Assembly: GCA_020250175.1 (NCBI GenBank)
Contig: JADCEN010000011.1
Location: 62,001 to 126,000, forward strand
Origin: Rhodobacter sp.
Lineage (GTDB): Bacteria > Pseudomonadota > Alphaproteobacteria > Rhodobacterales > Rhodobacteraceae
Direction of reading: 5' to 3'
DNA length: 64,000 bases
Below the pieces are notes generated by a model. It had not been told where the DNA came from. It did no database searches and worked only from the letters and a program-made list of their open reading frames with translations. Position numbers and translations under genes: made by a program. Of the stretch, positions 1-64,000 are shown piece by piece. Within the stretch, counting starts at the first letter, position 1, and each line of letters begins with the position of its first letter.

Positions 1-141
1 GCCGCACCGGACAGCGATCAGCACCCCGGCAGGCCGCAGCACACGATCGGGCGGCAGCCGCAGTTCCGGGTTCAGGTCGAAATCGGACGACCCGCGCAGG
101 GGCAGTGCCAGCGCCCGCGACAGGATGCCGGGGTCAATCAC
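1..141 (-). CDS. Nudix hydrolase, CoA pyrophosphatase-like (N-terminal part, runs off the window)
   Basis: The minus-strand frame reads from a GTG that overlaps the hslO stop by 8 bases and stays open to the window edge. About 46 residues are visible. They contain the stretch SSDFDLNP and, further on, LRPAGVLIAV, which resembles the segment before the Nudix fold in bacterial CoA pyrophosphatases. The Nudix box itself would lie outside the window, so the family call rests on this short stretch and on my recollection that such a gene often follows hslO in Rhodobacterales. A second GTG two codons upstream is an alternative start. The overlap with hslO suggests cotranscription. Confidence 0.5.
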   Translation of the reverse strand, partial: MIDPGILSRALALPLRGSSDFDLNPELRLPPDRVLRPAGVLIAVRCG

Positions 142-1129
142 GCGCACCCGCAGCCTCTTGGGCATCGCGGCCAAGCGTTCGGGGGTCAAACTCGTAATGG
201 GCACCGCAGAACTGGCAATCGGCGGTAAGCACGCCGTCGTCCGTCGTCATCTGGCCGATGTCCTGCGCCGAATAGATCGACAGGGACCGGCGCACCTTTT
301 CCGCCGAACAGGAACAGCCGAACCGCACAGGCTGCGGATCGAACACGCGCGGTCCTTCCTCATGAAACAGGCGCACCAGCAGATCGGTTGGCTGCACCGT
401 CGGGCCGATCAGTTCCAGATCCTCGACCGTATCAAGCAGCAGGTTTGCCCGCGTCCAGTTTTCGCCTTCTGCCCCGCCCAGAAGATCGCGATGAGACAGC
501 AGCCCGCCTTCGCCCGATCCCGCGTCTGCCGCAGCCTCCAGCGAGGATTTGGGCATATGTTGCAGCATCACGCCGCCGGCGCGCCAATGCGGCCGGGTGC
601 CGGGCGTCTGGGACCGGCCGCAGGTGATGGCAAAGCGGGTGGGCAGCTGCTCGGACTGGGCAAAATAGGTCTCTGCACAGGCGGAAAGGGACCCGCCGAC
701 CAGGGGTGTGATACCCTGATAGGGAACCATGCCTTCCCCCTGATCGATCAGGATGACGAAGTATCCCTCGCCGATCAGGCTGAAAGGATCACCCGTTTCG
801 ATCCTGTCCCGGTCGAATCCGGCATAGGCCCTGATGCGCGCCGCCTGCCCGTCTTCGGTCGGGCCATAGTAATCTGTGGCGATCATCTTGACCGGTCCGG
901 TGCCGCGCACCTGAATCGACAGCCGCCAGCGCAGCTTGATCGTCTGCCCGATCAGCGCGGTCAGCAGCGACGCTTCGGCGACAAGCGCCTCGATCTGGGG
1001 CGGATAGGCGTGTTGCGACAGCACCCGGTCCAGCACCCCGTCCAGCCGCGCGACGCGGCCACGGATATCAGACCGGTCAAGCTGAAACGGCAGGACGGTA
1101 TCGTCCCAGGCGAGTTGTGGTCCAAGCAT
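134..1129 (-). CDS. hslO: Redox-regulated chaperonin Hsp33
   Basis: A 331-residue protein with the Hsp33 fold and the C-terminal zinc site made of a CxC pair (Cys272, Cys274) and a CxxC pair (Cys305, Cys308). In the family these four cysteines bind zinc when reduced. Under oxidative stress they form disulfides, which activates the cytosolic holdase. The start is the ATG at 1129 (MLGPQLAWDD); the frame is open further upstream, but that extension is not like the family. It overlaps the downstream Nudix gene, and its promoter must lie in the 77-base gap shared with the divergent Nudix gene at 1207. All metal ligands are present and the length is normal. Confidence 0.95.
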   Translation of the reverse strand: MLGPQLAWDDTVLPFQLDRSDIRGRVARLDGVLDRVLSQHAYPPQIEALVAEASLLTALIGQTIKLRWRLSIQVRGTGPVKMIATDYYGPTEDGQAARIRAYAGFDRDRIETGDPFSLIGEGYFVILIDQGEGMVPYQGITPLVGGSLSACAETYFAQSEQLPTRFAITCGRSQTPGTRPHWRAGGVMLQHMPKSSLEAAADAGSGEGGLLSHRDLLGGAEGENWTRANLLLDTVEDLELIGPTVQPTDLLVRLFHEEGPRVFDPQPVRFGCSCSAEKVRRSLSIYSAQDIGQMTTDDGVLTADCQFCGAHYEFDPRTLGRDAQEAAGARD

Positions 1130-1206
1130 CGGGGGTTTCCTTGCCGCGTCAGCCTTGGCATACCGCAGCAATACAGGCGCGGCAACCAAAGCACCAAGGG
1201 CGGGCC

Positions 1207-1665
1207 ATGATCAGACGCTATGGAGAGCCGGTGCAACCCGGCCGCCGCTATCGGCGCAGGCCGGGGGTCTATGCGGTGCTGTTGCGGGGCGACAGCATCC
1301 TGACAACCTTTCAGGAGGCCCCGCAGCCCGAATTCCAGTTGCCCGGCGGCGGCATCGATGCGGGCGAACAGCCGGTTGCCGCCCTGCACCGGGAAGTGAT
1401 CGAGGAAACTGGCTGGAAAATCAATGTGATCCGGCGCATCGGGGCGTTCCGGCGCTTTACCTTCATGCCGGAATACGACCTGTGGGCGGAAAAGCTCTGT
1501 ACGGTCTATCTTGCCCGCCCGGTCATGCGCCTTGGCCCGCCAAGCGAGGCGGGCCATACGGCGGTCTGGCTGCCGGTCAAGGAAGCCGTGGCGCGCCTTG
1601 GAAACCCGGGCGACCGGGCGATGCTGGCATCCCTTACTCGCTGGGGCCGCGCCAGTCGAAGATGA
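1207..1665 (+). CDS. Nudix hydrolase family protein
   Basis: A 152-residue protein with an intact Nudix box: GGIDAGE, then seven residues, then REVIEETGW, supplying the glutamates that bind magnesium in this superfamily. Nudix enzymes hydrolyse nucleoside diphosphates linked to another moiety; the substrate cannot be read from sequence. The ATG at 1207 (MIRRYGEPVQPG) is preferred because the upstream residues look like noncoding translation. Its 3' end overlaps the convergent response-regulator gene by 32 bases. Divergent from hslO. Confidence 0.88.
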   Translation: MIRRYGEPVQPGRRYRRRPGVYAVLLRGDSILTTFQEAPQPEFQLPGGGIDAGEQPVAALHREVIEETGWKINVIRRIGAFRRFTFMPEYDLWAEKLCTVYLARPVMRLGPPSEAGHTAVWLPVKEAVARLGNPGDRAMLASLTRWGRASRR

Positions 1666-2875
1666 CACCGGACACGTCATCGCGGAAATCAAGGCCCCCC
1701 GCATGGCGTTGGAGGTCCGACACCAGCGCATCCATCAGGCCCGGGCTGGTCAGGCGGGCGTGTTGCCGCAGGATGCGGGCAAGGCCATCCTCGCCCAGTT
1801 CGATGCCGGTCGGATCGGCGCATTCGGTGATCCCGTCAGACATCAGGAACAGCCTGTCGCCGGGGTGAAGCTGCGCCTCGATCCGGTCATAGCCCGCCGC
1901 GCCGATCAGGCCCACGGGAAGGCCGCCCTCGCCCAGATATTCCACCGCGCCATCCGCCCGCAGGATGGCCGGGTGCGGATGACCTGCCTGCACCAGGGCG
2001 ACGTGCCCGGTTTGCAGATCAACTTCGGCATAGGCCATTGTGAAATACTGATCCACCTGCATGTCGTCGATCATCATCCGGTTGAACCGGGCAGCAACAG
2101 CCTCGGGCGGAAGGGCCTGAATTTCGCCATTCGCTCCGGCAGACAGGGCATAGTTCAGTTCCGGTGCCGCCCCCGACAAATGGCCCGCAAGCCGCGCCGT
2201 CATCATCGCAGAGGCAACGCCGTGACCCGACACATCGACGGCATAAACGGCAACGCGCCGCGAATCGATGCGGAACCACCCCACCAGATCGCCGCCGACA
2301 TGGCCCGAAGGCCGCAGCAGGATCGACACCGAAGCATGCCCGAAATCGCGGTGGCGTTCGCGCACGAAGGTCTGCTGCACCTTGCGCGCCTCGATCAGAT
2401 CGCGGTCAAGCGAATCATACACGGCCTGAAGTTCGTCCAGGGTGGTGCGGACAAGGCGGTTCTTTTCCAGCAGTTCCTGCTGCATGGTCAGCACGCGTTC
2501 GCCGGCGCGCATGCGGGCACGCAATTCATCCGGATTGATCGGTTTTGACAGGAAATCATCCGCCCCGGCATCCAGCCCGTCCGCCACTTCGGCCTTGTCG
2601 GATTTCGACGTCAGCAGAATGAAATACCCGTAGCCGTCATGCGGCATGGCACGGACCGCGCGGCACAGATCAAGCCCGCTCATCCCCGGCATGCCCCAGT
2701 CGCTGAGGATCATGTGAAAGGCGGTGTCCTGGCACAGCTTCAGCGCCGCCTCGCCCGAGTCGGCCTCGGTCACCCGGTACCCCCAGCGGGCCAGGGACAG
2801 GGACAGCACGCGGCGCTGGGCGGCACTGTCATCCACCACCAGAACGCGGCGCTGGACAATGGGGTTGTTGCTCAC
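1634..2875 (-). CDS. Response regulator with C-terminal PP2C/SpoIIE-type serine phosphatase domain
   Basis: A 413-residue two-domain protein. Residues about 9-125 are a receiver domain with the acidic pair Asp15-Asp16, the phosphoacceptor Asp59 (LSDWGMPG) and the conserved Lys111 (SKP). A helical linker leads to a PP2C/SpoIIE-like phosphatase (about 185-410) with the metal-binding stretches GGDLVGW, VDVSGHG and DDVSG. Such proteins usually dephosphorylate an anti-sigma antagonist in partner-switching pathways when the receiver is phosphorylated; no such partner is in the window. I chose the GTG at 2875 (SNNPIVQRRVLVVDD); an ATG at 2932 in the same frame is also possible. The Hpt gene starts about 215 bases away in the opposite direction, which suggests a shared phosphorelay. 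Confidence 0.9.
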   Translation of the reverse strand: MSNNPIVQRRVLVVDDSAAQRRVLSLSLARWGYRVTEADSGEAALKLCQDTAFHMILSDWGMPGMSGLDLCRAVRAMPHDGYGYFILLTSKSDKAEVADGLDAGADDFLSKPINPDELRARMRAGERVLTMQQELLEKNRLVRTTLDELQAVYDSLDRDLIEARKVQQTFVRERHRDFGHASVSILLRPSGHVGGDLVGWFRIDSRRVAVYAVDVSGHGVASAMMTARLAGHLSGAAPELNYALSAGANGEIQALPPEAVAARFNRMMIDDMQVDQYFTMAYAEVDLQTGHVALVQAGHPHPAILRADGAVEYLGEGGLPVGLIGAAGYDRIEAQLHPGDRLFLMSDGITECADPTGIELGEDGLARILRQHARLTSPGLMDALVSDLQRHAGGLDFRDDVSGVIFDWRGPSE

Positions 2876-3089
2876 CTTCGGATCCGGAACAAAAAGGAAC
2901 TCTGCCTGCACGATGACCTCCATATCGATCATGATCCGCAGAATTGTCCGATCCTGGTTAAGGACGGGTGAACGGTAAAGATAATGACAGGTTTTATCTT
3001 GTGCCGCCTTTTCGGATTACCGGGCGTTAAGGCTGCCGGGCCAGACTGGCCCCGTGTGCAAGGGCGCAAGCCGGGGTAAGGGGTGTGAC

Positions 3090-3416
3090 ATGATCGACTG
3101 GGATCGCGTAGCGAGCCTTCGCGGGGAAATCGGTGCCGCCGATTTCACCGAGGTGGTGGAGATGTTCTTGACCGAATCAGATGCCGCAGTGGCGCGGCTG
3201 CTGGCCGGAATTCCCGATCCGACTTTGGAGGCGGATCTGCATTTCCTGAAGGGAAGTGCGCTGAACCTTGGGTTCCGACACCTGGCGGCCCTGTGCGGCG
3301 CGGGCGAAAAGCGCGCGGCAGTCGGCGCGGCGGTGGATGTGGCAGAGGTGGCGGAAAGCTTTGCGGCAAGCCGCCAGGCCTTTGTCGCCGGCCTCGGCGG
3401 CAGCCGGGCCGCCTGA
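3090..3416 (+). CDS. Histidine phosphotransfer (Hpt) domain protein
   Basis: A 108-residue single-domain protein. The motif LHFLKGSALNLGF matches the HPt signature HxxKGxxxxxG, making His51 the likely phosphorylated residue and Lys54 the conserved neighbour. HPt proteins shuttle phosphoryl groups between a hybrid kinase and a response regulator. The start is the ATG at 3090, with a purine-rich GGGGTAAGGGG just upstream. It is divergent from the receiver-PP2C gene, and no histidine kinase is adjacent, so the donor kinase must be elsewhere. It ends 5 bases before the convergent ilvA stop. Confidence 0.88.
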   Translation: MIDWDRVASLRGEIGAADFTEVVEMFLTESDAAVARLLAGIPDPTLEADLHFLKGSALNLGFRHLAALCGAGEKRAAVGAAVDVAEVAESFAASRQAFVAGLGGSRAA

Positions 3417-3421
3417 GCCGG

Positions 3422-4672
3422 TCAGATCAGGAACTCGGCCAGCGCCTCGTCCCGGGTGATGTCACGGTAGGTGAAGCCAACGGCATCCATGCGGCCGAAC
3501 AGCTGGTCGAAGTTCTGCGCCGACTTGGTTTCGATGCCGATCAGCACCGATCCGAAGTTGCGCGCAGATTTCTTGAGGTATTCAAACCGGGCGATGTCAT
3601 CATCCGGCCCCAGCATCATCAGGAACTCGCGCAGCGCGCCGGGGCGCTGCGGCATGCGCAGGATGAAATACTTCTTTACCCCGGAATAGCGCTGGGCGCG
3701 TTCCTTGACCTCTGGCAGGCGTTCGAAATCGAAATTGCCGCCGGATGTGACGCAAACAACGGTCTTGCCCCGGATCGTCTCTGACAGTTCCGGCAGCACA
3801 TCGACCGCCAAAGCCCCGGCCGGTTCCAGAACGATGCCTTCGATGTTCAGAAACTGCAGCATGGTAACGCAAATGCGGTCTTCCGGGGCCAGCAGCACAT
3901 GGGCGGGGTCCACCCAGCCCAGGCGTGCGAAATTGGTGGCACCAATCCGCGCCACTGCCGCGCCGTCAACAAAGCTGTTCACACGCGGCAGGGTGGCGGG
4001 CGCACCTTCGGCCAGCGCCGCCGTCAGGCTGGCACCCCCCAGCGGCTCGACAAAGCGGTAGGCGGTGTGCGGGGCCGCCTCGCGCAGATAGCCGGTCACG
4101 CCGGACGACAACCCCCCACCCCCGACCGGCAGGATGACAAGATCGGGCGCGCGGCCAAGCTGATCCAGGATTTCCACGCCGACGCTGGCCTGCCCTTCGA
4201 TCACGTCAGGATCATCAAAAGGCGACAGGAAATGCGCCCTTGTCTGAAGACAGAACGCCTGGGCCGCCGTCAGGGTCTGGTCGAAATAGTCGCCGGTCAG
4301 CACGATGTCCACGGCATCGCCGCCGAAGGTGCGGGTCTTGTCGATCTTCTGCTGCGGGGTGGTTACCGGCATGAAGATGGTGCCCTGCACACCGAAGTGC
4401 CGGCAGGCATAGGCCACCCCCTGCGCATGGTTCCCGGCACTGGCACAGACAAACCGCCGCTGGTCCGGATGGGCCGCCAGATGCTTGCGCAGCGCCGTCA
4501 AGGCCCCGCGCAGCTTGTAGCTGCGCACCGGACTCAGGTCTTCGCGCTTCAGCCAGATTTCGGCATCATACTGCTGGCACAGATGATCGTTCCGCTGCAG
4601 CGGCGTTTCCGGGAACAGTTGGCGCAAGGAGCGGGTGGCGGCGCGGGCGGCATCGGTGAACTGGGTCATCAT
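3422..4672 (-). CDS. ilvA: Threonine dehydratase (threonine ammonia-lyase), biosynthetic
   Basis: A 416-residue PLP enzyme converting L-threonine to 2-oxobutanoate and ammonia, the first step of isoleucine synthesis. The PLP lysine is Lys53 in SYKLRGA, and the phosphate-binding loop GGGGLSSG lies near residue 190. The C-terminal region from about 330 (KYFILRMPQRPGALREF) is a single ACT-like regulatory module, as in the shorter IlvA class; the long enteric form has two. This module usually gives isoleucine feedback. The start MMTQF could be either of two adjacent ATG codons. A membrane-protein gene on the same strand ends 34 bases upstream. Confidence 0.93.
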   Translation of the reverse strand: MMTQFTDAARAATRSLRQLFPETPLQRNDHLCQQYDAEIWLKREDLSPVRSYKLRGALTALRKHLAAHPDQRRFVCASAGNHAQGVAYACRHFGVQGTIFMPVTTPQQKIDKTRTFGGDAVDIVLTGDYFDQTLTAAQAFCLQTRAHFLSPFDDPDVIEGQASVGVEILDQLGRAPDLVILPVGGGGLSSGVTGYLREAAPHTAYRFVEPLGGASLTAALAEGAPATLPRVNSFVDGAAVARIGATNFARLGWVDPAHVLLAPEDRICVTMLQFLNIEGIVLEPAGALAVDVLPELSETIRGKTVVCVTSGGNFDFERLPEVKERAQRYSGVKKYFILRMPQRPGALREFLMMLGPDDDIARFEYLKKSARNFGSVLIGIETKSAQNFDQLFGRMDAVGFTYRDITRDEALAEFLI

Positions 4673-4706
4673 CCGGATAAAGCGCGCATTGCCTGCAAAG
4701 GCAAGG

Positions 4707-5450
4707 TCAGTCCAGAGGCTGACCCTTGACGTAATGGAGGTAAGTGGAAGTGAGAAGCGCTATGCCCAGCAGGAAAATGGGCCATTGCAGCACAGCTTGC
4801 AGAACATCCGAAAGGTGGGAATCAGTTTGCAGGGCCAACCCGCCACGGAACACGGCTTCTTCAAGGAGAAACAGCACCAAGCAGGTCAGGGCGACGGTCA
4901 GCGTCGCGCCACGGGTGGCGCGCCAGCCGTCAAGGATGCTGGTAACCGGACCGAGTGCGACAGCGGGCAGAATTGCACCGAGGCGGCCGAAAAGGACCGA
5001 GGCGGCAAAAATGCCCATATAGACCGGAACCTGAAGTGCCCATTCCGTCGCACCGAAAGGGACTGTCGCTGCCATGCCCCCGATCACGATGAAGCTAACG
5101 AGCATGATAGTGACTTCGAATGCTGCGACATAACCCAGATAAGCCGCCACGCGCCCCATCGGCGCGGTGGGCAGCGGCCAGCCGGTTTCATGGATCAGGA
5201 TCAACCTGTGCCAGGCCACGGCCATCCATGCCATACCGGCCAGGAAGGCGAGTTCAGCGGCCAGTCGCAAGGACAATTTGATTTTGATCATGTCGGGCGC
5301 GGCCAAGGCAGCGGTATCATACAGAAGTACTGGCAGCACCTGGGCAAGCACATAGGGCAATGCCGTCGCCCGAAGTGCCGCCTTCGGATCGCGCAAGATC
5401 ATCCTTACGGCATGGAAAAACAGTGCTTTGGCCTGCAAAACGATCACCAT
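4707..5450 (-). CDS. Multi-pass membrane protein of unknown function
   Basis: About 247 residues with several hydrophobic helices: around residues 30-45, 65-85, 110-140, 150-180, 195-215 and 230-245. No catalytic motif is recognised. The internal segment ILRDPKAALRATALPYVLAQVL precedes the first helix, as in small bacterial integral membrane proteins. The start is uncertain. I use the ATG at 5450 (MVIVLQAKAL); a GTG at 5507 would add 19 residues with little family character. It is divergent from argG across about 120 bases that must hold both promoters. The function is unknown. Confidence 0.72.
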   Translation of the reverse strand: MVIVLQAKALFFHAVRMILRDPKAALRATALPYVLAQVLPVLLYDTAALAAPDMIKIKLSLRLAAELAFLAGMAWMAVAWHRLILIHETGWPLPTAPMGRVAAYLGYVAAFEVTIMLVSFIVIGGMAATVPFGATEWALQVPVYMGIFAASVLFGRLGAILPAVALGPVTSILDGWRATRGATLTVALTCLVLFLLEEAVFRGGLALQTDSHLSDVLQAVLQWPIFLLGIALLTSTYLHYVKGQPLD

Positions 5451-5572
5451 TTCGAAGTGCGATAGAATGATCACGCGGGGTTTGTTCCTGTCAAGCTGAT
5501 GCCACACCGCGATGCTTGCCCTTGGCGGCGTTTCGCTTTAATCGCAGGCCAAACCGAGCGTGGAGCCTACCG

Positions 5573-6799
5573 ATGCTGAAGCCGAAGAAAGTGGTGCTTG
5601 CCTATTCGGGGGGCCTTGATACCTCAATCATCCTGAAATGGCTGCAGACTGAATACGGCTGCGAGGTTGTCACCTTCACCGCCGATCTGGGCCAGGGGGA
5701 AGAGCTGGAGCCGGCGCGGGAAAAGGCGATTCTGCTGGGGATCAAGCCGGAAAACATCCATATCGTCGATGTGCGCGAGGAATTCGTGCGCGATTTCGTC
5801 TTCCCGATGTTCCGGGCGAATGCGCTGTATGAGGGTCTTTATCTGCTGGGCACCTCGATCGCGCGGCCGCTGATCTCAAAGCATCTGGTGCGGATCGCCG
5901 GGGAAACGGGTGCTGATGCCGTGGCGCATGGCGCGACCGGCAAGGGCAACGATCAGGTGCGGTTCGAACTTTCGGCCTATGCGCTGAACCCGGCGATCCG
6001 CGTCATCGCCCCCTGGCGCGAATGGGATCTGACCAGCCGCACGAAGCTGCTGGAGTTTGCCGAGGCGAACCAGATTCCGATTGCGAAGGACAAGCGCGGC
6101 GAAGCGCCGTTTTCGGTGGATGCAAACCTTCTGCACACCTCGTCCGAGGGCAAGGTTCTGGAAAATCCGGGGCAGGAACCGCCTGGTTACGTCTGGCAGC
6201 GCACCGTGGACCCTGAACTGGCCCCTGATGTGCCGGAAATGGTGGAAATCGGCTTTGAACGCGGCGATGCCGTTTCCGTCAACGGCCAGGTGATGAGCCC
6301 GGCCACGATCCTGACAAGAATGAACGATCTGGGTGCCAAGCATGGCGTGGGCCGCCTTGACCTGGTGGAAAACCGCTTTGTCGGTATGAAATCGCGCGGG
6401 GCCTATGAAACCCCGGGCGGGACCATCCTGCTGGAGGCGCATCGCGGGATGGAGCAGATCACGCTGGATGCCGGTGCCGGGCACCTGAAAGACAGCATCA
6501 TGCCGCGCTATGCCGAACTGATCTACAACGGCTTCTGGTTCAGCCCCGAGCGCGAGATGCTGCAGGCGCTGATCGACAAATCCCAGGAACATGTCACCGG
6601 GACGGTGCGCGTGAAGCTGTACAAAGGGCTGGCGCGAACCGTGGCGCGCTGGTCTGACCATTCGCTGTATTCCGAAAAGCACGTGACGTTTGAGGAGGAT
6701 GCCGGGGCCTACGACCAAAAGGACGCCGCCGGCTTCATCCGCCTGAACGCGCTGCGCCTGAAGCTGATCGCTGCGCGGAACGCGCGGGTGGGGGGGTAG
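5573..6799 (+). CDS. argG: Argininosuccinate synthase
   Basis: A 408-residue enzyme joining citrulline and aspartate with ATP to form argininosuccinate, the penultimate step of arginine synthesis. The N-terminal PP-loop AYSGGLDTS (about residues 9-17) is the ATP-pyrophosphatase signature. Downstream motifs such as [14 protein letters not shown] are typical of type I ArgG. The start is the ATG at 5573 ([14 protein letters not shown]). The stop is only 2 bases from the end of the convergent antitoxin gene, so the toxin-antitoxin pair sits directly against argG with no obvious terminator between them. Confidence 0.97.
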
Positions 6800-6801
6800 G
6801 G

Positions 6802-7119
6802 TCAAGCGGCGATGCCACCGTCCCAATCCAGGGGTTTGACCGCTGGCTTGCCCTTGCGCTCGCTGATCCAGAGATCATGCTGCATCTGCAGGGCAAGCCA
6901 GAACCGCGCGCCGTTCTTGAACGCCTGACCAAGGCGGATCGCCATATCTGTCGATACAGCGCGCTTTTCTGCCAGAATACCAGAGATCGTCTGCTTCGAT
7001 ACACCCAGATGGGCGGCAAGCTGCGTTGCGTTCATGCCGAGCGCGGGCAGGATATCTTCGCGCAGGTACTCACCGGGGTGAGGGGGTGCAAAGGGCAGCG
7101 CGCCCAGGCTAGCTTCCAT
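6802..7119 (-). CDS. higA: HigA family antitoxin with XRE-type HTH
   Basis: A 105-residue DNA-binding antitoxin. The opening PPHPGEYLREDILPALGM and the helix-turn-helix ATQLAAHLGVSKQTISGIL are typical of HigA. The C-terminal part has the usual GARFWLALQMQHDLW. HigA binds HigB and represses the operon. The start at 7119 (MEASLGALPF) overlaps the toxin gene by 11 bases, so the two are translationally coupled with toxin first, the normal order for higBA and the reverse of most toxin-antitoxin pairs. Confidence 0.92.
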   Translation of the reverse strand: MEASLGALPFAPPHPGEYLREDILPALGMNATQLAAHLGVSKQTISGILAEKRAVSTDMAIRLGQAFKNGARFWLALQMQHDLWISERKGKPAVKPLDWDGGIAA

Positions 7120-7399
7120 GATAATCCTCCAGCGTGACATCGAAAGGGCCGTCTTTGTCCCATTTGAATGTCACTCTCCAGTTTCGCGAGACGGAAACCG
7201 AAAACGTATCGCTTCGGTTTCCCTTCAACCTGTGCCAGCCATAGGATGGCATGTTCAATTCCTCGGGTGCGGTGGCGACGTTCAACGCGGACAGGATGCG
7301 CTTCACCTTCGGAAGCCAGTCTGGCCGAATCCCCGAACCATCGCCTGTTTCAGCAAGACGTCTGAGGGATCGGCCAGATATCCGGTCAGGATCAAGCAT
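7109..7399 (-). CDS. higB: HigB family toxin (RelE superfamily mRNA interferase)
   Basis: A 96-residue protein with the HigB landmarks: SLRRLAETGDGSGI near the N terminus, a central GWHRLKGNRSDTFSVSVSRNW segment, and an ending TLEDYHGS (family form DYH). HigB enzymes cut mRNA on the ribosome and are neutralised by HigA. The start is the ATG at 7399; the frame is closed 30 bases upstream by a TGA. It overlaps higA by 11 bases. A palindrome 34 bases upstream probably serves as the operator. Confidence 0.88.
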   Translation of the reverse strand: MLDPDRISGRSLRRLAETGDGSGIRPDWLPKVKRILSALNVATAPEELNMPSYGWHRLKGNRSDTFSVSVSRNWRVTFKWDKDGPFDVTLEDYHGS

Positions 7400-7432
7400 G
7401 CAGTCACATCGGCCGCAATCAAAGAGTCAACT

Positions 7433-7448
7433 GTCACGTGACGCGTGA
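7433..7448. promoter_or_regulatory. Palindrome upstream of higBA, candidate HigA operator
   Basis: The bases GTCACGTGAC form a perfect 10-bp palindrome. They also begin a TCACG-N5-CGTGA inverted repeat ending at 7448. The site lies about 34 bases before the higB start, where HigA autoregulation would be expected. The flanks differ from the chromosomal parS consensus, so it is not counted as a parS. Operator function is inferred from position only. Confidence 0.4.
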
Positions 7449-7472
7449 ATTTATCGCAGGCTGCTTTGGGCG

Positions 7473-8219
7473 TCAAGGCTGAGGCACAAGGCTGACCTGC
7501 TTGAGGCGCAGGTAATTCGGCAGCGCCTGTTCCGCCAGTTCCGCAGCCGCGCCGGTCAGCACCGGCAACTCGCCCTCGGCCCCCCCGAACCCTGTCGATT
7601 GATGCACCGCATTGTACCAATGGGGCGCCCAGGTGCCGTCAAAGGGCTTGGGTCCGGCTGGCCAGTGCAACATCCGCGTTGTAAACGGAATCTCCAGCGC
7701 CGCGCACAGGGCAGACAGCGCGCCCTGCGGCTTTGCCAGAATGTCGGCGCTGTCGATCACCAAAGGTGCGCGGCCAAGCCGCTGCGCGACCTCATCGAAC
7801 AACTCCGCCTGCTGGACAAAGCCGATATCGGCCAGCGTGGGGTTCTCGCGCTTCCTGGCATAGCTGGCAACAACACGGGCGGGATGGCGGATCAGGAACA
7901 CATTCTCGCAGTCCGCCATGAAGGACCGGTCAAAGCCGGGGATCATGTGCAGCGTCATGTGTTTTTGGTAAAACAGGCTCTGACCTTGCGGAACCGGGCC
8001 GATACAGGCCGCTGCGACCCGTGCCGGGTCCGCCTCGTTCGCGGCGATGATCCGGGCCGCCATCGGGTGCGGGATGCCGGTTTCGCGCAGGTAGGCGGCA
8101 TAGAAAGGCTCGTCCCAGACGGTGCAATCCCCGCGCGCGGCGAAGCTGTAGAGAAGCGCCGTGGACAGGTTGCGCGGGCCGGACCACATTGCGATGCGCT
8201 TGGGGGCCGCGCCGGTCAT
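7473..8219 (-). CDS. Sulfotransferase-like P-loop protein
   Basis: A 248-residue protein beginning KRIAMWSGPRNLSTALLYSF. This resembles the 5'-phosphosulfate-binding loop of sulfotransferase-like proteins (SGPRNLST in place of the usual P-loop). A second typical stretch is FLIRHPARVVASYARKRE at about residue 108, equivalent to the 3'-phosphate-binding region. The substrate is unknown, and many bacterial members are uncharacterised. It overlaps the preceding aminotransferase gene by 4 bases (ATGA type), so the two are very probably cotranscribed and may act in one pathway. Confidence 0.72.
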   Translation of the reverse strand: MTGAAPKRIAMWSGPRNLSTALLYSFAARGDCTVWDEPFYAAYLRETGIPHPMAARIIAANEADPARVAAACIGPVPQGQSLFYQKHMTLHMIPGFDRSFMADCENVFLIRHPARVVASYARKRENPTLADIGFVQQAELFDEVAQRLGRAPLVIDSADILAKPQGALSALCAALEIPFTTRMLHWPAGPKPFDGTWAPHWYNAVHQSTGFGGAEGELPVLTGAAAELAEQALPNYLRLKQVSLVPQP

Positions 8220-9115
8220 GCGGCCACCAGCGCCTTGTACAGCGCCCGCAGGCGTTCGGTCATCGGCCCCATCTGGCCGGTGCCGATCTGCCGTCCATCA
8301 ATCACGCCCACGGGTGTCTGCGCGCCGAAGGTGCCGGTCAGGAACGCTTCTTGCGCCGAATAGACATCAACAAGGCTGAAATTTCGTTCGAACACCGGAA
8401 TGCCGTTGTTGCGGCACAGCTGGATGACCTTGCCGCGCGTGATGCCGTTCATGCAATAGTCGCCGGTGCTGGTCCAGACCTGGCCCTGGCGCACGATGAA
8501 GAAGTTGCAGGCGTTGGTCGTGTTCACAAAGCCATGCACATCCAGCATCAGTGCCTCGTCCGCGCCGGCCTTTTCGGCGGCGATGCAAGCCAGGATACAG
8601 TTCAGCTTCGAATGGCTGTTCAGCTTTGGGTCCTGCGTCATCGGCAGGCCCCGCATATGGGGCACCGTGGCAAGGCGGATCGGGCGTGGCAGTTTGGGGC
8701 GCGAATGTTCCATGATGATCGCCACGGTCGGACCGCGCTGCGACAGCTTCGGGTGCTGGAAAGGCCGCGTCTTGACCCCGCGTGTCACCATCAGGCGGGC
8801 ATGGGCATCGGTCGTCATGCCATTGGCCTTTTGCGTCTCTGACACTGCCGATTTGATCTGATCCGGTGTCATGGCAATATCAAGATCGATGGCCTTGGCC
8901 GCCTCGAACAGACGGTCGACATGTTCGTCCAGAAAGGCCCAGCGGCCATTATAGAGACGAATCCCCTCCCACACGCCATCGCCCAGCATGAAACCGGCGT
9001 CATAGACCGAAACCACGGCCTCGGCCTTTGGCAGGATACGCCCGTTGACATAGATCAGGATCGCCTCGTTGCGGGCGTCTTCCTCGGCCTGGTGGGTGGA
9101 TATGTGATCGGTCAT
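8216..9115 (-). CDS. Class IV PLP aminotransferase (branched-chain / D-amino-acid type)
   Basis: A 299-residue member of fold-type IV PLP enzymes. It has the N-terminal VYDAGFMLGDGVWEGIRLYNGR, the putative PLP lysine in LNSHSKLNCILA (about residue 174), and the later GFVNTTNACNFFIV and GITRGKVIQLC motifs. The group contains branched-chain aminotransferases, D-alanine aminotransferases and aminodeoxychorismate lyase, and sequence alone does not settle the substrate. Expected chemistry is amino transfer to 2-oxoglutarate or pyruvate. The 4-base overlap with the sulfotransferase-like gene indicates an operon with this gene first. Confidence 0.82.
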   Translation of the reverse strand: MTDHISTHQAEEDARNEAILIYVNGRILPKAEAVVSVYDAGFMLGDGVWEGIRLYNGRWAFLDEHVDRLFEAAKAIDLDIAMTPDQIKSAVSETQKANGMTTDAHARLMVTRGVKTRPFQHPKLSQRGPTVAIIMEHSRPKLPRPIRLATVPHMRGLPMTQDPKLNSHSKLNCILACIAAEKAGADEALMLDVHGFVNTTNACNFFIVRQGQVWTSTGDYCMNGITRGKVIQLCRNNGIPVFERNFSLVDVYSAQEAFLTGTFGAQTPVGVIDGRQIGTGQMGPMTERLRALYKALVAA

Positions 9116-9248
9116 GATGCCTCCGCTTCAGGGCAGGCTACCGCCGTGGCGCGGCGGGGCCAAGGGGCGATCACCCTTGCGTGACACACGGCGAGGTGAA
9201 TGGACGCCGGGCCGGTGCCCGCCCAACTTTGCGCCAGCGAGGAGAGGC

Positions 9249-9628
9249 GTGAGGCACATCCGGGTGAAGAGTGCCATTCTTGGACTGGGGCTGGGGCTTG
9301 CTGCGGCGCAGGCGGACAGTTCTGTGACCGGGGCGACAGCTATCGCACTGCGGTCTTCGTCACCGGCCCTGCCGAACTTGCCGCCGCGCAGGCCACAAGC
9401 GCCGAAGCAGCGCAGTACCTGGCGGCACCGATTGCAACCGTGATCCTGCCGGCCGGCCCGTTCCATGCCGCCGGGGAGTATCATCAGGATTACTACAAGA
9501 GCGGGGATATCATCATTACCCGCTTCGGCCCCCGTACCAAGGCGTCGGCCTATAGGCTGTACCGCGAGTCCTGCGGCAGGGACGCGCGGATACGGCAGCT
9601 GTGGGGATCTGCCGCACTTGACAACTAA
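9249..9628 (+). pseudogene. msrA: Peptide methionine sulfoxide reductase MsrA, internally deleted
   Basis: The 3' part (about 9320-9628) encodes a good MsrA C terminus: GGQFCDRGDSYRTAVFV, then PAGPFHAAGEYHQDYY, then YRESCGRDARIRQLWG. The 5' part, in another frame, begins at a GTG (9249) and encodes a signal-peptide-like VKSAILGLGLGLAAAQA. The two frames meet near 9307-9320. The missing middle would hold the catalytic GCFWC motif and roughly 100-130 residues. No single start yields a functional enzyme, so this is a relic of a secreted MsrA. The junction lies in the repeat-like GCAGGCGGACAG, suggesting a deletion between short repeats. Confidence 0.8.
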
Positions 9629-9888
9629 GGTCGGGACGGCCTGAGTGGCGGCGCTGTGCCCGGCCCCGGATGATCCACCCGCCTTGCCCCGTCCGGGCTG
9701 CGGCGGCAGACGGATTGCCGCCCGTTCCACCCCGACCCCGCGCCATGCATCCCGGCGGCAAGCCTGTCTGCGGGCCGCAGCCGTGGCGCGGCGTGATGGC
9801 CACCGCGCGACAGGTCGGCCAGCCGCGAAAAGCTGCTTTCCGCAGTGGGCGCGGTTCTGTAGGGTCCGGGCGGATGAGGGAGTGGAAG

Positions 9889-12528
9889 GTGAGCGAAGAC
9901 AGCGTCACGCCGATGATGGCGCAGTATCTGGAGATCAAGGCGGCGAACCCCGGCGCGCTATTGTTCTATCGGATGGGCGATTTCTACGAGATGTTTTTCG
10001 ACGATGCCGTCGCCGCCAGCGCGGCCCTGGATATTGCGCTGACGCGCCGGGGCAGGCATCTGGGCGAAGACATCGCCATGTGCGGCGTGCCGGTGCATGC
10101 CGCCGAAGGCTATCTGCTGACCCTGATCCGCAAGGGCTTCCGGGTGGCGATTGCCGAACAGATGGAAGACCCGGCCGAGGCGCGCAAACGCGGATCCAAA
10201 TCCGTGGTGCGCCGCGATGTCGTCCGCCTGGTGACGCCCGGAACCCTGACCGAAGACGGCCTGCTGGATGCCCGGCGGCACAATTTCCTGGCCGCCTGGG
10301 CCGAGGTCCGCGAGGGGGCGGCCCTGGCCTGGGTTGACATTTCCACGGGAGAATTCCGCGTCATGTCCTGCCCGCCCGCGCGCCTTGCGCCGGAGCTTGC
10401 CCGGCTTGCCCCGCGCGAGGTCCTGCTGAGCGAAGCGCGCGACGGCGAATGGTCTGCGCTGATTGCAGAGTCGGGGGCCGCCACCACAGCTTTGGCGCGG
10501 TCCAGCTTTGACAGCACGGCGGCGGAGCGGCGGCTGTGCATCCTGTTCGGGGTGACCACGCTGGATGCCTTCGGATCATTCGACAGGGCTGATCTGTCGG
10601 CCATGGGGGCCATTGTTGACTATCTTGATCTGACGCAGCGCGGCAAGCTTCCCCTGCTGCGCCCCCCTGTTGCCGAGACGCAGGGCGACACCATGCAGAT
10701 CGATGCCGCCACACGGCGCAACCTGGAAGTCACCGCTGGCCTGGCGGGCGGGCGCGAGGGGTCGTTACTTGCTGCCGTTGACCGGACGGTCACGGCCGGT
10801 GGCGCGCGGCTGCTGGAGCGGCGGCTGTCCGGACCATCGCGCAACCTTGACGTAATCCAGACCCGGCTTGACGCGGTGCGGTATCTGGCAGAGCAGGGCC
10901 TGCGGCGCGATGGCTTGCGGGCCGACCTGCGTCAGGTGCCCGACATCGACCGGGCGCTGTCGCGGCTGGCACTGGATCGGGGGGGCCCGCGTGATCTGGG
11001 CGCGATCCGCACTGGTCTTGCGGTGGCAGAGGCCGTGGCCGCGCACCTGTCCGACGCGCCGCCCCTGCTGGCGCGGGCGGCGGCAGAGCTGACCGGGCAC
11101 TCGGCGCTGATCGCCATGCTGCAAGCGGCCCTGGTGGCAGAACCGCCGCTGCTGGCGCGGGACGGCGGCTTTATTGCGGCGGGCCACGATGCCGCCCTGG
11201 ATGAAACCCGCCGCCTTCGCGACGAAGGGCGCGCCGTGATTGCCGCGCTACAGGCGGATTATGCCGCGCTGAGCGGTATCCAGAGCCTGAAGATCAAGCA
11301 CAACAACGTTCTGGGCTATTTCATCGAAACGACAGACCTGCATGCAGAGCGGATGCTGAAGCCGCCGCTGTCGGAAACCTTCATCCATCGCCAGACAACA
11401 GCGAACCTGCTGCGCTTTACCACCGTGCCGCTGTCAGACCTTGAAACCCGCATCCTGAACGCCGGGAATCATGCCCTGGAAATCGAAAAACGGCTCTATG
11501 ATGGCTTGAAATCGGCCGTTCTCGCCCTGGCGGGGCTGATCGCCGCGACGGCGCGCGCCCTGGCCGAGATTGATCTGACTGCGGCCCTGTCCGACCTGGC
11601 CGCGGCCGAGAACTGGGTTGAACCCGTGGTGACCGACAGCCGGGCCTTCTGGATCACCGGGGGTCGGCACCCGGTGGTGGAACGCGCGCTGCGCCGTCAG
11701 GGCGGCGGCAACTTCGTGGCCAACAACTGCGTGCTGACAACGGGCGAAACGCCAGCGCTTTGGCTGTTGACAGGCCCCAACATGGCGGGAAAATCCACCT
11801 TCCTGCGCCAGAATGCCCTGATCGCGCTTCTGGCGCAGGTCGGCAGCTTTGTTCCGGCAACGCGGGCCCATATCGGGCTGGTCAGCCAGCTTTTCTGCCG
11901 TGTCGGCGCATCGGACGACCTGGCGCGGGGGCGGTCCACCTTCATGGTCGAGATGGTGGAAACGGCAGCGATCCTGAACCAGGCCGATGACCGGGCGCTG
12001 GTGATCCTGGACGAGATCGGGCGCGGGACCGCGACCTATGACGGGCTTTCCATCGCCTGGGCCACGCTGGAACATCTGCACGACGTCAACCGCTGCCGCG
12101 CCCTTTTCGCGACACATTATCACGAGATGACCGCCTTGGCGGGCAAATTGCCCGGCGTGGAGAACGCGACCGTCACCGTCAAGGAGTGGGACGGGCAGAT
12201 CATTTTCCTGCACGAGGTGCGGGAAGGCGCGGCGGACCGATCCTATGGCGTGCAGGTTGCCAAGCTTGCCGGACTTCCCGCCGCGGTCATCGACCGCGCC
12301 CGCACAATTCTGGAAACGCTCGAATCAGGCGACCGCGCCGGCGGGCCGCGGCCTGCGGCGCTGATCGATGACTTGCCGCTGTTCCGGGCAGCGCCTGCAC
12401 GGGCGGCGCCCGCCAAACCGGCACCATCAGAGGTAGAGACACGCCTGAGCGCAATTCACCCCGACGATCTGACCCCGATCGACGCCCTGCGCCTGATCTA
12501 TGAACTGCGTGGCCTGATCCGGCCCTGA
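9889..12528 (+). CDS. mutS: DNA mismatch repair protein MutS
   Basis: An 879-residue MutS. The mismatch-contacting Phe-X-Glu is Phe32 and Glu34 in RMGDFYEMF. The ATPase has the Walker A GPNMAGKST (about residues 627-635) and Walker B VILDEIGRGT (about 705). MutS recognises mismatches as a dimer and recruits MutL. I chose the GTG at 9889 (SEDSVTPMMAQYLE), with GGGAG just upstream, because it matches the family N terminus. The frame is open back to 9670, but that extension looks noncoding; an ATG at 9874 is also possible. The 260 bases between the msrA relic and this start hold nothing recognisable. Confidence 0.96.
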   Translation: MSEDSVTPMMAQYLEIKAANPGALLFYRMGDFYEMFFDDAVAASAALDIALTRRGRHLGEDIAMCGVPVHAAEGYLLTLIRKGFRVAIAEQMEDPAEARKRGSKSVVRRDVVRLVTPGTLTEDGLLDARRHNFLAAWAEVREGAALAWVDISTGEFRVMSCPPARLAPELARLAPREVLLSEARDGEWSALIAESGAATTALARSSFDSTAAERRLCILFGVTTLDAFGSFDRADLSAMGAIVDYLDLTQRGKLPLLRPPVAETQGDTMQIDAATRRNLEVTAGLAGGREGSLLAAVDRTVTAGGARLLERRLSGPSRNLDVIQTRLDAVRYLAEQGLRRDGLRADLRQVPDIDRALSRLALDRGGPRDLGAIRTGLAVAEAVAAHLSDAPPLLARAAAELTGHSALIAMLQAALVAEPPLLARDGGFIAAGHDAALDETRRLRDEGRAVIAALQADYAALSGIQSLKIKHNNVLGYFIETTDLHAERMLKPPLSETFIHRQTTANLLRFTTVPLSDLETRILNAGNHALEIEKRLYDGLKSAVLALAGLIAATARALAEIDLTAALSDLAAAENWVEPVVTDSRAFWITGGRHPVVERALRRQGGGNFVANNCVLTTGETPALWLLTGPNMAGKSTFLRQNALIALLAQVGSFVPATRAHIGLVSQLFCRVGASDDLARGRSTFMVEMVETAAILNQADDRALVILDEIGRGTATYDGLSIAWATLEHLHDVNRCRALFATHYHEMTALAGKLPGVENATVTVKEWDGQIIFLHEVREGAADRSYGVQVAKLAGLPAAVIDRARTILETLESGDRAGGPRPAALIDDLPLFRAAPARAAPAKPAPSEVETRLSAIHPDDLTPIDALRLIYELRGLIRP

Positions 12529-12625
12529 GCCTCCCCTGTCTGGCCTGGGAAGACCAACCCCGGCGGGGGATGCCAGAGGGGCAAGGGTGGGGGCGCAGGC
12601 CCCCCTTCCTGCCCTGAAACCCGTG

Positions 12626-13180
12626 TCAGCCTTGGGTATTTGACGAAACGCCCACCTGCGCCGGGCGCAGAAGGCGGTCATGCAGCAGGAATCCTTCGGC
12701 CATCACCTGAATGATCTGGCCGACCCGGGTCCCCGGCACCGGGGCCTCGAACATCGCCTCATGCTGTTGCGGATCGAAGCTGTCACCGATTGCCGGAGAG
12801 ATCGGCTTGACGCCATGCCTGGTCAGGACATTGGTCAACTCGCGCATGGTCAACTCCACCCCTTCGATCAGCGCGGCGGCCTGGGTTCGCTGATCGTCGG
12901 TGGCGGCATCCAGGGCGCGCCGCAGATTGTCGTAAACGGGAAGCATGTCACGGGCCAGACGCGAGCCGCCGTATTGTTCAGCCTCGCGCCGGTCCCGTTC
13001 GCCGCGCTTGCGGGAGTTTTCGGCATCGGCAAGGACGCGCATGAAGCGATCCTTCATTTCGTCGCGCTCGGCGCGCAGCTGTTCCAGCTCTGCCGTAAAC
13101 GCATCGACGGCATCGGCCATGTCTTCGGCGATGTCTTCGGCGAATTGCTGATCCTGGGGTGTGTTGCCGTCCTTCGTCAT
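12626..13180 (-). CDS. grpE: Nucleotide exchange factor GrpE
   Basis: A 184-residue GrpE. An N-terminal acidic coiled coil (about 20-80) is followed by RFMRVLADAENSRKR and a beta-rich C-terminal domain with HEAMFEAPVPG. GrpE drives ADP release from DnaK in the Hsp70 cycle. The start is the ATG at 13180 (MTKDGNTPQD). It lies 7 bases downstream of the hrcA stop, forming an hrcA-grpE operon. mutS converges on it; a GC-rich inverted repeat near 12585-12606 in the gap may end one or both transcripts. Confidence 0.94.
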   Translation of the reverse strand: MTKDGNTPQDQQFAEDIAEDMADAVDAFTAELEQLRAERDEMKDRFMRVLADAENSRKRGERDRREAEQYGGSRLARDMLPVYDNLRRALDAATDDQRTQAAALIEGVELTMRELTNVLTRHGVKPISPAIGDSFDPQQHEAMFEAPVPGTRVGQIIQVMAEGFLLHDRLLRPAQVGVSSNTQG

Positions 13181-13187
13181 CGGTCCT

Positions 13188-14258
13188 TTATCCCTTGCCG
13201 CGATCAGAAATGAGCTTTCCAACCAACTGAGCCGTATAATCGACAATCGGCACGATGCGGCCGTAGTTCAGCCGCGTGGGGCCAATGACCCCGACCGCAC
13301 CGATGATCTTGCGGTCAGCGTTCATATAGGGAGAGACCACCAGAGAGGAACCCGAAAGCGAAAAAAGCTTGTTCTCTGATCCGATAAAAATCCTCACTCC
13401 CTCGCCCTGTTCGGTGAGGTCAAGAAACTCGGCGATGTCGCGCTTGCGTTCCAGGTCATCGAAGAGGTGGCGAATCCGGTTCACATCCTGCACTTCGGCG
13501 GTTTCATCGATCAGGTTGGCCCGGCCGCGCACGATCAGCCGCTCGTGCGGCTCTCCGGCGTTTTCCCACAGCGCCATACCGCTTTCGACAAGATCGCGCG
13601 CCAGCGAATCAATCTCTTGCCGGCGCTGAGAGATTTCCTGGCTGATCTTCTGGCGCAGGTCGCCCAGGGTGCGCCCTTCGGCCAGGGCATTCACGAAGTT
13701 CGCGGCCTCGCGCATCGAGGATGGCGTCTGGCCAGGGGGCGGTGTGAACAGGCGATTCTCGACAGTGCCGTCCGCAAACACCAGAACGACAAGGGCGCGG
13801 TCCGGGGACAGGCTCAGGAACTCGATATGGCGGATCGGCGCTTGCCGCTTTGGGGTCAACACAAGACTGGCCCCCTGGGTGAGACCGGACAGGGTCGCGC
13901 CGATCTTGTCAAGCAAGGCGGGCATGTCGCGGTCATTTGCGCCCAGGCTGGCGTCGATCTTTTCGCGATCCGCATCGGCAACCGCACCGATTTCCATAAG
14001 GCCATCGACAAACAGGCGCAGACCAAGCTGTGTCGGGATCCGGCCGGCAGAAACATGGGGGCTGTCCAGCAGGCCAAGATACTCGAGATCCTGCATTACA
14101 TTGCGGATTGTCGCGGCGCTGACCTTTTCCTGCATCGTTCGTGTCAGGGTGCGGGACCCCACCGGATCACCCGAGGCAAGGTAGCCTTCGACGACCCGGC
14201 GGAAGACTTCGCGCGATCGGTCGTTCATTTCGGCGAGAAGGCTTGGGTTATCTGCCAT
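13188..14258 (-). CDS. hrcA: Heat-inducible transcription repressor HrcA
   Basis: A 356-residue HrcA with an N-terminal winged helix ([22 protein letters not shown], then [18 protein letters not shown]) and the conserved [11 protein letters not shown]. HrcA represses heat-shock genes by binding CIRCE elements. The start is the ATG at 14258 ([12 protein letters not shown]). It is divergent from rph. I find no TTAGCACTC-N9-GAGTGCTAA in the 128-base gap, so the operon does not appear to be controlled by a CIRCE there; the GroE operon outside the window is the more likely target. Confidence 0.95.
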
Positions 14259-14386
14259 ATCGGGTAAGGGCCGGGCCTTTGCTTGGGGCACCCGACCGTA
14301 ACGGGCCGGGGCCGGTTGCGTCAATCGGGCTTGCATCGCCGGGGCGGGGGCGGGTATCTGGCTGCGGCATCAAAGGAGCCCAGCCC

Positions 14387-15100
14387 ATGCGACCGTCAGG
14401 ACGAGACTTAAGCGAGATGCGGCCGATTTCAATCGAGACGGGGATCATGAAACATGCCGAAGGGTCCTGCCTGATCCGGATCGGCGAGACGCATGTGCTA
14501 TGCTCTGCCTCGCTGGAAGACAAGGCACCGCCGTTTCTGAAGAACACCGGCCTTGGCTGGGTCACTGCCGAATACGGCATGCTGCCCCGCGCGACGAATA
14601 CGCGCAATCGCAGAGAGGCGGCATCCGGCAAGCAATCAGGCCGCACGCAGGAAATTCAGCGCCTGATCGGGCGCGCCTTGCGGGCGGGGGTTGACCGGGT
14701 CGCGCTGGGCGAACGGCAGATCGTGATCGACTGCGATGTGATCCAGGCGGATGGCGGAACCCGTTGTGCCGCCATCACCGGGGGGTGGGTGGCGCTACGT
14801 CTGGCGGTCAACAAATTGCTGAAAGCTGGTGTAATCGTGTCTGATCCGATCATCGATCATGTCGCCGCCGTGTCCTGCGGTGTTTATGCCGGTCAGGCCG
14901 TGCTTGATCTGGACTATGCCGAAGACAGCGCCGCCGGGACGGATGGGAACTTCATTCTGACCGGCCGTGGCCGGATGGTTGAGGTGCAGATGTCGGCAGA
15001 GGGTGCAACGTTTTCGCGCATGGAAATGGGCCAACTGCTTGACCTTGCGGAAGCGGGGGTTGGCCGGTTGGTGGCAGCGCAGAAGGTCGCGCTGGCCTGA
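14387..15100 (+). CDS. rph: Ribonuclease PH
   Basis: A 237-residue phosphorolytic 3'-5' exoribonuclease that trims tRNA 3' ends. Characteristic motifs are [19 protein letters not shown] at the N terminus, [13 protein letters not shown], and the RNA/phosphate-binding [17 protein letters not shown]. The ATG at 14387 follows AAAGGAG at a good distance. It is divergent from hrcA, and 9 bases separate it from rdgB, so rph-rdgB form an operon, a pairing common in proteobacteria. Confidence 0.97.
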
Positions 15101-15109
15101 GGAGGCGAT

Positions 15110-15718
15110 ATGCGCAAGTTCACAGAGCCGCGGCTGGTGCTTGCCAGCCACAACGCCGGGAAGCTGGAAGAGATTGAAAGGCTTCTTCAGCCGTTTGGTG
15201 TCGATATTGTCTCTGTGGCGGCACTTGGGCTGCCCGAACCGGCAGAGACCGCGGACACTTTCATCGGCAATGCCCGGATCAAGGCACATGCCGCCGCGCG
15301 CGCCAGCGGGATGCCGGCCCTTGCCGATGACAGTGGCATTGAGGTCGAGGCCTTGGGCGGCGCGCCGGGTGTCTACACGGCCGATTGGGCAGAAACGCCG
15401 CAGGGGCGTGATTTCGACATGGCGATGCGCCGCACCTGGGATGCTGTTGAGGCGACCGGGGCGGGCCATCCACGGCGCGCGCGGTTCTGCTGTACCCTTG
15501 TCTTGGCGTGGCCAGACGGACAAGACATTGTATTTCAAGGGTTTGTGCAGGGTCGGCTGGTCTGGCCGCCACGCGGGACACAGGGCCATGGGTATGATCC
15601 GATGTTCCAGCCCGACGGACATTCCATCACCTTTGGCGAGATGGACCGCTGGGAGAAGAACCAGATCAGTCACCGGGCCAATGCATTCGGCCAGCTTGTG
15701 GCAGGTTGTTTCACATGA
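15110..15718 (+). CDS. rdgB: Non-canonical purine NTP pyrophosphatase (RdgB/HAM1)
   Basis: A 202-residue enzyme hydrolysing dITP, ITP and XTP to the monophosphates, keeping deaminated purines out of nucleic acids. It has the N-terminal LVLASHNAGKLEEI (substrate loop SHNAGK), ADDSGIEVEALGGAPG, and the C-terminal GHGYDPMFQP and SHRANAF motifs. A GGAGG precedes the ATG at 15110. The last codons contain a parS-like palindrome, and the stop overlaps the start of a ridA-family pseudogene (ATGA). Confidence 0.96.
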   Translation: MRKFTEPRLVLASHNAGKLEEIERLLQPFGVDIVSVAALGLPEPAETADTFIGNARIKAHAAARASGMPALADDSGIEVEALGGAPGVYTADWAETPQGRDFDMAMRRTWDAVEATGAGHPRRARFCCTLVLAWPDGQDIVFQGFVQGRLVWPPRGTQGHGYDPMFQPDGHSITFGEMDRWEKNQISHRANAFGQLVAGCFT

Positions 15719-15722
15719 AACA
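15707..15722. promoter_or_regulatory. parS-like site, one mismatch
   Basis: The 16-mer TGTTTCACATGAAACA differs at one central base from the palindromic parS consensus TGTTTCACGTGAAACA, which is present exactly at 19266. It straddles the rdgB stop and the ridA-family start codon, and the mismatch creates the ATG. It lies about 1.5 kb beyond the 3' end of parB. ParB binding is possible but weaker than at the perfect site; chance occurrence beside a partition locus seems unlikely. Confidence 0.5.
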
Positions 15723-16089
15723 AATCTCTACCGGGTCACCGCTTGAATCCTCCATCGGCTATTCCCGCGCCGTGGCGAAGGGTGGCTGGTGCTTCGTTTC
15801 CGGGGTCACCGGAAATGACTATGCCACGATGGAAATGTCGCCAGACATAGCGGCATAAGGGAGAGCCTGCTTTGCGACCATCGACCGCGTGCTTGGGGAA
15901 GCTGGGTTCTCGATGTCTGACATCGTTCGCGTGCAGTATACGGTGGACGACGCCAGTTTGGTTGAGGCCCTTGTTCCCGTGCTTGGCGGGGCCCTTGGCG
16001 GTATTCGGCCTGCGGCGACAATGGTCATTGCGGGTTTGATACGGCCCGAGATGCTGGTCGAGATCGAAGTCACGGCATTCAAAGGCTGA
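15715..16089 (+). pseudogene. RidA-family (YjgF/UK114) gene interrupted by a nonsense codon
   Basis: One continuous frame from the ATG at 15715 to 16089 encodes a RidA-like protein: SIGYSRAVAKGGWCFVSGVTG, then CFATIDRVLGEAGFSMSDIVRVQYTV, and finally a RidA-type IRPAATMVIAGLIRPEMLVEIEVTAF ending. Codon 48 is TAA (15856-15858) where relatives have a glutamine or similar codon (DIAA-stop-GRACF), so a single C-to-T change in CAA would explain it. The rest of the frame is intact, which suggests a recent mutation or a sequencing error. Translation could restart at the GTG at 15889, but the product would lack a third of the fold. RidA proteins deaminate reactive enamines; this one may be a divergent paralogue. 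Confidence 0.78.
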
Positions 16090-16092
16090 GAG

Positions 16093-17259
16093 ATGGTTCC
16101 GGGAAACGAAGCGGGCTTCGGGCTTTACATCCATTGGCCATTCTGCCAATCGAAATGCCCCTATTGCGATTTCAACAGCCATGTGGCCGGGTGGATCGAC
16201 CAGAGGCGATGGCTGCAGTCCTATCTTGCAGAGATTGACCGCGCCGGTCAGGAGACCGCCGGGCTTCGCCTGCGGTCGGTGTTTTTCGGGGGCGGGACCC
16301 CATCGCTGATGGACCCTGAGACGGTGTTCGCCATCCTTGACCGGATCAGGGCAACCTGGCCCGTGGCAAATGATTGGGAGGTGACGCTGGAGGCAAATCC
16401 GGGGTCTACGGAAGCGGGTAAGTTCCAGGCGTTCCGGGCTGCGGGGGTAAACCGGCTTTCAATGGGCGTTCAGGCGCTGAATGATGCAGACCTGAAGCGG
16501 CTTGGCCGTCTTCATACCTTGGCAGATGCGATGGCTGCCTTTGACATTGCCAGGGCTTGCTTTGATCGTGTCAGCTTCGACCTTATCTATGCACGGCAGG
16601 ATCAGACACCTGAAGACTGGGCGCAGGAGCTGTCGCGTGCGCTGGACATGGCCGTAGACCATCTTTCCCTGTATCAGCTGACGGTCGAGGATGGCACGGC
16701 TTTTGGTGACAGGTACGCAAGGGGCGGCCTAAGGGGGCTGCCGGATGAAGACCAGTCTGTTGCGCTGTACGAAATCACCCAGGAGCTTTGTGAAGACGCC
16801 GGACTTCCCGCCTACGAGGTTTCAAACCACGCCCGGGATGGCGCGCAATCGCAGCACAACCTGATCTATTGGCGGGGCGGCGACTATGCGGGAGTGGGGC
16901 CAGGTGCACATGGGCGTCTGACGCTGGGGGGGCACCGCTGGGCAACGGAAGCGTTGAGACCCCCCGCAGCCTGGCTAGACGCGGTTGAGAAGCGCGGAAC
17001 GGGAGAGCTTCCGAGGGATGAGATCGCGCCAGTTGACAGGGCGCGGGAATACATCCTGATGAGCCTGAGATTGAACGAAGGTCTGGATCTTGCACGGCTT
17101 CAGGCGATTTCGGGTCTTTCGCTGCCCCCGGCCGCAGTGACAGATCTTTGCTCCTTGAATTTGATCACGGTCGACGAGGGGCGGGTGCAGACGACGCGGC
17201 AAGGCCGTATGGTACTGAACGCCGTGATTCGCCGGCTTGCCGAGGGCCTGCAGCCCTAG
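16093..17259 (+). CDS. hemW: Radical SAM heme chaperone HemW
   Basis: A 388-residue radical-SAM protein. The iron-sulfur cluster cysteines are Cys18, Cys22 and Cys25 (CQSKCPYCDF), with the SAM-binding VFFGGGTPSLM and the C-terminal HemW domain (MSLRLNEGLDL). Family work shows HemW binds heme and delivers it to respiratory targets; it is often misannotated as coproporphyrinogen oxidase HemN. True HemN has an extra N-terminal segment with a different cysteine context, absent here. It starts 3 bases after the RidA frame and overlaps the convergent parB by 4 bases. Confidence 0.92.
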   Translation: MVPGNEAGFGLYIHWPFCQSKCPYCDFNSHVAGWIDQRRWLQSYLAEIDRAGQETAGLRLRSVFFGGGTPSLMDPETVFAILDRIRATWPVANDWEVTLEANPGSTEAGKFQAFRAAGVNRLSMGVQALNDADLKRLGRLHTLADAMAAFDIARACFDRVSFDLIYARQDQTPEDWAQELSRALDMAVDHLSLYQLTVEDGTAFGDRYARGGLRGLPDEDQSVALYEITQELCEDAGLPAYEVSNHARDGAQSQHNLIYWRGGDYAGVGPGAHGRLTLGGHRWATEALRPPAAWLDAVEKRGTGELPRDEIAPVDRAREYILMSLRLNEGLDLARLQAISGLSLPPAAVTDLCSLNLITVDEGRVQTTRQGRMVLNAVIRRLAEGLQP

Positions 17260-18167
17260 ACGGACCCGTCGCGAGGCAAAACGGACAGTCCACGGCAAAG
17301 CAGATCAAGGTCTTCAAGGCTGTTGTACCGGATCGACAGTATCCCCGCCCCGCCACCCGGTTCATGCGCGATCTTGACGGTCATGCGAAGATTTGCCGAC
17401 AGGTCAGCCTCAAGCGCGCGTGTATCCGCATCCTTTTCGAAGCTGTACGGCTTTGGTCGGCCTGGCTTTTCAACAGCCGCCGCCTGCTTCTTCGCCAAGT
17501 CTTCCGCCTGACGGACTGTCATCCCCTTTGCAATGATCATCCGAGCCAATTCTGCGGGATTGGCTGTGGTGATCAGCGCACGGGCATGACCGGCGGTCAG
17601 CTTGCCTTCGCGTATGTAGGTTTGCACTTCTTCAGGCAACTGCAGCAGACGGAGCAGATTGGCGATATGGCTGCGGCTTTTGGACAGCGCTTCGGCCATC
17701 TTTTCCTGCGTGTGGCCGAATCGATCCATCAGCTGGCGATAGGCAAGCGCCTCTTCAATGGCATTCAGGTCGGCGCGCTGGATATTCTCGATCAGCGCAA
17801 TCTCCAGAACCTCAGAGTCTGACAAGTCTTTGATTATGACGGGTAACTCATGAACCTTCGCCATCTGGGCGGCGCGCCAGCGGCGCTCGCCTGCGACAAT
17901 CTCGTACTCTTCTGTACCCCGCCTGCGAACAATCAGGGGCTGGATCACACCCTTCAAGCGGATCGAGGCCGCCAGGTCTTCCAGCGCATCAGAGGCAAAA
18001 TCACGGCGCGGCTGGTGGGGATTTGGGAAAAGGTGCTCGACCGGAACCATAATATCCACCCTCCGGGATGATATGGGGTTTCCCGCCACCTCTGTGGTTA
18101 CGCTGACGTCCGCCATAAGCGCAGACAACCCGCGCCCCAACCCTCGATGTTCGGTCTTCTTCTCCAT
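17256..18167 (-). CDS. parB: Chromosome partitioning protein ParB
   Basis: A 303-residue ParB. The N-terminal GLGRGLSALMAD is the usual ParA-interacting motif. The CTP-binding ParB box contains GERRWRAAQ (about residue 93) and IALIENIQRADLNAIEEA. A central helix-turn-helix (EALSKSRSHIANLLRLLQLP) contacts parS, and the C-terminal part dimerises. ParB loads at parS as a CTP-driven sliding clamp and positions the origin region. It is encoded 17 bases downstream of parA in the same operon, and candidate parS sites lie within 4 kb on both sides. Confidence 0.96.
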   Translation of the reverse strand: MEKKTEHRGLGRGLSALMADVSVTTEVAGNPISSRRVDIMVPVEHLFPNPHQPRRDFASDALEDLAASIRLKGVIQPLIVRRRGTEEYEIVAGERRWRAAQMAKVHELPVIIKDLSDSEVLEIALIENIQRADLNAIEEALAYRQLMDRFGHTQEKMAEALSKSRSHIANLLRLLQLPEEVQTYIREGKLTAGHARALITTANPAELARMIIAKGMTVRQAEDLAKKQAAAVEKPGRPKPYSFEKDADTRALEADLSANLRMTVKIAHEPGGGAGILSIRYNSLEDLDLLCRGLSVLPRDGSV

Positions 18168-18184
18168 CTGTTAGCCCCGCCCTG

Positions 18185-18994
18185 TTATGTCCGCTCCAGT
18201 CCATGCCGCAGGAGGAGCTCTTGCGCAAGAGCACGGTATGCTTCGCTTCCTTTGGAGGATGGGTCATACGACAGCACAGGAAGGGCGTAGGATGGTGCCT
18301 CGCTGACCCGGACATTGCGTGGGATCACGACCGGAAACACCAAATCGCCCAAAGTCGCCCGCACATCATTCTCAACCTGCTGGGCAAGGTTGTTGCGCCC
18401 GTCGAACATGGTCAGCAACACACCTTCAATGCGCAGGGCAGGGTTTGCACTCTGCCGGACCTCGCGGATTGTCAGCATCAGTTGTGACAGCCCCTCCAGG
18501 GCGAAAAACTCGCTCTGCAGCGGCACAAGAACCGAGTCTGCCGCAACCATTGCATTCACTGTCAGCAAGTTGAGAGACGGCGGACAGTCAATGATGATGA
18601 AATCAAAACGGTGTTCGTCCATCGAAACCTGGCGCAATGCGTCGCGCAAAAGGAAACTGCGCCGTTCGTTGGAAACAAGCTCCATATCCGTGGATGACAG
18701 ATCGGAATTCGCCGGAATAATGAACAGCCGGGGGATGGCTGTCGGTTGAATCGCCTCTGACGCAGGCATTTCTTCGATCAGCACATCATAGCTCGTGCGG
18801 TCGCGCCGGTTCCGCTCCACACCCAGGCCGGTAGATGCGTTGCCTTGCGGATCCAGATCCACCAGCAGACTCTTCGCGCCGCCTTCTGCCAGGCCCGCAG
18901 CCAGGTTGATTGCGGTCGTTGTCTTTCCGACGCCGCCCTTTTGATTGGCGATTGCGATTATTCTGGGGCCAGGCGGACGCGACGGATCAGACAC
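18185..18994 (-). CDS. parA: Chromosome partitioning ATPase ParA
   Basis: A 269-residue Walker-type ATPase with the deviant Walker A motif KGGVGKTTTAINLAAGLA (about residues 19-36), including the signature lysine, and the Walker B FIIIDCPPSLNLLT. ParA forms a DNA-bound gradient that pulls ParB-parS complexes toward the new pole. It overlaps rsmG by 8 bases and precedes parB by 17, in the conserved order mnmE-mnmG-rsmG-parA-parB. Confidence 0.97.
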   Translation of the reverse strand: MSDPSRPPGPRIIAIANQKGGVGKTTTAINLAAGLAEGGAKSLLVDLDPQGNASTGLGVERNRRDRTSYDVLIEEMPASEAIQPTAIPRLFIIPANSDLSSTDMELVSNERRSFLLRDALRQVSMDEHRFDFIIIDCPPSLNLLTVNAMVAADSVLVPLQSEFFALEGLSQLMLTIREVRQSANPALRIEGVLLTMFDGRNNLAQQVENDVRATLGDLVFPVVIPRNVRVSEAPSYALPVLSYDPSSKGSEAYRALAQELLLRHGLERT

Positions 18995-19592
18995 GGCGAA
19001 GGTCCTTCAGTTTGAGCACAGCCCCCGTCGGATCTGTTTTGCTGCCATGACTCTCAAGATCAAATGCCCAGACTTTGCGGGCTTCTGCAACTTCGGCGCA
19101 ATATTGGCCACCCTTGGGGAACAGGGCCATCCCGCCCGCCGCCATGTGGCGATCAGCGAAGGCACAGAGCCTGCTCAATGGGGCAAGCGCACGGGCGGAA
19201 ACGATATCCGCCTGCTGCGGCACAACGAGTTCAATACGCTCTGCGTGGATCACCATTGGAACGCTTGTTTCACGTGAAACAGTCGTCAGAAAGGCGGCCT
19301 TTCGCTGATCCGATTCAATTAGCACCATGTCAACGGCATCTGTCGTGTCCGCGGTCATCAGGGCAATGACAACCCCCGGAAAACCCGCGCCTGCCCCCAA
19401 ATCGACCCAAAGCTTGCGATACGGCGGAACAAGGCCCAAGAGTTGCGCACTGTCTTCGACATGGCGCGTCCAAACATCAGCTAGGCTTGCCGGGGAAACC
19501 AGATTAATCACAGAGTTCCATTTTCCAAGCAAGGCGACAAAAATCCGCAGCCTTTCGGCGGCCAAGTCACTGTAGGGCTGCATGTCAGTCAT
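18987..19592 (-). CDS. rsmG: 16S rRNA (guanine-N7) methyltransferase RsmG
   Basis: A 201-residue SAM-dependent methyltransferase that in the family modifies the conserved G527 of 16S rRNA; loss gives low-level streptomycin resistance. The SAM-binding motif is [16 protein letters not shown] (about residues 62-77). The gene carries an exact 16-bp parS palindrome inside its coding sequence, at the codons for VSRET, so the reading frame must accommodate the centromere site. It overlaps mnmG by 4 bases upstream and parA by 8 bases downstream. Confidence 0.96.
19266..19281. promoter_or_regulatory. parS centromere site, exact consensus
   Basis: TGTTTCACGTGAAACA is a perfect 16-bp palindrome and matches the widely conserved chromosomal parS consensus. 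It lies within rsmG, about 0.3 kb from the parA start. Its position inside a coding gene of the partition operon is typical. This is the strongest ParB loading site in the window. Confidence 0.92.
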
Positions 19593-21478
19593 GACGCCAC
19601 TTGCCGTGCCGCCTGACGCAATTTTGCAAGAAGCAGCGTCAGTGCCGCCGGTGTCATACCCTCGATCGCCGCCGCCTGCGCAAGCGAAGCCGGGCGGCTA
19701 CGCTCCAGCTTGAAGCGAAGCTCACCCGAAAGACCGCCCAAACTGCTGTAGGAAAAATCCTCGGGGATCTTGACGGCTTCATCACGGCGAATGGATGCAG
19801 CATCTTCGCTCTGTCGCTCCAGATACTGGGCGTAAAGCGCCTCTATCGCAATCTGCCGCTGTATCTCCGCAGGTTCGCCGGCAAGCTCCGGACACAACGC
19901 AGCGATCTGCTTCGGGTCGGTTTCAGGCAACGAAAGAAGCGAGAAGGCAGACCGGCGCATTCCGTCATGACTGACATGAATTCCCAGCGCTGCGATCGCC
20001 TGAGGAGTCAGCAGCTGTGACTCCAGCGCAACCCGTGTTCGTTCCAATGCTGCAAGCTTCCTGCGAAAGGCCGCAGCGCGGTCGTCACCAACACAGCCCA
20101 GGGCCAGCCCGAAGGGTGTCAGGCGCTGGTCCGCATTGTCAGCCCGAAGCGACAACCGGAATTCTGCTCTGGACGTGAACATTCGGTACGGTTCGCTTAC
20201 ACCCCTTGTCGTAAGATCATCCACCATAACGCCGATGTAACTGGATGTCCGGGAAAAAACCGCTTCATCCTGTCCGGCCGCACGACGCGCTGCGTTAAGT
20301 CCAGCAACCAGGCCCTGGGCCGCAGCCTCTTCATACCCGGTCGTTCCATTGATCTGGCCGGCAAAATACAGCCCCTCTACCTCACGGACCTCCAGCGTCC
20401 GGCGCAGGCAGCGCGGATCGAAGAAATCATACTCAATCGCATATCCCGGCTGCGTGATCACCGCTCTTTCAAGACCGGTGATCGTATGCACATAGTCCTC
20501 CTGCACGGCCAGGGGCAAAGACGTTGAAATGCCATTCGGATAAACCGTCGGATCATCCAAGCCCTCCGGCTCCAGAAAGATCTGATGCGACTGCTTATCG
20601 GCGAATCTCACAACCTTGTCTTCAAGCGAAGGGCAGTAGCGCGGGCCGACCCCCTCGATATGTCCGCCATACATCGCGGAAAGCCCAAGGTTGGACCGGA
20701 CAATCTCATGCGTTCGATCATTCGTCTGCGTGATGCCGCAGGTCACCTGCTTGACAAACGGTGCCTTGTGAAGAAACGAAAACATGGTCGGCTCTTCATC
20801 GCCGTCCTGAACGCCAACCCTGGACCAATCAATGCTGCGCCCATCCAGGCGTGGCGGGGTTCCGGTCTTCAGTCGGCCCGTCCCAAGCTGCAACTCCGCC
20901 AGACGCTCTGCCAAACGGACAGAGGGTTTCTCTCCCATCCGCCCGCCCGGCTTTGTCAGGTGGCCGATGTGGATCACGCCGCGCAGGAATGTCCCGGCCG
21001 TAAGCACAACCGTCCGACCGAACAGCGTCGTCCCATCGGCAAGACGAACCCCGCCCGCCCTGCGGCTTTCCATAAGCAGATCTGCAACCTCTCCTTCAAT
21101 CACCGTCAACCCGGGTCCTGCTCTGATCTCCCGCTGCATGGCGTCACGGTACAACCTTCGGTCGGCCTGTGCCCTTGGGCCCTGAACTGCCGGGCCCTTG
21201 CGACGGTTAAGCAAGCGGAACTGTATGGCGGCGAAATCCGCCACCCGGCCCATCACCCCGTCCAGGGCATCGATTTCCCGAACGAGATGACCCTTCCCAA
21301 GGCCACCGATGGCCGGGTTGCAAGACATTACACCAATGCCTGTCCAACTCAGGGTGATCAAGGCGGTCTGGGCACCCTGCCGCGCTGCCGCATGCGCGGC
21401 TTCACAGCCGGCGTGGCCGCCTCCAATCACAATGACATCATAATGTTTCACGTGAAACGCCCTCACTTGCCTATGCAA
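19589..21478 (-). CDS. mnmG: tRNA U34 5-carboxymethylaminomethyl synthesis enzyme MnmG (GidA)
   Basis: A 629-residue FAD protein. The dinucleotide-binding loop is [19 protein letters not shown] near residue 18, and [16 protein letters not shown] is the usual GidA signature. With MnmE it modifies the wobble uridine of several tRNAs. Possible starts are the ATG at 21478, which overlaps mnmE by 16 bases, and a GTG at 21451 ([12 protein letters not shown]), closer to the family start. A parS palindrome (21444-21459) covers the second start. Part of the mnmE-mnmG-rsmG-parAB operon. Confidence 0.95.
21444..21459. promoter_or_regulatory. parS site, 15 of 16 consensus bases
   Basis: TGTTTCACGTGAAACG matches the parS consensus at all but the last base. 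It lies at the mnmG 5' end, encoding FHVKH, 2.2 kb from the exact site at 19266. Together with the variant at 15707, three parS or parS-like sequences occur within 5.8 kb around parAB. Confidence 0.85.
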
Positions 21479-22746
21479 AAGCGCGAAAAGACCTCGCCCA
21501 GCACTGCTTCTGCGCCAATCCCGCCCACGAGAGACTCAAGCGCCCGAATCGCTGAACGGATATCCTCTGCGGCAATTTCGATCCGGGCTGTCTTCTTGCT
21601 TACCTCATTTCGGCCCGCTTCCAAAGCAAGGATTGCCCGCATCAACGCCACGCGGTGCCGTTCCCGCGTCAAGGTGCCAGATCCTGCTGCACGGCCCGAC
21701 AACTCGCCAGATATCCGGTCCACAAGCTGCTGCACACCCTCGCCCGTCAGGCCTGAAACCCCAGGGCCCTTGGCTCCTAGGTCCGCCTTGCCCTTTACAA
21801 CGATATCACCCGTCACAGGGATCATCCCCTCTGGAAGACCGGCTTCGTCCATCAGAAAAACCCGCAGGTCTGCCGACTCAGCCCGGGCACGTGCCCGGCC
21901 GATGCCCAGCTGCTCTATCGCATCATCCGTCTGGCGCAGACCCGCCGTGTCAAGCATGGTCACCGCCAGGCCGTTCAACTCCATTCGAACCTCGATGACA
22001 TCCCGCGTGGTCCCGGCGACATCAGAAGTCAGCGCGGCCTCACGACCGGCTAACATATTGATCAAAGTTGATTTTCCGATGTTCGGCCGCCCGATGATCG
22101 CAACCTCGAAGCCATCCCGAACCCTCTCGGCAATCCGTGCGCCATCACTCTCCGCCCGGAATTCGGCCAGCAGGGCATCCAGAATGCCAAGAACCTCCGG
22201 CGTCACGTCAGCGGACACATCCTCATCGGCAAAATCAATTGTCGCTTCCAGCAACGCCGCAGCGCGGATCAGGCTGGCGCGCCACATCTCCGCCCGCTTG
22301 CCGATGGCACCGGACAGAACACGCAGCGCCTGTTTGCGCTGAACTTCCGTTTCAGCATCAATCAAATCTGCCAACCCTTCGACCTGTGTCAGGTCGAGCC
22401 GGTCATTGTCCAGCGCGCGGCGCGTGAACTCTCCCGGCTCAGCCTGCCGCAGACCGGGCATACCGGCAAGCACTGTCAGAACAGCCCGCGTCACGGCCGT
22501 GCTGCCATGAAGGTGCAATTCCGCCGCACGTTCCCCGGTAAAGCCGGAGCCTTCGGAGAATGTCAGAACAAGCCCCTGGTCAAGCACTTCGCCGCCCGAC
22601 CGCAACGTCCGAAGAACGGCGCGGCGCCCCTGTGGCACATCCCCCGCAAGCTGCCGGACAGCATCATGCGAGACAGGCCCGGAAATCCGGATGATCGCCA
22701 CACCAGCCTTGCCGCGGGCCGTCGCAAGGGCAAAAATCGTATCCAT
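21463..22746 (-). CDS. mnmE: tRNA modification GTPase MnmE (TrmE)
   Basis: A 427-residue protein with an N-terminal folate-binding domain (starting [22 protein letters not shown]), a helical domain, and an inserted G domain with the P-loop GRPNIGKST and DVAGTTRD. The C-terminal FCIGK gives the family cysteine at residue 424. It partners MnmG in tRNA wobble-uridine modification. The start is the ATG at 22746, and the 28-base gap after rho is consistent with one long transcript from rho to parB. Confidence 0.96.
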
Positions 22747-22774
22747 TGCATGGCATCCCGGCAGGCCAGACGGA

Positions 22775-24046
22775 TCAGGTGTTCATGGACTCAAAGAACT
22801 CGGCATTTGACTTTGTCTGCTTCAATTTCGAAATCAGGAACTCGATCGCATCCGTCGTGCCCATCGGGTTCAGGATCCGCCGCAACACATATGTCTTCTG
22901 AAGGTCTGCCTTGTCCACCAGCAGATCTTCCTTCCGCGTTCCGGATTTCAGGATATCCATTGCCGGGAAAACCCGCTTGTCCGCTACCTTGCGGTCAAGC
23001 ACGATCTCGGAATTGCCGGTACCCTTGAATTCCTCAAAAATCACCTCATCCATCCGGCTGCCGGTGTCGATCAGCGCCGTGGCGATAATGGTCAGCGACC
23101 CGCCTTCTTCAATGTTGCGTGCCGCACCAAAGAACCGTTTTGGCCGCTGCAGCGCGTTGGCGTCCACCCCGCCGGTCAGCACCTTGCCAGACGATGGAAC
23201 CACGGTGTTGAAGGCCCGGCCAAGGCGGGTGATCGAATCGAGAAGAATGACAACATCGCGCTTGTGTTCGACCAGACGCTTGGCTTTCTCGATCACCATT
23301 TCAGCAACGGCAACATGGCGGGTCGCCGGTTCGTCAAAGGTCGAGGATACCACTTCTCCCTTCACCGACCGCTGCATGTCGGTCACTTCTTCCGGGCGCT
23401 CGTCAATCAGCAGAACAATCAGATAGCATTCCGGGTGATTTGTCGCGATCGAATGCGCGATGTTCTGCAACAGCACCGTCTTGCCGGTCCGCGGCGGCGC
23501 TACGATCAGCCCGCGCTGACCCTTTCCGATCGGTGCCACAAGATCGATGATGCGCGCCGACCGGTCGCGGATTGTCGGGTCCTCGACCTCCATCTTCAAC
23601 CGCTCATCGGGGTAAAGCGGCGTCAGGTTGTCGAAATGCACCTTGTGCCGCGCCTTTTCCGGATCATCGAAATTGATCCGGGTGACCTTCGTCATGCAGA
23701 AATAGCGCTCGGTCTCCCGCGGTGCGGCGATGTCGCCTTCAATCGTATCGCCCGTCCGCAGCGAGAACTGCCGCAGGATGTCGGGCGAGACATAAATGTC
23801 ATCCGGCCCCGGCAGATAATTCGCCTCCTTCGAACGCAGAAATCCAAATCCGTCCTGCAGGACTTCCAGAACACCGTCCCCGCCAATTTCCCAGCCTTCC
23901 TCGGCGTGCTCCTTCAGGATCGAGAACATCATCTCGCCCTTCCGCATCGAGGGCGCATTCTCAATCTCCCATTCCTCCGCCATCGACAACAGGTCGGCCG
24001 GGGTCTTTGTCTTGAGGTCGGACAGGTTCAGTCGGTCAGCGGTCAT
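22775..24046 (-). CDS. rho: Transcription termination factor Rho
   Basis: A 423-residue hexameric RNA helicase. An N-terminal RNA-binding domain (about 50-125, [22 protein letters not shown]) is followed by the ATPase with Walker [12 protein letters not shown] (about 177) and Walker [16 protein letters not shown]. The length is normal. The start is the ATG at 24046 ([15 protein letters not shown]); the open frame before it lacks family sequence. First gene of the rho-mnmE-mnmG-rsmG-parAB block. A 120-base gap to the hemJ stop may hold its promoter. Confidence 0.96.
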
Positions 24047-24166
24047 CGGAATGCTCTTGCAGCTGGACAAGCCCCGGGGGGCCACCAAAGACGTGAAAGG
24101 GGAAAGGCATGGGCCGGACGGCCCTGCAGCGGTCAGATACGCGCCGGATGTTCCGAAGTCAACGGA

Positions 24167-24616
24167 TCAGAACCTGACGATGACCGCCAGCACGATCACC
24201 ACCATCAACAGGGTGGGAACCTCGTTCATCATCCGGTAATGACGACCGGTCAATCTGTTCCGGCCTGCCGAAAAATCCTTGCGTCTGGCACCAAGCCAAT
24301 GATGGAACCATGTCATGCCGAGAACAGACACAGCTTTGGCCCAGGGCCACGCTTCCGACCAGTCAATGATCCCCGGCGTCATCACCAAGGCAAGCCCGAA
24401 CAGCCAGGCGGCAATGGCCGCAGGTCCCATGATCACCCGGTAGAGCTTCACCTCCATGATCTGGAACAGCGCATCCATTTCCTGCCCAAGTGCCGCCTTC
24501 TCGGCGTGGTACACAAACAGCCGTGGCAAATAGAACAGCCCCGCCATCCAGGCGATGACAGCCATCACGTGGAACGCCTTCACCCATGGATAAACCTCTG
24601 CAAGAAAATCGCCCAT
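24167..24616 (-). CDS. hemJ: Protoporphyrinogen oxidase HemJ
   Basis: A 149-residue four-helix membrane protein that, in the family, oxidises protoporphyrinogen IX to protoporphyrin IX for heme. It shows WVKAFHVMAVIAWMAGLFYLPRL at the N terminus, with the conserved histidine in FHV, and later FHHWLGARRKDF and RMMNEVPTLLMV. The start is the ATG at 24616 (MGDFLAEVYPWVKAFH), with GGAG about 10 bases upstream; the in-frame ATG at 24664 lacks a ribosome site. In many alphaproteobacteria hemE and hemC adjoin this region, but here the DnaA-box region follows directly. Confidence 0.9.
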   Translation of the reverse strand: MGDFLAEVYPWVKAFHVMAVIAWMAGLFYLPRLFVYHAEKAALGQEMDALFQIMEVKLYRVIMGPAAIAAWLFGLALVMTPGIIDWSEAWPWAKAVSVLGMTWFHHWLGARRKDFSAGRNRLTGRHYRMMNEVPTLLMVVIVLAVIVRF

Positions 24617-25020
24617 CGCCCCTGTCTCCGGTGCTTTGTCTTCTTCTATCCGGAAAAGAGTCATGAAGGGAATGATGCAGTAGGGCTATCGGATAACAGG
24701 ATTGTCAAAGTTGCCCATTGCCTTGTCCACAAGAAGCAGTCTGTGGAAAAAAGTGGGAAGAACAGGAAATCCGGTCAGATGATCTGAAAATACTCTATGT
24801 CATCAATGGCATGTACATTACTCACGACAGGCTTGCCTGTGGGCGGATTTGCCGTAGCCTGAACTGATCCAGGGACTCCGGCCGCACCGTTGATCGGTTA
24901 TGCACCCGTGGATAACCAGGTGCGGTCGGTGCTGCTGGGTCGTGGCGCGGTCGAAAACCCCGCAACCGGGCCAACCATCCCTTGCGCGACGGGCAGGAAC
25001 ATATCACGATTATCCACATG
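24617..25020. other. Probable chromosomal replication origin (oriC) between hemJ and maf
   Basis: This 400-base stretch has no gene. DnaA-box-like sites: TTGTCCACA (24723-24731), TGTGGAAAA (24742-24750), CGTGGATAA (24907-24915), each one base from TTATCCACA or its complement, and an exact TTATCCACA (25010-25018). An AT-richer stretch from about 24781 to 24825 stands out against the GC-rich surroundings and could be the unwinding element. A 13-base palindrome lies at 24775-24787, and one GANTC methylation site at 24874. Flanking genes (rho-mnmE-mnmG-rsmG-parAB with parS, and maf-aroE-coaE-dnaQ) match origin neighbourhoods of alphaproteobacteria. A GC-skew test would confirm it. Confidence 0.72.
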
Positions 25021-25635
25021 GTGGCACCGTCCCGACAGAGCAGAGATATCGTGCTGGCGTCCGCGTCCCAAACGCGCGGGCACATGCTGCGCGCCGCCGG
25101 GCTGGCCATTTCCGTCATGGCGCCCCGGATTGATGAAGAAGCCGTGCGTTTGTCGATGTCGGTCGCGGGTGCCAGCCCAAGGGACATCGTCGATGCGCTG
25201 GCCGAAGCCAAGGCGCGCAAGATTGCCGGCCGGTTTCCTGACGCCATTGTCATCGGATGTGACCAGGTGCTGGACTTTGCCGGTCAGGCCTGGGCCAAGG
25301 CGGAAACCGCTGATGCAGCGCGGGCACAGTTACAGGCGCTTCGCGGCCAGACTCACCTGCTTCACTCCGCCGCCGTGATATATGATGGGGGCAAGCCGGT
25401 TTGGCGGCAGGTCGGGAAGGCACGTATGACGATGAGGATGTTCTCGGACGCATTCCTTGACGACTATCTTGCGCGCAACTGGGATGCTGCGCGTCACAGT
25501 GTCGGAACCTACCGTGTTGAAGACGAAGGCATCAGGCTGTTCTCGCAGATAGAGGGCGATCATTTCACCGTGCTGGGGTTGCCTTTGCTGCCCGTTCTGA
25601 ACCATCTTTCCGACTGCGGCATCCTATCAGCATGA
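25018..25635 (+). CDS. maf: Maf family nucleotide pyrophosphatase
   Basis: A 205-residue protein with [18 protein letters not shown] at the N terminus (family form LASxSxxR), then GCDQVLDF and [13 protein letters not shown]. Maf proteins hydrolyse modified or canonical nucleoside triphosphates; some affect septation. The ATG at 25018 ([15 protein letters not shown]) is preferred over upstream codons by similarity. The consensus DnaA box ends on the A of this ATG, so DnaA binding could influence expression. It overlaps aroE by 4 bases and opens the maf-aroE-coaE-dnaQ operon. Confidence 0.92.
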
Positions 25636-26471
25636 CCGAAGCACCGCGCATCCCTCTGGCCGGTGTTATCGGCTCTCCGGTCGCACACAGCCGCTCGCCG
25701 GCATTGCATGGCTATTGGCTGCGGCGCTACGGGATCAAGGGGTTCTACATCCCGATGGATGTGGGACAGGCCGACCTGAAAGACGCCTTGGCAGCCTTGC
25801 CCAAGCTGGGCTTTGTCGGCTTGAATGTGACCATTCCCCACAAGGAAACCATCCTGTCCCTGGCAGATATCGTCACGGATCGCGCCGCTCTGATCGGTGC
25901 TGCCAATACGCTGATTTTCCGCAAGGATGGCAAGGTTTTTGCGGATAACACCGATGGCTCCGGCTTTATCGCCAACCTTCGCCAACACGCCCCCGGATGG
26001 GCACCGGCCGCAGGCCCCGCCGTGGTCTTCGGGGCCGGAGGTGCGGCCAGGGCCATTGTCGCGGCGCTGATCGAGGTTGGCGTGCCGGAAATCCGGCTGG
26101 CCAACCGGACCCGGGCCCGCGCAGAGGCGCTGCGATCCGACTTCGGCGCGAAGATTCATGTGCATGAATGGGTCCAGGCCGGCGTGCTTCTGGAAGATGC
26201 CACGACGGTTGTAAACACCACAGCGCTTGGAATGACCGGCAAGCCCGAATTCAAGGTACCGTTGGCCTCGCTCAATCCGAAGGCTCTGGTGACGGATCTG
26301 GTTTACACCCCCCTGCGCACCCCCTTGCTCGATCAGGCAGAGCAGGCCGGATGCACGGTGGTCGACGGTCTGGGAATGCTTCTTCACCAGGCGGCCCCGG
26401 GCTTTGAAAGGTGGTTCGGAACCCGGCCTGATGTCGATGCGGCAACGCGGGCCGCCGTCCTTTCCTCATGA
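25632..26471 (+). CDS. aroE: Shikimate dehydrogenase
   Basis: A 279-residue NADPH enzyme of the shikimate pathway (3-dehydroshikimate to shikimate). Markers are [17 protein letters not shown], the catalytic lysine in [16 protein letters not shown], the NADP loop [10 protein letters not shown] and the following ANRTRARAE, which favours NADPH. It overlaps maf by ATGA and coaE by ATGA. Confidence 0.96.
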
Positions 26472-27061
26472 CCGCGTTTCGCCTCGGGCTGACCGGCTCC
26501 ATCGGCATGGGCAAGTCCACCACTGCCACCTTCTTCGCGGCCGAAGGCGTGCCGGTCTGGGATGCCGATCAGGCGGTGCACCGGCTTTATGCCAAAGGTG
26601 GCGCGGCGGTTGCCCCGCTTGCAGCCCTGTTGCCGCAAGCCGAAGTTCAGGGGGCCATCTGCCGCGAGGAGCTACGCCGCGCAATTGCACAGGATAGCGG
26701 CGCATTGCCCAGAATCGAGGCCGTGGTGCATCCGCTCGTGGTTGCGGACCGTGCCCGCTTCGTTGCCGAAACCCGCGCGGATCTCCTGCTTCTGGATATC
26801 CCGCTTCTGTTCGAGACCGGCGCAGATGCCAGCGTGGATGCCTCCCTTGTCGTCACCGCGCCCCCGGCGCTTCAGCGCGCCCGGGTCATGGCCCGGCCCG
26901 GCATGACAGAGGCGCTGTTCCAGACCCTGCTTGCCAAGCAAGTGCCCGACAGGGAAAAGCGGGCGCGGGCCACCCATCTGATAGAAACACTCAGCCTGTC
27001 CTCGGTCCGGGCCTGCGTGCAGGCCCTGATCCGGTACATCCGGGAAACCCATCATGCGTGA
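26468..27061 (+). CDS. coaE: Dephospho-CoA kinase
   Basis: A 197-residue P-loop kinase completing CoA synthesis by phosphorylating the 3' hydroxyl of dephospho-CoA. It has the P-loop [13 protein letters not shown] (about residues 7-19), [11 protein letters not shown], and the substrate segment [14 protein letters not shown]. It overlaps aroE by 4 bases and dnaQ by 8 bases. Confidence 0.95.
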
Positions 27062-27746
27062 GATTGTTCTGGACACCGAAACCACGGGATTGGAACCGGC
27101 CGAAGGGCATCGGATCGTGGAGATCGGCGCGGTGGAGCTGTTCAATCATGTTCCGACCGGCCGCACCTTTCACCACTATATCAACCCGCTGCGCCCGATG
27201 CCGAAGGAAGCCTTCGAAGTTCATGGCCTGGGCGATGATTTCCTGCGGGACAAGCCGGTGTTCAAGGTGGTGGCACAGGCGTTCCTCGACTTCATCGAAG
27301 ACGCCACCCTGGTGATTCACAACGCCGCCTTCGACATGAAGTTCCTGAACGCCGAGCTGGGCTGGGCCGGGCTTCCAACCCTGGCGGCGGATCGGGCGGT
27401 TGATACCCTTATGATCGCACGCCAAAGGTTTCCGGGTTCGCCCGCCTCTCTCGATGCGCTTTGCCGGCGCTTTGGCGTGGACAACTCCGCGCGCGACACT
27501 CACGGCGCGCTGCTGGACAGCAGGATCCTTGCCGAGGTCTATCTTGAACTGATCGGCGGCAGGCAGCCCGATCTGGTGCTTTCCGGGCCGGTCGGCGAAA
27601 GACCGGGCACGGTCACGGTCGCCGACTGGCGGCCAGGACCGCGCCAGCGACCGCTTTCGCCACGTATCACCCAGACCGAAGCCGCCGCCCATGCCGCCTT
27701 TGTGGCAGCTTTGGGTGCCAATGCCCTGTGGTCAAGGCGGGTCTGA
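27054..27746 (+). CDS. dnaQ: DNA polymerase III epsilon subunit (proofreading exonuclease)
   Basis: A 230-residue DEDDh exonuclease. Exo I is IVLDTETTG with Asp7 and Glu9; Exo II is [14 protein letters not shown]; Exo III is [15 protein letters not shown]. The short C-terminal extension should bind the alpha subunit. Last gene of the maf-aroE-coaE-dnaQ run. Its stop lies 4 bases from the convergent secB stop. Confidence 0.95.
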
Positions 27747-27749
27747 CCC

Positions 27750-28253
27750 TCACGACTGGGCAACAGGCGGCTTTTTTGCCTCGGCGCGGCGGGCAAGCTC
27801 CTGACGGTACAGCGCCATGTAATCCACCGTGTCAACGTTCAGCGCCGGGAAGCCGCCGTCGCGGGTCACGTCCGAGATGATGCGCCGAACGAAGGGAAAC
27901 AGCATCCGCGGACATTCGATCAGCAGGAAGGGATGAAGCTGGTCCCCCGGCACGCCCTCGACCAGGAAGATACCGGCATATTCCAGTTCCATCAGAAACA
28001 GGGTGTCGCCCGTCGCCTTGTTCTTCGATGTGACACGAAACTTGTTGATCACCTCGTACTGGTTTGCCTGCGGGCGTGTGCGGGCATCCAGACTGACCTG
28101 AACCGCGATGTCGGGCTGAATCTCGCCGCCCAACAGGCCCTTCTGCGCGATGGTGTTCTCAAAGGACAGATCGCGGATAAACTGCGCCAGAACCTGCATC
28201 CGGATCTGGGCGGGGGCCTCCGGGGCGGCGCTGCCATTTGCTTCAGTCATCAA
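27750..28253 (-). CDS. secB: Protein-export chaperone SecB
   Basis: A 167-residue tetrameric cytosolic chaperone that delivers unfolded preproteins to SecA. Typical segments are IRDLSFENTIAQKG near the N terminus, the central IFLVEGVP, and PRMLFPFVRRIISDVTRDGGFPAL. The start is the ATG at 28253 (or the next ATG, MMTEAN). It lies 60 bases downstream of fxsA on the same strand. Confidence 0.95.
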   Translation of the reverse strand: MMTEANGSAAPEAPAQIRMQVLAQFIRDLSFENTIAQKGLLGGEIQPDIAVQVSLDARTRPQANQYEVINKFRVTSKNKATGDTLFLMELEYAGIFLVEGVPGDQLHPFLLIECPRMLFPFVRRIISDVTRDGGFPALNVDTVDYMALYRQELARRAEAKKPPVAQS

Positions 28254-28313
28254 GGTCTCCTGCTTCCGGTCAATTCGCGGTCGCAGGCTGTCTAGCAGGT
28301 CACGGCGGCGCGC

Positions 28314-28811
28314 TCAATGCCGCGTCCAACCCGAGGGTGGCTTGCTGCCGTCCCCGGGCAGTTCTTCCCAGGTTGTATCGATCACCTCGCCGGGCTTTGG
28401 CCGCGCTTGCGCCTTCCCCGAAGCTGCCGCCTTTGCAGCAGCATAAAGATGCGTGGCCACCGCAGCCTTGGCCCGCCGCTGCGCAAGGCGCATCACCGCG
28501 TGCCGGACCGGCGGCAGCAACAGCAGGATGCCACAAACATCGGTGAAAAAGCCGGGCAAGACAAGCAGGGCACCGGCCACTACGGTCAGAACGTCCAAGG
28601 CAAGGGCCTGGGCCGGGTTGCTGCGGGTCTGCAGCGCCACGTTCAGGTCGCGCTGCGCGCGCTCTCCCTGACTTCGGATCAGCCAGATGCCGAAGACGGC
28701 CGTTCCAATCACAATCGCCAGCGTCAGCCACAGGCCCAGCCAGGCCCCGACGGTGACGAAAAGCGAGATCTCGATCAGGGGCAGACCAAGGATCAGGGCA
28801 AACAGCCACAT
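28314..28811 (-). CDS. fxsA: FxsA family membrane protein
   Basis: A 165-residue membrane protein. Three hydrophobic segments (about 3-20, 25-46, 73-97) and the family feature LPLIEISLFVTVGAWLGLW match FxsA/YtzA. In E. coli, overproduced FxsA relieves phage T7 exclusion; its normal role is unknown. It has a charged cytosolic tail. Divergent from the Tim44-like gene, upstream of secB. Confidence 0.9.
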   Translation of the reverse strand: MWLFALILGLPLIEISLFVTVGAWLGLWLTLAIVIGTAVFGIWLIRSQGERAQRDLNVALQTRSNPAQALALDVLTVVAGALLVLPGFFTDVCGILLLLPPVRHAVMRLAQRRAKAAVATHLYAAAKAAASGKAQARPKPGEVIDTTWEELPGDGSKPPSGWTRH

Positions 28812-28921
28812 TTCATTCGTTCTCTTTCCGGGTCTGGCGGTGGACTTGGGCCTTCCCCTCCCCTACATAGGTCAGCATGTGGCAGGTTAACAACCCAAGA
28901 GCCACGCGTTCCGAGGTCTGA

Positions 28922-29584
28922 ATGGGCACTTCCGTGATTCAACTGCTGGTTCTGGCCGGTGTGGCCATCTTTCTGATATTCAAGCTGCGCTCTGTCCTGG
29001 GCACGCGCGAGGGGTTCGAAAAACCGCCCCTGCCGCTTGAAGACGCACAGGCGCGTCCGGCCAGACGCGATTTCGAAGTGATCGAGGGTGGCCCGGACCG
29101 CGACATCGTCGATCACGTGGCCGAAGGCAGCGCAGCGGCCAAGTCGCTGGCGGCAATGAAGCTGGCCGAGCCAAGCTTTTCGGTAAGCGAGTTTCTCACC
29201 GGTGCTCGCAGCGCCTATGAGATGATCCTGATGGCCTTCGAGAAGGGCGATCTCACCGGCATCCGGCCTTTCCTGTCACAGGATGTCTTTGCAACCTTTA
29301 CCGAAGTTGTCGAAGCGCGCGAGCGCGAAGGTTTGACCATTGAATCGCATTTTGTCGGCCTGCGCGAGCTTGTGCTTCAGAACGCAACCTTCGACCGGGA
29401 CTCCAAAGAGGGCGAGATCACCGTCCGCTTCGTCGCCGAACTGACATCAGTCGTGCGCAACAAGGCAGGCGAAGTGGTCGAAGGCAGCCCGACGGCGATC
29501 AAGCGGCAGCGCGATCTTTGGACCTTTGCCCGCCGGATGGGGGTAGACGATCCGAACTGGCAGCTTGTCGCCACCGGCGACTGA
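28922..29584 (+). CDS. Tim44/TimA-domain membrane-anchored protein
   Basis: A 220-residue protein with one N-terminal membrane helix (about residues 5-22) and a C-terminal Tim44-like domain (about 75-220; FLTGARSAYEMILMAFEKGDL and FTEVVEAREREGL). In alphaproteobacteria this family is considered related to the mitochondrial import motor subunit Tim44; its bacterial role is uncertain but likely lies at the inner membrane. Divergent from fxsA across 110 bases. mltA often follows this gene in relatives; here a 163-base gap leads to smr. Confidence 0.88.
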   Translation: MGTSVIQLLVLAGVAIFLIFKLRSVLGTREGFEKPPLPLEDAQARPARRDFEVIEGGPDRDIVDHVAEGSAAAKSLAAMKLAEPSFSVSEFLTGARSAYEMILMAFEKGDLTGIRPFLSQDVFATFTEVVEAREREGLTIESHFVGLRELVLQNATFDRDSKEGEITVRFVAELTSVVRNKAGEVVEGSPTAIKRQRDLWTFARRMGVDDPNWQLVATGD

Positions 29585-29747
29585 CAGAACGCCGGTGCGT
29601 GCTGCTGTGCCGTTCGTACCTGCCGGTGTATTGGCCGCAATGAGTCTGGATTGGAGCCGGGACGCGCGCCGGATCAGGCACGGTGGCAGGCCAGTCGCTT
29701 TGGTGCCCCCCTATCGCGCCTCTGCGATGCTTGCGGACCCCTGAGCC

Positions 29748-30350
29748 ATGGCGCGTCGTCGGCATCTGCGACCCGAAGAAGAAGACCTCTGGCAGGCAGT
29801 GGCCCGCACGGCGCAGCCGATGCATCCCAAGACGGGGCAGGGCCCGCGTTCGGGCAGCGCTGATCTGCTGTCACCCCTGCCAAAGGAAAAGGTGCTGTCG
29901 GCCCCGCCCGCGCTGAAGACATTCCGGGTTGGAGAGAAAGCCCGCACGGCCCTTGGGCATGGCCTTCTGGCGAGTGCGTCGGCGCCTCCGCCTGCGGCCC
30001 CGCTGCGGATGGACGCCAAGGCCTTCGCCCGGATGTCGCGCGGAAAGCTGACCCCGGAAGCCCGGATCGACCTGCACGGGCTGACGTTGGCAGCGGCGCA
30101 TCCGCAGCTGACCGGATTCGTGCTGGGCGCACAGGCCCAGGGTCTGCGGCTTGTGCTTGTCATCACCGGCAAGGGGCGACGACCCAGCGATGACGGCCCC
30201 ATCCCCGGGCGTCATGGCATCCTGCGGCATCAGGTGCCGCAATGGCTGATGCAGGCCCCGCTTGGGCCGGCCGTGCTGCAGGTGTCAGAGGCGCATCTTA
30301 AGCATGGCGGCAGCGGCGCTTTCTACGTCTACCTGCGGCGCCTCCGGTAG
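29748..30350 (+). CDS. Smr domain protein
   Basis: A 200-residue protein with a disordered N-terminal half and a C-terminal Smr domain from about residue 105: ARIDLHGLTLAAAHPQL and VLVITGKGRR, corresponding to the LDLHG and TGKG motifs. Smr domains can nick DNA or cleave RNA at collided ribosomes, and stand-alone members are poorly defined. The ATG at 29748 follows immediately after a short open frame. It ends 5 bases from the convergent lipoprotein gene. Confidence 0.88.
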   Translation: MARRRHLRPEEEDLWQAVARTAQPMHPKTGQGPRSGSADLLSPLPKEKVLSAPPALKTFRVGEKARTALGHGLLASASAPPPAAPLRMDAKAFARMSRGKLTPEARIDLHGLTLAAAHPQLTGFVLGAQAQGLRLVLVITGKGRRPSDDGPIPGRHGILRHQVPQWLMQAPLGPAVLQVSEAHLKHGGSGAFYVYLRRLR

Positions 30351-30355
30351 CGGGC

Positions 30356-31480
30356 CTATTGCCGTGTCAGTCTGTTGTTGATCGCCACGACCGGAGATAC
30401 CACAACAGCAGTGGCCTTCCGCGCCGTCAGAACCAGCCCCGGAAGCAGGCCCGCCCGCCCGGCATTGTCCCGGTCGAAGGCGGCCTGCACACTGCCGATA
30501 TTGTTCAGCAGCGTAATCAGTTCCGGGGAATCGCCGATGGTAAAATGGCCTGATCCAGTCGAATAGGCTGCAATATCAATCACGTACACCTCAAGGTCGG
30601 CTACTTGTCCGATGTCGCCGATGTTGCCAAGGCGGTTCGGCTCTCCGGTGATGAAAGACGAGAGTTGCAGCGCCCTGTCCTTGCGGGACGAAAGTATCAG
30701 AAAAGGCTGGGGCAACTCGCCAAAGGTCGAAGCCTGTGATTTGAACAACTCTACATCGATATCCGGCGAAAGAAGAACAACGCCCGCCAGATAACGGCGC
30801 AGCTTGGTCTCGTTGCGGATATCCATCTGACGCAGCGATTCGACCAGCAGAAGCGCGCCCATCGAATGGCCGACTACGATAACCTCCTGGGCACCGGCCG
30901 CCACGACCTCGTTGAACAGCGTTTCCAGGCCGTCGCGCGCATAGAGCGACGAATCCTTGTCATAGATGTACCCAAGGGCCTCACCGGCTGAGGGCCAGGA
31001 ATAGTGAACCGTCACGCGCGGCAGATCAAGATCATGGGACAGTTGCGCAATCCGGTACAGCCCTTCGGCAAAGGTATTGTTGAACCCGTGCACAAAAATC
31101 AGGGCGCGCTGCCTTGGCCCCTCTTCGGCGCGCATCGCGGCAGAGAGATCGCGGCGAAAGTCGGTGGCTGACGGATAGATCACGTCATCCACGGTCAGGA
31201 ACTCGGTGAAGGGGTCTGGGGCGCGGCCCTGCCTGGGCCACCTGATCTCACCGGGCGCACGATTCGGCGGCACGGATATGTCGTATCTGGCCAGTGACAG
31301 TACGGGTGACCGCTCTGCCCCGAACGAACCGGTCGCAGGATCAAAGGCGCGGGTCGTGCCGACAAAGATCGGCTCGACCGTGCCCACATTGCGGGCCACC
31401 GGATCGACGGTGACAACGCCGCGCTGGCCACAGGCGGCAAGCGTGCCCAGAAGGATCATCAGAACAAGCTGCCGCATCAT
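30356..31480 (-). CDS. Alpha/beta-hydrolase lipoprotein (DUF900 family)
   Basis: A 374-residue protein with a type II signal peptide: hydrophobic residues 4-15 followed by the lipobox LAAC, with Cys18 as the lipidated residue. The hydrolase body has the oxyanion stretch ALIFVHGFNNTF and the nucleophile elbow VVGHSMGALLL, placing the catalytic serine near residue 200. DUF900 proteins are predicted serine esterases or lipases of unknown substrate. Two adjacent ATG codons (31480, 31477) serve as start. The frame extends upstream without family character. Confidence 0.88.
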   Translation of the reverse strand: MMRQLVLMILLGTLAACGQRGVVTVDPVARNVGTVEPIFVGTTRAFDPATGSFGAERSPVLSLARYDISVPPNRAPGEIRWPRQGRAPDPFTEFLTVDDVIYPSATDFRRDLSAAMRAEEGPRQRALIFVHGFNNTFAEGLYRIAQLSHDLDLPRVTVHYSWPSAGEALGYIYDKDSSLYARDGLETLFNEVVAAGAQEVIVVGHSMGALLLVESLRQMDIRNETKLRRYLAGVVLLSPDIDVELFKSQASTFGELPQPFLILSSRKDRALQLSSFITGEPNRLGNIGDIGQVADLEVYVIDIAAYSTGSGHFTIGDSPELITLLNNIGSVQAAFDRDNAGRAGLLPGLVLTARKATAVVVSPVVAINNRLTRQ

Positions 31481-31568
31481 CTTGCGTTTCCCTTTCGCCG
31501 CAGCCGAAGCCATCCCTGTGGCAAGACCATGATCGCCGGGGAAAGCGCGCGTCAAGTCCGCAGCGCTG

Positions 31569-32870
31569 TCACAGCACGTACCGGCTGAGATCGGCAGAGC
31601 GCGCCAGCGCGCCCACATTCTTCTCGACAAAGGCCGCATCGACCACAACCGCATCGCCGGAACGGTCCGGGGCCGTGAAGGACAGCTCTTCAAAGACACG
31701 TTCCAGCACCGTGTAAAGCCGCCGCGCGCCGATGTTCTCGACTGCGGCATTCACCTCTGCCGCGATATGGGCCAGCGCCGAAATCCCGTCCTTCGTGAAG
31801 GTTACCGTCACCGATTCGGTGGCCATCAGGGCAGAATACTGCCGCGTCAGCGCGTTGTCCGTCTCCGTCAGAATCCGGATGAAGTCCGCTTCGGTCAGGG
31901 GCTGCAATTCCACCCGGATCGGCAGGCGACCCTGCAGTTCCGGCAGCAGGTCAGACGGTTTGGCGATATGGAAGGCGCCGCTGGCGATGAACAGGATGTG
32001 GTCGGTCTTTACGGGGCCGTATTTGGTGGACACCGTGGTGCCCTCGATCAGCGGCAGCAGGTCGCGCTGCACGCCTTCGCGGCTGACATCGGCCCCCCGT
32101 GTGTCGGACCGGGCACAGACCTTGTCGATCTCGTCGATGAAAACGATGCCGCCGTCCTGCACGGCGGCCAGGGCCGCCTTGGTGACGGTCTCGTCATCCA
32201 GAAGCTTGTCCGCCTCTTCCCCGATCAGCAGGCCATAGCTGTCGGCGACTGTCAGCCGCCTGCGCACCTTGCGCCCGCCAAAGGCCTTGCCGAACAGGTC
32301 CTGCAGCCCCTGCATCTGCTGTTCCATGCCGGGCATTGTGCCCAGCATCGGCAGACCCGGCCCCTGCTCGGCCAGGTCAAGCTCGATCATCGTGCCGTCC
32401 AGCTCGCCCCGCCTCAGCCTGGCGCGGAACATCTCGCGCGTCTGCTCGCGCGCGTCCTTGCCCGCCAGGGCCTCGATCACCCGGTCTTCCGCCGCCTTCT
32501 GGGCACGGGCGCGCACATCCTCGCGCATCCGGGCGCGGGTTTCGACGATGGCGGCATCCACCAGATCACGGATGATGCTGTCCACATCGCGGCCGACATA
32601 GCCCACTTCGGTGAACTTCGTCGCCTCGACCTTCAGGAAGGGGGCCTTGGCCAGCCTGGCCAGACGGCGGCTGATCTCGGTCTTGCCCACGCCGGTCGGG
32701 CCGATCATCAGGATGTTCTTGGGGTATACCTCATCGCGCAGATCATCGCCAAGCTGCTTGCGCCGCCAGCGGTTGCGCATCGCCACGGCCACAGCGCGCT
32801 TGGCATCGTTCTGGCCGATGATGAAGCGGTCAAGCTCTGACACGATCTCACGCGGGGTCAGGGTTGTCAT
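31569..32870 (-). CDS. hslU: ATP-dependent protease ATPase subunit HslU
   Basis: A 433-residue AAA+ unfoldase partnering HslV. It has [24 protein letters not shown] at the N terminus, Walker [13 protein letters not shown] (about 57-68), an intermediate domain, Walker [10 protein letters not shown], and the C-terminal SADLSRYVL that docks into the protease. The start is the ATG at 32870. A 118-base gap separates it from hslV upstream. Confidence 0.97.
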
Positions 32871-32988
32871 TTCCGCGGCCTGTCAGCAAAGTTCCGGCGC
32901 GAGTCCTTCCGGCCCAACTCTTTGTTTTTGCGGCAGTTCATTCCAGACAGAGAGATAGTGGAATTGCCCCGGATCATGTGAACCCTGC

Positions 32989-33546
32989 TCATCCTGTGAT
33001 CGTCTCCACCGTCAGGTTGCCATTGGTATAGACGCAAATCTCGGCGGCAATCGCCATGGCGCGGCGCGCGATGTCTTCGGCGGGAAGGTCTGTCGTCATC
33101 AGGCCCCGCGCCGCCGCCAGTGCGAAATTGCCGCCCGATCCGATGGCGGCCACGTCATGTTCCGGCTCCAGAACGTCCCCCGCCCCCGTGATCACGAACA
33201 GATCGCGCCCGTCGGTGACGATCAGCATGGCTTCAAGGTTGCGCAGGTACTTGTCCATGCGCCAGTCTTTGGCCAGATCCACGCAAGCCCGCGCCAGCTG
33301 GCCCGGCAAGCCTTCCAGCTTTTTCTCCAGCCGCTCCAGCAGGGTAAAGGCATCGGCGGTCGATCCGGCAAACCCCGCAACAATATCGCGCCCGCCTGGC
33401 GACAGGCGGCGCACCTTGCGCGCCGTGCCCTTGATCACCGTCTGACCAAGGCTGACCTGCCCGTCGCCTGCCACCACAACCATGCCGCCCCGCCTTACGG
33501 CAAGGATGGTCGTGCCGTGCCAGCCGGGATAGCCTTGGTCCGCCAT
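32989..33546 (-). CDS. hslV: ATP-dependent protease peptidase subunit HslV
   Basis: A 185-residue proteasome-beta-like peptidase. [12 protein letters not shown] near the N terminus supplies the catalytic threonine (Thr12 after processing), with GDGQVSLG and the conserved [14 protein letters not shown]. It forms the dodecameric core of HslUV. hslV precedes hslU, as usual. A 72-base gap to the trxA stop could hold a promoter. Confidence 0.96.
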
Positions 33547-33618
33547 TGCGCCCCCTCTGTTACGCCGCGCCGCCCCGGCACACAGACCACGGCCCGCGCC
33601 GCAAGCGCTGCGGCGCGT

Positions 33619-33939
33619 TCAGATCGCCGAATTGATCCAGTTTGCAAGCGCTGCCTTGGGGGCCGCGCCGACCTTGTTCGACACCACCTTGCCATCCTTG
33701 AACAGGAACAGTGCCGGAATGCCGCGCACGCCAAGCTGCGCCGGGCTGTCGGGGTTTTCGTCGACGTTGACCTTCACGATCTTGACCCTGTCGCCATATT
33801 CGGCCGCAAGCTCTTCCAGTGCGGGCCCGATCTGGCGGCAGGGGCCGCACCATTCGGCCCAGAAATCGACAACCACCGGAACAGCGGACTGGCGGACTTC
33901 GGCATCAAAGGTGGCGTCGGTGACAGGCGTGGTTGCCAT
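33619..33939 (-). CDS. trxA: Thioredoxin
   Basis: A 106-residue thioredoxin with the active site WAEWCGPC (Cys31, Cys34), the conserved cis-proline in GIPALFLF, and KVGAAPK near the C terminus. It is a general cytosolic disulfide reductant. The start is the ATG at 33939 ([10 protein letters not shown]). It lies 53 bases downstream of addA on the same strand. Confidence 0.95.
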
Positions 33940-33992
33940 GGTGCTCTCCAATACATCGGTTGGCACGAACCTATGGACGGGGTCACCCGCCG

Positions 33993-36900
33993 TCAAGGGA
34001 AGCCCGCCCGCTGCAGGGCGGCCATGACCAGCGCGCGGGGCAAGGGCATAAGCCGCGCGGTCGCTGTCCACAGGATGGCCACCTCTGCCTTGCGGTCCGG
34101 ATAGATTTGCCCCAGCAGCACGGCATAGGCCCCCATCTGCCGCAAAAGGCCTTCGGGCACGTCTTCGGGGCGGTCCGGCACCAGCCGGTTCGATTTGTAA
34201 TCCACGGCAAGAACCCGGTCGGGCAAGACAATAAGGCGGTCAATCGTGCCCAGCGCCCGCTGGCTGCCCAACTGCCCGGTGATGGTCACTTCCGCGAAAG
34301 CGTCCGGTGCGAACAACGCGGCCAGCGCCGGATCGGCAAGCACCGCAGTGGCCTCTGACAGAACCTGCTCAAGACAGGCGGGCTCTGCCGCCACCAGCCT
34401 GGCGGCGACGCCGGGCCAGTCTGCCCTGGGGTAACCGGGAAGATGTTCCAGCAGAAGATGCAGGTCGGTGCCGCGTTGCCTGGCCAGCGCCTCCAGCGCC
34501 GGGTCCGCCTCGCCGGGCAAGACCTTTGCGCCGCCAAGGTCGGATGGGGACAGCGGCGGCAGGGGCCGGTCTGCGATGGGGGCCGGGTACCGGGCCCAAT
34601 CGGGAATGGTGCCCTGTCCGGCGACGGGAACAGGTGGCACCGGCACGGGGTCCGGCCAGTGGCCATGACTGTGGCGCAACGTCCCGTCCGGCAGGGCCAC
34701 CGCCCCGGCGGCCTCCATCCCGGCACGCACGATAATGTGCCAGCAGGTCCTGTCCCTGGTTTCGCCCGCCGCTGCGACGATCAGCCAGGATTGCGCCCGG
34801 GTCATCGCCACATAAAGCAGGCGCAGGCTTTCCGCCGCCTCGCGGTCGCGGCGCGCGGCCATCGCCGTGGCCAGTTGGTCCGGGCTTTCCTCGGCCGACA
34901 TGCGCCAGGCCACGGGGCCTTCGGGCAGCGGCAAAAGCTCGGGTCCCGGTTTCGCCCTGCGGTCCTGGGTTTCGGGCAGGAAAACCACGGGGGCTTCCAG
35001 CCCCTTGGCCCCATGCACCGTCATCACCCGGATACGGTCCCCTGCCGAATCCATCTGCCGCTTGACATCGACATCATCCGATTGCAGCCAGCCCAGAAAG
35101 CCGGTCAGGCTTGGCACCTCGCTGCGTTCATAGGCCAGGGCCTGCGTCAGCAACTCGTCGATCCCGTCTTCGGCCTCGTCGCCCAGCCGGGCCAGCAGGC
35201 GCAGGCGGCCATCATGCCGCGTCAGCGCGCGTTCGATCAGATCGAAGGGCCGCAGGAAATCGGCCTGATCGCGCAGGTCGTGCAGGATCGCCAGCGTTTC
35301 CGGATGATCCGCGTCCCGGTCGCGCAGCGATGCCCACAGAAAACCGCTGCGGCCCTGCGCCAGATCGTAAAGCTGCGCCTCGGTCCAGCCGAACAGCGGT
35401 GACCGCAGAGCAGCGGCAAGGGAAAGATCGTCTTCGGGCGTCGCCAGAAAAGACAGAAGTGCCGCAAGGTCGCGCACGGCCAGTTCCGCCCCCAGCTTCA
35501 GCCGGTCCGCCCCGGCGATGGGCAGGCCCGCCGCCTTGCAGGCGCGGATGATCTCGGCAAACAGTGCTGACCGCCGCTGGACCAGGATCAGCACATCGCC
35601 CGCCCGAACCGGGCGCGTGCCGCCATCGAGCGGAATCTGTTCGCCCCGTGCTATCATGCCGCTGATCTCTGACGCGATGCGTCTGGCAAGCAGGGACACG
35701 GGCTGTTCTTGCGAAATCAGGTCGGTCGGGTCAAACCAGTGCTCGGGTTCCGGCTCTTTTCCGGGGGGAAGGGCAGGCCACAGGTCAACCCGGCCCGGCA
35801 TGCCGGATTTGAAGGCGATATGCTTGACCCCGCCACCCGGATCGCAGCCCCGGCGCGCGTCAAACGTCAGGTCCACCACCGACAGGATCGCGGGCGAGGA
35901 TCGAAAGGAATAGTCCAGCGTCAGGTCGGCCAGATGGGTGCCGACTTCGGCCAGCCGCGTGCCGAATTGCTGCTTCACGGCGTCGAACGCCGCAAGGTCA
36001 GCGCCCTGGAACGAATAGATCGACTGCTTCTTGTCGCCGACGACAAAGATCGTGCGTGCCGTGTCACGCGCGCCCCGGCCTGCCGTGAACTCCTGCGCCA
36101 GAAGCTCGATCACGCGCCACTGTTCGGGGCTGGTGTCCTGTGCTTCATCGACAAGGATGTGGTCAATGCCGCCATCCAGCCGGAACAGCACCCATTGCGC
36201 CACCGAAGGATCGGTCAGCAAGGCGCGTGCCTTGCCGATCAGATCATCAAAATCAAGCCAGCCGCGCGCCGCCTTTCGCCTGTCATATTCCGGCAGGAAC
36301 AGCGCGGCAAAGCGGTGCAGCGCCACTGTCCGCTCTGCCGCCATCAGGGCCAGCCGACGGGGCCGGGCCGCCTCGATGCGCAGCATCAGGGACTGGAGCG
36401 GATCGCGAAGGGGACCAAGAGCGTTGCGCAGGTCTTTGGTGGGGAAGGCATCGATCTTTGCCGCAAAGGGGGCCTTCGTATCCTTGCCGAAAAGAAGCAG
36501 ATCCTCCAGAACCGCCAACCCCGGAAGATCAGGCTGCACCATCCGCAACCGGGATGCGGCGGCTTTGTCGGTACCTTTCCCTGTCGCCAGGATGGGAACA
36601 AGCTGCCCCAGCAGATCACCCTCGCCGCCCGGAAAAACCCCGGCGAGCAGCGCCTGTACCGAAAAATCGGGCGGCAGTCCGAACAGCCGCAGGGCGTCCG
36701 CCCGCTCCAGCGGGTCTGCCAGCAGGCTGCGGGACCGGGCGATTTCGTCTGTCAGCCTGTCCAGCGCCTCGCCGGTGAACTGACCGGCCAGGTCCGCAAA
36801 GGCATCCGGGGCCAGATGATCCGCCATTTCCTCGACAACCTCGGCGCGCAGCAGCTTTGCCGCGCGGTCGTCCATCTCGGAAAACTGCGGCGAGACGCCC

Positions 36901-37313
36901 GCTTCCAGCGGAAAGCGCCGCAAAAGCGCGGCGCAGAAGGAATGGATTGTCTGAATGCGCAGCCCGCCCGGCGTTTCAATGGCGCGGGCAAACAGACGCC
37001 GCGCCTGCAACAGCGTGTCCGGGCCGACCGGGCCATCCACGCCAAGCTCGGCCAGCGCGGCGCGCAGGCGGACCTCGTCCAGCATGGCCCAGCCGCCCAG
37101 ACGGCGGAACAGGCGGTTCTGCATCTCGGACGCGGCGGCCTTGGTATAGGTCAGGCACAGGATGCGCTGCGGCTCTGCCCCGTTCAGCAGCAGCCGCGCC
37201 ACCCGGTCTGTCAGGACACGGGTCTTGCCCGACCCGGCATTCGCCGAAAGCCAGGTCGAGGCAGCGGGGTCAGACGCCTGCACCTGCCGTTCGCTTGCGG
37301 CGTTGCGCCTCAT
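33993..37313 (-). CDS. addA: Double-strand break repair helicase-nuclease AddA
   Basis: An 1106-residue UvrD-type helicase with a C-terminal nuclease. Walker A is [16 protein letters not shown] at about residues 20-35, [17 protein letters not shown] marks motif II, and [16 protein letters not shown] is a late helicase motif. The C-terminal RecB-like nuclease has [16 protein letters not shown]. AddAB resects broken ends and loads RecA after Chi-like sites, replacing RecBCD in alphaproteobacteria. It overlaps addB by ATGA at 37310-37313. Confidence 0.96.
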
Positions 37314-40216
37314 CCGACATCCTCGGGGCTGGCTCTGTCTGTCATGTCCCATTCCCCGAACCGGGCCAGATGATCATAGTCGCCGGGGGCCCTGGCCTTG
37401 AAGACGGCACGCCGCGAGGCATAGCCCTGGCCGGGCAAACGATACTGTCCGACAAGCCGGTGCAGGTCGCCCCACACTTCGGCAAGCAGTTCCGGCGTGA
37501 TTTCGGTGCTTTCCACCTTGGCCGCCGCATTCACGCCGATGTAGCTGATCCGCGCCACCCGCCTTGCGCCGACCGATTCGAACGCGCCCCGTTCCGCCAT
37601 CGCCGCTTCCAGCAAAAGCTGCTTGTCGAAGTGCTTCTGCTCTTTCGCCGAGGGCGGCGCGCCGGTCTTGTAATCAAGGATGTGCAGGGTGCCATCGGGG
37701 TAGGCGTCGACCCGGTCGGGCTTGGCGGTCAGGCAGAAGTCAAGCGCGGGCAATGCAACGCTGCCCTTCGTTTCAATCAGAACGGGCTGCCCGCCGGATT
37801 CGGCCTCGCGCAGCAGGAAGGCGTCCGCAGCACGGTCCAGCCGGGCGCGCCACAGCAGGCGGGCGGCGGGCCAGGGTACCTGTTCGGCAAGGACCGTGTC
37901 GGCAATGGACAACAGCCGCGTCCGCGCCTCGGCCAGGGTTTCCGGCCCGCGCCCTTTGATAAACCGTTCCAGAATGGCATGCAGCACGGACCCGCGCGTC
38001 AGGGCGTCGGGTGCCGGCCGCAACGGATCAAGCGGGCGCAGGCGCAGGATGTACCTTGCATAAATGGCATAGGGATCGCGGATCAGCGTCTTGATCGCCG
38101 TGACCGGCAGTTCCCGCGGCCGAGCTGCCACCGGGGGCCGCGGGGCCGGGCGCGGCGCCGCCGGAACCGGGGCCGCAGGCCGGTCGATGGCTGCGGCAAG
38201 GCCGAGCCAGGCCGCCCCCCGCGCCTTCATCGCGGCAAGGGCCTGCGGGCCGTTGCGCTCTGGCAGGCCTTCCAAAAGATTGACCAGCCGGTTGATCCAG
38301 CGCGAGGGCACGGTTTCGGCCTCGGCGCTGCGGATCGACCGTGTCAGAACAACCTCTCTCGCGGCGATGGCCTGCTGATAGTCGTGCGCTGCAAGCCCGA
38401 TCTGCCGTTCGGGCAGCAACAGGCCCGCCGATTTTCGCATCTGCCGGTTCAGCCACGGGTCCGGCTGTGGAAGGCCGGGCCAGATACCATCATTCAACCC
38501 GCCCAGAATCACCAGGTCTGCCCGGCATTCGCGGGCTTCGCGCGAACCAAGGATTTTCACGCCCGGATGTCCCTGAACGGACTCGCGCACATCGCCTTGC
38601 GCAAGGACCGCCCCGAACAGGCCGACATAGTCCGCAGGCGACAGCGGCCCGCCATGGGCTGCCTCGCGGGCCAGAACCTGTGTGGCATCCCATGCCGCCT
38701 GCCCGGCTTCCTGAAGCCACAGCCCGCCCGTGCCGGTGCCGCCCGCGCCCCGTGCCAGAAGCCCGGTCAGGGCAAGGTGATGGGCGACATGGTCCTGCAA
38801 GGGCCGTGTGCCGACATCCCGTGCCCCGTCAATCGCCCCGGCAATCCAGTCTGCCCAGTCGGCGGCGGCGGCATCGCGCTGCCTGCTGGCCCAGCCCCGC
38901 AGGGCCGCACCATCGGGAAAGGCAGGGCCGTGGCGACGCAGGTCAAGTTCCAGATCGCGGGTCAGGCGCAGGTGGTTGCCCCGGTCTGCACCGGTTGCGG
39001 TCAGCGGATGCTTCAGCAGCGTCAGCAAGGCTTCCGGCGTCAGGGCGCGGCCGAACAGCGCGGCTGCGTGACGCAACAGGCGGCCCGGTGCCGACAGCGC
39101 CAAAGGCTTGCCCGCGCTGTCATCGGGAACGATACCCCACCGGTCCAGCGTGGCTGTCACCTGGCGCGTCAGCATCCGGTCGGGCGTGATCAGGGCAACG
39201 GACCGCCCCTGTTCTGCGGCCTGGCGCAGGATCAGGGCAATCGCCGCGGCTTCCGCCCTTGGCCCGGGCGCTTCGACAAGCGTCAGATGGGGTGTCACCT
39301 GGCAGAGGTCGGGCAGGGTCCGCCCTTCGGTCAGCCATTGATCGGTGACCGGGGCCGGTCGCAGGGACAACGAGACAAGCCGGTCGACCGCCCGCCGTGG
39401 GGCGGGTTCAGACCAAAGGCCCACGGCGGTTGGTTGCAGGCCAAGATGATCCAGCAGGCGACGGAAGCGGAACTGCGGATGGTCTTCCGCCGTCAGGGCA
39501 TCTGTCATGCCTGACCAGACATGTTCGGGCAGGTCGAAATCAAATCCCGGCAGGATCAATGCACCCTGCGGCAGTGCTGCGACCGCCTGCATCAGCAGCG
39601 CGGTTGTTCCGCGCGAACCGGTCGATCCGGCAACAATCACCGGATGTTGCGGCGGGGCCGCTGCCCAGCCCGCCGCAAGCGCCTGCACGGCGCGGCGCTG
39701 GGCAGTCATCTGATCAGCCGGGTCGGACGCACTGAAAAAGGGGGCGATAATGCCCAGGAAATCCTGCGTGCGCTTCCAATGGGCAGAATGATCGGACAGG
39801 TCCAGCGCCGCCAGAGCATCCGGTGAAACACCTTCGTCCTGCATTTCGTCCATCAGCCGCGCAAGACTGTCTGACAGATCGTAAAGCGCGGTTCGCGGTG
39901 CAAGGTCCGGCTGCGCCTCCAGCAGCCGCAGGATCAGTTGCGACAGTTCCAGCCTGCGCCGCAAGGGCGATACAGCGGGCGGCCCTGCCACCGGATCGGT
40001 CACCAGGCGAAGCCGGGGCAGAAAGGCCGCCCCGCGCGCAGCCAGAACATCGCGCACCGCCCGGCGCATCCGTGTCGTGTTCAGATACAGCGTCACCTGC
40101 GCCATCGCTTCGGGCGGTCGGTCGGCCATGCGGGCCTGCAACCCGGCCACCAGGGACGCCGGAAAATCCGCACCGGGCGGCTGGGCAAAGATGCGGGGGC
40201 CGGGGCCTTCAAACAC
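37310..40216 (-). CDS. addB: Double-strand break repair protein AddB
   Basis: A 968-residue partner of AddA. The helicase-like core starts GPGPRIFAQPPGADFP. The C-terminal PD-(D/E)XK nuclease contains RVDAYPDGTLHILDYKTG (about residue 850). I chose the GTG at 40216, which overlaps the murU stop by 8 bases and begins just before FEGPGPRIF; an upstream in-frame start would run deep into murU. Part of the tsaE-amgK-murU-addB-addA run. Confidence 0.94.
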   Translation of the reverse strand: MFEGPGPRIFAQPPGADFPASLVAGLQARMADRPPEAMAQVTLYLNTTRMRRAVRDVLAARGAAFLPRLRLVTDPVAGPPAVSPLRRRLELSQLILRLLEAQPDLAPRTALYDLSDSLARLMDEMQDEGVSPDALAALDLSDHSAHWKRTQDFLGIIAPFFSASDPADQMTAQRRAVQALAAGWAAAPPQHPVIVAGSTGSRGTTALLMQAVAALPQGALILPGFDFDLPEHVWSGMTDALTAEDHPQFRFRRLLDHLGLQPTAVGLWSEPAPRRAVDRLVSLSLRPAPVTDQWLTEGRTLPDLCQVTPHLTLVEAPGPRAEAAAIALILRQAAEQGRSVALITPDRMLTRQVTATLDRWGIVPDDSAGKPLALSAPGRLLRHAAALFGRALTPEALLTLLKHPLTATGADRGNHLRLTRDLELDLRRHGPAFPDGAALRGWASRQRDAAAADWADWIAGAIDGARDVGTRPLQDHVAHHLALTGLLARGAGGTGTGGLWLQEAGQAAWDATQVLAREAAHGGPLSPADYVGLFGAVLAQGDVRESVQGHPGVKILGSREARECRADLVILGGLNDGIWPGLPQPDPWLNRQMRKSAGLLLPERQIGLAAHDYQQAIAAREVVLTRSIRSAEAETVPSRWINRLVNLLEGLPERNGPQALAAMKARGAAWLGLAAAIDRPAAPVPAAPRPAPRPPVAARPRELPVTAIKTLIRDPYAIYARYILRLRPLDPLRPAPDALTRGSVLHAILERFIKGRGPETLAEARTRLLSIADTVLAEQVPWPAARLLWRARLDRAADAFLLREAESGGQPVLIETKGSVALPALDFCLTAKPDRVDAYPDGTLHILDYKTGAPPSAKEQKHFDKQLLLEAAMAERGAFESVGARRVARISYIGVNAAAKVESTEITPELLAEVWGDLHRLVGQYRLPGQGYASRRAVFKARAPGDYDHLARFGEWDMTDRASPEDVG

Positions 40217-40916
40217 CGCGCTGATCCGACAAAAGCTGCTCCGCCAGCGCAATCGACCGGGGCTGCCCGACATCGCACCAGCCGCCCTGATGGATCAGGC
40301 CAAAAAACCGGCGTGCTGCAATCATCGTTTCCCACAGCCGCCACATCGAAAAGACCTCGTCCTTTATCCCGGCAAGCATGTCTGTCCTGATGATCTGCGC
40401 GCCAGTATAAATGTAACCCGCCCCACCCGTGATCGAATGGCGGGACAGTCGGCCATGTTCATCCATTGAAAACGCGGGCGGCGCACTGTGCCCAACGCTG
40501 TGCTCCGGCGGTGCTATCAAAAGCAGGGCGTCCATCGTGGTTTCATCCCAGGCCGCGTCAAGCTGGGTGATCGCGTTTTCCCCGGTCCATGCGGCATCGG
40601 AATTCAGCGTGGCAACCGGGCCATGGCCAAGCAGGGGCAGCGCCTTGCGCAGGCCGCCGCCGGTTTCCAGGACCCTATCCCTTTCCCAGGAAAGAAGAAC
40701 CGGGCGGTCAGCCAGATGCGCGGCCACCTGATCGCCCAGATAGTGCAGGTTGACCACAATCGGGTCCGCCGCCGCTGCCAGGGCCTGCTCCAGCGCGTGA
40801 TCGATCAGGGGCCGCCCGGCAACGCGGATCATCGGCTTGGGTTGCGTCGCCGTCAGCGCCCCCATCCGCGTGCCGGATCCGGCGGCAAAGACCATCAGGG
40901 CGCGGCTTTGGCGCAT
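40209..40916 (-). CDS. murU: N-acetylmuramate 1-phosphate uridylyltransferase (MurU-like)
   Basis: A 235-residue nucleotidyltransferase with the signature MVFAAGSGTRMGALTATQPKPMIRVAGRPLIDHAL. In Pseudomonas and alphaproteobacteria, AmgK and MurU recycle MurNAc to UDP-MurNAc and bypass the fosfomycin target MurA. The adjacent kinase gene, overlapping by 22 bases, supports that pathway. Related sugar-1-phosphate nucleotidyltransferases look similar, so the substrate rests partly on context. Confidence 0.85.
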   Translation of the reverse strand: MRQSRALMVFAAGSGTRMGALTATQPKPMIRVAGRPLIDHALEQALAAAADPIVVNLHYLGDQVAAHLADRPVLLSWERDRVLETGGGLRKALPLLGHGPVATLNSDAAWTGENAITQLDAAWDETTMDALLLIAPPEHSVGHSAPPAFSMDEHGRLSRHSITGGAGYIYTGAQIIRTDMLAGIKDEVFSMWRLWETMIAARRFFGLIHQGGWCDVGQPRSIALAEQLLSDQRGV

Positions 40917-41908
40917 TGGCTGCGGATCCTTTCAAGGCGGCTTGCGGTCGGCTCTGGCAGAAGATCTGCGCAAAGCACGGACAGATCGGCAAGCGCCGGA
41001 TGCAACAGGTTCTGTTGCAACTGCGCCCAGACACGCGGGATCAGCGCGACATAGCCCGGCTTTCCCGTAGCAAGGCACAGCCGGGCGAACATGCCCAGGA
41101 TGCGCAGCGCGCGCTGCGCCCCAAGTGTGGCATAGCTGGCCGCAAATCCCGCTTCTTCAAGGCCCTTTGCGGCAACGAATCGCCGGATCATCGCCGCCTG
41201 CACACTGGAACTTACATCGCGCCGGGCGTCCTGACACAGCGACACCAGATCATAGCCCGGCTGGCCAAGCTGGGCGAGTTGAAAGTCCAGAAGCCCGACA
41301 CGCGCCACCCCGGCCCGCTGTGGCAGCCACAACAGGTTTTCGGCGTGGTAATCGCGCAGGATCATCACGCGCGGGCCATTGGCATGCGCTTCCAGCGCTG
41401 TCTGCACGGTCTGGCGGAACAGGGCGGTGTCAACGCGGTCGCCCGTGATGGCATGGCGGTACCAGTCAAGTGCCACAGCCGCTGCCCCGGCCCAGTCCGC
41501 CGCCCCGGCATCGGGCAGACCGGGCGCGGGCCGGTGCGCCTGTAGGCAGATCAGCACATCGACCGCAGCGGCATAAAGCGCCGGTTCGCAGGATGGGTCG
41601 CGGATGGTCAAGCGGGCGAACAGGTCATCGCCAAGGTCTTCCAGCAGCAGAAACCCGTGATCGCGGTCTTGCGCCAGAATACCGGGGGCCGACAGACCGA
41701 TGCCGGTCAGATGCCGCGCAATGGCAACAAAGGGGCCCACATCCTCGCCCGTGTCGGGGGGCGCATCCATCAAGACGGCGGTCTTTCCCGCCCTGGTCAG
41801 CCGGTCATAGCTGCGCGCCGAGGCATCGCCGGCCAGAAAGCGGCACCCGGCCCCGGCCCAGCCGGCCCGGCTCAGGAAGGCGGCCTTGCGATCTGCGCGG
41901 TCAGGCAT
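40895..41908 (-). CDS. amgK: N-acetylmuramate/N-acetylglucosamine kinase AmgK-like
   Basis: A 337-residue aminoglycoside-phosphotransferase-fold kinase. The catalytic loop is MILRDYHAENLLWLP (Asp, His, Asn) and the metal loop GLLDFQLAQLG; the N-terminal part has GDASARSYDRL. AmgK phosphorylates MurNAc at the anomeric position, and MurU then forms UDP-MurNAc. It overlaps tsaE by 8 bases upstream and murU by 22 downstream. The start is the ATG at 41908 (MPDRADRKAAFL). Confidence 0.86.
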   Translation of the reverse strand: MPDRADRKAAFLSRAGWAGAGCRFLAGDASARSYDRLTRAGKTAVLMDAPPDTGEDVGPFVAIARHLTGIGLSAPGILAQDRDHGFLLLEDLGDDLFARLTIRDPSCEPALYAAAVDVLICLQAHRPAPGLPDAGAADWAGAAAVALDWYRHAITGDRVDTALFRQTVQTALEAHANGPRVMILRDYHAENLLWLPQRAGVARVGLLDFQLAQLGQPGYDLVSLCQDARRDVSSSVQAAMIRRFVAAKGLEEAGFAASYATLGAQRALRILGMFARLCLATGKPGYVALIPRVWAQLQQNLLHPALADLSVLCADLLPEPTASRLERIRSQCAKAAP

Positions 41909-42383
41909 GTGCAAATCCGCCGATCCGCGACAGCCGTCCGGCCCAGTCAGCACTTCCGGTCAGAACAACCCTGCGCCCCTCTCCATCCTGCGCGAAGCTA
42001 AGTCGCAGGGCAGAGGCGGGCGCGGCGCGGCCAAGCCGCTCGGACCATTCGATCAGACAGATCGCGCGGCCGAAGGCATCATCAAGACCAAGCTCGATCA
42101 CCTCGTCAGGATGGGTCAGCCGGTACAGGTCCGCATGCCAGATTTCGTCGGCCCCTTCGCCATAGGTCTGCACCAGCGTGAAGGTTGGCGAAGGCACCTC
42201 CTCGGGCCGCCCAAGCCGGGACTGAATGACAGATCGCGCCAGATGCGATTTGCCGGACCCGATCGGGCCCTGCAGCAGCACGGTATCGCCGGGCCGGAGA
42301 CACGCCGCCAGCCAGCGCCCCAGACGTGCCGTGTCGTCGGGCGCTGCAAGATGAAGCTCTGTTTCGGGCCGGGGATCGGACAT
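41901..42383 (-). CDS. tsaE: tRNA threonylcarbamoyladenosine biosynthesis ATPase TsaE
   Basis: A 160-residue P-loop protein with GPIGSGKSHLARS (Walker A, about 40-52), SPTFTLVQTY, and WHADLYRLTHPDEVIELGLDD. TsaE works with TsaB and TsaD to make t6A at position 37 of ANN-decoding tRNAs; tsaD is at 52-53 kb in this window. The start is the ATG at 42383 (MSDPRPETELHLAAP). It overlaps amgK by 8 bases, so the three genes are coupled. Confidence 0.94.
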   Translation of the reverse strand: MSDPRPETELHLAAPDDTARLGRWLAACLRPGDTVLLQGPIGSGKSHLARSVIQSRLGRPEEVPSPTFTLVQTYGEGADEIWHADLYRLTHPDEVIELGLDDAFGRAICLIEWSERLGRAAPASALRLSFAQDGEGRRVVLTGSADWAGRLSRIGGFAHA

Positions 42384-42434
42384 GGCCCAAGTCTTAGCGG
42401 TGGCCGGGCGCGCTGCAAGCGGCAACGATCCGGG

Positions 42435-44009
42435 TCAGGCACTTCGCCGCGCCGCTGCCTTTGGTTCCGGGGCGATCCTCCGCGCTCTTGCGGCCGAGAC
42501 GCGGAACGCGATCATCGTAGCCCCGCCGGGAAGCGGGACGAAGCGGCAGGTCAGGGACCGGCCATCAACGCGCCGCGCCGCTGCCGACCATTCGCGGCGA
42601 TCCCCCAGCGTTCCGACAAAGGTTTCCACCTGCGACCAGAGTTTCGAAGGCGCGGTCTGCTCGCGCCAATGCGCCGCCAGCGCGACGATGCTGCTGTCGG
42701 CCCCGACGAAGCCGGACGGATCATGGCCCCAAAGCTCGGCATAGGCCGCGTTTGACATCACCAGCAGACCCGCTGCCGAGAAAACCGCAACAGCTTCGCC
42801 GACCGAATCCAGAACAGACTGGCCAAGTTCGACATCGGCGCGGTAGCGCCGCGTGCGGGTGGTTTCTGTGGTGATATCCTCAAACAGAAGCGCCAGCGCC
42901 CCGTCGGGGTGCGGCCGCCCCAGAACCCGGTATGTCTGGGCACCGGGAAGATGCCAGACCTCTTCGTAAATGCCGGAACTTGCTTCCTCTTCGATTTCGG
43001 CCACGCGCTTGCGCCATTGGCGGTAATCCTTTGGCTCGGGGATCATCCGAAGCTCCCTCATGCGGTCCAGACAGTCGCTCAGCATCGGGCGGCTTGTCAG
43101 GAAATCGATCGGAAGGGTCGTCAGGTCCAGAAGGGCCGGGTTGAACAGGGCCAGGCGCCGATGCCTGTCAAAGATCGCAAGACCGATCGGAAGATGCGCA
43201 AAAGTCTTGGTCAGTGTCTGGGTGAACTCGCGCAGCGATGTTTCGGCCTGCACCAGCGGGGTGATGGGCAAACCGAAGATGATCCTGCCGGCGGGGGCCG
43301 TACAGACAGTTGCTTCGATCCAGTCGGCACCATCGGTGCCGGAGTTTATCTGAATGCGCTGCCCATCCCGGACCGGCCCCGGTGCAAGCCGGGGCATTGG
43401 CCAGCCCTGGGCCTCCTCTTCCGACAAATGGCTTTCGGCGCGCAGCATGTAATCCAGGTTGCTCCACACCGGTGTGCCGCCGGCATCTTCCAGCCAGATC
43501 GGAAAGGGTGCCTTGGCCGCGATGTCGCGCAGCATCGAAAGCTCTGCCGCTACCGCGCGTTGCGTCATCGGGTCGACGATGGCGAACTTGCCGTCATCTT
43601 CGGGCCCGCTCAGACTGAGCCGCGTCAAGCCCCCCCTCCATTCGGCATGAAGGGTCAGTCGGCCTTCGCTTTCGGACGGCAGGGAATCCATCACAAAGCG
43701 GCCTTCGCGGGGAAGAGCGGCGATCCGGTCTTCCACCTGCGGAAAGCGCACCGAAAGAAAGGACATAAGGCGCTGCCAGGCCGAGCCGTGGACAGATGCC
43801 GCTGCCAGCATCGAGCGCGCCGCAGGCGAGGCGTCGATCAGGGTTTCGCCGTCAAACAGCAGGACAGTGTCCGCAGGCGTATCCGCAAACAGCCCCTGCG
43901 AGGTGACAGGTCGCCGCGGGGACAGCAGGGCCAGGGTTCCAATGCCGATGAAAGCCGCCGCCAAAGCGGTCAGGGCAATTGCAAGGGCCATCGCCCAACC
44001 AAACATCAT
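42435..44009 (-). CDS. Membrane-anchored PAS-domain sensory protein without kinase domain
   Basis: About 524 residues. One N-terminal membrane helix (about 4-28) is followed by a large region with PAS-like modules. A segment near 275 reads FAHLPIGLAIFDRHRRLALFNPALLDLTTLP, and a C-terminal PAS near 400-470 contains SVLDSVGEAVAVFSAAGLLVMSNAAYAELWG. No histidine-kinase H box or N/G boxes are visible, and the protein ends shortly after the last PAS. It lies 80 bases downstream of regB on the same strand. The role is unknown; it may feed a signal to another kinase. The start is an ATG at 44009, or a GTG at 44015. Confidence 0.78.
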   Translation of the reverse strand: MMFGWAMALAIALTALAAAFIGIGTLALLSPRRPVTSQGLFADTPADTVLLFDGETLIDASPAARSMLAAASVHGSAWQRLMSFLSVRFPQVEDRIAALPREGRFVMDSLPSESEGRLTLHAEWRGGLTRLSLSGPEDDGKFAIVDPMTQRAVAAELSMLRDIAAKAPFPIWLEDAGGTPVWSNLDYMLRAESHLSEEEAQGWPMPRLAPGPVRDGQRIQINSGTDGADWIEATVCTAPAGRIIFGLPITPLVQAETSLREFTQTLTKTFAHLPIGLAIFDRHRRLALFNPALLDLTTLPIDFLTSRPMLSDCLDRMRELRMIPEPKDYRQWRKRVAEIEEEASSGIYEEVWHLPGAQTYRVLGRPHPDGALALLFEDITTETTRTRRYRADVELGQSVLDSVGEAVAVFSAAGLLVMSNAAYAELWGHDPSGFVGADSSIVALAAHWREQTAPSKLWSQVETFVGTLGDRREWSAAARRVDGRSLTCRFVPLPGGATMIAFRVSAARARRIAPEPKAAARRSA

Positions 44010-44088
44010 GACCACACCGCACGCGCAAAGGTTGATTGTGGTAAGCTATTTCTTCAACCATTAACGGATGGTAAATGAAAGTGTCGCC

Positions 44089-45477
44089 TTAGCCGTCAAG
44101 CGGCTGATTTGGCCCAAGCGCGTCCGTTTCAGGGGCGACGATAACGCTCTTCGGCCATCTGACCTCAACGATCGCCCCGAAGCGGTCCGGGTGTTCGGCG
44201 CGCGTCAGAAAGGGATCAGTCCCGTTCGCAAAGCTGATCTTGGCCCCCGACCGTTCCAGCAGCGTTTTGGCAATGAACAGACCCAGGCCCATGCCTTCGT
44301 AGTCAGGCCTCTGGCCGGTCTCTTGTGCCGCGGGCCTGCTGCGGACGAAAGGATCACCTATCCGGCCAAGGATGTAAGTAGGATAGCCCGCACCATCATC
44401 GATGATCCGCACCGAGATGAAGCTGTCTGTCCAGGTCGCGTCAATCCAGACCCGCGACCGGGCAAAATCCACGGCGTTCTGAACCAGGTTGCGCAAACCG
44501 TGAATCACTTCGGGGCGCCGCAGGATGGTGGGCTGCCTGTCGCCGCCGGTCGTGCCGGGAAAGACATCGAAGGCAACGGTTTTGCCCCGACCGAGATGCG
44601 GCTCGGCGGCTTCCCGCAGCACGGCACCCAGCGGAGCCTGCCGCAGGTGAAGATCGTCTTTCCCCGCACGGCCCATCGAGCGCAGGATATCGCGGCAGCG
44701 GTCTGCCTGGGCGCGGATCAGCTCGGCATCCTCGCGCAGGGCGGGACGGTCTGCAAGTTCTTCGACAAGCTCGGTGCTTGCCAGCTTTATGGTGGCCAGC
44801 GGTGTGCCCAGCTCATGGGCTGCGGCAGCGACGACGCCCCCCAGGTCGGTCAGTTTCTGTTCCCGCGCCAAAGCCATCTGTGTCGCAAGCAATGCATCCG
44901 ACATGCTTCTGATCTCGGTCGCGACGCGCCGGGAATAGAGGGCCAGAAAAATGATCCCTATCACGATGGACAGCCAGAAGCCAAATCCGAAGACAGCGGG
45001 AACCTGCAGGATCGTCCCGTCCGAGAAGCGCAGCGGCAGGTTATAGACCGAAATCACCGAAATCAGGACAATGGCGGCCAGTCCAAGCAGGACAGTCGTG
45101 CGCAGCTCCAGCGCGCCGGCCGAAATTGTTACCGGCACAAGGATCAGAAGGGCGAAGGGGTTGTTCAGCCCGCCCGTCAGCGCCAGCAGGATGGCAAGCT
45201 GCGATACGTCGAAAAGCAGCGTCAGCATCGCGCCTGCTTCGGAAAACCGCTTGTTCCCCGGAAACACAAAGGATGCAACCAGGTTTCCGATCACCGCCGC
45301 ACCCACCACCAGATAGCAAAGCCCAAGCGGAAGCTGCATTCCGACGACAAGATCTGCCACGGTCAGTGCGGCAAGTTGGCCGACGATTGCCATCCAGCGC
45401 AGGATGACAAGGGTCCGCAGGCGAATCCACTCGCTGCGGGTATCGCGATTCGCTGGACCAATGCCTGAAAGCGCCAT
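44089..45477 (-). CDS. regB: Redox sensor histidine kinase RegB/PrrB
   Basis: A 462-residue kinase with six membrane helices (about 20-180), then the transmitter. Key features are the quinone-sensing GGLNNPF (102-108), the H box AAAAHELGTPLATIK with phosphorylated His221, the redox-active cysteine Cys261 in RCRDIL, and the ATP-binding MGLGLFIAKTLLERSGA. Known RegB autophosphorylates under low oxygen and phosphorylates RegA to activate photosynthesis, respiration and nitrogen- or carbon-fixation genes. It is divergent from senC-regA across 95 bases. Confidence 0.97.
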   Translation of the reverse strand: MALSGIGPANRDTRSEWIRLRTLVILRWMAIVGQLAALTVADLVVGMQLPLGLCYLVVGAAVIGNLVASFVFPGNKRFSEAGAMLTLLFDVSQLAILLALTGGLNNPFALLILVPVTISAGALELRTTVLLGLAAIVLISVISVYNLPLRFSDGTILQVPAVFGFGFWLSIVIGIIFLALYSRRVATEIRSMSDALLATQMALAREQKLTDLGGVVAAAAHELGTPLATIKLASTELVEELADRPALREDAELIRAQADRCRDILRSMGRAGKDDLHLRQAPLGAVLREAAEPHLGRGKTVAFDVFPGTTGGDRQPTILRRPEVIHGLRNLVQNAVDFARSRVWIDATWTDSFISVRIIDDGAGYPTYILGRIGDPFVRSRPAAQETGQRPDYEGMGLGLFIAKTLLERSGAKISFANGTDPFLTRAEHPDRFGAIVEVRWPKSVIVAPETDALGPNQPLDG

Positions 45478-45572
45478 AAACGGGCTGCACCATGTTTCTG
45501 CGGCCGGTTCTTGTTACGCCGCCGCAGGAGCCAGAGCAATCCGGCAGGACACCCACGGACAAAAGGCAAAAG

Positions 45573-46193
45573 ATGACAAAACTCGCGGCTGTGCTGGCAG
45601 GACTTGCCGTTGTGACCGGTATCGGCCTGACGGCCTGGTACATCCGGTCGGCCGGGTCCGGCGACCGCTTTGCAGAGTGCCGTCAAAGCCAGGTATCGGG
45701 CGGGGCCGGTGCCATAGGCGGGCCGTTCACCCTTATGGATCAGAACGGCAATGCGGTGACGCAGGCCGACGTCATCACAGAGCCTGTCCTGATCTATTTC
45801 GGCTACACGTTCTGTCCCGATGTCTGCCCGCTGGACAACGCCCGGAATGCCGAAGCCGCAGATATCCTTGAAGAACGCGGCATAGAGGTTACCCCGGTTT
45901 TCATCTCGGTCGATCCCGCCCGGGACACGCCGGATGTTCTGAAAAGCTACACCGAAAACCTGCACCCCCGCATGATCGGTCTGACGGGAACCGACGGGCA
46001 GATCCGCGCCGCGGCCCAGGCCTACAAGGCCTATTTCAAAATCCAGCCGGCGGAGGATGAGTTTTATCTGGTGGATCATTCCACATTTACCTACCTCGTT
46101 CTTCCCGGCTTCGGCTTTGTAGAATTCTTTCGCCGTGAAACCACGCCAGACGAGATGGCCGATCGCGTGGCCTGCTTCGTAGGCAGGATGTAG
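45573..46193 (+). CDS. senC: SCO1/SenC/PrrC copper-binding protein
   Basis: A 206-residue membrane-anchored thioredoxin-fold protein. An N-terminal helix (about 4-24) is followed by the copper motif FCPDVC (Cys81, Cys85) and His169 in VDHSTF. SCO proteins deliver copper to the CuA or CuB sites of cytochrome oxidase; in Rhodobacter, PrrC/SenC influences RegB/PrrB signalling. The start is the ATG at 45573 after AAAGGC. It is 62 bases upstream of regA and probably in the same operon. Confidence 0.94.
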   Translation: MTKLAAVLAGLAVVTGIGLTAWYIRSAGSGDRFAECRQSQVSGGAGAIGGPFTLMDQNGNAVTQADVITEPVLIYFGYTFCPDVCPLDNARNAEAADILEERGIEVTPVFISVDPARDTPDVLKSYTENLHPRMIGLTGTDGQIRAAAQAYKAYFKIQPAEDEFYLVDHSTFTYLVLPGFGFVEFFRRETTPDEMADRVACFVGRM

Positions 46194-46255
46194 CCGGATT
46201 TGACCTGACGTTGATCTGACTTACATGCATGGCGCAAGAACAGAAAGACCGCACA

Positions 46256-46810
46256 ATGGCTGACCCTGCCCCTGCTGAGCTGGACGAAGATCGTTCGCTT
46301 CTTCTTGTTGACGATGACGAACCTTTCGTGAAACGTCTTGCAAAGGCCATGGAGAAACGCGGTTTTCTGCCCGAAACCGCAGAAAGCGTGGCCGAAGGCA
46401 AAGCCATTGCGCTTGCCCGTCCGCCCGCCTATGCCGTCGTGGATCTGCGACTGGAAGACGGCAACGGACTTGATGTGGTCGAGACGCTGCGCGACAAAAG
46501 GCCTGGTTGCAGGATTGTTGTCCTTACGGGTTACGGCGCAATCGCCACCGCCGTGGCTGCGGTAAAGATCGGCGCAATCGATTATCTTTCGAAGCCCGCC
46601 GATGCGAATGACATCACGCGCGCGCTGCTTTCAACAGGCGAAGGCATGCCTGAACCGCCAGAGAACCCCATGTCCGCAGATCGCGTCCGCTGGGAACACA
46701 TTCAGCGCGTTTATGAGCTTTGCGACCGAAACGTCTCAGAGACAGCCCGACGCCTGAGTATGCATCGCAGAACCTTGCAGCGCATTCTGGCCAAGCGCAG
46801 TCCGAAATAG
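46256..46810 (+). CDS. regA: Global redox response regulator RegA/PrrA (ActR family)
   Basis: A 184-residue regulator, the length of known RegA/PrrA. The receiver domain has Asp19, Asp20 and Asp21 and the phosphoacceptor Asp63 (AVVDLRLEDGNGL), with Lys in LSKPAD. A proline-bearing linker (PEPPENP) leads to the Fis-type helix-turn-helix SETARRLSMHRRTLQRIL. Phosphorylated by RegB, it controls photosystem, oxidase, nif and cbb genes. The start at 46256 (MADPAPAELDEDRS) gives the known length; an ATG at 46229 is in frame but less likely. Confidence 0.97.
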   Translation: MADPAPAELDEDRSLLLVDDDEPFVKRLAKAMEKRGFLPETAESVAEGKAIALARPPAYAVVDLRLEDGNGLDVVETLRDKRPGCRIVVLTGYGAIATAVAAVKIGAIDYLSKPADANDITRALLSTGEGMPEPPENPMSADRVRWEHIQRVYELCDRNVSETARRLSMHRRTLQRILAKRSPK

Positions 46811-46857
46811 CGCCACGATAACTTCAGCGGACTTCCGCAGGCCTGACGAATTAAATC

Positions 46858-46886
46858 TTGAAACTGCAATCTGACTTGCATAACAG
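46858..46886 (+). promoter_or_regulatory. Candidate sigma-70 promoter of hvrA
   Basis: TTGAAA (46858-46863), a 17-base spacer and TAACAG (46881-46886) form a plausible housekeeping promoter. It lies 29 bases before the hvrA ATG, whose ribosome site AAGGAGG is at 46899-46905. It gives hvrA its own transcript apart from senC-regA. No experimental support is implied. Confidence 0.5.
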
Positions 46887-46914
46887 TCCTTCTGTCCGAA
46901 GGAGGAATACAGAA

Positions 46915-47229
46915 ATGCACCTTAATCTTAACGAACTGTCGTTGAAAGACTTGAAAGACCTGCAGTCCCAGGTCGCGAAAGCGATCTCCACATTCGAAGA
47001 TCGCAAGAAGAAGGAAGCCCTTGCAGACCTTGAAGACAGGGCACGGTCCCTTGGATTCTCTCTGGCCGAGCTGACCGGTGCCACTGTCAGCCGCAAGCGC
47101 GCCCCTGCAACGGCAAAATATGGCAACCCCGCCGATCCGTCCGACACTTGGTCTGGACGCGGCCGCAAGCCCCGCTGGTTCGAGGCGGCCCTGAACGCCG
47201 GAAAGACGCCCGAAGACCTTGCGATCTGA
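46915..47229 (+). CDS. hvrA: H-NS family regulator HvrA
   Basis: A 104-residue H-NS-like protein. An N-terminal coiled coil (LNELSLKDLKDLQSQVAKAI to about residue 55) oligomerises, and the C-terminal DNA-binding motif is KYGNPADPSDTWSGRGRKPRWF. In Rhodobacter capsulatus, HvrA regulates light-responsive photosynthesis genes and lies beside regA. The start is the ATG at 46915 after a strong AAGGAGG. A long hairpin follows the stop by 2 bases. Confidence 0.94.
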   Translation: MHLNLNELSLKDLKDLQSQVAKAISTFEDRKKKEALADLEDRARSLGFSLAELTGATVSRKRAPATAKYGNPADPSDTWSGRGRKPRWFEAALNAGKTPEDLAI

Positions 47230-47230
47230 C

Positions 47231-47308
47231 GATGTCACCCCTGCCTGAACGGCGGCACCACAGCCGGTTCGGTCCGCTGTGGTGCCGCCGTTCCGGCAGG
47301 GTGACATC
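47231..47308. repeat. Long inverted repeat (hairpin) between hvrA and the HD-domain gene
   Basis: Arms at 47231-47264 and 47276-47308 are complementary over about 33 bases, with one mismatch and one bulge, around an 11-base loop. The arms begin GATGTCACCC and end GTGACATC. It follows the hvrA stop directly, between convergent genes, so it may act as a bidirectional terminator, though there is no T-run. The arms are much longer than a usual terminator stem and could instead protect the mRNA 3' end or represent a small mobile palindrome. Confidence 0.8.
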
Positions 47309-47376
47309 CCTGTTGCGGCCCGCCCCTGTTCCCGAACGATCCGGACTTGCGCCGACCCTGGCGCGTTGCACCGGGG

Positions 47377-47979
47377 TCACTCATCCGGGGTGCCGATCAG
47401 GGTTGCGTGGCGTTTCAGGAATGCTGACCTGACCTGGGCAGGCGGACGCAGCTGAATGACCAGGCCCGACACAACCTTCGCCTGCGGTGTCCCGAACAGA
47501 CGGTCGGCCTCGTCCTTGCGAAAACCGGCAATCTGGATGGCCTCCATCCAGGCTGACACCCGGTCTGCCCGCTTGATGGCAGCCTTGACCGGACCGGGCA
47601 GCACGGAGGGCAGGCCAAAGCGCAGGTGAACCGCTGCGGCAAGCCGCTCGTCCAGGGCACCATACCCCGGCCCCACTGCCGCCTTGACGGGGCTGATCAT
47701 GTCTCCGATCACATATTCCGGGGCGTCGTGCAGAAGGGCGGCAAGGCACCATTTCAGCGGTGCCTGTGGATTCATCCGGCAGAAAAGCTGTTCAACAAGC
47801 AGCGAATGTTCAGCGACCGAATAGGGCCAGTCGCCAAAGGTCTGGCCGTTCCAGCGCGCCACAAAGGCCAGACCATGTGCGATATCCTCGATCTCGATAT
47901 CCACCGGGGTCGGGTCCAGCAGGTCAAGCCTGCGCCCCGACAGCATTCGTTGCCACGCCCGTGCCGGTGTTTTCGCCAT
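47377..47979 (-). CDS. HD-domain phosphohydrolase (YfbR-like)
   Basis: A 200-residue HD-superfamily protein. The metal ligands lie in SVAEHSLLVEQL (His), LLHDAPEYVIGDMISPVK (His-Asp) and a later KRADRVSAWME. The fold resembles YfbR-type 5'-nucleotidases, but specificity is not evident. The start is the ATG at 47979 (MAKTPARAWQRML). On the same strand as the downstream-ending adh gene; converges with hvrA. Confidence 0.8.
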   Translation of the reverse strand: MAKTPARAWQRMLSGRRLDLLDPTPVDIEIEDIAHGLAFVARWNGQTFGDWPYSVAEHSLLVEQLFCRMNPQAPLKWCLAALLHDAPEYVIGDMISPVKAAVGPGYGALDERLAAAVHLRFGLPSVLPGPVKAAIKRADRVSAWMEAIQIAGFRKDEADRLFGTPQAKVVSGLVIQLRPPAQVRSAFLKRHATLIGTPDE

Positions 47980-48033
47980 GCTGCCCCCGTTTTGCGGCAA
48001 CATGGCGGTTCTGTGCCGCCTGCTCAAGCACCG

Positions 48034-49062
48034 TCACATCTGAAGAACGATCCGCCCGTCGATCTTGCCTGCCTTCATCCGGTCGAAGATGGCGTTGATG
48101 TTTTCCAGCCGGTCCCAGCTGAAATGCGATGCAACCTTGCCTTCTCCCGCGAACTCCAGCGCCTCGCGCAGGTCGTTCCGCGTTCCCACGATTGATCCGC
48201 GCACCGTGATCCGCTTCAGCACAATCTCGAAGATCGGCAGCGGAAAATCCCCAGGCGGCAACCCGACAAGAGACATGAATCCCCCCCGCCGAAGCATACC
48301 CACCGCCTGCCCGAACGCCGAATTGGAAACGGCAGTGACCAACACCCCATGAACGCCGCCGATCTGGCTTTGCAGTTCGGCTGCAACATCCATCTCTGCA
48401 GCGTTCAGCGTCAGGTCGGCCCCAAGACTGAGCGCCAGTGCCAGCTTGTCTTCGGCAATATCCACTGCAACCACATGCAGGCCCATTGCCCTGGCATATT
48501 GTACAGCCATATGGCCCAACCCGCCGATGCCGGAAATCGCCACCCACTGCCCTGGCTTTGCCTCGGTCTCTTTCAGGCCTTTGTAAACGGTGACGCCCGC
48601 GCAAAGCACCGGTGCCGCCGCCCCGAAATCCAGCGCGTCAGGCAGCAGCCCCACATAATCTGCATCTGCCCGAACAAAGTCGGCATAGCCCCCATCCACC
48701 GTATAGCCTGTCATCTGCTGACCCTCGCACAGCGTTTCCCAGCCGCCCACGCAGTGCGGACAGCGGCCACAGGCCGTATGCAGCCAGGGCGCGCCGATGC
48801 GGTCGCCTTCCTTCAGATGCGTCACGCCCGCGCCGACGGCGGCAACCTCGCCCACGCCTTCGTGCCCCGGAATGAACGGCGGATGCGGCTTGACCGGCCA
48901 GTCGCCAGAGGCCGCGTGCAGATCCGTATGGCACACGCCCGATGCGCGTACCCGCATCAGCACCTGCCCGGGGCCAATCACGGGCACCGGCACCTCACGG
49001 ATTTCCAGCGGCGCGCCCAACCGGGTTACAACCGCAGCTTTCATCGTTTTCGGCAGTGACAT
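48034..49062 (-). CDS. Zinc-dependent alcohol dehydrogenase (AdhA/AdhP type)
   Basis: A 342-residue MDR alcohol dehydrogenase. Catalytic zinc ligands are Cys44 ([10 protein letters not shown]) and the His in [11 protein letters not shown] (about 67). The structural zinc has the [15 protein letters not shown] cysteine set, and the NAD loop is [15 protein letters not shown]. It likely oxidises primary alcohols or reduces aldehydes with NAD(H). The start MSLPKTMK is at 49062, or at the ATG 18 bases later. Divergent from ahcY. Confidence 0.92.
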
Positions 49063-49214
49063 CTTTCAGCTCCATTGTGGCCGTCACGGCAGCCTGCACC
49101 AATGCCCGCGCACCTGCCTTGACATCGATCAAACCCTGCGGTTTTTCGGCGTTGCCCGCCATCCGGGCACCTGCTATGTGACCCGCCCAAAGCAAACCCG
49201 TAGCAGAGGCTGCC

Positions 49215-50606
49215 ATGAAGGACTTTATCGTCAAGGATGCTGCACTTGCCGCCTTCGGCCGCAAAGAGCTGACCATCGCTGAAACCGAAATGCCCGGCCT
49301 GATGGCGCTGCGCGAGGAATTCGGCACATCCCAACCGCTGAAGGGGGCCCGGATCGCCGGCAGCCTGCATATGACCATCCAGACGGGTGTTCTGATTGAA
49401 ACCCTCACGGCCTTGGGGGCCGACGTGCGCTGGGCCTCGTGCAACATCTTCTCGACCCAGGATCATGCAGCGGCGGCCATTGCCGAAGCAGGCGTTCCGG
49501 TCTTTGCCATCAAGGGCGAAACACTGGAAGATTACTGGGCCTATACCGACATGATCTTTCACTTCCCCGAAGGCACCTGCAACATGATCCTGGATGACGG
49601 TGGCGATGCCACGCTGTACATCCTGATGGGCGCGCGGGTTGAAGCCGGCGAAACCGATCTGATCGCCGTGCCGACCAGCGAGGAAGAGGTCTGCCTGTTC
49701 AACCAGATCCGCAAGCGCCTTGCCGCTTCGCCCGGCTGGTTCACCCGGCAGCGCGACGCGATCCGCGGCGTGTCCGAGGAAACGACCACCGGCGTTCACC
49801 GGCTGTATGATCTGCACAAGAAGGGCCTGCTGCCCTTCCCGGCAATCAATGTGAATGATTCGGTGACGAAATCGAAATTCGACAACAAATACGGCTGCAA
49901 GGAATCGCTGGTCGATGGAATCCGCCGCGCCACCGATACGATGATGGCGGGCAAGGTGGCGGTCGTCTGCGGCTATGGCGATGTGGGCAAGGGGTCTGCC
50001 GCCTCGCTTCGGGGGGCCGGTGCCCGCGTGAAAGTGACCGAAATCGACCCGATCTGTGCGCTGCAGGCGGCGATGGACGGCTTTGAAGTGGTGGTGCTGG
50101 AAGATGTGGCGCACGACGCCGATATCTTCATCACCACGACCGGCAACAAGGACGTGATCCGTCTGGAGCATATCCGCGAGATGAAGGACATGGCCATTGT
50201 CGGCAACATCGGCCACTTCGACAATGAAATCCAGATTGCTGCCCTGCGCAATCACAAATGGACGAACATCAAGGATCAGGTGGACATGATCGAGATGCCG
50301 TCCGGCAACCGGATCATCCTGCTGTCCGAAGGGCGTCTCTTGAACCTTGGCAATGCCACGGGCCATCCGTCTTTCGTGATGTCGGCCAGCTTTACCAACC
50401 AGGTTCTTGCGCAGATCGAGCTATGGACGAAGGGTGCCGATTATGCGCCCGGCGTCTACATCCTGCCAAAGCACCTTGACGAAAAGGTGGCGCGTCTGCA
50501 CCTGAAGAAGATCGGCGTCAAGCTGACCGAGCTGAAGCCGGATCAGGCCACCTATATCGGCGTGTCTGTCGAAGGCCCGTTCAAATCCGATCACTACCGC
50601 TACTGA
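49215..50606 (+). CDS. ahcY: Adenosylhomocysteinase
   Basis: A 463-residue NAD-dependent hydrolase splitting S-adenosylhomocysteine into adenosine and homocysteine, which clears the methylation product inhibitor. It has MADIALAEFG-like N-terminal residues (here [13 protein letters not shown]), [17 protein letters not shown], the NAD loop [10 protein letters not shown], and a C-terminal SDHYRY. In Rhodobacter capsulatus, ahcY lies near hvrA with a LysR gene hvrB between; no hvrB is seen here. The 150-base leader has a possible CTGCTA/TAGCAG stem (49171-49206) but no SAH-riboswitch pattern that I recognise. Confidence 0.97.
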
Positions 50607-50611
50607 TGCCC

Positions 50612-50639
50612 GCCGCGCCCGGACCTGTCCGGGCGCGGC
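50612..50639 (+). terminator. Strong GC hairpin after ahcY
   Basis: A 13-bp perfect inverted repeat (GCCGCGCCCGGAC and its complement) with a 2-base centre starts 5 bases after the ahcY stop. No T-run follows (CTGCTTC), so it may act with Rho or as a 3' stabiliser. It is the natural end of the ahcY transcript. Confidence 0.65.
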
Positions 50640-50827
50640 TGCTTCGGATTGGCCCTGTCACACCGCTGGCACGGGCAGTGGCGGGCAAGCCTTTCTTGGT
50701 GCCGGAATCTGCTTTTGGCCCGGTGCGTTTCGCTTGACCTTGCGACCACATGCATATCACGCTGCGCTGCGCGGGGCGATTGTGAGGGCCGCCTGCGTGA
50801 CACGACGGGCCAAGAGGAGCGAAACAC

Positions 50828-51169
50828 ATGAGCAAAAGAGACGAACTGATTTCAAAATATGCCGAAGATCTGCGCACCAAGTGCAGGATTGAACCGGACA
50901 TGGCGCTTTTGACCAAGGTCACGATTGGTTGCGGCCCGGCGATTTACAACGCCGATTCCTCGACCCTGGCCGGGACGGAAGCGCGGGAACTTGAAACCGT
51001 CAAGGCCAATTTCCTGATCAGGAAGCTTGGACTGGCCGATGGTCCAAAGCTGATGGAAGCGATCACGGCCGCCATGGACACCTATGGAAGGTCCGAACGC
51101 AACAAGTATCGCGCCGTGGTCTATTACATGCTGGTGAAGCATTTCGGAAAAGAAGGCGTGTACGCCTGA
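50828..51169 (+). CDS. DUF2853 family protein
   Basis: A 113-residue cytosolic protein starting MSKRDELISKYAEDLRTKC. Conserved features are KVTIGCGPAIYNADSSTLAGTEARELETVKANFLIRKLGL and the C-terminal YRAVVYYMLVKHF, matching DUF2853. A GGAG element precedes the ATG. The function is unknown. The 220-base gap from ahcY probably carries its promoter. Confidence 0.85.
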   Translation: MSKRDELISKYAEDLRTKCRIEPDMALLTKVTIGCGPAIYNADSSTLAGTEARELETVKANFLIRKLGLADGPKLMEAITAAMDTYGRSERNKYRAVVYYMLVKHFGKEGVYA

Positions 51170-51347
51170 CGGCGATGCAGATCGGCCATCTTCCGTGCGC
51201 GGGCCGCGCCGGTGACGGCCCTTTGGTAAAATTCGCGGTTCTTGCCATTTGCGCGAAGCTGCGCCTGTCCGTAGGTTCACGTCATCAGGGCAGGACGCCC
51301 GGGACCTTTATCGAACACGTGTGGTGCGAAGGGAGCACGTGGGGTGG

Positions 51348-51387
51348 ATGGAGGGTCCCGTCGGGGTCGGGGCCCTCCATTTTTTTT
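51348..51387 (+). terminator. Intrinsic terminator
   Basis: A 12-bp stem (ATGGAGGGTCCC with GGGGCCCTCCAT, one G-U pair), a 9-base loop and eight T residues make the clearest Rho-independent terminator in the window. It is on the plus strand, 179 bases after the DUF2853 stop. The unusual distance suggests either a long 3' UTR or a small RNA between 51170 and 51387; the rest of this 302-base gap shows no gene. Confidence 0.85.
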
Positions 51388-51471
51388 GGCAAGAGACAAG
51401 ACAATCCAACGGTGACCTTGCCGGTCATGGCATGATCGGCACAGGGAGTGGCCGGATCGGAACCCTGCACG

Positions 51472-51891
51472 TCACGGGTCCACGCCGCCCAGACGGCAGA
51501 CGATTTGCCATTCGTCCCTGGTCACGGGCTGCACCGACAGGCGGGTGTTGCGGACCAGAACCATGGTCTCAAGTCCCGGCTGCACCTTGCACGCGTCCAA
51601 AGTGACGGGTCGCAGGAACGGGCGCAGCGCGCGCAGCGTCACGCAATCCCAGCGCGGGTCATCGGTGCTGCTGTCTTGCGCGCTTTCCCGGATCACTTCA
51701 ACAATGCCGACAATCGCCTTGCCGATGTTGGAATGATAGAAAAATCCCAGATCGCCCCGCTTCATCGCACGCATGTTGTTGCGCGCCTGGTAATTCCTGA
51801 CTCCCTGCCATTCCTCTCCGGCATCGCCCTTGGCCGCCTGTTGGTCCCACCCCCAGGCGTCAGGTTCGGATTTGAAAAGCCAATACGCCAT
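51472..51891 (-). CDS. EVE domain protein
   Basis: A 139-residue protein, almost entirely an EVE domain: YWLFKSEPDAWGWDQ, EEWQGVRNYQARNNMRAMKRGDLGFFYHS and a conserved GLETMVLVRNTRLSVQP ending. EVE domains (PUA-like fold) bind modified bases such as 5-methylcytosine derivatives in nucleic acids. The start is the ATG at 51891 (MAYWLFKSEPD), sharing one base with the YciI stop, so the two are cotranscribed. Confidence 0.92.
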   Translation of the reverse strand: MAYWLFKSEPDAWGWDQQAAKGDAGEEWQGVRNYQARNNMRAMKRGDLGFFYHSNIGKAIVGIVEVIRESAQDSSTDDPRWDCVTLRALRPFLRPVTLDACKVQPGLETMVLVRNTRLSVQPVTRDEWQIVCRLGGVDP

Positions 51892-52163
51892 CACCCGATC
51901 ACCTTTTTCCATTCCCGGATCGCGACAGACTGGAAAAGGCCCGCTTTCGCATAGGGATCGGCGGCAGCCCAGGCCCTGGCCTCGTCCATTGACGCGACCG
52001 AAAGGATGACAAGGGAACCGGTCATGGCCCCGCTTTCATCCAGAAAGGGCCCGGCCATTTCCACCACGCCCGACGCGGCGATATGGGCCAGATGGGCCTC
52101 CCGGTTCTCAAGCCGGGTCTGAAGCGCGCCGGGCTTGTCGATACAGATCAGGGCTGCACGCAT
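51891..52163 (-). CDS. YciI family protein
   Basis: A 90-residue ferredoxin-like-fold protein with the YciI pattern: RAALICIDKPGALQTRLENREAHLAHI (putative catalytic His) and GPFLDESGAMTGSLVILSV, then DPYAKAGLFQSVAIREW. The function is unknown in general. It is preceded on the same strand by the gpsA relic and tsaD, matching a tsaD-gpsA-yciI-EVE order recalled for relatives. Confidence 0.88.
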   Translation of the reverse strand: MRAALICIDKPGALQTRLENREAHLAHIAASGVVEMAGPFLDESGAMTGSLVILSVASMDEARAWAAADPYAKAGLFQSVAIREWKKVIG

Positions 52164-52166
52164 GTC

Positions 52167-52271
52167 TCACTCCTGTTTCAGCGGTCTGGAAAGCAGCACG
52201 TTTGGCCGGTCCCGCGCAGGCGCAATGGCCAGTGCCATTCCGGATGCAGCGCTGCGGGGAACGCAGGTCAC
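52167..52271 (-). pseudogene. gpsA: gpsA relic (glycerol-3-phosphate dehydrogenase), 34 codons left
   Basis: A minus-strand frame of 34 codons begins with a GTG overlapping the tsaD stop and ends before yciI. Its first part, ending GMALAIAPARDRP, aligns codon for codon with a typical GpsA N terminus (GxGAFGTALAIALARDRP), with several substitutions including loss of the NAD-binding glycines. The second part, VLLSRPLKQE, resembles GpsA C-terminal ends. About 290 residues are missing between. The position between tsaD and yciI is where gpsA lies in related genomes. It cannot make an enzyme. Confidence 0.65.
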
Positions 52272-53365
52272 GCCTTTGACCCCCGCTTGCCGGACCCGAT
52301 CATCGCAGGCGCGGTCTGATCCAGCGGCCAGCGCGGGCGGGCGGCAAGATCAAGGCCGTCGACATGGCCGTCGCGGTAGCGCTCGATCCCGGCCCAGGCG
52401 ATCATCGCGGCATTGTCCGTACACAGATGAAGTGGCGGGGCGACAAAGCGCACCCCGTCCGCATCGCAGACCCGCATCAAGGCGCTGCGCAGCACCGCAT
52501 TGGCGGCAACGCCGCCGGCAACCGCAAAAGCAGCGTCCACGGGCCGGGCAGCCAGGTACAGATCAAGCGCACGGCGGGCCTTTTCCGCCAGCACATCCGC
52601 CACCGCCGCCTGAAAGCCCGCGCAGAGATCGCGGCGATCCTGAACGGTCAGGCCGCCCTTTTCCGCAATCAGGCCATCGCGGGCGCGCAACAGGGCGGTC
52701 TTGAGGCCGGAAAACGAAAGATCACACCCCGGTCTGTCCAGCAGCGGGCGGGGAAAGGCAAAGCGGCGCGGGTCGCCCAGCGCGGCTTCGGCCTCTACTG
52801 CCGGGCCGCCCGGTTGCGGCAGGCCAAGAAGCCTGGCGGTTTTGTCAAAGGCCTCGCCCGGCGCATCGTCGATCGTGCCGCCCAGCCTGCGGAACGCCTG
52901 CGGACCGGCGACACTCAGAAACTGGCAGTGCCCGCCCGAGACGAGGAGCATGAGGTAAGGATACCGCAACCCGTCGGTCAGGCGCGGGGTCAGCGCGTGG
53001 CCCGCCAGATGGTTCACCCCGACAAGCGGCAGTCCCGTTGCGGCAGCCACCCCCTTGGCACACATGACACCTGACAGCACGCCACCGATCAGTCCCGGCC
53101 CGGCGGTCACCGCGACAGCATCCAGATGCCCAAGGCCAAGCCCGGCCCTGGCCAATGCCTCTTCAATGCACAGGTCCAGCCGTTCCACATGGGCGCGCGC
53201 CGCAAGTTCCGGCACGACACCGCCGAAAGGCGCATGCAGGGCCGTCTGCGACTGGACGACCGAGCACAGGATTTCAGGCGGCATGTCGGCGCGATGACGC
53301 ACGATGGCCGCTGCGGTATCATCGCAGCTGCTTTCCAGTCCAAGAAAGGTCAGGGTCTTCTGCAT
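52268..53365 (-). CDS. tsaD: tRNA N6-adenosine threonylcarbamoyltransferase TsaD
   Basis: A 365-residue ASKHA-fold protein. Motifs are [27 protein letters not shown], the metal-binding histidines in [14 protein letters not shown], and the nucleotide loop [11 protein letters not shown]. TsaD transfers threonylcarbamoyl to A37 of tRNA with TsaB and TsaE. The start is the ATG at 53365 ([13 protein letters not shown]); the open upstream frame overlaps hemD and is not coding. Divergent from hemD across 73 bases. Confidence 0.96.
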
Positions 53366-53438
53366 CGCGTACTGATTGCCAGTGTGATCCCGCGCAGGTA
53401 ACACCGCAGGCATGGCCCGACAATCCCGGCAGGTCCAG

Positions 53439-54155
53439 ATGCCTTCCTTCCTTCTGACCCGACCCGCAGCGGCGGCAGACCGCTTTGCCCGGTCGCTGCG
53501 CGCCCGCTTCGGATCAGGGATTCGCATCGTCATCTCGCCCGTGCTGACGCCAAAGCTTCTGGCACCGCCCATTCCCGCAGGGCCCTTCGCTGCGCTGGTC
53601 TTCACATCGGAAACCGGTGTTGCGGGGTTTCGGCAAGTCTCCGCCGACAGGCATCTTCCCGCCTGGTGCGTGGGTGAAAGAACCGCCGCCGCCGCGCGGG
53701 AGGCAGGTTTTGACACCAGATCGGCGGCGGGCGATCTTGCGGCGCTGGTCGCAGCGATTGCGCGCGCGGGGGCGACGGGCCCCTTCCTGTATGCCAGGGG
53801 CCGGGACACTGCCGGAAGCCTGACCAACAGCCTGAAATCCTTCGACATCACTGTCGAAGAGGTGGTGGTCTACGAACAACAGGCCGCGCCGCTGACGCCG
53901 GTGGCCACGGCGCTTCTGGCCGATGACGGACCGGTGCTTGCGCCGCTGTTTTCACCCCGTACCGCCGCCCTGTTCTGCGCCGAACCATCCGTGCGCTGCC
54001 GCCGCGCCCCCCTGTTGATCGCCGCGCTCAGCCCGGCAGTTGCCGCCGCCTGCACCGGCGCGCAGGCGCAACAGACAGTCTGCGCCACCCGTCCGGATGC
54101 CGAAGCCATGCTGGATGTGATCGGAAGTCTTCTTGCCACTGCCGCGCAGCCTTGA
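53439..54155 (+). CDS. hemD: Uroporphyrinogen-III synthase
   Basis: A 238-residue two-domain protein that closes hydroxymethylbilane into uroporphyrinogen III. The family is poorly conserved; recognisable parts are [30 protein letters not shown], the second-domain [10 protein letters not shown] and [10 protein letters not shown], and the position before the mitofilin-like and HemY-like genes. No hemC is present nearby. The start is the ATG at 53439; an ATG at 53412 would add nine residues. Confidence 0.83.
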
Positions 54156-54230
54156 TGCCCGGCTGTTGCCGGGCGTAAGGTCTGGATGAAGTTCAGGCCC
54201 GCAGGCCGGTCAGCCAAAAAGGACACCCCG

Positions 54231-55436
54231 ATGCCAGTCGACGAGAAGCGTTCTGATGATGACACCCGCGCCGAGACTGTCCGGGCGGACGACAGGGCAG
54301 AGGGGGAACTGATCTCGGACGCGCTGGCAGAGCCTGCGTCCAGACCGGCCCCTCCGGCCCCCCCGCGCCGACAGGCAGGGGGCGGCGCATTTCCGGGCAT
54401 GGTTCTGGGCGGCATTCTGGCTGCTGCCGCAGGCTTTGGGCTGGCCCGTGTGGTTCCGGGCGGATGGCCGCTGCAGGACAACTCTGCGCTTGAGGCACAG
54501 GTCAAGACGCAGGCGGACGCGCTGGCAGACGTGAAATCGCAGCTTGCCGATCTGGCGGCGCGTCCCGCAGGGACGGCACCTGATGAAATTGCCGCCCTGA
54601 AGGCCGATCTGGAAAAGCGTCTGGCCGGTTTGCCCGACGTGGTTGATCCTGCACCTCTGATCGCCCGCGCGACCGAGGGGATCGAGGCCGTGATCGCCGC
54701 CCTCGACAGCCGCCTGACCCAGATCGAACTGCGTCCGACCGGTCCTGGCGGGGCCGCATCGGCAAGCGCGCTGGCGGCCTACGACCGCCAGTTGCAGGAC
54801 CTGCGCGCCCAGATTGCAGCCCAAAGCGCGCAGAAAAGCGATGTCGCCGCCCGGATCGAGGCCGCCGCCGCCGAAGCAGAAGCACAGGTGGCTGCGGCTG
54901 CACAGGAAGCGGAACGCCTGAAGGCCGAGGCCGAGGCCACAGCCCGCGCCGCCACCATCGCCGCCGCGCTGGGCCGCATCCGCGCCGCGCTGGAAGCTGG
55001 CGGTCCCTACAGCGGGGCCATCGACGATCTGACCGCCGCAGCTGTGCAGGTTCCTGCAGATGTTGCAGGCTTTGCCGGGTCAGGCGTGCCGACCCTGACG
55101 GACCTGCAGCGCAGCTTTCCCGCCGTTGCAAGGGATGCGCTGACTGCGGCGCTGCGGGCGCAGACAGACACCGGCTGGGGCGACAGGATTGCGGCATTCC
55201 TGCGCACCCAGACCGGTGCCCGGTCACTTTCTCCGCGCGAGGGGACTGATCCGGATGCCATTCTGTCCCGGGCAGAGGGCCAGCTTGCAAATGGCGATAT
55301 TCCTGCCACCCTCGCCGAACTTGGCACCTTGCCCGGCCCGGCAAAGGACATTCTTGCACCCTGGGTCGCGGATGCCGAAGCCCGGCAAAAGGCGATTGCG
55401 GCCCTGTCTTTGCTTTCAGCCGCCGCTGCGGAATAG
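54231..55436 (+). CDS. Mitofilin-like membrane protein (COG4223)
   Basis: A 401-residue protein with a proline-rich N terminus, one membrane helix near residues 40-58 (GGAFPGMVLGGILAAAAGFGLA), a long coiled coil rich in Ala, Glu and Gln (about 75-245), and a C-terminal globular domain. This layout and the hemD/HemY neighbourhood match alphaproteobacterial mitofilin (Mic60) relatives, which shape intracytoplasmic membranes. The start is the ATG at 54231 after AAGGAC; one at 54186 is in frame. Confidence 0.82.
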   Translation: MPVDEKRSDDDTRAETVRADDRAEGELISDALAEPASRPAPPAPPRRQAGGGAFPGMVLGGILAAAAGFGLARVVPGGWPLQDNSALEAQVKTQADALADVKSQLADLAARPAGTAPDEIAALKADLEKRLAGLPDVVDPAPLIARATEGIEAVIAALDSRLTQIELRPTGPGGAASASALAAYDRQLQDLRAQIAAQSAQKSDVAARIEAAAAEAEAQVAAAAQEAERLKAEAEATARAATIAAALGRIRAALEAGGPYSGAIDDLTAAAVQVPADVAGFAGSGVPTLTDLQRSFPAVARDALTAALRAQTDTGWGDRIAAFLRTQTGARSLSPREGTDPDAILSRAEGQLANGDIPATLAELGTLPGPAKDILAPWVADAEARQKAIAALSLLSAAAAE

Positions 55437-55447
55437 GGAAAGTCTTC

Positions 55448-56872
55448 ATGATTTGGTCACTCATCAAGGTTCTGGTCTTTATTGCGCTGGTTGCCGCCCT
55501 GACCCTTGGGGCCAGTTTCCTGCTTGAGACGGGTGGCGGCATCCGTGTGGCCGTTGCCGGCTACGAATTCACGCTTGGGCCACTGCAGGCCGTCATTCTG
55601 GCGCTTGTCCTTCTTGGGGTGATCTGGCTGGTGCTGAAAGTGATCGGCCTCGTCGTGGCCGTGCTGCGCTTTCTGAACGGTGACGAAACCGCGATTTCAC
55701 GCTATTTCGACCGCAACCGCGAGCGCAAAGGCTATCAGGCCTTTGCCGAAGGCATGATTGCCCTGGCGTCCGGAGAGCCGCGCACGGCCATGTCTCGGGC
55801 CACCCGGGCCGAAAAACTGCTGGCGCAGCCGGAGTTGACCACCATCCTGACCGCTCAGGCCGCACAGGCGGCGGGCGATGCCCGCAAGGCCACCGAAGCC
55901 TACAAGACCCTTCTGTCCGACCCGCGGTCCCGGTTCATCGGCATTCGCGGGCTGATCCAGCAAAAACTGGCCGAGGGGGATCGGGAAACCGCGCTGAAGC
56001 TGGCGGAAAAGGCCTTTGCGTTGAAGCCAAAGCACAAGGAAACCCAGGATCTGCTGCTGGAATTGCAGGCGGAAAGTTCGGATTGGACCGGCGCGCGGGC
56101 CACGCTGGGGGCAAAGCTGCGGGCGGGTCACATCCCCAAGGACATCCACCGGCGGCGCGATGCCGTGCTGGCCCTGCAGGAAGCGCGCGCAATCATCGAT
56201 GACGGCTCCAACATCGAAGCGCGCGAAGCGGCCATCGCCGCGCACCGGCTTTCGCCCGATCTGGTGCCGGCCGCCGCCATGGCGGCGCGCAGCTATATCG
56301 CCAAGGGCGATTCCAGGAATGCGACCCGCCTGCTGAAGAAAGCCTGGGAAAACGCGCCCCACCCCGATCTGGCCGCCGCCTTTGCGGACATCGTCCCTGA
56401 CGAGACGCCATCCGAACGGGTCAAGCGGTTCCGCACCCTGACATCGGTGCGGCCCGAGGATGAGGAAACGCGCCTGCTGCTGGCGGAACTGAACCTGGCG
56501 GCCGAGGATTTTCCCGCCGCCCGCCGGGCGCTGGGCGATCTGCCAACGCGCCATCCGACGCGGCGCAGCCTGGCCATCATGGCGGCGGTCGAACGCGGCG
56601 AAGGCGCGGACGAGGCGGTTGTGCGCGGCTGGCTGGCCCGCACCCTGACCGCCCCGCGCGGCCCGCAATGGGTCTGCGACAAATGCCAGAACATCCACAG
56701 CGAATGGACCCCCGTCTGCAGCAACTGCGGCGGCTTCGATACGCTGAGCTGGCGCGAACCGGCGGAAGGCGCAGGACCAAGCGCCACCCAGACAGAACTT
56801 CTGCCCCTTCTTGTCGGATCGCCCGCCCCAACCGCGACCGAAGACGTAGAACCTGCCGACCGGCCTGCATGA
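55448..56872 (+). CDS. HemY-like membrane protein with TPR region and C-terminal zinc ribbon
   Basis: A 474-residue protein. Two N-terminal membrane helices (about 4-24 and 42-66) precede a HemY_N segment and tetratricopeptide-like repeats (EAYKTLLSDPRSRFIGIRGL and others). The C-terminal part carries WVCDKCQNIHSEWTPVCSNCGGFDTLSW, a four-cysteine ribbon like that of LapB-type proteins. HemY proteins are tied to heme synthesis by operon position, not by proven catalysis. It starts 11 bases after the mitofilin-like gene. Confidence 0.86.
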   Translation: MIWSLIKVLVFIALVAALTLGASFLLETGGGIRVAVAGYEFTLGPLQAVILALVLLGVIWLVLKVIGLVVAVLRFLNGDETAISRYFDRNRERKGYQAFAEGMIALASGEPRTAMSRATRAEKLLAQPELTTILTAQAAQAAGDARKATEAYKTLLSDPRSRFIGIRGLIQQKLAEGDRETALKLAEKAFALKPKHKETQDLLLELQAESSDWTGARATLGAKLRAGHIPKDIHRRRDAVLALQEARAIIDDGSNIEAREAAIAAHRLSPDLVPAAAMAARSYIAKGDSRNATRLLKKAWENAPHPDLAAAFADIVPDETPSERVKRFRTLTSVRPEDEETRLLLAELNLAAEDFPAARRALGDLPTRHPTRRSLAIMAAVERGEGADEAVVRGWLARTLTAPRGPQWVCDKCQNIHSEWTPVCSNCGGFDTLSWREPAEGAGPSATQTELLPLLVGSPAPTATEDVEPADRPA

Positions 56873-57052
56873 TTCGCGCCAAAGGCGGCCCGCAATGGCG
56901 AGAAAGGCGGCCCCCTTGGCCGGGGCAGACGTCATGATGCCAGGCCTGCAACAGGGCAGAAGCAGAAGCTGCACCCACAGCCCGGCGGGAAAACCAAGGC
57001 ATCGGCAAAGCGGGACTCCTTCCGACACTTCGGGAGGGATGTTGCCACCCCG

Positions 57053-57523
57053 ATGCAACAAGGCGATGGTTGGCGCGGTTTCCAGATATTCTCGTTCAAG
57101 TCGGGCAACGGGAACGCGGCGCGCGGCATCGTGCTTTCCAACTCCTGCGACGTGTCAGAAGAGAACGCCCGCGTTCTTCCGCCCAAGGTGACCTTCGCGC
57201 CTATCGTCAAGCTGGCCAGGATCGTCGGGCGTATCGAGGTTCACGGCCTGCACGCAGAGAAGGTCATGTCCCGCCTGACGGACATCAAGGCACAGCGGGT
57301 GACCAGCATGGTCTGCCTTCTGGCAGATGGGCTGCTTGATGAGGATCACGTAGAACTCCTTGACGACCTGCACTCGATGCCGGTTGCCGTTCATCGTCAG
57401 GGCGCAGAGAAACTCTTCACCCTCAGCATGGCCGGTTTCTATCTGTTTGTCTTCAAGCTGTCCGGTTCCTTCTGCCGACTGCATGAGGATGTGAACAGAA
57501 CACCGGGGAGTGGGCCTGCTTGA
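57053..57523 (+). CDS. Hypothetical protein, no family recognised
   Basis: About 156 residues. Noticeable parts are MQQGDGWRGFQIF, GIVLSNSCDVSEENARVLPPKVTFAPIVKLARIV, LLDEDHVELLDDLHSMPV and a C-terminal LFTLSMAGFYLFVFKLSG. The frame is open upstream as far as the HemY stop (56870-56872), and residues before the ATG (RDSFRHFGRDVATP) look codon-biased like coding sequence, so the true N terminus may be earlier or damaged. The 180 bases after HemY hold no other signal. It lies 54 bases before tRNA-Thr, a common site for acquired DNA. No function is claimed. Confidence 0.55.
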   Translation: MQQGDGWRGFQIFSFKSGNGNAARGIVLSNSCDVSEENARVLPPKVTFAPIVKLARIVGRIEVHGLHAEKVMSRLTDIKAQRVTSMVCLLADGLLDEDHVELLDDLHSMPVAVHRQGAEKLFTLSMAGFYLFVFKLSGSFCRLHEDVNRTPGSGPA

Positions 57524-57577
57524 GGTCTTTTCGACCTTGCGCGCGGCGCTCCAACTGTCTAAACGCAACATCGCGTC

Positions 57578-57650
57578 GCCCCAATAGCTCAGCTGGTAGA
57601 GCACTTCATTCGTAATGAAGGGGTCTTCGGTTCGAATCCGGATTGGGGCA
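57578..57650 (+). tRNA. tRNA-Thr, anticodon CGT
   Basis: The 73-base cloverleaf has a 7-bp acceptor stem (GCCCCAA with TTGGGGC), discriminator A, D-stem GCTC/GAGC, anticodon stem CTTCA/TGAAG around TTCGTAA, and the T-loop TTCGAAT. The anticodon CGT (57611-57613) reads the threonine codon ACG. The CCA end is not encoded. Confidence 0.95.
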
Positions 57651-57980
57651 CGCGCCGGATGCGCGCGTCATTTGTGCGACATGCTTACAAGGGCGGCGGA
57701 CGGTCTGCAGAAAGTTCAACGAAAACAACCGGGTCAGTATCTTCCCACATCATTCGTCATGCGAGGGGCAGGTGGCCAAGTCCCTCTTGCCGCACCATGA
57801 TCACCTGGACTCGACGGTCTGTGCCATCCCGGCTCATCACATCGCGACAAACCCTGCCATCGGCCTTGATGCCGGCATCGGCTGCAGGAGGCGGGTCGAC
57901 CGGTGGGAAGGAAAGAAGCCGGGTCTTGCCGATCTTGTCGCGGTTGCAGGTTTGATCGGGTCCAAAGCGATGACGCGGCC
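57651..57980. other. Gap after tRNA-Thr with no recognised gene
   Basis: These 330 bases lie between the tRNA and the glmS stop. A small inverted repeat (CGCGC-CGGAT-GCGCG) follows the tRNA within 20 bases and may aid termination. Short open frames exist on both strands but none has a recognisable start or family. I find no integrase and no obvious duplicate of the tRNA 3' end within the window. Confidence 0.5.
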
Positions 57981-59798
57981 CTATTCCACCGTCACCGACT
58001 TTGCCAGGTTGCGCGGCTGGTCCACATCGGTGCCCTTGGCGGTGGCGGTGTGGTAGGCCAGAAGCTGGGCGGGCACCGCATAAAGGATCGGGGCCCAAAG
58101 GGACGAGACCTCGGGCAGGGTCAGGCTGCGCCACACACCCGATCCGGCTTCCGCCACGCCCCGGGCGTCCGAGATCAGCAGCACCGGGCCATGACGGGCC
58201 ATCACCTCTTGCATGTTGGACACGGTCTTGTCGAACAGCGCGTCGCGCGGGGCCATCACGATCACCGGCACGCGGGCGTCGACCAGCGCAATCGGGCCGT
58301 GTTTCAATTCGCCGCCCGCATAGCCTTCGGCATGGATATAGCTGATCTCTTTCAGTTTCAGCGCGCCTTCCAGCGCCAGCGGATACATCGCCCCGCGCCC
58401 CAGAAACAGCACATCCTGCGCCTTGGCCAGATCTTCGGCGATCACCGCCACGTCGCGCGCCAGCCCCAGCGCGTGGTTCATCAGACCGGGCACCAGGCGC
58501 AGCGCCGCCAGATGCGCAGCCAGGGCAGCGGGGCCAAGCCGGCCCCGGTCCGCCGCCGCCTTCAGCGCCAGCAGGCCCAGCACCAGAAGCTGGCAGGTGA
58601 ACGCCTTGGTCGAGGCAACACCCACCTCCACCCCCGCCAGGATCGGCAGCGCCAGATCGCTTTCACGGGCGATGGACGACGTGGGCACGTTCACCACGCC
58701 AACCACCTTTGCCACCTTGCCGCGGGCATGGCGCAGGGCGGCCAGCGTATCGGCCGTCTCGCCCGACTGGCTGACAAACAGCGCCCAGGCGGCAGGGGAC
58801 AAAGGCGGGTCGCGATAGCGGAACTCTGACGCGATATCGACGTCAACCGGAAGGCCTGCGATCTGCTCGAACCAGTATTTCGCCACATGGCAGGCATAGC
58901 TGGCGGTCCCGCAGGCCACCAGCGTCAGGCGGTCCACCCCGGCAAAGTCCACCTGCGGCAGGTTCAGCGCCTGCCCATCCGCCGTCAGGTAATGGCGCAA
59001 GGCATCGGCCAGCACCACCGGCTGTTCGGCAATCTCCTTGGCCATGAAATGCCTGTAGCCTGCCTTCTCGATGCGGGTTGCGTCGATCTGGATGGGGGTT
59101 ACGGCACGGGTGGCGCGGCGTCCTTCGGCATCGCGGATCCGGGCCCCGGCGCGGCTGATCACGGCCCAGTCGCCTTCTTCCAGATAGGTGATCCGGTCGG
59201 TCATCGGGGCAAGGGCAATGGCATCGCTGCCCACATACATCTCGCCGGTGCCATGACCGATGGCCAGCGGGCTGCCCCTGCGCGCGGCGACAATCAGATC
59301 ATCCTGACCTTCGAACAGAAAGCACAGCGCAAAAGCCCCCTGCAGCCGTGCCAGGGTCTGTCTTGCGGCCCGGACCGGTGACAGGCCCCGGTCCAGATAC
59401 ATCCGGGCCAGAAGCGCCACGGTTTCGGTATCGGTCTCGGACTCAAACCTGCAGCCGGCGTCGGCAAGTTCGCTGCGCAGCGCGCGGAAATTCTCGATGA
59501 TCCCGTTGTGCACCACCGCCACACCGCCGGCCTTGTGCGGATGGGCATTGGCCACCGTGGCCGCGCCATGCGTGGCCCAGCGGGTGTGGCCGATACCGGA
59601 CTTGCCTGCAAGCGGCGCATGCACCAGCAGGTCCGACAGGTTCACCAGCTTGCCCACCGCGCGCCGCCGGTCCAGCCGCCCGGCGTTGACCGTGGCAATC
59701 CCGGCTGAGTCATATCCGCGGTATTCCAGCCGTTTCAAAGCCTCGACCAGAAGGGGGGCAACCTCGTTCCTGCCCAGGATGCCGACAATTCCGCACAT
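57981..59798 (-). CDS. glmS: Glutamine-fructose-6-phosphate aminotransferase (isomerizing)
   Basis: A 605-residue enzyme making glucosamine 6-phosphate for peptidoglycan and lipopolysaccharide. After Met removal, Cys2 (MCGIVGILG) is the glutaminase nucleophile. HTRWATHG and HNGIIENF follow, then two SIS isomerase domains (VACGTASYACHVAKYW, SQSGETADT) and the C-terminal KSVTVE. The start is the ATG at 59798. In relatives glmU often precedes glmS; here an insertion-element remnant lies upstream instead. Confidence 0.97.
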   Translation of the reverse strand: MCGIVGILGRNEVAPLLVEALKRLEYRGYDSAGIATVNAGRLDRRRAVGKLVNLSDLLVHAPLAGKSGIGHTRWATHGAATVANAHPHKAGGVAVVHNGIIENFRALRSELADAGCRFESETDTETVALLARMYLDRGLSPVRAARQTLARLQGAFALCFLFEGQDDLIVAARRGSPLAIGHGTGEMYVGSDAIALAPMTDRITYLEEGDWAVISRAGARIRDAEGRRATRAVTPIQIDATRIEKAGYRHFMAKEIAEQPVVLADALRHYLTADGQALNLPQVDFAGVDRLTLVACGTASYACHVAKYWFEQIAGLPVDVDIASEFRYRDPPLSPAAWALFVSQSGETADTLAALRHARGKVAKVVGVVNVPTSSIARESDLALPILAGVEVGVASTKAFTCQLLVLGLLALKAAADRGRLGPAALAAHLAALRLVPGLMNHALGLARDVAVIAEDLAKAQDVLFLGRGAMYPLALEGALKLKEISYIHAEGYAGGELKHGPIALVDARVPVIVMAPRDALFDKTVSNMQEVMARHGPVLLISDARGVAEAGSGVWRSLTLPEVSSLWAPILYAVPAQLLAYHTATAKGTDVDQPRNLAKSVTVE

Positions 59799-60108
59799 GA
59801 ATTCCGCCTTCCCCTGCCTTGCGTCTGCCAAGCGCAGCCGGGTCTGCCGTTCTGCCCCCTGCCCGTTGTACCTGCGGGATGGTCCGCCGCAAGGGCAGCC
59901 TGTTCACAAGACCTTACGCCAGATGTCAGGCAAGCAGGACCATCCGCGGCGATCCCGCTGCCCTGCACACAAGGGGCCTGCAAGACGTGGCCCGATGCCG
60001 GGCCCGGCATCGGGGCGGTGGGACGTTCCGGCACGCCGCCATGGGCCGTCAAGGCCCAGGCGACCGGCGCCATCCTGTCGCTGTGACCCCTGATAACTCG
60101 TTCATCTG
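59799..60108. other. Gap upstream of glmS, nothing recognised
   Basis: About 310 bases between the glmS start and an IS3-type remnant. It must carry the glmS promoter. I see no glmU remnant, no RNA gene and no clear hairpin with a T-run. An internal GC-rich inverted pair, GCCGGGCCCGGC-like, occurs near 59998-60010. Confidence 0.5.
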
Positions 60109-60141
60109 ATGCGAGAGTCCGGCTCAAGGAAAGGACCGGAC

Positions 60142-60308
60142 ATGAAGAGATCGAAGTTCACCGAAGAGCAGATCATCGCAATCCTGCGCGAGCAGGGTCA
60201 ACGTATACGTCGACGGCGCGAAGACGGCCGAGGTTTGCCGCAGTCACGGTATCAGCGCTGCCACCCTTTATGCCTGGAAGGCGAAGTTCGGCGGCATGGA
60301 GCCGTCTG
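60142..60308 (+). pseudogene. IS3-family transposase OrfA fragment, frameshifted
   Basis: MKRSKFTEEQIIAILREQ begins at the ATG at 60142 and matches the first residues of IS3-group OrfA proteins. After it, a foreign 19-base stretch (near 60196-60214, containing GTATAC and GTCGAC) replaces the usual two codons and shifts frame; the other frame continues GAKTAEVCRSHGISAATLYAWKAKFGGMEPSEA, the helix-turn-helix part. Then similarity stops. No OrfB is present. It is a decayed insertion-sequence end. Confidence 0.8.
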
Positions 60309-60577
60309 AGGCAAACCGCATCCCGCTTGACCTTGTCGCTGTGTATTGCAGCCATATCCGTCGGACGCATGGTCCGACCCGTGATGGCGAGTATCGCACT
60401 CAAAAGACCGGAACGAAACCGGTGCAGGTCCAGCGCGGTCCACCATTCGCATTCGAGCGAAAGGCTACGGAAGTGAGCCAATCGCTCTCCGTGTAAGCCG
60501 GGCAAATCCAGAGTGCGGCCCTTCGCTGCAGGGTCACGCCATGTCTCTGGCAAAAACAGCTGCCTTGACTTGCCTCA
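60309..60577. other. Unassigned sequence beside the IS3 remnant
   Basis: Between the OrfA fragment and ugpC there are 269 bases with open frames on both strands but no recognised protein. It may be further remains of the mobile element or of the flank it rearranged. No terminal inverted repeat could be paired with confidence. Confidence 0.4.
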
Positions 60578-61723
60578 TCAAAGCAAACGCCCATGCATTG
60601 AGAGACCGGTCGTGCTCGCGTCGGTTCCCCGACTCTCTCCCGCCGCCTCAGCCCGCGCAAGGCTGCGCCCGCTTGGGCCGTCGAAGACATGGAGTGCCGA
60701 CGGCGGGAAGGCCAGACCGACCTCCTCGCCTGCTGTCAAGGCCAGCTTCAGGTCTGATACCACACCGACCGGGATATCCTCGATTTCAAGGTGATAGATG
60801 CGGGCGGAGCCCAGTTCTTCGAAGAATTGGAACTTCGCCGCAAGCAAGCCATGAGCCTTCGTGGTGATCGACAACTTTTCCGGCCGCAGCCCGATCTGTA
60901 CAAGCTGCCCCGGCCGGGCCTTAAAGGACGAGCGGATGTCCACTGCTTGGCCATCGCCAAGCAGCACGGACAGGCCAGAGGAAGCGACCGTGCCGGGCAG
61001 AATGTTCATCGCGGGGCTGCCCACGAAGCCCGCGACATAGAGGGATGCCGGGTGTTCGTAAATCTCTTCCGGGGTGCCGATCTGTTCAATGGTGCCCTTG
61101 TTCATGATGACCAGACGGTCGGCCAGCGTCATGCCCTCATTCTGGTCATGCGTGACGAAAACGCTGGTCGCGCCAACGGCGTTGTGGATGCGGCGGATCT
61201 CGTGGCGCATCTGCACGCGCAGCTTGGCATCAAGGTTCGACAGAGGTTCGTCGAAGAGGAACACCTTGGGCTCGCGGATTATGGCGCGGGCCATGGCGAC
61301 GCGCTGCCGCTGGCCACCGGACAGTTGTCCGGGTTTGCGATCCAGGAACTCGACCAGACCCACCGATCTTGCCGTCGCTTCGATTCGCGCCATCCGCTCG
61401 GCCTTGGGCACGCCCGCCACCTTCAGCGCATAGCCGATGTTGTCGGACACCGTCATGTGCGGGTATAGCGCGTAGTTCTGGAACACCATGGCGCAGCCCC
61501 TTTCGCGCGGCTCGAGATTGTTGACCACCTCCCCGGCAATCGCGATCTCACCTGCCGTGATCTCTTCCAGCCCGGCGATCAGGCGCAGAAGCGTGGACTT
61601 GCCGCAGCCCGAGGGACCGAGGATCACCACGAACTCGCCATCATGGATCTCCAGGTCGACACCCTGCATGATGGTGGTCTTGCCATAGGTCTTGCCGACC
61701 TGGCGGATGCTGATTTCGGCCAT
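60578..61723 (-). CDS. ugpC: sn-Glycerol-3-phosphate ABC transporter ATPase UgpC
   Basis: A 381-residue MalK-type ATPase. Walker A is [14 protein letters not shown] (about 36-49), the signature [14 protein letters not shown] (about 133), Walker [15 protein letters not shown] and the H-loop [14 protein letters not shown]; a C-terminal TOBE domain follows. The last part after [10 protein letters not shown] (about 24 residues, [16 protein letters not shown] and on) is longer than normal and reads toward the IS remnant, so the natural C terminus may have been replaced. The start is the ATG at 61723 ([11 protein letters not shown]). The other Ugp subunits are upstream. Confidence 0.9.
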
Positions 61724-61731
61724 CTGGCACC

Positions 61732-62661
61732 TCACTTGTCCGTGTTAATCAGGCCGCGCACGAACCAGCGCTGCATGAGGATGACGATGGCAATGGGCGG
61801 CACCATGACCATCAGCGTGGCGGCCATCGCCAGATGCCAGGTCGGCGTGCCGCCGCCGGTGGTCATCTGGTCCGGCACAAGGTCGGACAGCTGCACCACG
61901 ACCATCCCGTAGGTGGCCCGGTCGGTAATGACCAGAAGCGGCCAGAGATACTGGTTCCAGGCATAGACGAACATGATGGTGGCCAGCGCCGCAATGTTGG
62001 TTTTGGACAGCGGGATCAGCACATCCCACAGGAACCGCAGCGGGCCCGCGCCGTCCATCCGCGCGGCCTCGACCAGTTCATCGGGGATGGTCAGGAAGAA
62101 CTGCCGGTACAGAAAGGTGCCGGTCGCCGTCGCCACCAGCGGCAGGATCAGCCCGGTGTAGGAGTTCAGCAGGTTCCATTGCAGCGACACCTGCACACCC
62201 GACACAGCGTTGATCAGCCAGCCCATCCCCGTGACATCCAGCAGCGCCTGGAACGGCGACAATGCATTGGCCGCTACCGCATAGGTCGGCACGATGCGCA
62301 CCTCGAGCGGCAGCATCAGCGTGATGAAGATCATCCAGAAGATCAGCGCGCGCCCGCGATAGGCAAAGAACACCAGCGAAAACGCGGTGATGCAGGCCAG
62401 CGTGATCTTGCCCACCACCACACCCACCGCCACGATCAGCGAGTTGACGAACTTCGGCCCGAAGTCCGACAGCACCCAGGCCTCTTTCAGATTGGCCCAG
62501 AGGTGCGTGCCCGGCCACAACTCGACCGGGGCGGCATTGACTTCCTGCAGGGTCAGCGTGGCGGCAACAAAGGCCAGCCAGATCGGCGCGAGAATGACGA
62601 TCAGGCCGAACCCCAGGATCAGGTGGGTCGCCAGATTCAGAAGGGGGGTGCGTTCGATCAT
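61732..62661 (-). CDS. ugpE: sn-Glycerol-3-phosphate ABC transporter permease UgpE
   Basis: A 309-residue membrane subunit with six helices and the ATPase-docking loop [25 protein letters not shown] (about residue 195). It has the typical C-terminal [31 protein letters not shown]. The start is the ATG at 62661 ([14 protein letters not shown]). It lies 8 bases before ugpC and 7 bases after ugpA. Confidence 0.88.
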
Positions 62662-62668
62662 GGCGACC

Positions 62669-63550
62669 TCAGGTGTAATGCACGCGCCGCTCGACATAGC
62701 GGAACTGGACGAAGGTCAGCGCCATGACAAGCAGCATCAGGATGACGGATTGCGCAGCGGCACCCGAATAGTTCATGCCCTTGAAGCCTTCGGAATAGAT
62801 CCGGTAGACCATCAGGTCGGTCGCGCGGTAGGGCCCGCCCCCGGTCAGCGTATCGACAATGCCGAAACTGTCGGTGAAGCTGTCGGTGATGTTGATGACC
62901 AGAAGGAAGAAGACCGTCGGCGTCAGCAGTGGCATCTGCAGGTCGAACATCCGGCGCAGCGGGCGCGCACCGTCCATTGCGGCCGCCTCGATCAGGCTGC
63001 GGGGGATCGACTGCAGGGCAGCAAGGAAGAAGACGAAGCTGTAGGCCACCTGTTTCCAGGCCCCCGCGACGATGATCGCCACCACCGCCTGCCAGGCATT
63101 GCGCGACAGGTCCCACCAGCCGGGGGCGACGGCGTTGATGAAGGAAAAGATACCCGCGCCAGGGTTGAAAACGAACTGGAAGGCCAGCCCCACCGCCGGG
63201 GCCGCCACCGCATAGGGCCAGATGATCGCCACTCGCCAGGTCCGGTAGCCTGCCAGCTGGCGGTCGACGAACACCGCCAGCGTCAGGGCCATGCCCATCG
63301 CCAGTGCCGTCGTGGCCAGCGCATAGATCACCGACACCCGGACCGAGCCCCAGTAATACGGATCAGTCAGGATGGCGCGGAAGTTGTCTAACCCAACCCA
63401 GGTATTCCCGCCACCCCAGGGCTGTTCCAGCGTGAAGGCCCAGTACAGTGCCTGCGCCGAAGGCCAGTAGAAGAAGACGAAGATGATCAGCAGCTGCGGC
63501 ACAAGAAGGGCGGCAGCGACCCAGCTGAACTTGAAACAGGCGCGGCGCAT
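62669..63550 (-). CDS. ugpA: sn-Glycerol-3-phosphate ABC transporter permease UgpA
   Basis: A 293-residue membrane subunit with six helices and the EAA loop SLIEAAAMDGARPLRRMFDLQMPLL (about 185). FVFFYWPSAQALYWAFTLEQPWGGGNTWVGLDNF near the N terminus is typical of the MalF/UgpA group. It is part of the ugpB-ugpA-ugpE-ugpC order. A hairpin separates it from ugpB. Confidence 0.9.
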   Translation of the reverse strand: MRRACFKFSWVAAALLVPQLLIIFVFFYWPSAQALYWAFTLEQPWGGGNTWVGLDNFRAILTDPYYWGSVRVSVIYALATTALAMGMALTLAVFVDRQLAGYRTWRVAIIWPYAVAAPAVGLAFQFVFNPGAGIFSFINAVAPGWWDLSRNAWQAVVAIIVAGAWKQVAYSFVFFLAALQSIPRSLIEAAAMDGARPLRRMFDLQMPLLTPTVFFLLVINITDSFTDSFGIVDTLTGGGPYRATDLMVYRIYSEGFKGMNYSGAAAQSVILMLLVMALTFVQFRYVERRVHYT

Positions 63551-63574
63551 GGGTCCCCCCCGGCAGACAAGAAA

Positions 63575-63606
63575 GGGTCGCGCCGCCGGTTCCGACCGCG
63601 CGACCC
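63575..63606 (-). terminator. Hairpin between ugpB and ugpA, candidate attenuator
   Basis: A 9-bp perfect stem (GGGTCGCGC with GCGCGACCC), a 14-base loop and then TTTCTT on the minus strand lie between the binding-protein gene and the permease genes. Such elements let the abundant binding protein exceed the membrane subunits. The T-run is weak, so termination is probably partial. Confidence 0.6.
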
Positions 63607-63623
63607 TCTTGATGGTTCAGGGA

Positions 63624-64000
63624 TCAGGGAAAGGACTTGCCCTGGTAGGTCTGGGCAAAGCGCTTGAGCTGGTCATTGCCGCGCGCCACGGCGGTGTCCA
63701 GCGCTTCCTGCATCGTCTTCTGCCCGGCAAGGGCCGCTTCGACCTCGGCCACCCATTCCGCGCGGATCTGGATGAAGCTGCCCAGGCGGATGCCGCGGGT
63801 CAATTCGGTCGGCTCGGTCCAGGTCAGCGACTTCATCGCGATGTCGCGGTTGATGAAGGGCTCTTTCGCGTAAAAGCCTTCGGCCAGCAGCGCGTCGTAT
63901 GTGGACTTGGTCACCGGGATATAGCCCGAGTTTTCCAGCAGGAACTGCTGTTCCGGCTTGGAGGCCAGGAAGGCCAGATAGGCGGCGGCGGCCTTGTATT
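63624..64000 (-). CDS. ugpB: sn-Glycerol-3-phosphate ABC transporter substrate-binding protein UgpB (C-terminal part)
   Basis: The frame is open from the window end to the stop at 63624, giving about 125 C-terminal residues. YKAAAAYLAFLASKPEQQFLLENSGYIP and later VTKSTYDALLAEGFYAK match the C-terminal lobe of UgpB-type periplasmic solute-binding proteins. The N-terminal signal peptide lies beyond the window. It is the first gene of the operon in transcription order. Substrate glycerol 3-phosphate is inferred from the family. Confidence 0.85.
   Translation of the reverse strand, partial: YKAAAAYLAFLASKPEQQFLLENSGYIPVTKSTYDALLAEGFYAKEPFINRDIAMKSLTWTEPTELTRGIRLGSFIQIRAEWVAEVEAALAGQKTMQEALDTAVARGNDQLKRFAQTYQGKSFP

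Follow-up and report, generated by a model that had tools for sequence, protein, structure and literature searches.

According to the available portion of the Ketogulonicigenium vulgare Hbe602 genome paper, which refers to DoriC, the Rhodobacteraceae share a conserved oriC position adjacent to maf (PMC4793288). For Caulobacter crescentus, the accessible text of a further source places the origin, Cori, between hemE and COG1806 (PMC1914354). In addition, 101 Rhodobacteraceae origins have been predicted with Ori-Finder in finished genomes (PMC6699656). The criteria named in the accessible part of that survey, i.e. DnaA boxes, skew, a local GC minimum and proximity to parAB, are similar to those used herein, with the difference that the present genome is a draft and that the skew criterion was applied to relatives only.

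The locus considered here lies within a 64,000 nt stretch of DNA from Rhodobacter sp., the whole of which is referred to as the window; its features are collected in Table 1. The best explanation of the hemJ–maf gap is that it is, very probably, the chromosomal, DnaA-type oriC of a Rhodobacteraceae bacterium. An intergenic cluster of DnaA boxes, an easily melted element and parAB with parS nearby, by which DnaA-dependent origins are recognised, are all present, as is a box-bearing gap directly upstream of maf, the hallmark of the maf-linked origin of this family. At the level of description rather than of sequences, there is no difference of kind from the origin outlined in the available text of PMC4793288, both being intergenic and next to maf. 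A maf-side location is already known at family level, and the predicted origin of Rhodobacter sp. is thus real but ordinary, occupying the usual site for the family. With a probable origin fixed, this genome gains a point to which the draft assembly, and estimates of growth rate based on read depth, can be anchored.

Table 1. Predicted origin and surrounding features in the 64 kb window (positions counted from the first base of the window)
Feature	Position	Strand	Remarks
Predicted oriC	24617..25017	.	Intergenic, between the start codons of hemJ and maf
Exact DnaA box TTATCCACA	25010..25018	+	Ends on the first base of the probable maf start codon
One-mismatch DnaA box TTGTCCACA	24723..24731	+	Exact in relative L001
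One-mismatch DnaA box TTTTCCACA	24742..24750	-	Inverted relative to box 24723
One-mismatch DnaA box TTATCCACG	24907..24915	-	Letters identical in L001–L003
Probable unwinding element	24747..24821	.	Covers the weakest 60-mer and 40-mer of the window
Weak IHF-like site	24801..24813	+	Weak match
hemJ (TIGR00701)	24167..24616	-	NCBIfam match; left flank of the origin
maf	25018..25635	+	NCBIfam match, weaker than the curated cut-offs of the two top-scoring models; right flank
rho	22775..24046	-	NCBIfam match; start at an internal ATG, approximate
aroE (+), coaE (+), dnaQ (+), secB (-)	25632..28253		Right-hand cluster
parB (TIGR00180) and parA	17256..18994	-	parB by family match; parA by reading the translation
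Exact parS-type palindrome	19266..19281	.	Inside rsmG
One-mismatch parS-type copy	21444..21459		Near the mnmG start
One-mismatch parS-type copy	15707..15722		At the end of ORF 15110–15718

A first-pass annotation had proposed a probable origin here, in a gene-free gap holding one exact and three one-mismatch DnaA boxes in both orientations. A recount of the boxes confirms the latter, and the origin itself is supported by the conserved place and boxes, the weak duplex, a strand-asymmetry switch in three relatives and the finding that boxes do not cluster at the genome's own dnaA. Over the window as a whole, boxes with at most one mismatch are not in excess, as six are found compared with 4.44 expected, and 28 of 100 shuffles reach six. 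Four of these six are, however, packed into 296 bp, and the signal is this crowding of boxes in the gap, not their number over the window. Across the entire genome (3,893,215 bases) there are seven exact boxes and 246 with at most one mismatch, of which the first 100, up to contig C23, were inspected singly. At the mean genome rate, which is uniform rather than adjusted to local AT content, four or more boxes in a single 407 bp tile would be expected approximately 1.7 × 10−4 times per genome. Dinucleotide shuffles of the gap, which retain local composition, hold a mean of 0.109 boxes, with none of 2000 reaching four. Boxes 24723 and 24742 are separated by 19 bp from start to start, and the same +/- spacing was counted ten times in 81 sequences (the window and 80 relatives). 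The most likely start codon of maf is the ATG at 25018–25020, and as a result the exact box overlaps it by one base. This box is located where the ribosome-binding site of maf would be expected, and DnaA could affect maf expression.

To place the gap in a wider context, a hemJ query was run against named public genomes, and the 80 best of its 264 matches were retained (L001–L080); being chosen by hemJ, this set cannot show how often the origin occurs without that gene. The three nearest relatives amongst these best 80 are metagenome assemblies of Rhodobacter sp. Divergent, adjacent maf and hemJ genes, with rho beyond hemJ, are found in every one of the 80 loci, and the hemJ–maf distance, measured between protein matches, ranges from 355 to 490 bases. 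Gaps delimited in this way, and therefore including some coding bases, total 33,700 bases; exact boxes number 39 in them and boxes allowing up to one mismatch 240, compared with 6 and 170, respectively, in the 935,043 bases forming the rest of the loci. The box rate in the gaps is thus about 180-fold (exact) and 39-fold (at most one mismatch) that of the surroundings. Dinucleotide shuffles of the 80 gaps yield only 0.35 exact and 9.2 one-mismatch-or-better boxes, and so the excess is not caused by AT content. An exact box occurs in 25 of the 80 gaps, and at least three boxes occur in 50. When the window is included, 79 of 81 gaps carry a box with at most one mismatch, and no such box is found in the other two. 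Against this, the window has only one exact box amongst its four, and 55 of the 81 gaps have none. L001–L003 also have boxes 24723 and 25010, each with no more than one mismatch. At the aligned place across all 81 gaps, a box of this quality is seen in 24 sequences for 24723, 28 for 24742, 6 for 24907 and 33 for 25010, in an alignment that is itself gappy, box 24742 standing opposite an alignment gap in 34 of the 81 rows. These counts indicate that box content is shared across the family, and box position less so.

With regard to duplex stability, the first-pass annotation had pointed to an AT-richer stretch, and this is borne out: the gap has a GC content of 53.6 % and contains both the least stable 40-mer (starting at 24782) and the least stable 60-mer (starting at 24747) of the 64 kb window, as judged by nearest-neighbour energy. 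For 100-mers, by the same measure, a place at 46849 is slightly weaker than the gap. In the relatives, the least stable 40-mer of the fetched locus falls inside the gap, taken with 40 coding bases on each side, in 77 of 80. Its position is near the hemJ start in 41 of 80 and approximately 120–200 bases from it in 39, the window belonging to the latter class. No site within one mismatch of the IHF consensus WATCAANNNNTTR is found in the window, where only the weak match listed in Table 1 occurs. Exact WATCAANNNNTTR sites are nonetheless present in 13 of the 81 gaps, versus 0.8 expected, and 11 of these 13 lie at a distance of 170–220 bases from hemJ; a bend of the IHF type in the central part of the origin is therefore possible. 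The CtrA site TTAA-N7-TTAA is absent from the window gap and appears in 9 of 81 gaps, a raw count given with no background rate. Sites in the window thus lend no support to CtrA control as in Caulobacter.

From the location, box cluster, weak duplex and conservation of the region demonstrated here, a course of events may be proposed, with DnaA binding, opening, a bidirectional start and the actions of ParB and IHF all modelled on well-studied origins. DnaA-ATP would most likely bind the four boxes, along with weaker ones, and the central part of the origin may be bent by IHF or a protein like it. Melting would then occur in the weak duplex next to the boxes, for which 24747–24821 is the most likely candidate in the window, again by analogy with origins that have been studied; the helicase would be loaded and forks would leave both ways. 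Subsequently, ParB would act at the parS sites, which are 3–9 kb distant, and move the new origins apart.

The genes around the gap agree with the earlier reading of a rho–mnmE–mnmG–rsmG–parAB neighbourhood with parS. NCBIfam matches were obtained for AroE, CoaE, SecB, DnaQ, MnmE, ParB, HemJ and Rho. ParA and RsmG match no family at E 1e-30, and their names, like that of MnmG, rest on reading the translations. On the left flank, 24616 is the most probable start of hemJ, since residue 17 is where many alignments begin. All three parS-type sites, found with a palindrome consensus that we take to be that of parS, lie within coding regions or at their ends (presumably rsmG and mnmG in two cases), and none lies in the parAB genes themselves.

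Strand asymmetry within the genome itself shows no skew minimum at the locus in its 132,087-base contig (C3). In 10 kb blocks, values to the left are +0.019 and +0.029, the block holding the locus gives −0.062, and those to the right are −0.031, −0.044, −0.023 and +0.015. As the assembly is a draft of 86 contigs, and that of the window is only of the size stated, this local skew probably reflects gene content. Three relatives assembled as one contig (G085, G100 and G079) were sampled at 20 stretches of 20 kb each, scoring GC skew and the octamer GGGNAGGG, which we take to be the FtsK motif of Escherichia coli. For G085, GC skew is positive in 2 of 10 stretches of the left arm and 9 of 10 of the right, with the octamer occurring 1 time forward and 29 reverse on the left, and 22 and 4 times, respectively, on the right. 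The corresponding values for G100 are 2 of 9 and 0/22 (left), and 6 of 10 and 29/10 (right); those for G079 are 4 of 10 and 13/35 (left), and 7 of 9 and 32/6 (right), the counts of these two genomes including one far-end stretch each that is apparently beyond the terminus. Thus, in all three relatives the asymmetry switches near the hemJ locus, if only at coarse resolution. The octamer of G085 changes its prevailing direction only between about +132 and +792 kb, although the GC skew does so between −88 and +132 kb, and in G100 the skew is noisy to about +700 kb, being still negative at +178, +528 and +703 kb.

That the gap separates divergent genes, and that its exact box adjoins maf at the probable start codon, would also be in keeping with a DnaA-regulated promoter region of hemJ and maf, or with a DnaA-titration site, replication starting elsewhere. 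Against this, boxes are retained in all eight genomes inspected in which rho faces maf without hemJ, so that they do not follow hemJ, although they may follow maf; the switch in strand asymmetry near the locus in three relatives also speaks for an origin, and such a purely regulatory role is very unlikely. Origins linked to dnaA are common in bacteria, and in four of the seven one-contig relatives searched the numbering of the record begins at dnaA, which would favour an origin beside that gene with the hemJ–maf region as secondary. The genome's own dnaA, which is on contig C60, has a single one-mismatch box in 4.3 kb, however, and the dnaA loci of the seven relatives have zero or one box with at most one mismatch each. 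Both sides of dnaA are covered by this count in the present genome, G079, G085 and G100, and the bases upstream of dnaA fall outside it for G003, G116, G038 and G048, whose records start at that gene. Moreover, dnaA and hemJ of G085 are about 0.5 Mb apart, and neither the sampled skew nor the octamer switches at dnaA. A dnaA-linked origin was accordingly rejected as extremely improbable, given at most one box at each of eight dnaA loci, four of them considered without upstream bases. Finally, whilst the number of boxes over the whole window is unremarkable, a merely accidental grouping of box-like words in a gap richer in AT can hardly be entertained, as it is contradicted by the failure of all 2000 shuffles to reach four boxes and by the conservation seen in the relatives, whose 80 gaps hold 240 boxes versus 9.2 when shuffled.

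Taking the hemJ–maf gap as the predicted origin, its gene order was held by the first-pass annotation to depart from that of Caulobacter, and this proves correct, with hemE located away from the window on contig C8 and no match to PF03618 found anywhere in the genome; the gap also differs in possessing no TTAA-N7-TTAA site. The likeness to Cori, as far as the accessible description of the latter extends, is closer in G085, G047 and G004, where a PF03618 gene, hemE, hemJ and rho surround the gap, with maf opposite. The PF03618 gene is one that we take to be of the COG1806 type. The non-Caulobacter order is the usual family arrangement, and no peculiarity of the Rhodobacter sp. genome, because an oriC beside maf is reported, in the available text, as conserved in Rhodobacteraceae (PMC4793288).

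Comparison by eye of 120 family genomes places hemE directly beside hemJ in six (G004, G016, G047, G072, G079 and G085). Of 12 genomes searched for PF03618, the three mentioned above are positive, each having the gene next to hemE at the origin locus. For G079 and G016, hemE and maf face each other without a PF03618 gene. Only two one-mismatch boxes occur in the hemE–COG1806 gap of G085, and only one near hemE in G072. The latter has no maf match within the 14 kb taken, and its right side is therefore rearranged or diverged. At class level, a hemE match lies within about 1.5 kb in 26 of 30 hemJ loci (L082–L111), a proportion that may be biased, as these are the best-scoring 30 of 95 genomes with a match, taken with at most ~1.5 kb per side.

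Within the family sample, by row count, the HemJ match scores below 70 bits in 22 of 120 genomes and is missing from three. In five of the 22 (L189–L193), the surroundings of the divergent hemJ, out to about 7 kb, contain no matched neighbour from the origin cluster. It seems that hemJ has been lost from the origin in the weak-HemJ genomes, perhaps with replacement by a divergent gene. A search for maf in eight of the 22 reveals rho facing maf in every case, across a gap with one to five boxes. Together with the hemE and PF03618 variants, these arrangements indicate that the origin keeps its place beside maf whilst the presence there of the COG1806-type gene, hemE and hemJ varies. Neighbours may even have been shed successively within this one family, with the COG1806-type gene going first, then hemE, then hemJ, such that rho is left facing the origin. 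We view this scheme as evenly balanced between acceptance and doubt, the order of losses being read from present-day arrangements and not from a tree. If it holds, linkage of heme genes to the origin would be unnecessary for origin function or timing. The varied gene content around one conserved origin provides a natural test of the importance of heme genes beside the origin for replication. Stepwise loss of hemE and hemJ at the origin is undescribed in the literature searched, which comprised titles and the starts of abstracts, with subscription papers mostly outside it.

Two further observations concern hemE itself. G100 carries two full-length copies that exceed the family cut-off (G100:C1:1885234 and 2597775), neither of which is beside hemJ. 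The hemE match of G008 (G008:C3:2394986-2395992) consists of two pieces that overlap and lie in different frames, possibly reflecting a sequencing error or a broken gene.
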